Origin: Owenia fusiformis
Taxonomy: Eukaryota > Annelida > Polychaeta > Sabellida > Oweniidae
Length of the DNA stretch: 64,000 nucleotides
Direction of reading: 5' to 3'
NCBI GenBank assembly: GCA_903813345.2
Contig: CAIIXF020000008.1
Span: 22,058,822-22,122,821 of the forward strand
A program made the position numbers and the translations under genes. The notes under the pieces were generated by a model. It saw nothing but the letters and a program-made list of their open reading frames with translations. It had not been told where the DNA came from and did no database searches. Every line of letters begins with the position of its first letter. The stretch's first letter is position 1. Shown in pieces: positions 1 to 64,000 of this stretch.

Positions 1-3000
1 TATGTCTAAGGGAAGAACATGGTTACTCTGACTTAGACTCACTCACATCTTGGGATTGGAACAAAATAATGCAATGTTTCATTACCCTTTGGCCACTTGG
101 CAATACACTGTGTACCATGCTCTACAATGAACACTAAATATCTGAGCTATCTCGGCCAATCAAAGCATGCTATCCCTCAAAGACTCTTGTAGGAATTTTT
201 ACCATGATGCTCTCTGATTCATTGAACTCTAAGAGGATTGGTTCTTCTCAGAGGGTAGTGTTCTGAGGTCAGGGTACTATTTAATTTGAATATAACATTC
301 ATTCTTACTTGCAGAGGTTTATATTGTCTGCTATAGTTATATCAGGAATTATGAAATACCCAATTGCACATTTAACCATTATTTTGCAGTCAGAGTGACT
401 CCAGCGATTAAAGGAACATAAAATTGCATGGAAACATAAATCATTTCAAGTAATCGTGACATATTAAATTGTAAGGAACATTAAATCATTTGCAGTAATC
501 TCTATAGGTATAAGTCACTGTAGAGATAGAGTGCTATAAGTCACTGGTAATGGAAACTTGTGAAGATAAGCTGGTTGTTAGCATTTCTCTTGACTCTATC
601 AATTAATTACCTCTGGCCTATATAAACTTTGTATTGGTCATGTTAATGGTAATCTCAAAAATGTTGGCTATTTGTAAAATACTAACATTTCTTTCAAATG
701 ATGTACTGGCTGGAGACTTGCCTTTACATTATATGTGTCATCCTGATACTTGTCCGGAGCCAGATTTTACAAAGGGGGGAGCTTTTGCCAAGGGGGGGGA
801 TTTTACGCTTTTGGCTAAAATTCATTCGAGAAGTGCTCAGAATGGTGAAAACTGCATAATTTTGAAAGAATTTCTGGCCAGGAGAGGAGCTTTCGCTCTC
901 CCAACTCTCCCCCCTGGCTATGGGCCTGCTGATAAACCATCCTTCCGAATCTCAGGATAGCAACTACAGGAGAGTGGATGGCAATTAAACTTGTAGGGGG
1001 CTCCAAGCTAAGGTTGAAGGTATGGTTGCCTGGCTGCACAAGCTGGCAATCAGTCCATGGCTGGTTAAGTTCATTGCCAAGAGTGAAAAGTTATTGCCCA
1101 CGTGTGTCATAGACTTCGATTTTTGAATACTGGTCTTGTGGGAATAAAAAACTGTCTTTGCAGAATGCTCATAATGTGTTTAACTATTTATACAAAAAAA
1201 GTATTCTGGAGATGGTCCCTGTTCCCTTTGCTTTCCTTTATTTTAATAAGGTACTCCTCAGATTTTCAGGCTCTTAATACAAACCGGTAAAACAGTAAAG
1301 AAGCCATGTTCATGTACTTTAAATGTTATGCTTTGAGGCAGGTCTTTTACAAGTAAATCATTTTTTATGAATTTCAAAGATAATGCTTTTCCCCTTTGCT
1401 TCAATATTTGGATTTAGCTAGGTAAAGGGCCAATGGGGTGGTGACATTGATGAAATGGTTTTCTATTAGATATAGCATGTAATTGATGTCAGCTATCATT
1501 ACATTAAAAAAATCACCTATAATCCAGCTGATTAATTAATTAACAAGTGTAGCAATCAATCACTTTTGCGCCATCTATTATCATTTGAGGATGTTTTGAA
1601 TAAATACAGATTTGTTCATATTTGCTTCTTTGTATTTAATTGTACAGTTTCATGATTGTAGTGCATAAAAAGTAAGCTGATCTAAATTAGAAATAAAAGT
1701 AGCATGTGTGTGTATCACATCTCTTTCCAAGAAAATATTGTCAAAATGATCATGATTTTAAGTAGAAAATAGAATGAAAAAGAGCGGAATTAGTGAGAAA
1801 TAAAGTATGCAAGATAAGTTAACACTTTGAATTTCATAGAAATAACAGAAAATTAGGTACTATCTCTAGTAGTTCATTCAAATTTTAGAGAGAAAGGGTG
1901 TGGAATAGGCTTCATAATTACACAGCTAGCTCAACCTTAAATTAAAAGTGCAATTTATAACGCTAATTTTTAGCTATTGATTTCTTGAAAGAAATAGTAC
2001 TGGATAGCAATGTTTCTTATAAAAAACGTAAAGTCAAACTTGGTTAATGTAATTTGTTATTATTCCTGATGTTAAGATAAATATTCAGAGTTTATACATA
2101 CAATGAAGACAATGGGTGTTTTTCATAACAGGATCAGTTACATCAAATTTGCCCATTTTACATGTTAAACACAAAAGCCCATTTCTGATCATGGGGAGAT
2201 CAATTCAACAAGTCCACGTAGCATTGAAGTAGACATGTTTTGCAAACATATGAATATTCCAAGCGTGCTACTCCATCAATTCTAGGTATCTGTCACAAGT
2301 TTGATAAATAAGATTCAAGCAGATTCAGTCACACTTCTCATCTGCAACACATGTTCTTAAGTTTACCTGCCGTCTGCTGAAAATGTCCCATCAATCACTA
2401 TTATTTTATGTAAATGCTTGCTAAAATTTGTATAAAGTGTAACATTTTTTGGCATATCTATACAATTTAGTGTGTCCATTTCATTTCTAGCTATTTTACT
2501 TAATGATAAATTAACTCTACACCACTGAATTTCACATTGAAAATGATGACCATGCAACATTTGGCTCATGGGTACTCAATGCTCCTGTTGCACTAGAGAA
2601 TCGTGTTATTTCATAAGTGTGTGTGCTTTTTAACAACCATCATAACCCAGTTAAGCTGATTTTTATAGGATGTGTGATGTTGAATACTTTAGAGGTTCAG
2701 GTCCTCATCATTAATTTCCCGCACCCATTCGGTTTTATGGCATGATATCATATAAATTGAAATGAAAGAATACCTTATAAACGTGATTAAAGTAAAACAT
2801 AAATCTCAATCGCAAAATTATGGAATTAGTCATCTATATGAAGTTACTGTAAAATTCAAGGCTAAGCAAGAGAACACTTATTTATGAGGGATATGTGGAA
2901 TTATACCCCCTTGAATAAACAATGCCCGATTCCTTCATTATTAACCTTCAAAGGAAACGTTATTTGATTTTGCTTTAGAATCGTAATTCTTATCAATATT

Positions 3001-3600
3001 ACAAGATTCCCTTTATCCATATAAAGTATACACATGACAATAAAAGAATTAAAGTGCATTGAGATTATACTTCCTATCTGTGAATTTGTCATGGAATTTT
3101 ACATTAACATGTTGCTTTTTAATTCAATTAATGAAATATTCTATATGAATATAATTTATGAATTAATATCTAAAAGCAACAGTCTGTTTTTATTATTTAA
3201 CCTTAAGTTTATTTTTTAGGCTTTTATAGCCCATTTATTTCATTTTCATTTTACGTCATACATAAGTTAACCTTATTAAGTTAATGCTAAAAGAAGTTAT
3301 AGCTCTAAATCTGTAAGCTGAACAGGCAAATGATCAAGAAATGTCAGTAATATGACATGCCTTTTAGATTACATACACATGTATAACATTTCTAATGCCA
3401 ATTATCTTTGTCTGCAAGGCAGTTTGATTTATAGAAAGAAATTCCAAGAGTGGCATCTTGCTTGTAGACTAATACTTATTTCAAAGAAGAAGCCACTCTG
3501 ACTCTGTTACTATCAGTTAAATGTATGTGTAGGCAGGTATTTAGTATTGAATGCCAGATTGGAATATTTTTATTGAAGTTATGATATAGCTATTTGTAAT
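1..3600. other. AT-rich stretch with no recognised gene
   Basis: I find no exon that resembles a known protein and no RNA gene here. The longest open frame, at 634-960 on the + strand, is low in similarity to anything I know and contains stretches that look like degraded repeat, so I do not call it a gene. The composition is typical of the intergenic DNA in the rest of the window. Confidence 0.55.
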
Positions 3601-3639
3601 AAGATAACATAATGCAGTACGATCAGGAAGATACGATGT

Positions 3640-5484
3640 ATTATAGATAGAATAGTAATGTAGATAAGATGTTATTCTACTTATTGCACATTACACTACA
3701 CAAAAAGGAATCACACTATTTAGTAATGTAAATAATATAGTAATATAGATAAGATGTTATACTACTGATTGCACATTACACTACACTAAAAGGAATCACA
3801 CTATTTACTTAAAGTAATGTAAATAATATAGTAACGGTAATATAGATAAGATGTTATACTACTGACTGCACATTACACTTCACAAAAAGGAATCACACTA
3901 TTTACTTAAAGTAATGTAAATAATATAGTAACGGTAATGTAGATAAGATGTTTTACTACTGATTGCACATTACACTACACGAAATGGAATCACACTATTT
4001 ACTTAAAGTAATGTAAATAATATAGTAACGGTAATATAGATAAGATGTTATACTACTGATTGCACATTACACTACACGAAAAGGAATCAGACTATTTACT
4101 TAAAGTAATGTAAATAATATAGTAACGGTAATATAGATAAGATGTTATACTACTGACTGCACATTACACTACACTAAAAGGAATCACACTATTTACTTAA
4201 AGTAATGTAAATAATATAGTAACGGTAATATAGATAAGATGTTATACTACTGACTGCACATTACACTACACAAAAAGGAATCACACTATTTACTTAAAGT
4301 AATGTAAATGATGTAGTAATATAGATAAGATGTTATACTACTGACTGCACATTACACTACACAAAAAGGAATCACACTATTTACTTAAAGTAATGTAAAT
4401 AATATAGTAACGGTAATATAGATAAGATGTTATACTACTGACTGCACATTACACTACACAAAAAGGAATCACACTATTTACTTAAAGTAATGTAAATGAT
4501 GTAGTAATATAGATAAGATGTTATACTACTGACTGCACATTTCACTACACAAAAAGGAATCACACTATTTACTTAAAGTAATGTAAATAATAAAGTAACG
4601 GTAATATAGATAAGATGTTATACTACTGATTGCACATTACACTACACGAAAAGGAATCACACTATTTACTTAAAGTAATGTAAATAATATAGTAACGGTA
4701 ATATAGATAAGATGTTATACTACTGATTGCACATAACACTACACTAAAAGGAATCACACTATTTATTCAAAGTAATGTAAATGATGTAGTAATATAGATA
4801 AGATGTTATACTACTGATTGCACATTACACTACACAAAAAGGAATCACACTATTTACTTAAAGTAATGTAAATAATATAGTAATATAGATAAGATGTTAT
4901 ACTACTGATTGCACATTACACTACACTAAAAGGAATCGTACTATTTATTTAAAGTAATGTAAATGATGTAGTAATATAGATAAGATGTTATACTACTGAT
5001 TGCACATTACACTACACAAAAAGGAATCACACTATTTACTTAAAGTAATGTAAATAATATAGTAACGGTAATATAGATAAGATGTTATACTACTGACTGC
5101 ACATTACACTACACAAAAAGGAATCACACTATTTACTTAAAGTAATGTAAATAATATAGTAACGGTAATGTAGATAAGATGTTTTACTACTGATTGCACA
5201 TTACACTACACAAAAAGGAATCACACTATTTACTTAAAGTAATGTTAATAATATAGTAACGGTAATGTAGATAATATGTTATACTACTGATTGCACATTA
5301 CACTACACAAAAAGGAATCACACTATTTACTTAAAGTAATGTAAATAATATAGTAACGGTAATATAGATAAGATGTTTTACTACTGATTGCACATTACAC
5401 TACACAAAAAGGAATCACACTATTTACTTAAAGTAATGTAAATAATATAGTAACGGTAATGTAGATAAGATGTTATACTACTGC
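3640..5484. repeat. Tandem satellite array, about 20 copies of a 90-98 bp unit
   Basis: The phrase TAGATAAGATGTTATACTAC recurs at regular spacing (for example near 4141, 4238, 4328, 4425 and 4516). Two unit lengths occur. A long form of about 97-98 bp carries an ACGGTAAT segment, and a short form of about 90 bp lacks it and reads GATGTAGTAATATAG instead. The copies are nearly identical, which suggests recent amplification or homogenisation. The unit is AT-rich, with a conserved core GGAATCACACTATTTACTT. No open frame crosses the array. Confidence 0.95.
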
Positions 5485-5854
5485 AACTAAGAGAATATGT
5501 AACTGAGAATTTTGTCAGTTTTTGCGATATAAATTGATGACCTATTGCATTTTTGGGTCCCATCCATCATTTCCTGTATTTTTGCTGTGGCCCAAATGTG
5601 TAGCATTCCAAATACGTCTTATTTTGTTTAGGGCAAATGGTAAAAACCCGGGTTAAGAGTTTACAAAATCGATTGGTATTAAACTATCATCCCAAAGTGC
5701 TTGGGTTCTAGGAGTTTTGGAAAAACGCTTTTGGAAAAACGCTTTTGTAAAACCGCAAAACACCTATTTTTCAAACCTGGTTCAAATCTTAGGCGCCTTT
5801 TTAAAACGCTTGGTGTAATTCCAGCAATTGTCTATTTCATATTGTTTTCATAAC

Positions 5855-6195
5855 AGCTACTCTCTGCTTCATCTACTCTCTACTTGCCCCACTTTCTACT
5901 TCATCTGCTCTCTACTTGAGCCACTTTTTACTACATTCACCCTCTACTACTCACTACTACTCATCCACTCTCTATTTTTCCACTTTCTACTTCCACACTC
6001 TATTTGCCTACTTTCTACTTCTTCCACTCTCTATTTCTACTTCTCTCTTTTCCCCACTTCATCTCTTCCACTCTCTATTTAGCCTCTATTTTTGTCACTC
6101 TCAACTTCTCTCACTCTCTATTTCACATTCTCTATATTTCTCACCCTCAACTTCTTCCACTCTAATTCACCTCCTCTCTCCCATTATTCCTCTTC
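5855..6195. repeat. Pyrimidine-rich (CT) tract
   Basis: About 340 bp of the + strand is almost entirely C and T with scattered A, made of degenerate units such as CACTCTCTACTT. It is a simple-sequence or polypyrimidine tract. The open frames that run through it encode only Ser/Leu/Tyr/Phe/His-rich low-complexity peptide and are not credible genes. Confidence 0.85.
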
Positions 6196-8740
6196 CTGTA
6201 TTCTCTGTATGCCCTTTACCATTTAATGAAGAAAAATGAGTAACTCTATGGCACACAGACATAACGCAAGACTACCAAGACATGATTTATCTGCTGAGGG
6301 AGTTGATTAAAATTTAGTCACGTTCTGGCAGTTATAATCAATAGAAGATAAATTGAGAGTATGCAGGTGAATAAGAATAAAGTTTCATCAAATCTCAGCA
6401 GTCTCTCTACTTAGAACTGTGACCCTTTGCAAGAGCTTAAAATCATTTCCACTCTTAATCTAGAAATACTAAGAGAATACTAATAGTAAAAGTATTCAGA
6501 AAGCTGTAATACTCATATCTTCCGCAAATAAGCAGCTGGCTTAAATTTGTTTGATATTCTGAATCCCATACAGGCGATTGGATCTCTATTTGAGTTTGTT
6601 AAGATCTTATCTGCATCAAACTTGTAAAATTATCTGGAGCCTTTGGATGAAAGTGTGACTGGGTGATTGATATTAAATGTATATAGTTACTATATCATAA
6701 ACATATGGCTCATCAGACATCAGGATTATAACATGACATTTCTATCTCTGATTTGTGAGTTGTATCCAAGTTTTATTGAAACAGAAAGCACAGGTGGCAA
6801 TCTTTAAAGAGCACATAACATTGCATTCAATGATTCATCAAACATCCATGGTACTTTGCTTGGTACTTACCATGATCAATATTCTCTCTACATTGTCTAC
6901 TTTAAACCATGTTGATTTCGCTTACATGATAAATTCCCTAAATTAGCAAATGGTTCAATTTTTGAATCTTACACATATCAATATTTTTAAAGCATTCTAT
7001 ATCAATTTCTGACCAATCAGAACAACTACAGCCATAGAGTATTAGAGGGATCACGGAAATGGTTAACCTAAACTCCAAAGCACAGACTTATTTCTATAAG
7101 TTAGTTCCGTTAAATAAAATTAATTTCTTTCAAAAACAGATTTTTGTAAATATGTTCACAACGAATAGCAATTATTCTATTCATTTAGTATAATGTGAAT
7201 ATTATCATCTGAAGTGGGGTTACTGTCTTCCCCATGTGAAGGGAAATCAAATGGGGATCCTTCATTGCATGTTCCCCAACAAGTGAATATTTATCATCTG
7301 AAGTGGGGTGCCTCAAACATGAATAGGGGAGCATAATAGGTTGCTAGAATGCTTCAGAATGAATTAAAACAAGTGGTTTCTATGAGACAATTACTTATAA
7401 TAAACCTCTCTACTATTGAGTGTTCAATATATGACCTAGCTGCTCCCAGGGAATTAACACATGGGGAAACAATAACAAACGTGCATAAAGTATTCCTATA
7501 TTACAATGCCTCGCGTGTAGCTGCGCTGGAGCATCAATCAAATTTGTGTCATGGAGTAGAACGGTAATTAGTGACAAATCATTTTTGAGAATATAAATGC
7601 CATGACAATCTTTCCTGTTTTTAGAGTACTATGACACTGGATTTTATGAATGAGGATGTCATGCTGATGGATTTGGATTTGTTCAATTTTAAGATTACAT
7701 GCACTTGGTCTTTCATTGTAGAATTATTACACGCACCTTGCTTAAAATATACTGACATTTCATCTAACTTTTCTCTTTTCTCGATGAAGTATGAATTAAT
7801 GAATGAACTTCTTTTGCATATTTCTATGCATATGTTTTCAAAATGGCTGTGGCATATACCTTATGCCTTGGTATTGCCATGCTTTTTGCATTTTTTGCTG
7901 TAAAGTATAACTGACTTGTTATTTTCTTATATGTTTTTGTGGTGCTCCAAAATCATACATTTAAATAGGAAGCTCTTCATTAAGAAATGTATTTGAGGTC
8001 CTTGAAACTAATTGAAAGATCAATGTTAAGTGTTTCTGTCATATTTAAGTTTATTAATGCTTTGTTTTCTAATTATTCCAGTTTTCTATAACTATGATCC
8101 ACTTGACAAAAAAATCAAAATACAATTGTTGCCTTTAATAAATAATTTACTTTTAATTAAATACATGGCTCTTTACTTTCGTGTTAACTAAATGTTACGC
8201 TTTGTATAATAATATTAAATGAATAATTGATATTGAATTTATCGGAGAATGTATAGGCTTTGCATGTTTCAAAATATTTTTTGAAATCTGAGACTTCAAG
8301 TTGTATTCATATTGTGTTTGGTCTATACTATACTATGATGAACATGTATATTGTAATTTAAGCTAATTGCTCTGTTCCCATGGTGCATCACTTATGTAAC
8401 CTGACCATCATCAACCAATTATATGGTATATCCCTACAGCTTAATGTAAACTGTATTTCTTTGACTCTTATGTCACAGTTATACAAGATGTGGTGACTAA
8501 ACACTTAACAGAAAATGCCATACCACTTTTGCAATTATAAAACAGGCAATATTATTAAAAATGATTAACTCGACTTACGGCTCACATCATCGTGTGCGTC
8601 ATCTAATACGTAAAATATTTTTATGTTCGAAAGAACGTGTCTCAGTCCCTCTCTTTGGTATTCTTCACTCAGTCTTGTAAGAGAGTCATAGTTATACAAG
8701 AACTCTCATATAAGCTTTTCCTTCCTGTGTGTCTTGCTAC
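6196..8740. other. Stretch without a firm gene; one direct repeat pair
   Basis: Apart from the candidate exon at 6771-6850, I see no coding sequence. A 26-bp direct repeat containing ATCATCTGAAGTGGGGT occurs at 7195-7220 and again at 7283-7309, with GC-richer DNA between the two copies. This could be a small insertion or a duplicated segment. Confidence 0.5.
6771..6850 (+). CDS. Candidate distal N-terminal exon of TALPID3 (tentative)
   Basis: The translated segment reads LLKQKAQVAIFKEHITLH. Vertebrate TALPID3 has, near its N-terminus, a segment of the pattern VLKQKAQ followed shortly by VFKE and a hydrophobic/basic stretch. Here an AG acceptor immediately precedes 6771 and a GT follows 6850, so an 80-bp exon is possible. 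It is on the same strand as the TALPID3 gene and upstream of it, in the right order. Against it: the match is only about 18 residues, it lies 10.7 kb from the next recognised exon, its end phase does not join directly to the exon at 17546, and I found no intermediate exons. It may be a chance resemblance. Confidence 0.28.
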
Positions 8741-8756
8741 TTTTCATGATTTTTTC

Positions 8757-9172
8757 AACATTTTGAAGCATTTTCTCTCTGTAACAAAATAAGCATAAAC
8801 TGGCATACAATGTAACTGTTCTAGCATTTTTCTCTCTCTAAGAAAATTAGCATAAACTGGCATACAATGTAACTGTTCTAGCATTTTTCTCTCTGTAAGA
8901 AAATTAGCATAAACTGGCATACAATGTAACTGTTCTAGCATTTTTCTCTCATGTAAGAAAATTAGCATTAACTGGCATACAATATAACTGTTCTAGCATT
9001 TTTCTCTCTGTAAGAAAATTAGCATAAACTGGCATACAATGTAACTGTTCTAGCATTTTTCTCTCTGTAAGAAAATAAGCATTAACTGGCATACAATGTA
9101 ACTGTTCTAGCATTTTTCTCTCTGTAAGAAAATTAGCATTAACTGGCATACAATGTAACTGTTCTAGCATTT
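8757..9172. repeat. 57-bp minisatellite, about 7 copies
   Basis: Units carry TGTAACTGTTCTAGCATTTT followed by TCTCTCTGTAAGAAAAT and then AGCATAAACTGGCATACAA, repeating about every 57 bp. Because 57 is a multiple of three, the - strand stays open through most of the array as a 19-residue repeat (for example MLEQLHCMPVNANFLTERK). A small indel near 8951 breaks that frame in two. No start context, intron or domain supports a gene, so I treat it as a minisatellite. Confidence 0.9.
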
Positions 9173-9179
9173 TCCTCTT

Positions 9180-11174
9180 AGCTTTTTAATGTAATTAGTT
9201 TATGGAACTCTATGGAACAATATTAAATGTTTCAGTTAACCTATAAAAGAAGGGGGTTTATAGATTTGGGGATGGTTTTATAGATTGTTTTATAGTGTTC
9301 GATTATTTCGTGAAATCTATGAGGATCACTCATCAGGAGATTAGGTGGCTGGGCATATGTGTTCTATTCTGAATAATTAAAATTGTTGAGAGCATCAGAA
9401 TAATCTTAATTTTAATAGTATTCCATAGCAAACTAGTTATAAACAGAGAAGATAGTGAAATAGATTGTTGCATTGTGGGATATCTATACCTCTTGTGAAA
9501 AAGATGAAATCTCATAGTTATATATTATGATTGTTGAAAATCATCTTCACTTATCACTCACTTTACATCTTCTGTGAGTACTTAGTAATACAGTGTATTG
9601 CAACTACACGTACAACAATTATCTCTATTGCAGCAGTACATTTTAGTGGTCAACATTCAATAATGTTAACTTAGAAGAAACCTATCAAAATGAAGTAGTT
9701 AGACTAACATACATACATGTATTGACAATTATTTCTCTGTGTTTTTATGTGTAGAAAATGCAAACTGTTTGATGAATGTTTCCAAGACATTTAGTTTTCA
9801 TGTATTCGTTTAATAGTTCTTTGTATTGATTGTACTTTTTACTAAGCTTTTGTGTGTTAAAATGTCATTGAACTCAATGCTTCATCAGTTTTTAGATCTT
9901 AATATCTATTTTATTTTAGGGCATTCAGCTATATTTGCTATTGATCTGTGTATATCTATTTGTATGTACATGTTTTACATGCTATTAATTACCCATAAGT
10001 ATTAGATGAGCTTATCAAGTCAGTAAAAAATCAGATCTTCCAATTAATTATTTCTTCTTAATCATTTAGAATGAAAATGTAAAAATATTGAAATTAAGAA
10101 CTTGCCACTATTTTTTAAGAGCTTAATTCTGATTCAGTATTTTATTCTCTTTTCATTTTTTGTCTATTTAGTTTATACCTTTTGTGAATTTTGATCTTAG
10201 GCCTAATTACTAAAGAATTGAAGTTCCATCAACGTACAGAAGTTAAATTACGACTGGTCTGAACTGTAAAAGTACGTTGAATGAATAAGTGGAACTATAG
10301 ATGAATAGCTCTGCATTTAGTATTCCTCCCTGGTCGTTAGATTAGTCTTACAGAAATCGTCTATCTGTCATTTTTTCCCATTTCAAATCTCATTTAAACG
10401 AACCATTACAAGTCATGAAATACACAGATATAGAACCCTATTGTAATTTGTCAGAGGAAATGGAAAAACATTTTCGTTATTTTATTTATTCGATTTTTTG
10501 ATAGAAAAATGACATTTGAAGATTGAATGCAAGAAATTGCGACTTGTTATTGGCAATTCCAGAGTGCACCTCTGCAACTTTGTGCCTATTTGTCAATTCG
10601 CATTCTATGAGTGTGTAATTGCTTCATAGGGCCTCAACATGTCGTATCCCGCCAACTTGTCTCCAGACAAATTGCAATAAACGTTGCTCTCTTACTCTCA
10701 GCTCAATTTAGTGGCTGCTCATAGTCCTAACAAGTGCTTACCGAGGCATGCGATACATAATAATTTCGCTGAGACGTGACCCAAGGTTGATTAAAACTTT
10801 GTCTGTATATCAGTCTTCAATGGTTCAACAGATATGGTGATAGTCACTAATATTGCTAGCTTGCAACGAGAGTAGAATTGATTGGTTTCATAATCTATAT
10901 TGCATTTGACCACAGTCGAACAATTTTCTTTTCATTTAGTCAGTTTTGTTAGCGATAATAACAGTTGGTCAAATTACTTAGTGACAGTGCATGTAATTAT
11001 ATCTCAATAAGAAGTGAATTTGTCTTTTTTATTTAATAATTAGAGTTATTGTATTTTGAAAATTCGCAGTGTAGGAATATATTCAGATCAGTAAGCTAAA
11101 ATCTATGAATAAATGTTGATTTCAAATATTACGTTTTTGCCATATTCACCTGTTATTTTAAAGTGTAAAATGTC
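9180..11174. other. No recognised feature
   Basis: This is AT-rich sequence. I see no exon, RNA gene or clear repeat in it. The segment around 10500-10800 is slightly richer in G and C, but no reading frame there looks like a known protein. Confidence 0.5.
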
Positions 11175-11822
11175 ATATTCACTGGGGATGAACTGGAAAC
11201 GAGGGAGGTTTTGCCTCGTATCAAAATGGCGGCGCGTGAAAAAATTTCATTCGGTAAGGTTTTTGTTTTTTACAATTTTCGTGCTTTTATCCTTCAAATT
11301 AAAACTTAATATTTTGCAAGTAAATAGTTTATAAGTTCCGGTTTTATAATATGATTGCAAATTAGAAATCAATACAGACATTGCTGAGATATTTACATTT
11401 CAATTCTCTCACTTAGGAAACGAGGCACCTGTCTACATTTTGTAACAATGAAACGAGGCAATGTTTGACTTGCAACGAGGCAACTATTCTTTCTGTGATA
11501 GTGTCTACATTTAATGATCTTATTTCCACCGTTCTGGTCACATACGACCGATTACGTTTTACACGATATACATGATTATATATGTAAGAGTTAAAAAGAA
11601 TAACCATATTGTTCATAACAGTCATTCCATATATAAGCAGACATTCGTGTCGCCAAGGGTTTTTTCTCAAGCGTTAATATATATATATAAAAACTTTTTA
11701 AGAACATCTACTTAGGACCAATACCCACTTGTACAACCACCAAACAGCAAATTTTAATTGTTTGGTAGTAAGTGAGAATTTGTTCTAACTTAATTTGATG
11801 ACAAATTCCTCAGTTACGTTAT

Positions 11823-12681
11823 CACCCTTGGTATACGCAGCTAACGAAAATTGACCGGTACGGGTCAAAAGCTGGACCGGTACGGGTTAACGGTTTTATT
11901 TGAATTTAAAACAGCCATAACTTGCTCAATATTGACTTCCTCGTGTCTAATTTGAAATATATGATGCCTCCCGATGCTTTTAAGTACCCCAATTTTTTAC
12001 AGATTTTTAAACGGACCAAAACTCTCTAAATGCGCATTTATGCTCTTTTCTCTGTCTCATTTTCACGATAACTTTTATTTAGTACTTCTAACATATAAGA
12101 TCTGTTTTTCCCCATCAAGGTATGATGTAAATGACATGCTATTTACATCTTGTGAGTTTCAATGACGCGCGTTTGATTTTATAAAAAATGCCAGATGTAA
12201 CACACATGTATAAAGATTCCTAAATTATGTTCATGCTATTGCCCCGAACCGGTCCGTCTTCTCGCTGCAAGCAGGATGAAATTCTTTGTCACAAAGTTTG
12301 GCATTTTTTATAAAATCAAACGCGCGTCATTGAAACTCACAAGATGTAAATAGCATGTCATTTACATCATACCTTGATGGGGAAAAATAGATCTTATATG
12401 TTAGAAGTACTAAATAAAAGATATCGTGAAAATGAGACAGTCGTTCTCGAGAGAAAAGAGCATAAATGCGCATTTAGAGAGTTTTGGTCCGTTTTAAAAA
12501 TCTGTAAAAAATTGGGGTTCTTAAAAGCATCGGGAGGCATCATATATTTCAAATTAGACACGAGGAAGTCAATATTGAGCAAGTTATGGCTGTTTTAAAT
12601 TCAAATAAAACGGTTAACCCGTACCGGTCCAGCTTTTGACCCGTACCGGTCAATTTTCGTTAGCTGCGTATACCAAGGGTG
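11823..12681. mobile_element. 859-bp foldback element nested in the larger transposon
   Basis: Two arms, 11823-12193 and about 12300-12681, are near-perfect inverted copies separated by a loop of roughly 100 bp. The ends read CACCCTTGGTATACGC and its complement. Flanking GTTAT at 11818-11822 and GTTAT at 12682-12686 form a 5-bp target duplication, so this inserted after the host element. The arms include the motifs ACCGGTACGGGT (twice) and GACGCGCG. No protein is encoded; open frames inside are arm sequence read through. Confidence 0.9.
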
Positions 12682-13692
12682 GTTATGTCGCCAGAGTGCA
12701 TAGTGATGTTTTATAAGCACAACTGAAGTAGTTATAGATTTTAGAACACATCCAAACTTCCTGAAAAAATACCTGTGGGTATTTACTGTATTTTACCAAC
12801 GTTTCGAGTAATTTAATCCTTTCCAACGTAATAATCAGATGCCCGGAACCCATGTCGCCAGTTTTTTTTCTAAAATACCACTTTAGATATTTCAATTTCT
12901 AGAGAATGCACGAATCACTTAAATGTTTAACCCAGAGTGATATTTTATCAGAAAATGATTTATCAAAATGCATGCAAAGTTTAAAAACTGTATTCTATCC
13001 AGAACAAAAGTTATAGGTCATAAAGGTGTCATTTTTCAATTCAAAAGATAAGGATTTTAAGGTACGTTACAACATTTCCCAACATTTTGTATTTATCTTG
13101 ATGGAATTAGTAAATAAATTCTTGAATATGACAAGGCGGACATTCAATACAATGTGCTCATTACCTTTGTTCGCTCTGTTGTATTGCTTTATTGGAACAT
13201 GTAATGAGTTTTCCTCATGTACGTTGCAATAAGGTACGTTACGGAAAGTGCGAAATAAGTTGATAACTCAGCAATAAATGCTGCTAACTCAAGTGGAGGA
13301 GATCATCACGTGATCTCATGATACGCCATACTTTATTTGCAGTCAAAGGAAAGGGGATTTCTTCCTAATAATCCCTAAATAATACAGCAATCGCGTAAGT
13401 ACAACACCTGTATATTTTGCCTAAGCAAAGTTGGTTAATCAAAGATCTAGGATATCCCGCGATTCGGTTGAAAGGTATTCTAAAAAAACAACTTAATTGG
13501 TCATTTTTAAAACATGATGTCAACTTTTTCAGTTTTATATCAATGAGTTCGTTGCTTATTTCTGTCTTAATAGTGGTAACTAACCCGGGAATTCACAATT
13601 TGTTGCAGAATATGGCCAAGACTAAAGCAGAAATTCAAAAGAACTATACAGGGCGTATCGAAAAAACTAGTAATGACTACATCAATTTCATT

Positions 13693-14317
13693 TAATGTAC
13701 CATAAAGCCATGTCTCTCCTCTTTGCAATGATATGTCATTCATTCACACGTGGTAATGGTTGGGTGAGAAATCCTTCAATTCCATTTGCACAGTGGGTCA
13801 AAATCGGCTCTGCGCCAAGTTTTAAATATTGAAAAAATCAGTGCAAGGGCTAAGTGCCAATGGAAGTTCCCCTGACTTTAATTGTTGTGACTTTTTCTTT
13901 TGGAGCTATCTCAGGAGCACCTGTGCTCACAATTCCTCCACCAGATATTGCAAAATCTCGAGAAAGATTTGCCCATGGGCTGCTTTTCTTTGCTTTTAAC
14001 CCACACATGATTCAGGGCTGAACCATGCATGACGTGGACAGATGAGCGCATCTTTATGTGCAAGGAAGTGGTGGCAATTTGGAGGGGTATAGGATATATT
14101 CTTGCAAGAGTATGAGTATGAACACTTTACTGTTTATGCCATACCTGTCACACCTTCTTCCAATAGCCCCTGTGCCCCTTGTACTGACTTTTGCAATGTC
14201 TGAGCTGAATTTTGCCCCACTTTGCAAAATTAATGATTATTCGGCCATAGATGACTCCCTGTGAATGAATGATGTTCCATTGCAAAGAGGAGTAATTTGG
14301 CTTTTTGGTACATTGAA
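13693..14317. mobile_element. Third, more degraded inverted-repeat element in the nest
   Basis: AATGTACCATAAAGCC at the left and its diverged complement near 14316 bracket about 625 bp, with matching inner blocks CTCCTCTTTGCAATG and CATTCATTCAC in opposite orientation. The arms are about 60 bp and roughly 80% alike. I found no convincing target duplication. The phrase TACTGACTTTTGCAATGT also appears near 14178 and again near 14377, just outside the right arm. Confidence 0.65.
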
Positions 14318-14746
14318 TTAAAAGGATGCAGTCAGCATTGGTTTTATGTTTACGTCCAATATTGCATCGGGCTCCGTACACTGACTTTTGCAATGTTTAT
14401 AACTTGGTTCGAAGCCCATTTTTTTAATTAAATATGGTTGCCTCGTTTCATTCTTAAGAATGCTATATAGCTGCCTCGTTTCCTTGAGAAACATGCCTCG
14501 TTTCCTAAGTGAGAGAATTGATATGTAAATATCTCAGCAATGCCAGCATTGATTTCTAATTTGTAATCATATTATAAAACCGGAACTTATGAACTATTTA
14601 CTTGCCAAATATTAAGTTTTAATTTGAAGGATAAAAGCACGAAAATTGTAAAAAACAAAAATCTTACCGAATGAAATTTTTTCACGCGCCGCCATTTTGA
14701 TACGAGGCAAAACCTCCCTCGTTTCCAGTTCATCCCCAGTGATATT

Positions 14747-17545
14747 GTCACCCTGAATAAATCCAGTATTCATTCCCTGCTAGTAAATGATAATAATTAC
14801 TAGATATCTGTGGTCATTAACAGAAACTTGGTAAGGTTACTAATTCCTAAATCCATTGTTGTAACCATGGCTATAATGACATCATAGTAAGTGAACAATA
14901 GACCTTAGGAATTTCTTTAATTTGCAAAGTTTCTGTTAATGCCCCCCCTGGGCATCCAAGTGGTAATTTTAGAGACAAAAACAATTATGTTGTACTCAAA
15001 CTTCAAGTTCCACAAAAATGACTTTTAGTTGAACTAGCTTATTCTTTAACAATATATACAACATGACTTTTGTGAAAACATTATTTTGAGGACTGCACTA
15101 TAAGCTTAATAGGTCACATTTCTTTGGTAAATGTACATGTGTAGGTAAATATCATACATGACACAGATAGATCACTTGGTATATCCAATTAGTAACCAGA
15201 TACATTGTTTTAGTTTTATCAGTATATTATTACTCCATGCCAAACAATTTCATTACATTTATTTTTTTACAAAAACTACACATTACAATACATGAGCTGA
15301 TCACATGCAATCCGGTGATTTTCTGATATTTAGTCTGTTGTATATTTACCATGGGTCTACTGATAATTGAAGTTTTAGCTTGAAAAATGTGGCTAGATTT
15401 CATTAGGATATAAAGAGCATGTTGCATAAATCAAGTCTGCTTGACAGGGCTCGTTAAGTTTTCAATGAAACCTGCATGCAAACAGCCGATCCTCTGGCTC
15501 ACTCTCTAAGTTAAATATCAATTTAAGTAATTAATTTATGTTTTGTGTGTTAGAAGGAAATTTACTAAATGTGATAGTTACGTGATGATCTTTCATTTTG
15601 CATCGGTGAGCACTAACTAAATGCGTGCAACTAGACACTCTGTTAGATAATGGAGAAGTTTTATTAGTTATCAAAATATTCCGGCTAGTAACTCCTCTCT
15701 GTTTAACCTGCGCTTTAAATGCCAGTTGCTTCAGATGTGCGTGAATTCATTTTGTCATTCACATTTGTATAGAATTCAAAGATGCAACAAAAAATACAGA
15801 CAAGTGTACATTGTACTATTAAAAGCACCATCTGAATTAAACAATCTTTTTTTTTGCTCACACCATTTCTAGCTAGTGATATTTCTAAAATGACTTACGA
15901 CAATGCTTTGATTTTTATGCTTATTTGGCAAACATATTGAAAACATGGATGTCTCCCTTTTCAATTCACATGAAATTCAATTCACAATTCACATTTTTGC
16001 CTCTGAAAGCTTTAATACCTTCATATTTAATTGATCATGTTGTTGCCTAAGTCTTTTCAGATACCGTTTTAGATTGTAAGGGATACATACTTTCTTTTTA
16101 ACAACTCAGGCTCATCTTTGGTGATGTCAAATTATTAATTAGTTGACGTTAGTTGAACATGAAACTGACAGCATTAAAATTGAAAGAGCTGAATTACAGT
16201 TTAACTGATATTCTAGATCATCGTAATGTTTGAGAATTCTTTTGTATTTTATGACGTGAATAGAACAGTGCGCATTTTCTAGACACTTAACCAAGATCAT
16301 GCTGTCAACTGACGTACAAAATTTTTTTTATGTAGATTTTATCAAACACCCCATATAAAAGCGGAGTGTGAAATTGAAACCATACAAGCGATAACAGACA
16401 ATTGTGTGTCTGATTTCTTGATAATGTTTAGACTAAGTGCAGTACATTTGTTTTGATATTACACATACTACTTGAATAAAGTTTTGGTGACGTTAACAGT
16501 ATACACTCACACATATCTGAACATTTCAACTAAATTCTTTATATTTATTAGAGTCTAGACATATCAATTATTGATAACTTGTTCGGAAAGGGATGATCAG
16601 CTTTTCTGCAATATTTTCAAATTAATGTTCATTTAAGGAACATGTTTTCCACTGGGAAAAAGGTTCTTGTCACTGGTCTCCCATATAAATTACTATTCAT
16701 ATTTCTTTCATAGTTTTATATATTTGACTAAAATTATGATCTGGTATACCTGTTGTGAACAAGCAATAATTTTACCAAACAATGAGTTGGCTACTTACTA
16801 TTCCCAGTGTATACAGAGTGTCTAATAAATCCTGTCCCCCCCCCCCCGCTACAGCTAAAATCTTAATAGATGATACCTAGTGTGATTTACCATTGGAAAG
16901 ATCATTCAAAGTTACATTTACTCAAAAGAAAAAAAACATTTATGCTTTTTTATCAAAGGGTGGCATTTGAGAAGGCAGAAATGTACAAATTTTAATGGGG
17001 ATTTGTACAATTATAGAAAAATTAATGGTTTTTCAGAAGAGAAAAGCATGATCATTTTGTACTTTTAGAAAATATACTCGACATACTAGTTCATAGAAAT
17101 TGTCATGAAAACATTTGAACTTGAATGATTTTAAAACAATGAAACTTTAAGCTCTGACTGACAGTCTCTTTGAAATGTGTAAATTAATTTTCAAGGTGTA
17201 ATGCAACCACTGTGACATTTTAAAGTATAAAGCATCTATGTCTGAATCTGGGACACAAAACTGCACTTATAGTACTCAGTGCACTAGTGCATTTTAGATA
17301 ATTTAATTTCTATATTCAAAATCTCTTACGTACATGTACTTGATATAGCTTTTAATAACGCAATAAAGAATTGCTTGTTTTGTTAGTCATAACAATGTGT
17401 GACATTTTAAAATTAAATCAGCGGGAAATTTTTAATATAACCTGAATTATTAATATGTTATAAATCTCGTTTACATGATAATGGCTTTCTGTGAGCAAAT
17501 AAGTTGACCAGTTTAAACTGACATTTGATGCATCTCTTATTTCAG
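14747..17545. other. Upstream region of the TALPID3 exons; no recognised gene
   Basis: This AT-rich sequence has no exon I recognise. It includes a run of 12 or so C residues near 16838-16850, next to a segment TACAGAGTGTCTAATAAATC that resembles the ends of dispersed miniature repeats elsewhere in the window. If TALPID3 has further 5' exons or its promoter here, I could not detect them. Confidence 0.45.
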
Positions 17546-20500
17546 GATGCAAAATAAATCTGAAAGTTTGCAAAATGGCGTTGTAGTTGATAAAGCTCGG
17601 CATCTGGTGGAGGATTTGAGTGAACTGAAAAATCAAATGAAAGATATGATAGAGGTGAGTGTCCTGCTTAATCAATTTTTTTTAACCTGGCAAGTCAACA
17701 GTAAAAGCCAATGATAATGAAGCAAGTCTGACTGACAGCTCGGTATGAGATCAGAAAATCAATGCTACCAGCCAAATGAAACAAGCTAATAACTATTCCC
17801 CCCCATACACACACACCCCTAAGTACAGTTCTGTGTAAAAGCTTGATATCTTGTATACTGTCCAATGCATAGCCCCAGAAAAATGCCTTGAAGTAATGTA
17901 AATGAATGGACAGTCTTTGGAGCTGTGCACAAGACTACATGATATTTGTTACAGATTAAACATTTAAATCAATTCAAATTGAATATATACAAGGCTATAA
18001 TGATAATCTGATATTACCCCAGATCCAGTTACATAATATTCAATGTCTGATTCAACAAAGCATATCAGAGGATTAAATGACTACAAGAAAAATTAAATTG
18101 AAAAAATTTGAGTTTACTAATTTTATTATTTGATTTGTTTATTGTCACGAGATCTTTGATATGTTATTGAATTAATTTTGATCTTATACATGTCAGATTT
18201 CATATCAAATACTAACATGCCTCAATGGTATCCTGGCATAATGTCCACCTTAAGCTTACTGCCAACCTATAGCACAATGTATACTTTAAGCTTACTTCCC
18301 ACCTTAAGCATAATGCCCACTTTGAGCATACTACCAATCAATCTTACTGCCCATCTGTAGCATATTGCCCACCTTAAGCATTCTGCCTTTAGCAAAATGT
18401 CAGCTTTAAGCATATTGCAAACTTTCCTACCTTAAGCATATTGCCAATTCTAAGCATATTAATGTCATACCTAAAGTCCTCCAACTCTACCAATTATTTT
18501 TGTCAGTGAAGATTCATTGGCTTAGTATTTAACCATTTTGATATTTCAGAAAAGAGAAACACAGATTCTTACAAATGTTACAGCCTCTGGAGTCTCAACT
18601 GGGTATCGACCTGCATACACTGATGCTTCAGTCTTAAAACCTGACCCCCAGGAGACACCAATCATTCCAAATGTCCAGTATGGTGCACCTTTGGATAAAT
18701 ATTTGGTAAGAAAAACATTTGACTGGTAGATGTAATAAATGGTCAATAGGGTAATGTTTTTATGTTCAAAATAAAGTGACACTGAATGGAAACTATCAAA
18801 AACAAGTAAACAATCATGATTGAAGAACATATTCTAAAGTGCAAAGAATACAAATATCAGAGCTAGAAATATATTTCATAAATATCTGTAATACACTCAG
18901 CAGTACAAGAATTATATTCTAAACACTGTGGATAATTCAATTTTATGAGGATATATAGTATTTATGCTTACAATATATCTGTCATCACAGTTTTTTCACA
19001 TGAGGATATTGCAATTTACTTGTATTTCTGTATGAATTGTGTTTTTTACACAGATTGTGATGATTTATTGAATATTGGATTAATCCTTACCTGACAATTA
19101 TACAAATGTAATGTTTTCAGTTTTTATGTTACCACCATGATGGTGACATATTGTTATAGTCTCCAACTTTTTTTTGAATGGTTCTGCGAATGGTGTTCAG
19201 TGGTTGATATCTGTAACATGAACAAATGGCGCTTGGGGTTCAGTGTCTGTAACAAATTGTAGATGGTGACATTTTGAATGCTAATGCCTTGTTTTGCATG
19301 AGACTATATTATGGTTCATTCTGTAAACTAGTATGTGTAAATTACAATACAAAACATGTCTCCAATGGGCTTTTCTTCAAGGGCTGTGTTCTACAAGGAT
19401 CGTGATGATTTATAAAATATTGGATTGATCCTTACGTGATAATTATACAAATGTAAAATATCCATGTTTCCAGGTTTTTTTGTAGTTGTATGTTATATAC
19501 TACTCTCCACAAACTAATTACTATCTAGTGTATGTACATGATGTATAGATCTGTCCTTTATACTTATGAATTATGTTAAAAGTATCAATTTTTCAGGTTT
19601 TTTTGTAGTCTGATACATTAAATTTTATTATTATGTACTTTATGCATGAATACAGACTTTGAAGTGGTAAAATACATGTTAATCCATCACAATGTTTCAT
19701 TTATTATCAACACAACATAATAATGAATGGATTTTGATTTTTAGCTGTCATTTGTACATTTGATTGGATATCTCTTATCATATAATTCTTGTTCTTGATC
19801 AATGGATTGGTTTATTATTGAGAGATATTCAAAAATGTGACCATGACTCCAAGTGAAAGCAATGCCCCTGTGTCTCCCAAATTAAATGATTAATTTATGA
19901 ATTGATTGATTGATTTTAGAAAAAGCCATTGATGCTAGACAATGCTAGTCCCTACCCAACCTTCCATGATGTGACGATGAGCCCTAGTAAAGGTAATGCC
20001 CCTGTGTCTACCAAATACAATGACGTGGAACAGATTCTGGAGCGAGCAGCTAGAACCAAGGAGACTCTTGAAAGAAACCTGGAACATATTGTACGAGAAA
20101 GAGACAATGTGGATATCTATGCATTGCTTGGACATATGGAGGACAGGTACAAATTAATGAGTTTTTATATTTACGGGTTAGTTGAAATATTTTCTAGTTG
20201 AAGTTTTCTTTTATAAAATTACAGTTTGTTTTTCCTTATATTTGCTGCTCATGGTTTTTTAATTAGTCTCTTTCATAATTATTTTATTTCATTTTCAAAA
20301 ATTATGGATTAGGACCCCACCTTGTCACTTTTTTAAAAATGTAAGGCTTATTTTCTAAAAAGAGGATCTTGTTTTTCTCAATTTAAATGTATCAAAAGTT
20401 TCTCCTACACTATATTAATAACATTTGAAAAGGGGATGGGTATTGAAATGGGATAAAGTTAAAAACTAAGTGATAACAGTAAGAAGAAATCACTGAATTA

Positions 20501-23500
20501 AGGAACATCATTGCCTAACATCCTGGCTTCTGCTCATTCATAAATTCCTATTTATAAAGAAACTATTTATATATATTTTGCAAAGTGACATCTTTCTAAT
20601 TTTCATGATTCCCTCATCAATCATATTTAATGGGTTATATTCTATGAAGATATTGCTACTCATAAATTGAGTCGAATTGATTTCTGAGATTCTATTTATT
20701 TACTCTAATATTTAGAGTGTTCACCTTTTGCCTGGTCATTCATTTCCTTGACTTATCAACTCTCCATTCCATTTTGCATTCTAAAATATGAGCCATGACA
20801 AGAGCTTGTAAAATTCGGGTGAAATTAGAGTTTCACCTTTTATTATCCCACTGAAAGAAGTTTGAGGGGGATATAGGAAAGCCATCTGTCAGTCTGTCCG
20901 TCTGTTTATCCGGGTGATAACTCAAATACTGGTTGACGTATTTGATTCAAATTTTATAGGCTTGTGCCTTATTGGGGTAGAACTTCTGATCGAGAAGGAA
21001 TTCAAAATGGCCACCATTTTTTGTAAAAATGTAACAACTCAAATACCAATTCACAAATTTGGTTTTAAAATACAGGGTACATAAAATACATTTGCAATTT
21101 TACCATGCAAACAATTACCTCTTAGATGGAAAATAAGTGTTAATGAAAAGTGTGATATTTGTGGACAAGTAGAAGACTATAAACATTTGTTCTTTCAATG
21201 TCAAACTTTTAGACCAACTTGAAAATTATATTTTAGATTGAAACTGATTTAAGCTTGAAAAAGTATAAAACCCTTGTCTTTGGCTATAAGGTACAAGACA
21301 CTAGCTATACTTATTTTAATGAATGGTTAAACAACTCATGGTACATTATATTTGTAAACTACTATTGTAATAATGTTCAAGAATTAAAATTGTATCATTT
21401 TTCACAAATATTGTAATATTGTAAAATGACTTTTTTATACAAAGTTATAAAATGAGAAATATGTTCATATATTTGGAAAATAAAAAAAAAGTTCACAAAT
21501 TTGGTTCAAATTTTATATGTTGATGCCTAGGGACAAAGGTGATTTTCAAGATGGCCAGTGAATTGTTCTGTGCATAAATTGATAGTTCCACCATGTAGCA
21601 AAAACAATATAACAACATGAATGTGGCACTCGAGCAACAAATAATTGGTCTAAAGAAAATCAGCTCAAAAATGCTTTCCCCTCCAAGTGAACATGTGTGA
21701 AATTGATACAGTGTTTAAATGGAAACCTCAATGTGACACATTCTACATATGTGCATGTTCTGTTGTTGTTTCTTATGAATGAAATTCGAAAGTAAAGCTG
21801 AAATACCACTACTTGTATTGCTAGCTATGACATCTATCAATGAATATAAACATATTTGTACACTGATATGCATTTATTGAATATGCATATTGTATGAAGT
21901 AAATTTTATAATTCTATTTGTATTTTTCAGTGATGCTGCTGAGAAACTTCGGATCCAGAGATTGGTGGACACTCAGATAAATCTGCTAAGTTCACAGATA
22001 GAAGTAAGCTATTTGAAACTATTGAGATAGAAGTAAGCTATTTGTAACTACACCGTATTGAGTATTAGTAACCTATATGTAATATGAGACAGAAGTTATT
22101 TGTAACAAACTAACAAACAACACAAAAGTAAGCTACTTGTATTTTCCTTCCACACAACCAAAAGTTTTATATTTTGATTACAAGTATCAACAAATAAATA
22201 AGTTGAGATACCATATTGTTTTTAGGGAGAGGTAAAGGAACATCTTCAACAGCAACATTCAAAAGTTTCCCCAAAAGACCCCTCACTTGACAGCACCTCC
22301 ATACCAGCCAAAAAAACAAATACAGTCATCAGCAAGAAGAATTGGAAGGCCAATGTACAGTCAAAAATTAACACAGGTCTGAGGAACAAAAAATCTGATG
22401 TTTTAAAGCCTCAAGGGGGAGCCCTGAAGGGGAAGGAAGGGGGCCTCAAGGGGAAAGAGAATAAACCAGAAGGGACCTTGAAAAAATCTGTGAACAAGGG
22501 AAAGGTACATTATGAAAGTTACAAGATATTTTAATGCATGACTGATTAAAGCGACAGTGCAAAATGAAAAAGTGCCGTTTCAGACATCTTTAAAAATGTG
22601 AATTAAGTAATGTTAAAGGTTACCCAACTGTGGAAAAACTTATAATTATTATCTTTGCGTATCATTTGTTTCAAACAATTGACACAATATAGACATGATA
22701 GATGATTCAAGCAGCTGTCATCCTGCAATTTGTAAAATGTTGATTTTTATTTAAGAAGGTTCTAAAGGATTACAAGGATGAGGAATACATGAATCGTGTT
22801 TATGGAAAGGCAATCCACGAATCACGACGCACAAGCTCAAAGACTCCTTATATGCATTATCAAACTACACCAAAGCCAAGACTTTCTAGACCTCCGGCAG
22901 TGCAATCAGATGAGGGTATGAAACTATTTTTCTTCTTGCAAGTCTTACAATGTAGATGAGCTGCTTAAAATGAAGATGAGCTACTTGTCATTATATGCCT
23001 ACATACTATCTACCATCTAGTATTACGATTGGTTGAAGTCTAGATCAAAGTAAATCTGCTTGAAAGCTAAGATACGATACAATACGATATATATTATATT
23101 CTATATTTATATATTTATTGTTAATGTTTGGCACAGGTATTTCAAGGAAATCGTCCAAGACACAGACTGGTCCAGACAGGATGAGGGAGAGAGGAGATGG
23201 GGTCATCAATCCAGAAATGCAATACTATTTTGACCCTGGAGTACAAAGGACAGGACCTCCCTTACCCCCACCTCTTCATTCAGGTATTACTTTGATTTTA
23301 ACAGCCCTCTGATGATATATAAGCAGAAATATCTACATGGGAAGCCATTATACAAGTCATACCCAGGTCTTTCAAGTGTTTAGTTTTATATGTCACCACC
23401 ACAAGCAGTGACATATTGTTATAGTCTCCAGCTTTTTTCTGGACAGTGTTCAGGATCTGTAACAAATGACAGGTGGTGATATCTTGCATGTCAATGACTT

Positions 23501-26500
23501 GTTTCTATTCAAAATTTAGTTTGCAAAGAAAAATTGACAAACATTTACAGCATTATAATGTCACCACCAAAAAGTATTGACATATTGTTATGGTCTCCAT
23601 TTTTGGCTCACACAGTGAGCCTATGGGATCGACCAGGCGTCCGTCCGTTGGTCCGTCCGTCCAGCCAAATGGGGTGGAAAGGCGGATAATAAAAAGGCAT
23701 ATACCAAAGAAGAGTGCCATGATCTAGTGGATTTCATCGTGGATACAGCCTACTTTAAAGCAGGGAAATCAATTCTAAGACAGAAAATTGGAATACCAAT
23801 GGGAATCGATCCGGCGCCATATATGGCAAACCTATACTTATATAGTTATGAATTTCAAGCCATTGAGAAAATGTATAGGGAAGACTACTCCAAAGTACTA
23901 AAATATGCTAAAACTACAAGATTCATCGAAGATTTATGTACTATAAACAATGACAGAGAAATGGAGACTGACATGAAGAACATCTATCCTGAAGAACTAG
24001 TGTTAAACAAGGAAAATGAGAAGGATACAGAAACAACTTTTCTGGACATACAAATGGAAATAGTAAATAAACAAATCACAACAAAACTATAAGACAAAAG
24101 GGAAAACTTCAATTTCCAAATAGTCTCATATCCAGATTTATCTGGAAATATTCCTAGAAACCAGTCCTATGGAATATTTATATCACAAATAATAAGGATT
24201 TCAAGAATCTGCAGTCAATTGGAAGATGCAACAAACAGAGTTACCAGCCTGGGAAATAAACTACAATGTCAAGGTTACAGGAGTAACATACTAAATTCGT
24301 ATAATAAGAAAGCTATAACAAGAAATAAATGGATATGTATTAAATACAATATGCAGGAGAATATCATCTTGAAGTACTGGAAAATTAACGAGAGAAGAGA
24401 ACATTAACAAACGAATATGAAACAGTATATTCTCCGCAAAGAGGGTAAACTAAGAAGACAGATCAACATAAGAACATCAGTAATGGCCTAGTCACATAGC
24501 CCGGCCGATGTCCGGCATCGGTAGAGCTCGGTGGATTTTTTTAGTGCCACCGAGCTCTCCTCATCGGAAGCAGAGCTCGGTGACGTGAACGGACTCCGTC
24601 CGGACATCTTCAGGCGACCGACCGAACACCGGCCGGTGACCGTACGGAGTCTGTCTCAAAATGGAGCTCGGTCGGAGCTCGGCCGCTGTCCGTTAAAAAA
24701 CCTCGTCCTCTGGTTGTCTCAGATGCACGGGACACCGGCCGATACTGGGCCGTGCACCGGCCGACGTGTTTTCCGATGTGGTTACGATGGGGCTGCGATG
24801 ACATGATGAGGGAGCTCGGTGAGAGCCCGGTGAAAGGAGCACGTAGGTTATCGCAAACAATTTCAAACGATTCTAACTTGAATTATGAATATTTTCTGAT
24901 CATGAACATGGGTGTATCTTTTAGATCCACTCATTATCGTCAAGAAAAGTATATATAATGATAATTTAGTTAATCAGACCTAAGTGATATTGAAGGGGCA
25001 ATGGACCAATCAACGTACTTTTTCAAAAATGTTGACCTAATTTTCACCAAAATGCAACCTATTATTATATTGTTGAATGCATAATTAGAATGTTCTTTGA
25101 GACATGTTTGATTTCCTAAAAGGAAAATTTGATTGCTCCAGGGACTTTAAAGATATTCAATTTGGATGACCAAAATGAACTGAAACAAATGGATAGCATG
25201 AGATTTTTCAATGGAGAAATAACATGGGGAACACTTATCTTAATGCAATTAAGTTTCTCTTTCAAAAACTATTTGATACATCAAAATAAAGAATAGTAAT
25301 GCATTCAACATTGTAAAAAATGATTGCATTTTTGGTGAAAATGGGGTCAACATCTTTGAAAAAGTGTGTTGATGGGTTAATTGCTAGTTAAATATCTCCG
25401 AGTTTGTTTGAATTTATTATTACTGTGCATAATTTTCTTTGAGATAATGAATTGATCTAAAAGATAAACTTGTCTTCATTGTCAGAAAATAGTCATAATC
25501 CAAGATATAACCTTCTGAAATTGTTTGCGATAACCTACGTGCTCCTTTAACTCCGAAGTTAAAATTTTACCGAGCTACCACCGATGCGGTTTTAAGCAAC
25601 AAATGCCACGGATGTCCGGCCGGTGTTCGGCCGAGTTCGGTGAAAATTGCATCGCTGGCTCATCGTAACCTCATTGGCCGGGCTATGTGACTAGGCCATA
25701 AGAGGAAGGGGAGAGTTTTCCAGCCAGATTAAAACGTTTAACCCACCTACGCACAGTCTCAAGTCTGTGGACCCTGAAGAAAGACAACTAACATCACAAT
25801 CAAATCAAGACAAAGAAAGAAGACAATGAAAGAAGAATCTAATGCAGCAACAACAAATGATGTCCGTCCGTCCGTTTGTCGGTCCGTCCGTCAACATTGG
25901 CCGCACAAATTAATGCTATTCGGATTGAGTCATAGCCACATTTATTTTATGCATATCTATAATGCCTATTTGACCTATCATCGCCATTTCCCAAGTTCGC
26001 CCAGTTTCCGAGAAATTGCGGATTTTGACGTCAAAAAGTCAAATTTTCTGTAAATACTAGACACTTTGTTGAAGTAGAACTTTCAAATAACTTTTAGTAG
26101 TTGCTGTATATGCAACTTATGTCCTCTGAAGATTTCAAAGCTCTTGGAATTACAGTTTTTGGTGTTTACTCTATAAAATTTGACAAAAAGTAGGACTTAG
26201 TCATTTTCAGGAAACTTTCTCATGTATAAAGTCAATGGCAGGTTTTGTGATTGACAAGTTTCTCAAAGTTTGCCTTATACTTGATCATTTCTTGCAATGA
26301 ATTACATCATTACTAGATTAAAGCATTCCCTACATATTGCTCAATATATGTCAGCATCAAATTTTTACCGTTTTTGAGATATTTGACGTCAAAAAACAGT
26401 AAAAATAAGTTATTTTTCAACTTGCTTCAATTTGACCAAATTTTTTTTTGAAAATCATCTACAAGTTGCCAGGAGTTCAAATCTGACATTAGTTTTAGGA

Positions 26501-29500
26501 TTTGACCTTTAGTTGACCTTCAGTGACCTTCGAAAGGGTCAAAAAAGTTGATTTTTCAAATTGATTTTTGGATGTAAATTTTGGTCAGCTTAATCACAAA
26601 AGACCTTACTGTGCTCTGACTAAGTAAAATTTTCAAGGTCAAAGGTCATCAAACTAGGTCACACAACTGTGCTATCTAAGTTTGTCAAAGTTCGAGACTA
26701 CAAATCCAAATCAATATTTTTGTTTAAAAGTCAGGATATACATTCCTCTGAAGGTTCCAAACTGTGTGAGCATAGGACCGTGGGTCCTTCATTTTGTGGC
26801 TGCGGTTGGCGTCTGTAACAAATCTTGGCATCTGTATCAAATTTGATTTTAGAATTGACCTTCATTGACCTTCTCAAGGTCCAAAAGGTAATTTTCAACT
26901 TGCTTCAAATTGACCAAACTTTTTTTCAAAATCATCTACATGTACAAGTTATCAGAAGTTCAAATCTGACTATAGATTTGACCTTCAGTGACATTCTCAA
27001 GGTCAAAAATGATTTGACCTTCAATGACCTTCTCATGGTCAAAAAGGCCTCTTTTCAACTTGCTTCAAGTTTACCAATTCTTTTTTTTCAATATCACAAG
27101 TTCTCAGAAGTTCAAATCTGACTTTAGATTTGAGATTTCACCTTCAATGACCTTCTTAGGTTCAAAAAAGGTATTTTTTCAACTTGCTTCAAATTGACCA
27201 ATTCTTTTTCAAAATTATCTACAAGTTCTCAAAAATTCAAATCTGACTTAAGACTGAACTAATAATATCATGAGCAACTAGGTGGTGACATTTTGTCATG
27301 TTAATGCCTTGTATTAGATTTTCCAATTGTCTGTTATTGTAATCTTCAATAGGGAGATTTGTCATAATGTCTGACTAATATTTTATCAATTTTTTAATTT
27401 TACTCATTCATATATTGAATAAAAGTACATGTACCATATATGAACTATGAGTGCAATAAATTACTACTACTACTTTAAGTTGATCTACAGATAAATCCCC
27501 TGCCATTTTATATGCATGAAATGACATTTATTCCTTTTACACTGCACTTGCAGCTCCAATGGCAGGCAAGCTAGTTCCAATGGCCATACAACTTGGTGCC
27601 CCCAGACATCTAGGCTCTACTCAACCAGTTGCTATCACACATCCTAGACCACCACCTGACCCCAACTCCAATGTAGGGGTAGTACATATACAGGCTGAGG
27701 TAGACAAAAAAACAGATGGACTAACTATACAGGTAATCACCTTTGTTTGAGTTTAGAAGGACACATACAACTGTCTTTGAAGCAAAATTTCCCCTAGTCA
27801 GCATTTGTTTTTAATAATAACTATTTTATGTTTTAAATATTCCAGACTCTTCCGCCAGTGGACATTGACAGTGAGCCTCCCACCTGTGAAGATAGTTCAG
27901 TGCAATCAGATCACCCTGCCCAGGCTTTCAACAATTACATAACAGTTAAAGACCAGGTAAGAACAGCTAATATAGGATAAACCTGGTAATTTTTGTAGGA
28001 AACTATTTTTCACTAATGATAATTGAGAATCCTTATTTTTGCAGTAAGTGAAGAGAAAATTGAGTCTCTGAATTAACCCAGAGATTTTTCTGATTCTTGA
28101 ATATCAACAATTTTGAATAAATGATTCTCATAAATTCTAGGTTGATGACTCTCCTATGCCTCGACATGCCAATACAGATATGAACGATGAGGATAGTTTT
28201 GACAATGAGAACTTTGAGGGAGAAGATGAAACTCCAGGAATAACCCTCCCAGGTTATAGGGTCCCCCAGGGGCAGTATAATGGGCCAGAGTTTCCCCCTA
28301 GGGTACATCCACCACCCCCTAGGGAGGTCTGCATGCCTTCCTCAGACATCCTGGCTGCTGATTTAAAGCGTAGAGATATGTTGGAGAACAAGGCAGTTGA
28401 TTGGTAAGTGTCTTATTTGTAAGTTTCCAAAATTTAATGGTGTTAAGGTGTCTTGAATGTATAAGTTGATTAGTAGGTATCTCAAATTTTAGAGTTGATT
28501 GATCCATAGATTTTATGGTTGATTGGCAGGTTGATTGTCTTGTACAATGTCTTGTATTTCACTGTCAACATGAATCACTTGTCACAATGGTCGAAATGTG
28601 TAAAGAGCATATTTTGGCATTGTCTTCATAACAACTGAACAGCACTTGAGGGAGATGAAACTGTTGAAAGATGTGCTGCTGAATTAGTATACCCAGTATG
28701 ATAATTAAAGAAATGCACCAGCAAGATTAAGCAAAAATCACTTTATTTTTCCTAGACATCTTTATTTAACGTAACAATATTGTACAGTGAATGTTTAATA
28801 GTAGCTTGGGTAGGCAGGTGCCTGGTAGCTTGGGTAAGCTGGGGCATGGTAGGCTGGGGCTTGGTAGGCAGGGGCAGGGGCAGTGTAGCTTGCAGTGTCA
28901 CAGACCTTGGCGTAGTCGTTGAAAGCTGTTCCCTTGGGGCATTTGACATGGAGGGGCTTGCAGCAGATACAGGCCTTGCTGGTCTTGCTGTAGGCATCGT
29001 ATTTGTAGTCACATCCACACTGGATGAACCCGTATGGGTTGTAGTTGTCCTTGAAGAGTCCACTGGGGTTGCCGTAGCATTTGCCGTCACATGGGTCTAC
29101 AAGAGAAAATATACCCATATGAGTTATACATGTTTAATCTCTTGAATCCCAGGCTCTAAGATCAGTTGAAACCAGAGAATTTTTCATTTTTGCCAGCTTT
29201 TGACATTTTTCTACAAACCTAAACAACTTTAGATGCTCAACTTAGTAAAATTAGACGGCAGAGAACATTTTTACACATTTTAAAACAATTTTTGTGAAAA
29301 TTGTATAAAAATTGTTCAAATGAGAGCAATTTTAGTGAAAATTTTAGTGACTGATTTTCTTGTCGCTCTGGGTTTAAAGATCATTTCTGAGGTGGCGAGA
29401 AATCTTTGTTGTTTTATTCTAAAGAAATGTGCACCTTTGTTCGGAAAGGTCTTCACTACTAAAGAGTGTTTATAACTTTGACAGAGGTGTTTACTTTAGG

Positions 29501-32500
29501 GAATTGTTCACTACAATTGAAATAATGTTAATTTGGATGAGCATTGTGTATTTATTATGACTTACTGTAGCTGTGGGAGTGGTATGATGGTTTGTAGTCA
29601 CAATGTCCGTAGTCTCCGATCTGTCCCTTGTTGCAGAGATCTCCCTTGCAGAAGTACCACTGGGATCCAGCAACATACTGGCAGCCACTGTAAGAGTTGA
29701 CACCAAGGGGGAGGTTTTCCTCATCAGCACATCCTCTGTAGACAACTGCAATAATAAGAGAGTAGTTGTGAATGTTAGGGTTTTGAATCACAAAAACAGA
29801 GAGGGTGGTAAATTACGGTAGTAGAGAGTTTAGATTTAAGTCTTTTGTAACTTTTTGTGGCTGACTGGAATGTCAGTGATCTTATTGACTGTTTTACATA
29901 ACCTGAAATCATATTCAAAATATTCTACAATCACATTCCAAGATTACATTTATATCAGAAGGTTAGAGTATGTATCTTTGGAAATCTCCCTTGAAATGTT
30001 TTTAAATATTTACTTACGTCCATTTTTGTCTCTACGGATGAAGCACCTTCCAGATTTGCAGGTCCATTTGTCAAGGTTATCAGCATCATCATAGTTAGCT
30101 AGGGCACATCCCTCATACCCAGCTGTGGTGGATCGCTTCCAGTAGTCAGACTGGTAGCTGTAGCCTGATGGGGCATAGTTGCAGTCAAAGCATCGGGCTG
30201 AAAGTAAAACAATACATGGATGAAATATTATGGAGATACTGAAATAAGTTGTATGATTTTAAGTGAGAAAATGTCAATGCTATGGTAATGCAATTATATA
30301 CTGTGAATTAAGCATATTTTATCTATTTGTTTATTTGTATTTTAATATGAATATTAAAGAAAAGATGTTATGAAAAGTCCTCATCCCTCAATCGTCTATG
30401 ATAAAATATCACAAGCCTCAAGAAACCCCATTAACACATTATAAATTGAATGGGAAAATGAGTTAGATATAAGCATGGGCTAGTTGAAAGCCCATGATAT
30501 AAGTTTATTTTAATGCAGCTTTAGTCGTTTCAATTTTTATGATTACATGTATTTGAAAGCTTGTGCACTGAAAACTCAGATATAAAAGTAGTTCTATTAA
30601 TTTAGTTGCCTATTTACATCCATATCCCTCAGCCAGCACTGCAGCAAGTCCTGCTACGAAAACAGCTAAAGTCAGCATGGTTGTTGTGTTGTATGAGAGC
30701 TCAGTGGAACTATGATCCCTTTCAATTCTTCAGCTCCTTTTATACTCATTTGATTCCTGAGTTAGATTAACATATTGTACTGCTGTCACACAATACAGGC
30801 ATAATTAAATGTATTTTGGGGTTCTTTAAGATATGTTTACATGTACGTTAATTACACTACATGTATATGAGTTTTATATAATTGCAACATGTGTTGCATC
30901 CTTGGAATGAACATATTGTATTTCCAGTTCATGTCATATACATGTATGATGCTATTTAGATTACATCCTCAGTCTCTCACAGCTAATGAGATATATCTTA
31001 CAATTTTATGGAATGTCCCTTACTTTCCTCTCTCTTTGACAAATGTGGATAATAACATTTTGCCTTATTTTTGTGTTTCTTCAGTAGATGTGCTTTCAGA
31101 GCAGATGATAAAATTCATACCAAGTCAAAAACATTTTAGGTTAAATAAAATACTAACAATTTTATGAAAACAGATCAAAGGGTTGTTATTATACTGTGTA
31201 TATTAAGTTTTGTTTTTTATTCTCATCAAACTTTATATCTGCCATAGACACTAGACAGTCATGAAGAATTTCAGATCTACAAGTATGGGTCACCTGTGTG
31301 ATTTTCCTATTTATGCTGAAATAGCCTGTTGGCTCAGAATGGGATTAACTGCCTTCTGGCATCTGGGCCAGTGCTCATGTAGCACCCTGTACACAATACA
31401 TGTTACGTGTATTACATGCATTGCATTGCTTAGTCTCTTCTATAGTATATCATGTGTGTTAGATAAAGAGGGACTCTGCTAAATCAGAACACATGTATTA
31501 CATGTTTATTTATTTACAGGATAGAGCAAGAGTTGCTGGCTCGTCTGGTGACAGAGATGTACAATAAACAACCACAGAGGGATGTTGTGAATGATACCAT
31601 AGAAACTGTTGAGTCTGATGACTCTGTTGCTTTTCCAAGTAAAGAAATCATTCCTGGTGAGTATAAGGGGATGGGGATTGGCTTAGACACTGTCTTTAAT
31701 TGATTTGTACAATGTATTAAGAACTCGCTGTATGATAATAGTAGAACCACCACACTATTTTCTCATCTTTTGCAAACAAAACAATATTGTAATTGATAAA
31801 TGGCTATGTTTCAGAGGCAATCGGGCAAGATGGTTTGCAGCTATTCATAAGCGCTGGACAGCCTGTAGACGATGGTTTAGTGAGTTCTCTAGTGGAGGAG
31901 GTACTAAATGAAAAAATACGAACTCTCCTTGGAGAGCGCCAAAATGAGAGGGTTCCTGTTAAACCCATCCAAGTTGAAATTGAGCAAGATCCTGTGAGGC
32001 TGGTGTCTCCAGAACAGGTGAGAATCAGTATTATCAAGTGTTGTCTTTGTTTGTTTGATGAAACACTGAGAAGTAAAATGAATTCTGCAGATATGTTCAT
32101 CAACTTCATCCACTTTTAGTGCTCCTCTGGCGATGTCTTTCTTCAATAAATGTTAAAATCATCATATTGGATAAAAATGATCATGATTGGGTGTAAAGTT
32201 TAATATTTAAATGCTCCTAAGAAGAATATGCATATTTGTGAAACGTTGACATTCTTTGCAGGCTGTTCAATTAGAAACACCTGAAGTTACCCCAAAGTCA
32301 TCCCCCGTCCCTACCCCACACAGACATGTGTCTCCCCCTATAACTCCATCTTTGACACCAGATGGCTCTGTTAGTTGCCAATCTGAGATTGGTCTGGGCA
32401 CAGAACTTATGACAACTATGGAGCAGACACTTCCAGGAGGTACTAATCTAGTATACTTAAAGAGAGAATCAGAGATAGCGAGCAGGCTAAACAAAAAATT

Positions 32501-35500
32501 GTTTCAATTTTAGAATATTTTTGGCTCATGTCATTCCTTGTCATGTCTATTTTCTAAAAATCACAAAAGTGCATACTTTATTCAAGGAAAACGAAAGATT
32601 TTTACAATAATGTATTACTTTTCTATAAGAATGGTTACCATTCTTATTATTTTGGAGAATTTAAACATTTTTCACCCATTTTTGCACTTTGAATCATTCA
32701 TAACTTCACCAATTTATAAAATATTGTGAATCTTTTGGGAGTTACTGTATTTGATATTGTAAGGAATAGATTGGTAGGTCAATTATGTACATTGCATGTA
32801 ATTTTGTCACCCCCTATAGATCTGATTCTGCCTTTAACTTAAAAGGATTTTTATGTCACCACCAGTAGTGGTGACATACTATTATAGTCTCCAACAGTGT
32901 GGACAGTGTTTGATGGTTTGTGTTTTGCCATTTGTGTTTGGCATATGTAACAGCAATATGTGGTTGGCATCTGTAACAAATGGCAGGTGAAATATTTGCA
33001 GTATATAGGATCACCCGTTGCTGGGGACATGTTGTACACATTTGTGTTCTTGTTGGTATTTGGGATGAAAAACATTTAATTATATCTTCCAAAATTGGAT
33101 AAAATATCAAGCACTCAAGGGACCTAAAAATTCTTGTACTCTTAAGTGTGGCACAGTGTAAAATTAATCCTGGCATCAGACTTGTTTTGAAAAAAAACTT
33201 ACCTCGGGAAATGGATAGTTTCCCCATTAATATCTAATGATCAACCCTTATTATCATCGCATTCTTGATTTGCCCTCTTGAATGTACTGTACTACATTTA
33301 TACATCTATATTTCTGTTTTTATAATTATAATTATACTTTTCAGAAGTAAGTATTGTAGCTGAAGAAGAAGAGTCCCTACTTATATCCAGACATGATATC
33401 CTGACCCCTACAATAACACCTCCTCCCCCTGGTCCTAGCCCCCCACAGCCACCCACCCCCACTCCAACACCCTCTCCAACTCTGAGTCCTAGATCCCCCA
33501 CCCCAAGGCCAAAGACACCCCTGAAGGCTAGTACCCCTAGTCCTATCCCATGGGGTGACCCTGACTCCCCCCTTTCAGAGGCCAACCCCCACCATGATAC
33601 CATTGAGGAAGAGCCCCCAACTCCATCAGAAAAAACGTAAGTATACAACTTACTGTAAAACATTTTAATTTCTACTTAAGCGGAATTTCACTAATGTAAG
33701 TAATGGATTCACACATTTTACAATTTACATGTTGCAGATAATTAATTTTCCCATCAATAGGCATCTTCAAGTCAGATACAAGGGGATTCAGAATTTTGGA
33801 AAACCACCATATGAATTTCATGTTTTATGAATCTTTATAGTGACATGCCATAATGATGGGTCAAAATAGAAAATAAATCACAGTGAGCTTTTCAAATATA
33901 TGCGGATGCACTGTACAATGCTACATTTTTTACTTTTTTAGTGAAGAATCTGTGGCTGTCAGTGAGGAACCCATCATTATAGAACAAGAAGAACCTGTCT
34001 CCCCTGAGCCAGTACAACCTCCCACCCCTGTGGTAATGAAACCTGACACCCCTGAACATTCCCCCTCTACCTCGGAAGATTCCCCCATATCTGACACTGA
34101 GGGATTGAGTATATCTGAGGGCCAGTGGCTAGTCAGTCGCAGTGAAGGGCAGGTCCCAGATTTTAAAGGTAAAGTATTTACTATGTGGAAATCTTAATGT
34201 GTCCTGGGGAAAAGATCTTGATGTAAGAAAATGTTTTAACTGTTTTGAGTGAGGTATTTCAGAAATGAAATTTTCAAAAGATATCACAGTGTTCTCTCAT
34301 GGATTTTCTCCTCAAGTGAGTTCAAAATTAGTTTTGTCTAAACTAGGTCAAAGTATGGTAATTTTTATTGCACTTTTATATATTGTGCCGAGATTTTAGG
34401 AGGGTGTAGCGCCTTCTTTCTTCAATGATGGGAAGATCACTACATAGATTCTTGATAGAAAGACATTACACAACAGTATGCTTTTGTTTCAGATTACTCC
34501 AGGCCCCCTGCTGTGAATGTCAGTCAAACCAGCACTCTTGCAGACCTCGATCAGGTATTTGGCATGATGCAAAATAGTGACTAGCCATCATGTTCATGCA
34601 GTTCTCTTTATTAATAATTTATTGCCATATTGTATACTAGTTATCCATATTGAGAGATGAGATTCCACTGGAAATGTACTTGTAAATGTGTGTATTTACC
34701 AGTATCTTTATTTTGTGTTCAATTAAAGGGATTGTGAAATTATGCCCCATCCAGCATTACCATAAAAGAAACAATTTTGGTCGAAATAAATTCTCCAGAA
34801 ATAATGTTTTATACAGAAATGTGGAATAGGCCATCTATTTTTGTAGGATCTGAGTGAGATATCTGCAAGCGAGGGAGAGATCATCCACCATACTGTACCA
34901 GACCCTGTGTTATCTCTACTACATAAGATGAAACAACCCATACACTTTGGTGATGGTTCTACCAGCCCTGGTGAGGTTGGACCATCTCCCGAGGGAGCAG
35001 ACTTGGGAAGACAGGGAGCAAGCCCAGGCAGGCAGAGAGAAGACTTGAGAAGAAAGGGAGCTGGTATCAAACGACAGGAATTGAATGATGAAAATGTAGA
35101 TCAGGATTTGAGAGGATCTTATGAAGATCTAGCACCTCTCCCAAGTGAGTTAATTGAAATAGTCCAAACTTATATTATTATGATGTATTGATGATTATTT
35201 ATTTTTTCTCAATAATGCTGAGATTATATGATTTATCTTGTCGTATAAAGTAATGTTATAAACCACATATTCATGTTTTCCTCATCTCCATCTCCAATCT
35301 TGCTTTAGTCATATGTCACATTTCACAGAATTTGTTGGTTCAATGATTTCAGGTAATGTTATTCAAGTTGTGTCAAGTGAGGACAGAACAATGAAACTGG
35401 GAGATCTAGAGGAAAAGGAGAGAACATTGACAGGTCCTCAACCAAAAACAGAAAATACAGGTAGGACATTAAGAATGTACATGTATGTAGAGTTGTTGGG

Positions 35501-36421
35501 GTGATGCTTATTTTATCATTAAAAGGATTCAAAACTCCAACTGACCTATATCAATAGAGAAATCACATGTGCAAATATAAGTAGATCCTATGAGTAAAAT
35601 ATACTATTTTTTATATTTTCCCTCCTTAAATTAAAATTATTTATTTACATAAATATACCATTATTACACTAAAATTGACAGAATCAGGATACAGGATATG
35701 TCTTACCAGCTTATCTTTACCTAAAACTCTACTGGACATAGGATAAGAGAGGTTAACTAATGGGGTTGCCTGATAACATGTCTTGGCGATGATCATTGGA
35801 GAAACTAAATTCCATTAAATTCTTTCAGGTAAAATGGGTGCAACAATGAGTGACCAAGGTACAATGAAGCAAGACCCGTATGGCACTAGAACAATGAGTG
35901 AACAGGGTACAACTAAAGCAGACCTCTATGGCTATGGCACAAGAACAATGAGTGATATGGACACAAGAACAATGACACCAGATCAGATAAACATTGACAC
36001 ACTTTTACAAGCTGGCTATCTCTCCAGAACATTCAGTGATACAGACTATGGGGGCACCCAGACCATGGATAGAACTGGGACAATGAATACAATGGGCCAG
36101 AGTCAGACAATGGATCAGAGTCAGACGCTAGGACAAAGCCAAACAATAGATATGGGTGCAACTGGTGGAAGTACTCTTAATAAAATGGGTTTCAATAGAA
36201 CAAATGAGCAAACATTGAATACTACTGGCCACACAGACTTACAGATGAGTGTAGACAGTATAGAGGCTCAGAGGATTGGAAAGATGAGTGCACAAGCTCA
36301 GGAACATCAGGACTCTAAGCCAATGATTCTATCAGTGAATATCCCATCAGTTGCTGGTACTGGGACAGATGGATCAGAAACTGTCAGTGATGTGTCTGAG
36401 ATATCTGGGGGTGAATGGTAA
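17546..36421 (+). CDS. KIAA0586: TALPID3 protein (KIAA0586 orthologue), 19 exons, 5' end uncertain
   Basis: TALPID3 is a centriolar protein needed for primary cilia and Hedgehog signalling. Exons: 17546-17654, 18550-18705, 19920-20146, 21931-22003, 22226-22504, 22756-22915, 23137-23283, 27554-27732, 27846-27956, 28141-28403, 31520-31656, 31815-32017, 32262-32439, 33345-33636, 33942-34168, 34493-34554, 34847-35144, 35353-35460, 35829-36421 (TAA). All junctions are GT-AG and all phases agree, giving 1266 residues from the ATG at 17547. Landmarks: the essential coiled-coil region VEQILERAARTKETLERNLE (about 124-155), then SDAAEKLRIQR; DEEYMNRVYGK; LVPMAIQLG; LPPVDIDS; YNGPEFPP; and LENKAVDW joined to IEQELLARL (about 560-577). 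A Pro-rich stretch (about 741-837) and a Thr/Met/Gln-rich last exon follow. Vertebrate TALPID3 is about 1500-1650 residues, so N-terminal exons may be missing or the first ATG may be the true start. The acceptor of exon 6 could be 22756 or 22759. Confidence 0.93.
18215..18475. repeat. Short degenerate tandem repeat in TALPID3 intron 1
   Basis: About ten copies of a 20-27 bp unit of the pattern TTAAGCATA, TGCC, ACC recur (TAAGCTTACTGCCAACCT, TAAGCATAATGCCCACTT and similar). The copies have drifted, so this is an old minisatellite. It lies between exons 1 and 2. Confidence 0.75.
19128..19290 (+). repeat. Copy of a dispersed GGTGGTGACAT repeat family
   Basis: This copy starts TACCACCATGATGGTGACAT, continues ATTGTTATAGTCTCCAAC, then has a segment ending CTGTAACAAAT, and ends ATGGTGACATTTTGAATG followed by TAATGCCTTGTTTT. 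The same order of blocks recurs near 23388, 32853 and 37168, with a collapsed short version near 55195 in the opposite orientation. Confidence 0.75.
20850..21600 (+). repeat. Old dispersed repeat carrying a LINE insertion
   Basis: The segment CTGTCAGTCTGTCCGTCTG, followed by text about GGTGATAACTCAAATACTGG and AAAATGGCCACCATTTT, has related copies near 42668-42790 (GGGATATAGAGAATGGC) and 44925-44970 (GGGATATAGTGAAGCCC plus CCGTCCG). It is interrupted at 21065-21491 by the LINE fragment described separately, and resumes after it with the same kind of sequence. Confidence 0.6.
21065..21491 (+). mobile_element. 5'-truncated LINE retrotransposon, 3' end with A-rich tail
   Basis: The frame near 21115-21215 reads LPLRWKISVNEKCDICGQ and then VEDYKHLFFQC, the zinc-knuckle motif (CxxCG, DxxHLFFxC) that follows reverse transcriptase in many LINEs. 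The remaining sequence has stops. The element ends in an A-rich tail (21477-21490). A 15-bp direct repeat, TTCACAAATTTGGTT, lies at 21050-21064 and again at 21492-21506, the target duplication expected of target-primed insertion. This is a dead copy in TALPID3 intron 3. Confidence 0.85.
23388..23490 (+). repeat. Copy of the GGTGGTGACAT repeat family
   Basis: This copy has the same blocks as 19128-19290: ATGTCACCACCACAAGCAGT, GACATATTGTTATAGTCTCC, a GGACAGTGTTCAGGATCTGT segment and GGTGGTGATATCTTGCATG followed by TCAATGACTTGTTT. It is complete but short, about 130 bp including the tail. Confidence 0.75.
23670..24480 (+). pseudogene. Penelope-like element reverse transcriptase, broken copy
   Basis: The frame from about 23674 reads through KKAYTKEECHDLVDFIVDTA, then QKIGIPMGIDPAPYMANLYL, then RFIEDLCTINND and TTFLDIQMEI. 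This matches the order of motifs in Penelope-like reverse transcriptases: IGIPMG with AP, the catalytic YxDD-type region, and LD in the finger. The catalytic box is FIED rather than the usual YIDD, so the copy is probably inactive. A stop at 24090-24092 interrupts it, and the same frame then continues with DKRENFNFQIV and SYGIFISQIIRISRIC to about 24407. The 5' part is absent. Downstream sequence probably resumes at 25702-25850 after the inserted palindromic element. Confidence 0.75.
24484..25698. mobile_element. 1.2 kb palindromic (foldback) MITE, PIF/Harbinger-like
   Basis: The ends TGGCCTAGTCACATAGCCCG (24484) and its complement (ending 25698) are inverted repeats, flanked by TAA at 24481-24483 and TAA at 25699-25701. 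A 3-bp TAA/TTA duplication is characteristic of PIF/Harbinger elements. Inner blocks also pair across the element: GGAGCACGTAGGTTATCGCA (24837) with its complement near 25530, and the TTTTTCAAAAATGTTGACC region (25020) with its complement near 25345. The tips are GC-rich, with repeated GAGCTCGG motifs. Open frames here are arm sequence and not genes. Confidence 0.87.
26400..27260. repeat. Degenerate tandem repeats rich in TGACCTT
   Basis: Units of roughly 120-160 bp include TTCAACTTGCTTCAAATTGACC, then a T-run, then ATCATCTACAAGTT, CAGAAGTTCAAATCTGAC and one or two TGACCTTCAATGACCTTCTC blocks. Copies begin near 26417, 26893, 27053 and 27177. The region ends close to the last block of the outer repeat near 27285. 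Confidence 0.75.
26636..26648 (+). promoter_or_regulatory. Perfect DR1 nuclear-receptor-type motif
   Basis: AGGTCA, one A, AGGTCA is a textbook direct repeat with 1-bp spacing, the binding site shape for RXR, HNF4 and COUP-type receptors. It lies in repeat-derived DNA with many more AGGTCA or TGACCT half-sites nearby. The motif is seen directly; any regulatory use is unproven. Confidence 0.3.
28761..28766 (-). promoter_or_regulatory. Probable polyadenylation signal of the Ly6-CBM14 gene
   Basis: On the - strand this reads AATAAA, about 30 bases after the stop codon. A second AATAAA lies at 28742-28747. Both are suitably placed for 3' end formation of the guest gene. Confidence 0.55.
28795..30678 (-). 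CDS. Secreted Ly6/three-finger plus CBM14 chitin-binding-like protein, 240 residues
   Basis: Four exons on the - strand: 30618-30678 (ATG), 30018-30197, 29566-29745, 28795-29096 (TAA). All have GT-AG junctions and consistent phase. Residues 1-17 are a signal peptide (MLTLAVFVAGLAAVLA). Residues 21-140 form a Ly6/uPAR-type domain encoded by two exons of exactly 180 bp each. It has CFDC at the start, then TCKSGRCF, YRGCADE, and WYFCKGDLCNK at the end, the CxxxxCN signature of that fold. Exon 4 adds a CBM14-like segment: CDGKCYGNPSG, YGFIQCG, CPKGTAFNDYAKVCD. The tail is APAYQAPAYHAPAYPSY-type. The likely role is an extracellular, perhaps chitin-associated, matrix protein. The whole gene lies antisense in TALPID3 intron 10 (28404-31519). 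I know no named gene with this combination. Confidence 0.88.
30736..30744 (-). promoter_or_regulatory. TATA box of the Ly6-CBM14 gene
   Basis: The - strand reads TATAAAAGG, a consensus TATA box, 58 bases upstream of the ATG at 30678. Transcription would start near 30705-30712, giving a 5' leader of about 30 bases. A strong TATA box suits a tissue-specific, highly expressed secreted product and shows that the guest gene has its own promoter inside the host intron. Confidence 0.7.
32853..33005 (+). repeat. Copy of the GGTGGTGACAT repeat family
   Basis: ATGTCACCACCAGTAGTGG, GACATACTATTATAGTCTCC and GGCATCTGTAACAAATGGCA follow the family order. The copy lies in TALPID3 intron 13. A fragment ATCTGATTCTGCCTTTAA just upstream (32820-32838) matches the end of the small element at 41036-41197. 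Confidence 0.7.
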
Positions 36422-36541
36422 TCCCTTCCCCAGGCATGGAATTTACCACTCATAGTAGTGGAGTATTTCTTAGCCCTCCAATGGTCAGGTGTTTGAATAT
36501 CTGAGACGTGTCAATTATCAGGTCATTTTTAACATAGTTAA

Positions 36542-36735
36542 CACTGGTGGATCCAGAAGCTAACAAGGGAGGTGCCCAAATTTTGAGTCAGGCAAAAGTG
36601 TTCCGCTGAACTGCACGGAAAAATATTTTGGGCCCCTTAAAACAAAAATTGGGCTCGGATTTTGAAAATTTAATAATATAATTTGGTCTAAAAAAGCCCA
36701 AAAAGGCCCATGGGTCCCCCCTGTATCCGCCAGTG
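36542..36735. mobile_element. 194-bp miniature element with CAC termini
   Basis: The left end is CACTGGTGGATCCAG and the right end complements to CACTGGCGGATACAGG. The flanks are GTTAA (36537-36541) and GTTAG (36736-36740), a 5-bp duplication with one mismatch. The interior is GGGCCCC/TTTTGG-rich. A relative lies at 43089-43356. Confidence 0.75.
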
Positions 36736-37167
36736 GTTAGCTGTGAAGTAGAAGTGACAATTACACAGACTTGGTGCAAGACTATTAAAGTTCAAGAAAC
36801 TTGGAATATGGCTAGTATTGTTTTCTACTGCATTAAATGAAGATTTTTGACACATTTTTTACCACACCTCGTGTTATCAATGTCCTCAAACTTGTGTTTG
36901 AGAGGATGGAGAAGAGGATATTGGGACTTATTGACTACAGCCTTGCAGCTTTCATTTTGATCGTATTAGATGTAGTGTAAATAGTTGGGATTAGATTCAT
37001 GTATATATGTATTTTACTTTGCATATATGTAAATGAAGATCATCAGAGATGTCTATTTATGTATTTATTTATTAATCATTTACCAAATGATTTAGAAGCA
37101 CAAAACAAAATAACATCCACATATGACATATTTATATCTGTTTCTAGACCTCATGAAAAGTTTTTTT

Positions 37168-37300
37168 CTGGTGGTGACATATTGTTATAGTGTTCAACTT
37201 TTTGTGGACAGTATTCGGCAGTCGGGGTTTGGTGGTCAGTGTTTGTAACAAATAGCAGGTAGTGACATCTTGAAGGTTAATGCCTTGTATTCAATATTAT
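37168..37300 (+). repeat. Copy of the GGTGGTGACAT repeat family
   Basis: GGTGGTGACATATTGTTATA, GTGGACAGTATTCGGC, TTTGTAACAAATAGCAGG and GTGACATCTTGAAGGTTAAT followed by GCCTTGTATT match the family blocks in order. The copy lies just downstream of the TALPID3 stop, so it may be part of its 3' untranslated region. Confidence 0.7.
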
Positions 37301-37585
37301 TCCATAGTTTATGGGGTTACGAACATGAATAGCAATCTATATAACTATGGAAAAAACATGTACATGTACTCATAATATGATTTTTATCCACTCATGGATA
37401 TTGATATGTGCCCTCTTGCTCTACTCACTTGTGCAGATAATACAAATACAATATCTATATTTAGTGAATAAAAGATACTTTTAACATGAGACAGGGTATT
37501 ATTTCAGTAGATTTGGCATGCCATAAGTTAAAGGGTATGATCTTTGAAGAATTTAGAAGCAGGTAGAATATTTATAGGATATCCA

Positions 37586-37710
37586 ATGATTTTGAGGAAT
37601 ATCATTTTTATCTTCGAGGTGATATTGATATCTGCACGAGAGAGCGAAGTGAACGAGTGCATATATCAATATCACCGAGTAGATTAAAATGATATTCTGA
37701 AAAAAATCAT
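37586..37710. repeat. Hairpin-forming inverted repeat
   Basis: The left arm (about 37586-37640) reads ATGATTTTGAGGAATATCAT and continues to GGTGATATTGATATCTGCAC. The right arm (to 37710) is its diverged complement. A short loop contains GAGCGAAGTGAACGAG. A partial relative occurs near 55340-55400 (AGTGATATCATTTTTATCGC and ACGAGCGAGCGAG). Confidence 0.75.
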
Positions 37711-37820
37711 AGGATGTTCTTATTATCCTACACTAACAAGGAGTGTACTAAATGTATAATATCATTGCAAAATGAATTCCATGCCAAATAGAGTTAATTT
37801 TCCGGTCTTCTGGAGAATAA

Positions 37821-37905
37821 TCGTCACGATATCCTCCGCCCGGAGTATATCGTCACGATATCCTCCGCTCGGAGTATATTGTTACGATATCCTCTGGATA
37901 TTTAT
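37821..37905. repeat. 29-bp tandem repeat, nearly three copies
   Basis: TCGTCACGATATCCTCCGCC followed by CGGAGTATA occurs twice in perfect tandem. A third, diverged copy starts TTGTTACGATATCCTCTGG. It is GC-richer than its surroundings. The sequences GTGTACTAAATGTATAATA (from 37744) and its complement (near 37937-37960) flank it as a possible small inverted-repeat element. Confidence 0.75.
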
Positions 37906-38179
37906 TTTGCCAATAAATATCAAATTTATTTTTATTAATGTTATTATACATTTAGTACACTAAGTAATGAATGATTTCCTATATTTGTAAATATGAATTG
38001 AGAAACCTTGGTGTTTGATTCTCACCATCCTTCGTTATGGATCAGATCAGAAGTGATTAGGTCCCATAGGAGATGCCATTATTTGCCACTGATTGATTAT
38101 TCATCAGCATTATGCACATCGGTCACTATACCATCCAGTCAATTTGCAGGATAAGATGATGTGAACAAACACATGTTCT

Positions 38180-38746
38180 CTACCCCTACTATCACACCAA
38201 ACTAGTTCTCACTGCGTTCTCGAAAACGGGCTTTAACTGTGCGCGAACGGATTTGACTTACTAAGAACCCACTAAGAACCGTTTGGGATCTGTTTACAAA
38301 CTTCATGAAACTACTAGAACGAGTAGGTCCTCCAGCACTTAGAGCATGCTCAAAATTTTCTGGTGATCGTCAAAACGTTGCCGAATCGGTTTTAAACTGT
38401 GTGCGAACTGAATGAACGTAGCTACAGCGTTCTACGGTCTGTTTACGAACTTCATGGACTTTCCCGGATGGGGTATGTGATTTAGAATTTTGAATCGATT
38501 CAAAATTCGATGGCGACCATACCGTTCAGTAATCAGGTTATGATGACCTTCTAGACTAAGGGACGGTTTATACTACTTTGCACACCGATGTGGTGCGACC
38601 TGAACGAACTGCGAATGAGATGGACGTATTGAAGTCTAATTATTTTAGACATATATCCCGACCGCAGCCAGATTGAGCCCATTTTACGACATTTTCATAG
38701 GACTGGCAAGAACGGGTAAGAACTAGTTTGGTGTGATAGGGGGGTA
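38180..38746. mobile_element. About 560-bp inverted-repeat miniature element
   Basis: CTATCACACCAAACTAGTTC at 38189 pairs with its complement ending at 38739; the match probably extends outward through CCCC to CTCT(T)AC. The interior contains a direct repeat, CTGTTTACAAACTTCATG near 38289 and CTGTTTACGAACTTCATG near 38439. No coding sequence is present. The exact ends and the target duplication are unclear. Confidence 0.75.
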
Positions 38747-41035
38747 AGAGCCACGCATGCTCAACGCAAAATTTGGTTCAGTGGAAATGGCAGTTATGTT
38801 GTTTATTTCAGTTTAATATCATCAATTCTAAACTATGGTAATACTATTTCATTAATGCTTTCTAAACTACTTGAGAATATCCACATAAAACAATAGCGAA
38901 CATTCTTTTTATAGAATTGGTAATCGCTAACATATCTCAGGTAAATCTCCTCTGGGTTCAACTGACAGGCATGTCTCTGATCTGCTATTCAGGGCATGAA
39001 CATTACATTGGATGTGTTTCACTCTAATTTTGCATTTTATGTTAATTCTGGACATATTTTTTTTTATATATGTATATAATTTTAATGTCCCTATTGCAAC
39101 TTAACACATGAAAGTATTTCAACATGGATATTTCACATCAAGATATTGTTGAAAAAACATAGAATATGGCAGTCATTCAAAATTTAATATTTTTGATATA
39201 CTGATACAATAAATTAACTGAATAACAATTATTTATTTCAAAAATATATTTTGTTTTTATTCTTTTTGAGACACTGCAAGTTTATATTCCAAGTACATTT
39301 CTTAAATTCATACTTTACTTTTAGTAGTTTTACAATTGTCAAAAAATAAAACACTTCACAACTTTGATTTGGTAAAGTTTTTTTCTATCGTACAGAATCA
39401 CCAAATTATGTTGATGTTTCATTCATTTTTACCAAAATCTTGTTCTACTCTCTTATTAATTTGACATTAAAATTTTGACAAAAAATAAACTGACATTACC
39501 AGTTAATAAAATGCTCTATATAAGGCACTATTGCACTGCAAACTGGAATACCCACTGGAAGATTTAAATTACAGTATTTGCTTCGTATAAGAATGCATAA
39601 TATGAAACTACATGTATTACTTTATACACATTAAATGGTAGTGCTTAGATTAGTATAATTAAGGATATTTACAAAGGTAATGAATTTCATTCATAATTTC
39701 CCTTAATAATTCAAGCATTTCCCAAAACAATTTCAACGAACTTAGGTAAAGCCTACATATTAATTTCTGGTCCCAAACTTATATTGAGAAAAGATAATTC
39801 AGATTTGGTCCCTTATAACAGATAACAGACTGTGCTACTTGGGTATGAAAATGACCATTGTTTAAGCAATATACAGAGTGGCCTAAAACTAGGTTAACAG
39901 TTATTCAACAATCTGTAAACTGTAACTGTAAACCTAATTTTGAGCCACCCAGTACATTGAAAATGGCAAACTTGAAATATGTACAATAATTCACTGTAAA
40001 TTCAAATGTCAAGTTTTATACATGTATCCAGATATTCAATTTTACATGGGTTAGTATGTAATTAGCATGTATCTCATATAATGTTTAATAATCCCCACAA
40101 ATATACACTTCTCTTGCTAATCTTGGCAACTACACACCAAACTTTACCATAAATGGCAAAACGTTAAGTACAAAACTTGACCAACAATCAGTCCTATCTC
40201 CATAGCTTTATATAATACATCACCTTCAATACTGATTATCATACTGATATTTGCCAATTGTACGTATAATGCAATAATACAATTTGGATTAAGACCAAAA
40301 AATGGATCATTGAAGTATTATCCTTTATTTCTTTAATTACATCAAAATTAATTATTTTCTGAATTTCATCAAAAGTTGAGTATTTCCATATTACTTCAAA
40401 ACATACATGGTGAATAGGATCATACAGAAATTTGTTTTCTACCATACCATCCAAACTGCCATAGTACAAGATTATGTAAGGCATACCCCAAACTACACAT
40501 TATAAACCTGTTTTTCAAAGGTGGTAATTACAGTAATACTCATTTCCAATATACAACCTCTCCCTTTACCATTCTTAAAACTGAGATAAAGTTATCTTTG
40601 TTACACTGCAATATATGTATACTCTACTCTACAATAGGGAGCATGGGTGATATTAAGAAAAAAGGAACATTTAAACCCATTTGTAAAATTACAGAAAACA
40701 TTGAAGTGTGATTATGCCTAATATATCAAAATGGTGTCTATTTGCAAGATTAATATGTTAGTTTACAGTGCAAGTTAAGCTAACAGTTATAAGTGATAAG
40801 ATATATTTACCAACTGCTAACTTGCACCATTACATTAAAGCCCCACTCATCCAACAAATAAATATTTCTCTCAAATGTACTCTCAGTTTGGTTTATGAGT
40901 ACTTTTGTATACTTGTTTATTAATTGTACATGTATATATATATGTCAATTATATAACATATGCCTGGATATTTGTACAATACATTAGGCAGGTGTGTTTA
41001 AAGATGCAGATCCCTTCTTGATTTTATTGAGTCAT

Positions 41036-41197
41036 TTAAAGGCAGAATCAGATAAAGGGAAATTGCAAGAAATATATACAACTGAAATATTCTTTACCCC
41101 AACTCCAAGAAGATCTGTGGTATCCTATCAAATAGTGAAATTAAGATTCAAATTGCAATTTTAAATGTTGTTTGTAAAATCTGATTCTGCCTTTAAA
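41036..41197. mobile_element. About 160-bp miniature inverted-repeat element
   Basis: TTTAAAGGCAGAATCAGAT at the left and ATCTGATTCTGCCTTTAAA at the right are perfect inverted repeats. The right-hand sequence also occurs alone at about 32820-32838, so it is a dispersed family. Confidence 0.75.
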
Positions 41198-41715
41198 GTA
41201 TATTTAAAATAAAGTGAGTTATGCAGCCAGGATCAGCTACCAACAATTTCTCTAGATCAAAAATCATGTTGGGAGTGAGTCAGCAGTTCATTGCTAGTCA
41301 TGCTTGAACCTTCAGAAGATGAAGCAGATGGGAGAGATGCAAGATTTAGTACTTTGTGTATGCATTGAAATATGCCAAAGATGGGCACAAATTGGAAGCT
41401 TCCTTTTAACATCCTTTGAGAATCTGCTCTTAGAAAACACTTATGAGACCAGCTCTTGTCTTCCATCTTTTACAGGGTATTCCACAAACTCTGGAATGCA
41501 TTATAATTATATGTGGGACACCCTGTACATGTTTCCATGTAGAAAATCTGTTTTGTTTGGAATTTTGGTCAATATAGTTTCTGCTATTAGAACTAATTAT
41601 AACTTTTGATTTTTTGTGTATCAATTCCAGATTTAATTCACCTCCAATTTTTTGCACCGATCTGCTCTATATGTGCAAATAATCTACATATGTGCAAGTA
41701 ATCGTAACACCACCA

Positions 41716-51561
<9,846 letters not shown>

Positions 51562-51669
51562 TTTTTAAGATCGTTGTTACTCCCTCGTATCGTTGCAGTA
51601 ATACTGTATTCTAGTAGGAAACTTTAGACTTCTTTTTCAAGACTAAACTTCGCAATCATGGCTTCTTCC

Positions 51670-51677
51670 TGACGTCA
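51670..51677. promoter_or_regulatory. CRE palindrome in the LC3C promoter region
   Basis: TGACGTCA occurs 109 bases upstream of the LC3C start codon, directly followed by CTTCCTTTTC, an ETS-like GGAA core on the other strand. Paired CRE/ATF and ETS sites are common in TATA-less promoters, and ATF-family factors regulate autophagy genes in other animals. The site is seen; its use here is inferred. Confidence 0.45.
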
Positions 51678-51684
51678 CTTCCTT

Positions 51685-54252
51685 TTCAACTTTTAGAACA
51701 GGATGACATCTATAGGTGAAATATTGTAATAAAAACACACTTCTGTAATTTTCATCATTCACTGCATAGCCCGTTCTCTAATTCACCTTATAGTTGGGTT
51801 GAATTCAATGTACATATACTCATCATTTTTAGAGGTTAATGTTTTATAATATAGGCTTATTAGCCTTTTGCAGATTATTGACATAAAAGTTTTGGAATTT
51901 TAACTGTGTATGCAATGTGGTTAGGCCAAGATATCCAACCATTGTGCTGCAATTTGTGTAGCATTTGGGGTTGCATTATATGGACAATCATATTCAGCCC
52001 TTTCATGCCATTAACGCTACACAGTGCTATCCCAAGCTCTGATTTTGGTGCTCACCTGCAAATTGTATCAAATTACAATTTGTTCAACTGAATACTTAAC
52101 AACGGGAATGACAAGTCATGTCTCTGATAGTTTCATGTCTGTCTTCGATAATTGAAAATCTTCACGCCTGTACTGCCTATTGTGACATCACTTTGTTACT
52201 ACGCTACAGCGCCATATTTGAGACAGACATAAAACAATGGATTTGCCATTCAAGTTGAATTCATTCTAAGACCTCAGTCACAATTTACACATGTGTATAC
52301 ATTTATGTCTTGTTGATTGGAATTATAATTCCATGTGAAAGATGTTTTATCTGTGGATTTTATCTTTTTTATTCGTTGTCAATATCTATTTTTGAATATA
52401 AGCATTTATAATATGGAAGAGTTAGCTAATAGCGGATGAAGGCTTAAAAGGCTATAAGCTATGTGGATTGTATCAGTCCATAATTATTATTCAGGATTTC
52501 TAGAAACCCAAGGCATAATTTAAATGGACAATAGGGCTCACTTCTAACATGTTTCATAAACTCAAGCATACCTAGTATACATGGCTTAAAGCAACAAATT
52601 TCAAATTTCCTGAAAATTGAATTGCGACGCAGACCAAGCAAACGTTGGGTTTTGGCGGGTCGTCCCTCCAAGAAATTTTGGAAAAATGAGATTTGAATAA
52701 GTGCTTTTAGAGTAATGTAGAGGTAGACCCATAACATATACTTTCAAATGTGGAGGAAAAAGTATTTTCCATAGGAAAAAATTTAACAAATATGACTTTA
52801 ATTTTGAAACCCTAGCCTGACCCCTACTCCCCCCTAGAAATATATCCAAATTTGTATTGAACTTAATGGGGTCAGATTTTGGTCAATTTTTTCCTGAAAT
52901 TCCCTGAAATTCCTGAAGACTTTAAGCCATGAGTATACCTTCTTTGAAATTGATGTTCCATTTGTTTAAATATTGTATATAAAGATTGACTCCATTTTCT
53001 TCAAAAAACTACTATAACAGCAAATATCTCACTTTACGGATGTCTATGAAAATATGAATCAAAACATTTTAAGACGCTAATTTGAGAAAAATTAACCATT
53101 TAATGTTATTTTATAATCATTGCAAATATTCAAATATTAGAAACTAAATAAAATCACTATACTATGATAATATATATTTTCATTTATTTCACATAACTTA
53201 ATCTACATACATATAATATACATTTACAAAATTGTGACTCATGGCAAAATAGATTGAACATGCAAATATATGATTTCTTGAAATCTGTTCAAATTGGACT
53301 GCATATGAAGTTTAGTTGTTTTATAGTACACTATTTGTACGGAAAATTTGATGGCTATTCAGCATCAATTTTGAAACATAAGACTCCTGAGCCTTTACTA
53401 CTCTGGGGTTCGTTTTTGGGATGATCGATCGTAACTTAGATACAATTCCGAGAAAGCCACTGCCTACTTTTTGATAGACAATGACTTGCGACCAAATTGT
53501 AATTTACGATGGTTCCAAAAACATGCCCTTGGGGAAACATAAGAGACTTGGGCCATTGATTTGGCAATGTCATTTTATGTAAAAATTCAATAAAAATGTT
53601 TCCTGAGTAAATAAGCAGATCCTCCTTCAGAGGAAAATAATTTTGATGATGATTATTCAATGAGACGTGTGAAAAGAAATCAGAAATGATCCTTTAAGAG
53701 GAAAATAAGATAATTGCAACAGCAACTAAAATGTTCCTTTACAAATTACAAAAAACAACAACACTGAATTGACTTAATGTAATACATGATTCAATAAAAA
53801 ATACAATCACTCCTGGAATGAACCAACAGGCTCGATATCTCTTAATTTTTGCACCAAGAGTCTGTAACTTCTCAATAACGAGTCTAAGATGTTCATGTTT
53901 GAGGGCAGACACCATGAAAAGGTCAATTTTAAATGTATACTTGAAAGTAGACTGCTAACAGTTGAGTTGACATCATTATTAACATCATAGACACATTTAT
54001 AATGCCTCAGTAGCTGCCAAACAATGAAACATATATCCTAATTTGGATCTCCCCGATCCTTGACAATTCGCATCTCGATCTGAGATGATCTGGAAAATGA
54101 TGATCTGGAAGAAGTTTCATAAATAGTTATTAATCCTATGAGACAGTGTCAGATCCATCTTGTTGTATCAAACTTTGATTCCTGTACAATGTTGCATATT
54201 GCATCGTCCTATGTACATATATACAGGCCCCCACAGGGCCAGAAAGCCAATA
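51685..54252. other. Region between LC3C start and TBP stop; no recognised gene
   Basis: This holds the presumed LC3C promoter at its left and the TBP 3' untranslated region at its right. No known protein is recognisable. A - strand open segment at about 53818-53951 is protein-like but has no family match I can name; it is discussed among the rejected items. Confidence 0.5.
52575..52938. mobile_element. Inverted-repeat miniature element
   Basis: GTATACATGGCTTAAAG at the left and CTTTAAGCCATGAGTATAC at the right are inverted repeats about 360 bp apart. The inner flanks are both rich in TTTCCTGAAA. No target duplication was found. Confidence 0.6.
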
Positions 54253-57200
54253 CTATTGCTTTTTAAAACCTTTCAGTATTGGGTAAATGTTCTCGAATGC
54301 TTCGTATATTTCCTCTCTCACTTTAGCTCCTGGAAACACAAGAGAATACAAATAAACAGTACATTGTAATGAAAGTGCATGTAAATATGGAAAGTGGAGA
54401 TGTAAAATATCAAGGGATGTGATTTTGTTAAGATGAGGGGGTAGACAATAGAAACAATGAAATAAACATGAGTGTACATTTAAGTGTCAAACAGTTTTGT
54501 AACTTTGGGGTTTATGGCCTAAAATAACCCCAAAAGACATGAAACAGAAGCAAAGAATAGTTTTTTATACTCTATTTTACATTCACCAACATGTGATAAA
54601 AAGAAGTTATGAAATCAAGATGAGAGCTAAATAAATATTTAAAGAGAAATCAATGCACCAGTGATTTCACATATCTGTAACAATACATGCCACCACTCAA
54701 AAGGATTGAATAGTGTTGCATGGAATTAATTGTTTAATTGTTTAATGGAGCATATCTGACAGTAATGGTGTTATATCAAGTACTTGATAAAAGTAATGAA
54801 TAAAATGTAATAACAATGCATATATTGAGTAATCCAGGGCCCTCCAAATGTTTGGATTCTGGAATGATGTTATTAAAATGTGACACTTCTCAGTTCACTG
54901 GTGTCTATTCATTTTTGTCTTTTATTATAGAGTACTGTAAGCCTGGTATTAACTGTATATTTGATGATCTTTACAAACAAATGCTGAAGTTTATATCTAT
55001 GAGGTTTGTAAAATGCAAATGAAAGTAGAAATCAATTTTTAAGTTTCAAGGGGAAAGTTTCTCTTACCTGTTAGCACCACTTTGCCAGATACAAAGATAA
55101 GTAAAACAATGCGCGGCTTCACCATTCTGTAGATAAGACCAGGAAACAACTCAGGCTCATAACTGAAAATTAAGAAACATCTAATAAGAGCAGACAAGGC
55201 ATTAACATGCAAAATGTCACCACCTGCTATTTGGTGGTGACATAAAAATTTGAACAGTTTGATATCAACTGCCTGTAAACCATGAATAAAACATGTTGCA
55301 TGTTTTAACAATTTTAATGCTGATATATACAGAATATCACATCATTTTGAGTGATATCATTTTTATCGCCGAGTTGATATCAAATATCAACACGAGCGAG
55401 CGAGAAATTATGTGATATTGGGTTTATCCCATGATTACAATCACATTTTAATAATAAAATATAACAAGAGAATAAATTATCTGACCTAATTTCCAACAAT
55501 ATTGTGGCGCAAAATGCAAATGTGATATCACACGGATATGTGTGAGATACACGATATCACACGCATATGAGTTTGATAAACGATTTCTGGAAAATATCAC
55601 ACGGATTTCAATAATATCAGAAATATCAATAGCTGTTATTGTACAGATAACACATTAATCGTGGGATAAATGTACATATACTTTGATATTGGGCTGGAAC
55701 TTCTATGAAAGACAAATGATATTCACATGTTCAGGTATCATTCACTATTATTGTAAATTACAATCAAATCATTTTCTAAAATAAAAATAATCAAAACCCA
55801 ATAGTTTTATGCCTATCTTCCATGCCCTTCCATTGATAACACCAGTCCAAAATTCCATAAAACTTCAAAGGTGTATTTTATGTTTGCCTTGAAAATGGCT
55901 TATTGATTTTCATTGCTTTTAAAAAGCCTACTTGTTTCATTATATATTAATTCCTTTCAGTTTTATTAACTGAATCTATTTTTACTGACTATGTACTATG
56001 CATATTGATCTGATAATTTGACATGAATAAATACTGATATTAACAATAATTGCAATCATTTGTCAGACCCTATGTATTATTGTAAGTTTAATCACTCCAA
56101 GCTTCTAGCAGGTGTAGCTACATTATTACATGTCACTTCATCTCATTCACTGTTACAGCAATATAACACACTGACATCTGAATTTGGACTATAACATAAA
56201 GATGAGAGGGTATGTAGAAGTTATCAATATGCATGTTCACAACTTCACACAACTCCTGCAAAATGAACCATTTTTATGAGATCACTCCTCATTGTGAAAA
56301 CTTCAAGAACAGAGATAATTTGGTACGAGTGACATATAATCCAGAATGGATGCTTTGAGAAAGTGCCAAACAATATAAAGATATTGGTTGATGTCTCAGC
56401 ATATGAATATGAATGAAATTAACATGTCGGGTGATCTGTAATTTAATTTAACCTTATGTGGTACAATGAGTTCAGGGGTTCTTTTTACCTTGAAAACTGG
56501 CCATGAGTGAGAACGAGACCCTCAAGACGAATTGGAAATTTCACATCACAGCTCCCTACCATATTTTGTACTTTAAAATCAAGGAACTTTGCCTGCAAAT
56601 AAAAATATGAAATTCATAACATGTATGAATGCATGAATGGACATTTGCAAAATTTTGGTTCATTAAATATCTTCTTATCATACATGTCATATAAAGGCCA
56701 ATACTAGTATTTTTATAATTACAAAATATCCATCAATTGATCAAATAAACATGTAATTTCATCTGTATCATTAACAAAGTGGTGAACACTCACAGACACG
56801 TGGTTTTTATATATATTCTTACAATTAAACAATAAACTCAAAAACATGCTTTGAGGGAGAACACATTTTAATTACTAATTGTGTGACATGATCAAAGTAT
56901 CTGCAAATTTTTGCAACTTGTTGAAAAAGAGCAGTCAGCTGAGGACGCACCATATGTTAAGCCTATTAACTCTACAATGGACCTCATTAGTTGCCTAAAC
57001 ATAAAATATGTGTTGCTCTTGCATATATATAATGTCATCTCATTCTAAAATTTTATGAAATATCTTATTTTTTCATTTTTTATATAATTTAAAGTGTGTC
57101 CATCAAATGTGAATTTAGTATTCCTCTTCGATTTCACTCCTTTCTAATCTGTTTAACATAAAACATGATGCCATACTTCGCTATATTCAGGTATTTAATA

Positions 57201-60200
57201 TGAATATTGATAATGTGATCAATTGAGGCGTTCAGAATAAATGCTCTATATACATTAACTAATTGCTTGTCAGCAAATTGATGGTATTGATGATTACAAA
57301 AATATAAACCTTCATTGATTGAACATAGATATGGACAGAGCAATATGTACGAGGCAGATTAAGGTTGACAAATAAAAACTGAAATCAGAGATATTGGCAG
57401 ATGAGCTGAGAGAATTGCATCTAACATTTACAACAATTCAATATAATATTTAGATAATATTTAGAAATATTGCAAGTATCATGGTTATTAATCATGCTGT
57501 AATCTGGTAATGTGTGGTAGATAAAGATGATCTGGGACACTTAACAGCAATCAGGCCAAAATAACAAATATGAATATTCACACTTATTTTTATGAAGACA
57601 AAACTATTTAAGGTTCCCATGTTTTTGGAATGGTAGGTGTTATATTCATACTTTAAATGTTAATAATAAAATAGTGTTTGAAACATCATTATCCACTTTT
57701 TGTCACTCCTATCTTACGAAACATAAACTTGTGACAATCATTACGATGTCAACTAGAAAACAGCAACTCCATGGAGTAGCAAATCCCACAAAATGTAAAA
57801 AAATGATTATAGATGATCACTTTTAATTCAGCAGCCATCTTGAAAATCCTATGTCCTTCAGCCACCAGCATATTAAAGAGCCATGTGCAGTATGGCAAGT
57901 GATTCTAGACAGTCATATCTTTCACCATGAATACTTTCTGGGCATAAATACAGTGGTTTTCATAAAACAATATGTTTTCTTTCAAGTGAAGTCCCCATGA
58001 TGATAAAAATATCAATCTGACAATTCGAAAAACATCTTGAAACATCTCTCTTGAGCAGAGTCCTATATCCCTATAGTGTTAGTATATGAAATGTTAACCA
58101 AATCTGATGACTGCTATTTGAGTCACAGTTAACTGTTTTTGCAAAAATGACAGCCATTTTAAATTGAGCAGCTTAGGTCCTATCTATATAGGACATCAGC
58201 CTATGAACCAAATCCATCGACCTGTATTTGAGTTATCTCCCAGACAGACAAATGACAATGTAAATACAAATACAAAAACCACCAAGGCATTATTTAATTC
58301 CGTTAGCAACTACAATAATTAACAATGCTTGCATATATTATTGATAATGTAAGCAGTTATGAGAATTATCTAACATAACATTATGGGGAATGTATCAATA
58401 GCACAGTTTGGAGGCAGAGAGAAGGGTAACACTTATGATTTGGTTTGACAGTGATGATTGATTAAAATATTTCATCATTTTCGATTAGAAAATCAATGGA
58501 TTGATGCCAATGATTGTTTCAGGGAAGGTATCAAATGTTTAAGAAATAAAGCATATTAATGTACTCAGATTTTCTATTGATTGAATCAGTCCCTATGTGG
58601 GTTTTAGTATCAATAAGCTAAAATCTTTGTTACGATGCCACAGTTGATGCAGATTCATGTTTGATGAACACTAGTCTACAAAGCTACATGATGACAAAAA
58701 ATACATGCTTGTATGAGATGTTAAATGATTGAACAATTCTTCAGTGAAAAAAAAGATAATGAGCAAACCTCTGATTTTGAGGTCACATATGTATTGCTTT
58801 ATCAATTTGGACAGCTACTTCCTTGAAGTAAAAAACCTACAATAGTTTGCAATGATCAATTTCAAACTGAACAAGGGTAAGAACATTATACAGGAAAACA
58901 TGGTTATGTCAAATGCCTTTGGAAGAACTGATCACTTGAACAGGGCTATTGTTTACAAAAGCATTTCTTATATTAAATAACAATGAGTCTGACAATAGTA
59001 TGGAGGATAGAACTAAGTTAAGTTTAATAATGAAGTAATGTCTATCAGAATTTACAAAATGCCAACCTTAATACATACCACGGAGATAACGATATTATTT
59101 GAAAAACTTGACCACAAAGTAAGATAAAATGGATGGTGAGCAAAACCTGCAGGACTATAATACCAAACAAGCAACAACTGATAAGAATGAAAGCCAAACA
59201 TTACTGGAAGCACTTAGACAATTTTGTGCAACAACTTCAATACGAGGCTTGCCAAGGGTGGTTAAAAGTCGCAGTCTTTACGGGAAATTGTTCTGGATGG
59301 TGGGATTTTTAACTGCCACATGTTTTCTTGGGTGGAGAATAGGAGAACTTGCTGATATGTATTGGGAACGTAAAACAATGGTGTTAACAAACTTTGAGGT
59401 AGATAATGAGATAATCAAATCATTTCCTGATATTACAATATGCAATTTTCATGTTGATTCACATGAGATAAATTCAACAACATTAGAACAGAGGGAAAAT
59501 GAATTTGATTCATGGGTTTTGGAATTAGAAAACACATTCAAGGGCAAAAATAGAACACCGGACAAGCTCTCATTGGATGATGACACTAAACCCCTGGATG
59601 ATTATGATTCCGAATTGTATGAAGACAATAATTCATTGAACGATGATGATGATGATGATGATGATGATTACCAACTGAATGATGCATTGAAGGATTTCCA
59701 TATTCATATTGAAGAACCAGCCACATTTTTCTCATTTCTCACAAGTAAAGAGCGATTTGACATTAGCCATAAGAAGAAAGATATGATCACAGACTGCAGA
59801 AAGTTACACCGATTTGCTAAAAAGAATGTGTATTTAGATATAGAATGTGGTGAAAATTTATTCACTAAATACAATGACATGGACAATATGAACTGTCACA
59901 CAATCCAACTGCAGAACATACCAAATGTCACCTTGGAAACAAAAGGAATTTCATTGGTTGTAAATCTAAATCACTATTATGAAGATGTTTATGTCAAGAA
60001 AAAAATCCCAATTACTACATCCAGTGAAAGAGGCTTAAAAGTGTATATACATGAACATAACACCATGGCATATGCCCAAAACCATATAAAAGTTACCCCT
60101 GGACACTTGATTGATATTGAAATAGATGTTTCTCATCACAGCAAACTAGGTGAACCATATGGCCCATGTACTAAAACATCAACAGTAGAATTCAGAACCC

Positions 60201-63200
60201 CAAGCGGAACCAAGTATGCTTATAGCGAAGGATCTTGCATTGCTGCCTGTATACAACAGAAAATCTTGAAAAAATGTGACTGCATTCTTCAAGAATTCCC
60301 TCTTTTAGAAAATAAAAAAGTTTGTATGAGCATACGGAACAATAAATCAACCTATTTGAAACAATTATCCTGTCTTGATGAATTTTGGAAGTCATCTACA
60401 AGCCATAACAGGATATGTAACCAACAATGTGGTCCAAAATGCAAAGGATATTCCTACACAACAACAGTGAGCCAAACAAGATGGCCGAATGAAGACCGAC
60501 ACCTTTGGTTTTACAATAAATATATCAGTGGTTCCACCTTTCAAGACTTTTATGAAGACTATGCCAAATTGGCCGAAGAGCACATGGATGCTGAATCAAC
60601 AGAAGGTAACTTAAACTAGTTGTACCTTAGATATTACAGTTTATCACATGGTGAGGGGTTTTGAGCATTTTGACAGGTCAATGAGTATATGAGTGCTTCA
60701 ATATTGATCACGCCCAATATCTCTATGAGTTTTATATGTTTATCCTATCCTCTGGTGAGCATGGTTGCACAATATTCAGATTGTGTTCCTTCAAAAATTT
60801 AAATATGGAGTACAAAAACCATTATTTCATCAAGTTTACAACATGACATTTAAATAATCATTAAGTCCATGTAAGTTCTGCTCAGATAAGCAATACCTCT
60901 CTACATGTGTTCAACTAGCCCCATTAACTTGCATTTTAGTGAATTTAGCTCTCTGTAATGAATTCTACACCTGTCTACATGGAACATGTTTAGCCAAGAT
61001 GAAGGGGAAGTCACAGAAACAGATTCACTTTCCACTTATTTTTCATTTATTTAAAAAAACATAAATGAAATTAATTATACTTTTGTTGTAGAAGAAAACG
61101 AAAACTTCAAAATAACAGACACTATCGACAAACTCCGCAATATGACCCTATTGCGGGACAATTTTGTTCGGCTTGATGTATCAGTAACCACCCAGAAAAC
61201 TATTTACAGAGAAGTTGAGCTTGTGTCAACATTTACGTTCTACAACACTATTGCATCAATGTTCATATTTTGGATCGGGTGCACATTTTTTAGCTGTTTG
61301 GAGATCATTGAAGCTGTTGCTCTATGGATCAGAGGACGTGTCACATCAGCTAACAAGCACCCCATAACAAAAGTGATTCCACTTGATAAGAGGGAGGTAA
61401 AGATGTAAGATTTGTGTTATACTTTTATGGCAGTGAGATTGAACTGTGACAGGTAAAGGAAATAACAAAAATCAGACAACATTACTCCCTTTTTATTCTG
61501 CTTGCAAACTTTTCAATTCTCAATTGTATTTTTTTATTTAATCATTATTTTGTCGTTATGAAATATTACAAGTACATGCAAAAGAAATCTGGAAGGCAAC
61601 CAATCAAGTTCTCAGGATTTTCAATGACTAGTAAAGTACTGATGAGTGATGAGGCTGAGACTGATGCTTTACCTGCTCTAGTGATATGTTGGAGACCAAC
61701 ACTGCCACTGGAGTTTGGATCTCTATGGTTTTAATATGAATGGGTCCAGATGAGAGGTTTCTTTAGATTTATCTAGGTGTCTTTTTTATTGGACATTCAA
61801 ATTGCCCTTCATCTTTTTTATCCAGCTACACTTCCCTTCTCTTAAAATGACTTATGAATCATAGAGATATTTTTAGAAGCGCAGTTAAGTAAACAAAAGA
61901 TGTTTCTGTGAGAATAAACATAGAACAAACAGATTACTGCCTTGTTAACAGATTGTTGATTAATTTAACGTTCAATTAAATGAATAATAGAGATTGTTAG
62001 AACAAAATATAAAATTTAAATGTCAATTCCTAACCAAACTGACTATAATATACCTATTAAATACTTAGTGCAAAACAAATGGATCAATCTCATGTTAACC
62101 ATGATTTTAAATCAGAATTATGACCTTCAACAAAAAGAGCCAATAACATGAATTTTCAATAGAGTTGTGGCCATTTTGGAAACAGACAAGCTTTTCAACC
62201 ATGAGCCAAAGGCAAATAGCTAGATGATGGAAGTGAGTGATAGCAATAGCTCTAAGCTCACCATGTGAAATGAATACAGACAAAATTACTGGAAAATACA
62301 ATTTTTATACATGGAAACAGTTGGAATATTCCTCAAAACAAAAGACAATACTGATATAAATAAAATAAAACAACTGGAGAAAATCGCCTGTTGGTTGCTG
62401 CTCATGAGTGACTATAAATTTTTGCAAGTAATTGCATTGTACATGTACTTGAAATCTAATTTGTCATAAAAATCTTGATTATATTAATTGTAGTACTTAC
62501 TGGGAAACCTAATTTCTGTACAATTCTGGCATATTTTCTGGCAGCAAGTTTGGCTTGTTCTTCACTGTAAAATGAGAAAAAATATTGTTAAGAATTAGAT
62601 GTACAGTATCATGTAATTCACCAAAGGAATTGAGTCAATACATGAAAGCTTTTCGATATATGAAACTTAAGACTTCTATATTTTGAAATCTATGTTTTTG
62701 TTTTTTATTAAAATAATGACAAAATAACACTTTGAAAAAGTGTGAGAAAATGAGGAGAAAATTTCAAAGTACACTGAAATTAATTATTTGACACGTATTG
62801 ATATATTAATCCAACTCCTTCGAGTTTCATACTGTAACAAACAGAACATTACAGCACTTTACAAAAAATAAAGAGCTGAAAAAATGTAGTTACAAATAAT
62901 GTGCAGTTATAATCATGTACAACTATAATACATGTTACACAGCAAAGCAAGCTACAGTTAGAAAAAGTGCCTGGTTAATTTTTCTTTTTTTTATTTAAGA
63001 AAATAAAATATTGTATTATAAACCTTTTCCCTAGTGATTCATTTATTTAACCCAGTTCAATACTAGATTGAATTAAAGAATGGAGTTGTTTATATTTACA
63101 GTGTACTTTTGCAAGAGGAATCCAGCATATTATGTATTCACTACTGTACAGTAAAGCCTTTTTAAAATAAATACTATTTGTGAACTCTAAATAATGTGAT

Positions 63201-63832
63201 CTATCCAAAGGTGATCATGTACTGAAGAAAGGTGCTCAAATACACATGTTTAACCGATTTAAGGTGCAGTAGTACTTAACAGGAAATGAAAAAACAGGAA
63301 GTGACAAAACCATGCTGGATTTCAAACATTTTTTGCACCAAGATAACACAGTTCTGTTTTGACCTCCAGTCAGTTTAACATAACATTTACATGACCAGGA
63401 TCCCAATGTACATGGTTAGAATGACCCTAAACATGATGAAATAACTTTTTCAGCCCTCTGAAAATGTAACTGAAAAATAGCTAAAAGTAGGACCTTAGGA
63501 AAGGTCACTGAACAGAATCTTTTTAATTTTTCAGAAAATGTGCCCGATAAATTGCTCTAAATGATACAATCTTTGAAATTTAAGAATATTGTCTGAAACA
63601 ATCATATCATTCTAATATGACACATTAACACATTAGCACCTTAACACATTACCTTTTGGCACCAGTGCAGACCATCTTTCCAGAGCTGAATATCAAAGCT
63701 GTTGTTCTGGGTTCTCTTATTCGCATGATTACAGCAGCGAAACGTTTGGGATTGTATTCTGCATTTCTGGCGTGGAGAGCAATACGTTTGAGATCTAGTT
63801 TACAGTTCAGGTTCACTGTACAGACGATATTC
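54253..63832 (-). CDS. TBP: TATA-box-binding protein, C-terminal core (partial; 5' end off the window)
   Basis: Five - strand exons: 63653-63832, 62501-62564, 56489-56592, 55068-55162, 54253-54329 (TAG), all GT-AG with consistent phase. TBP is the saddle-shaped subunit of TFIID (also SL1 and TFIIIB) that bends promoter DNA in the nucleus. The exons encode the two-fold repeated core almost completely: [113 protein letters not shown] and ILKGFKKQ at the end. The four phenylalanines that wedge into DNA are present, in KRFAA, LIFSS, ELFPG and LIFVS. It is canonical TBP, not the divergent TRF2/TBPL1. The few residues before NIV and the variable N-terminal domain lie beyond 64000. A DEG/ENaC gene is nested antisense in the 5.9 kb intron 56593-62500. 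Confidence 0.96.
55195..55250 (-). repeat. Collapsed copy of the GGTGGTGACAT family
   Basis: Read on the - strand, this has TATGTCACCACCAAATAGCA followed by GGTGGTGACATTTTGCATG and TTAATGCCTTGTCT. The two ends of the family lie almost back to back with the middle missing. It lies just beside a TBP exon. Confidence 0.65.
59129..61408 (+). CDS. DEG/ENaC-family sodium channel, two exons, 597 residues
   Basis: Exons 59129-60605 and 61092-61408 (TAA at the end of VKM), joined in phase 1. An in-frame TAA nine bases before the ATG fixes the start. The family forms trimeric, amiloride-sensitive cation channels (ASIC, ENaC, peptide-gated FaNaC). Visible: a cytosolic N-terminus; TM1 about 52-72 ([20 protein letters not shown]); FPDITICN at 99-106; an extracellular domain with the Cys-rich block [18 protein letters not shown] and [10 protein letters not shown]; and TM2 about 545-570 ending LEIIEAV. 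Oddities: the N-terminal HisGly pair is Arg39-Gly40, the GlyGly before TM2 is absent, and the selectivity motif GxS reads GCT. A run of nine Asp (172-180) sits in the finger region. The gene lies antisense in a TBP intron. The subfamily and ligand cannot be told from the sequence alone. Confidence 0.93.
61913..61918 (+). promoter_or_regulatory. Possible polyadenylation signal of the channel gene
   Basis: AATAAA occurs about 505 bases after the channel stop codon on the same strand. It is the clearest signal I noticed in the following 600 bases, but AATAAA is frequent in AT-rich DNA. Confidence 0.3.
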
Positions 63833-64000
63833 CTGTAACAAAAGAGAGCTAGGGATTAGTGTTTAATAAGTTATGTGTCAACCTTCAGGTATATCATATT
63901 ATATTATTATAACATACCTATGATGATGTATAGTGTAACCTGTTCACAAGACAGCGGGCCAATATAGCTTTTGAAAAGCCAGCGCCTGCTAACTTTCTGA
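63833..64000. other. TBP intron at the right edge
   Basis: The sequence upstream (in TBP orientation) of the 63832 exon boundary begins with an acceptor-like ending, TGTTACAG. I see no further TBP coding sequence before the window ends. Confidence 0.6.

Follow-up and report, generated by a model that had tools for sequence, protein, structure and literature searches.

A dispersed gene family of Owenia fusiformis joins a Ly6-like region to a modified CBM14-like domain and may encode matrix proteins

Can a Ly6-like region and a CBM14-like domain be parts of a single secreted protein, and what might such a protein do? The question is raised by a minus-strand gene (30678 to 28795) in the 64,000-nucleotide stretch of Owenia fusiformis DNA analysed here, referred to below as the window. 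The gene has four coding exons separated by three introns, each GT-AG and phase 1, and encodes a product of 240 amino acids (Table 1); the four phase-consistent exons and the 240-residue frame proposed in an earlier note on this DNA were thus borne out. Every element which that note had listed, namely a signal peptide, CKGDLCN, the stretch CPKGTAFNDYAKVCD and an APAY tail, is found in the protein, the first as a signal peptide-like start. The top 15-residue hydropathy begins at residue 1, and no later hydrophobic stretch able to serve as a membrane or GPI anchor appears in the hydropathy analysis. The plus-strand gene that hosts the window gene in one of its introns was identified as TALPID3 from its joined flanking exons (Pfam PF15324, E 4e-33).

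Table 1. Features of the window gene and its surroundings (window coordinates)
Feature	Coordinates	Strand	Basis
Coding exon 1: start codon and hydrophobic signal peptide-like stretch MLTLAVFVAGLAAVLA	30618..30678	-	GT donor, phase 1
Coding exon 2: Ly6-like domain, first half, cysteines 23, 26, 51, 67, 72	30018..30197	-	AG/GT borders, phase 1-1; counterpart in 20/20 models
Coding exon 3: Ly6-like domain, second half, cysteines 86, 102, 113, 118 (in DLCN), 129	29566..29745	-	AG/GT borders, phase 1-1; counterpart in 20/20 models
Coding exon 4: CBM14-like domain (nine cysteines, residues 141 to ~209), Tyr/Pro/Ala tail, stop	28795..29096	-	AG acceptor; hhalign; Foldseek
Tyr/Pro/Ala-rich tail, 34 residues past last cysteine, APAY/PSY repeats	28798..28899	-	composition, sequence
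TATA box TATAAAAGG, ~60 bases 5' of start codon	30736..30744	-	motif match, by itself not rare
Two AATAAA polyadenylation-type signals, soon past stop	28761-28766 and 28742-28747 (span 28742..28766)	-	sequence
TALPID3 intron hosting the window gene, nested antisense	28404..31519	+	splice sites read from sequence

The window gene is one of 20 modelled paralogues spread over seven contigs of the same genome. At all 20 loci the Ly6-like part precedes the CBM14-like part on the same strand. This recurrence, well beyond chance, indicates that the fusion is not a mis-join, and a chance or erroneous joining of the two kinds of exons is ruled out by it. One could envision that exons 1-3 and exon 4 nevertheless belong to unrelated genes with separate transcripts: Ly6-only relatives are found elsewhere in the genome, and the join between exons 3 and 4 was modelled from genomic sequence. 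However, a phase-1 GT-AG joint with the same strand and order is shared by all 20 models across seven contigs (models in which only phase-1 joints were looked for), and the polyadenylation-type signals come after exon 4. Separate transcripts are in our view extremely improbable.

The Ly6/uPAR pattern is defined by a CxxC start, eight to ten cysteines and a closing CN. The product of exons 2 and 3 conforms to it, running from C23xxC26 to C118-N119. The ten-cysteine region ending in CKGDLCN that the earlier note described stands as a pattern, but only nine cysteines (all those listed for these exons in Table 1 up to residue 118) fall within it, the tenth, C129, lying beyond CN. As a cysteine at the matching position is also present in the Ly6-only relatives, ten cysteines are assigned to the Ly6 part and nine to exon 4. 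The introns on either side of exons 2-3 and the one separating these two exons are all phase 1, making this a symmetrical exon set; LU exon sets are mostly phase 1 (PMC6600238).

Database searches gave partial support. The Pfam matches expected for the window protein, UPAR_LY6 or a three-finger family together with CBM_14, did not materialize, no family being matched at E up to 10. The Quiver/Sleepless-type Ly6 family (QVR, Pfam PF17064) was matched end to end by two of ten paralogues (E 0.0094 and 0.025) and by all six Ly6-only modules (E 0.002-0.015), in each case below the Pfam cut-off (17.4 bits for the best family member against 27.3). The window protein differs from proteins of this type in being itself unmatched, in having no membrane anchor and in its fusion to other parts. 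When the genome was searched with QVR, ten exon-level matches had E values of 0.1 or less, and no locus of the window family was among them; the corresponding UPAR_LY6 search returned no matches and, the controls being silent too, is uninformative. Matches from a PDB sequence search (one at E 1.2, two at E 1.3) were taken as chance, and a single NCBIfam match (E 9.6) was discarded. The structure model of the Ly6 part, made on paralogue L021, was poor (pLDDT 47.2). With this model, 18 of the 19 VIA rows at Z >=2 were three-finger proteins (Z 2.1-3.4), whereas none stood among the 50 Foldseek matches listed; the Foldseek rows, which were largely antibody entries at TM values around 0.2, were dropped as poor-model noise. 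Cysteine pattern, sub-threshold QVR matches and VIA rows speak for the Ly6 assignment, while the Pfam result for the window protein and the Foldseek list speak against it; a Ly6-type relationship of exons 2-3 is moderately supported, not proven.

The case for the second domain is clearer as regards its origin. Comparison by hhalign of the family's C-domain profile with that of CBM14 gave 96.9% (score 47.9). As controls, 60 permutations that preserved the cysteine columns scored no higher than 19.0, and the Ly6 profile against CBM14 scored 19.4. When a structure model of the domain (pLDDT 67) was searched, the nine best Foldseek rows were of CBM14 type (best E 0.038, probability 0.94; none reached E 0.001), and so were seven of seven VIA rows (Z 2.3-3.6); VIA Z values for the Ly6 and C-domain models alike were all below 4. 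Pfam CBM_14 was matched by three of ten family members (best E 1.9), with 8.6 and 9.2 bits against a cut-off of 22.1 in the two inspected in detail, and was absent from the window protein. Descent of the C-domain from CBM14 is well supported by these profile and model comparisons.

The domain is, however, non-canonical. It resembles CBM14/peritrophin-A proteins (Avr4, the CBM14 of chitotriosidase, EHEP, Blo t 12, Der p 23) in profile and, by the matches of its model, in fold, and it retains C1, C3, C4 and C5, but it departs from their six-cysteine C1-C6 signature by the absence of C2 and C6 in all 20 models and by five added cysteines, besides being joined to a Ly6 part. It holds nine cysteines in 19 of the models and eight in L029. 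The aromatic residue two places after C5 is found in none of the 20. In CBM14 sequences of the same genome it is common, not universal: 13 of the 16 compared have W, Y or F there. The CBM14 assignment of the earlier note therefore holds for ancestry and not for the canonical features. Given the loss of C2, C6 and the aromatic, the putative chitin binding is unproven and the domain may not bind chitin; its role as a "chitin anchor" is hypothetical. A domain altered in this way might instead bind a non-chitin ligand, the protein serving in defence or digestion by binding polyphenols or glycans, a parallel being the CBM14-type sea-hare protein EHEP, whose structure was solved with tannic acid. 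The missing aromatic and the third and fourth ranks of EHEP in the fold search (8in6 with tannic acid, and 8in3) would fit, but the similarity in fold is slight (E about 0.1, Z 2.5) and EHEP has, to our knowledge, neither a Ly6 part nor a Tyr/Pro tail. We consider such a role improbable.

Outside the signal peptide, 19 of the 20 models contain 19 cysteines, the exception being L029, which looks like a decayed copy. With this odd, conserved number, one or more cysteines are predicted to be free or to take part in an intermolecular disulfide. In 18 of 20 models the chain ends in a Tyr- and Pro-rich tail that also contains Ala, His, Lys or Glu; such a tail is not universal, being reduced to 6 residues in L017 and containing only 2% tyrosine in L030. 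A TATA-like element was judged by eye to occupy the same aligned position in all 17 models having exon 1. We propose, giving it about an even chance, that the window protein is a secreted, soluble extracellular-matrix protein, crosslinked through disulfides and tyrosines, from a family of some 20 genes. The CBM14-like domain would dock on a matrix polysaccharide, be it chitin or a glycan related to it. The Ly6-like domain would offer a rigid surface to which a partner, either protein or glycan, could bind. Crosslinks of the flexible tail might form through its tyrosines, as dityrosine or DOPA, or through His-metal contacts. One gland or epithelium could secrete the protein in bulk for a tube, chaeta, cuticle or adhesive, an idea with which the TATA boxes, the many copies and the variable repeat tails are in keeping. 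Judging from their sequences, family members probably contribute to some outer material that hardens.

The same architecture could be read as that of a secreted Ly6-type ligand or modulator, whose three-finger part would engage a receptor or channel, with the CBM14-like part and the tail serving just to hold the protein near epithelial surfaces or mucus. The family does have the ten-cysteine Ly6 part, and several secreted single-domain Ly6 proteins, such as SLURP-1, are described as working in this manner. Yet the C-domain is kept in 20 of 20 models and, with 66-69 of its 69 residues shared with the window protein, ranks among the most conserved parts in the window group; repeat-rich Tyr/Pro/His tails and many near-identical copies better suit a bulk material. 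A ligand function is possible but, we think, rather unlikely.

For the putative matrix role, which is plausible, there are precedents. The Ly6 protein Retroactive (Rtv) acts in insect chitin cuticle, and aromatic loop residues of Drosophila Rtv are predicted to contact chitin (PMC3561106). Rtv is a ten-cysteine three-finger protein linked to a chitin matrix, as is proposed for the window protein; in contrast, Tribolium Rtv (15 kDa) has a predicted GPI site and promotes Knickkopf trafficking (same source), whereas the window protein has no visible anchor and adds a CBM14-like domain and a tail. In the tube proteome of a tubeworm, the domains showing enrichment include peritrophin-A (PMC8476170).

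An unexpected observation concerns the dispersed copies, whose exons are near-identical, silent sites included, while their introns are mostly unrelated. Codon usage was rejected as the source of this identity (expected 0.43, observed 0.80-0.92 for the window gene and L013-L015). The combination of near-identical exons and mostly unrelated introns suggests that gene conversion has been limited to the exons. Trees built from the Ly6 codons and from the C-domain codons agree on the main subfamilies; support is weak at many nodes, L030 takes a different position, and the trees neither prove nor exclude conversion. As a tentative and more ambitious scenario, some 20 matrix or cement proteins might have arisen by shuffling of a Ly6 exon set beside a CBM14 module, the latter having lost one disulfide and gained five cysteines in a rebuilding that would allow covalent crosslinks within a chitin composite, with exon-confined conversion keeping the dispersed copies alike.

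We recognized no description of a Ly6-CBM14 protein in the literature, judged mostly from titles and abstract openings. What is new is the Ly6/CBM14 combination and the rebuilt CBM14 domain; both parts come from known superfamilies. We also know of no CBM14 fusion among GPIHBP1, SP-10 and the TGF-beta receptor ectodomains. These resemble the window protein in carrying an LU domain within a non-homologous protein setting (PMC6600238). A 2019 review considers the Ly6/LU domain to be probably no bona fide mobile module. A 20-gene family in which phase-1 Ly6 exons are combined with a CBM14-like exon, likewise of phase 1, provides a counter-example to that view and, if the exon-shuffling reading is true, the Ly6/LU domain would be able to act as a true mobile module. 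Should the matrix role prove true, the family would provide a defined, taggable component for studying how a chitin-bearing structure hardens in an animal, and also a system in which exon-limited gene conversion among dispersed genes could be examined.

The four exons that the earlier note had placed in one frame join exactly, through introns that are all GT-AG and all of phase 1, into a protein of 240 residues with 19 cysteines. The gene lies antisense within a TALPID3 intron; the host gene was recognised by its Pfam match (TALPID3, E 4e-33), and the splice sites of the intron were read from the sequence. AATAAA signals are found 3' of the stop of the window gene. A single TATA-type match is not rare (three observed in the window, 1.46 expected); a TATA-like element occupies the matching aligned position in 17 of 17 family models in which an exon 1 was located, as judged by eye.

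Coding exons and promoter element of the window gene
Feature	Position	Strand	Evidence
Coding exon 1	30678-30618	minus	exon joining
Coding exon 2	30197-30018	minus	exon joining
Coding exon 3	29745-29566	minus	exon joining
Coding exon 4	29096-28795	minus	exon joining
TATA box	30736-30744	minus	sequence match

The window protein gave 69 exon-level matches in its own genome. Twenty further stretches were fetched, and 19 of them, modelled considering phase-1 GT-AG joints only, make 20 models with the window gene; L032, where the C-terminal domain exon alone was seen, was left out. The loci are spread over contigs C1, C5, C7, C8, C9, C10 and C11. All 20 models keep the order Ly6-like part, CBM14-like C-domain, tail, and in all 20 the joint between the Ly6 and C-domain exons is phase-1 GT-AG. 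Exon 1 was located in 17 and not found in L029, L030 and L031; L029, with no AG ahead of exon 2 and one cysteine lost, looks like a decayed copy. In the window gene, L013-L017, L030 and L031, Ly6 exons 2 and 3 are separated by an intron and the C-domain has none; L018-L024 show the reverse, and L025-L029 have an intron in both places. Within the TALPID3 region, repetitive sequence at 26832-27314 recurs in the introns of L014 and the 3' flank of L020, and a further stretch (32457-32837) aligns with intronic positions 3456-3840 of L028 (reverse-complement coordinates) at 87% identity over 389 columns and is probably a dispersed repeat.

The Pfam matches anticipated for the protein, to a UPAR_LY6 or three-finger family and to CBM_14, did not appear: the window protein matched nothing with an E of 10 or less, and six members viewed in detail gave none above cut-off. 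Among ten members scanned, QVR was matched in two (best E 0.0094), DUF7622 in three (0.0004), a zinc-finger model in three (0.017) and CBM_14 in three (1.9). Four related loci supplied six modules of the Ly6-only kind. Here QVR matched six of six end to end (E 0.002-0.015), DUF7622 six of six (down to 7.1e-06) and DUF753 four (down to 0.00025), every match staying below cut-off. A structure was modelled on L021, because its Ly6 domain lies within one exon. The model was poor (pLDDT 47.2) and its Foldseek rows were noise; VIA, which re-aligns only Foldseek's own candidates, gave three-finger proteins in 18 of 19 rows (Z 2.1-3.4), some of which, such as 5tx4 and 6gbi, we assume to be of this class.

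Two Ly6-only relatives, L033 and L034, carry two modules each at exon level, separated in L034 by a Thr-rich stretch, and end in His-rich stretches with Ala, Pro and Tyr; from their sequences they are candidate mucin- or cement-like secreted proteins. A Ly6-like cluster on contig C5 (5159245-5284396) holds L035, L036 and more matches. In two of its modules DUF7622 (E 7.1e-06 and 0.00027) is found together with QVR, both below cut-off, which suggests that DUF7622 is a Ly6-type family.

The CBM14 reading of exon 4 stands on profile and fold likeness, although CBM_14 does not pass the Pfam cut-off. Against a profile built from 16 of the genome's 131 CBM14 matches, the C-domain scored 47.9 in hhalign (probability 96.9%); maxima were 19.0 in 60 permutations keeping cysteine columns and 17.0 in 60 free ones, and the Ly6 profile, set against CBM14 as another control, scored 19.4 (12.6%). 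For the AlphaFold model of exon 4 (pLDDT 67), none of 26 Foldseek rows had E below 0.001; the best nine, and ten overall, were CBM14-type, as were seven of seven re-aligned VIA rows (Z 2.3-3.6). We take Avr4, EHEP, Blo t 12 and Der p 23, among these matches, to be CBM14-type; for 6so0 the label comes from the structure's own title.

The domain departs from the canonical pattern. Signature cysteines C1, C3, C4 and C5 align with window residues 147, 167, 193 and 206, and C2 and C6 are absent from all 20 models; since these two pair in known CBM14 domains, one whole disulfide seems to have been lost. Five extra cysteines occur (143, 169, 183, 185 and 186; four of them in L029), and the aromatic residue two places past C5, which 13 of 16 CBM14 sequences from this genome carry, is found in 0 of 20 members. 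Outside the exon 1 signal stretch, 19 of the 20 models have 19 cysteines, ten belonging to the Ly6 part and nine to the C-domain; with this odd number, at least one cysteine would be expected to stay free or to bond between molecules. Elsewhere in the genome, at C11:15407496-15411773, several CBM14 matches fall in a single open frame; at 3,683 residues, this peritrophin-like protein is very long.

The tail varies from six residues (L017) to 202 (L031), with repeats differing among copies (APAY, YKAPEP, His-rich runs, YPQPKHMPS). In 19 of 20 models its tyrosine content is 12-26%, the exception being L030 with 2%; proline lies at 13-23%, again in 19, and is absent from the six-residue L017 tail. 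By 15-residue hydropathy mean, no family model has an anchor-like stretch past residue 25 (highest 1.03, in L029; window protein 0.45). These parts suggest a secreted matrix protein, in which the C-domain would contact glycan, the Ly6 part might contact protein or glycan, and the tail and cysteines could form covalent or metal-mediated crosslinks. There are two published precedents: Retroactive, a Ly6 protein required for insect cuticle, with loops predicted to touch chitin (PMC3561106), and the proteins of tubeworm tubes, in which peritrophin-A is one of the enriched domains (PMC8476170).

Between the window gene (28795-30678) and L013, L014 and L015, all on other contigs, exons are near-identical at silent sites and introns and 3' flanks mostly at shuffle level. 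Identical codons at unchanged residues number 212/233, 209/227 and 185/221, respectively; family codon usage alone, tried as the cause, predicts 0.43, far under these counts. For introns 1 and 2, and for 300 bases 3' of the stop, similarity never rises above the highest of 60 shuffle scores in the three comparisons; intron 3 equals that score for L013, falls below it for L014 and exceeds it for L015 (29 vs 23), and the 300 bases upstream are clearly alike. Codon identity climbs from exon 1 to the exon 4 domain in L013 (11/17 to 68/69) and L014 (13/18 to 68/69), with no such slope in L015 (14/17, 58/67). The tandem pair L018/L019 has alignable introns (scores 45, 199 and 177; shuffle maxima 26, 29 and 18) and L018/L022 does not, and their exon codon identities are similar (208/239 and 188/226). 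Two sets of dispersed copies are exceptions, with intron similarity that is weak in L013-L015 and moderate in L025-L027. We read these sequences as possible gene conversion limited to exons, and selection on silent sites may be an alternative; the differing 3' ends of the copies speak against a simple cDNA-templated route.

The suggestion of an undescribed protein type probably holds for the combination rather than its parts, which are known: the joining is real, recurs in 20 of 20 models and is probably undescribed, no description of a Ly6-CBM14 protein having been recognised among the papers listed in our literature searches. We consider it of moderate interest. According to a review of 2019, the LU domain probably does not qualify as a bona fide mobile module (PMC6600238), and the existence of this Ly6 and C-domain family argues against that view.
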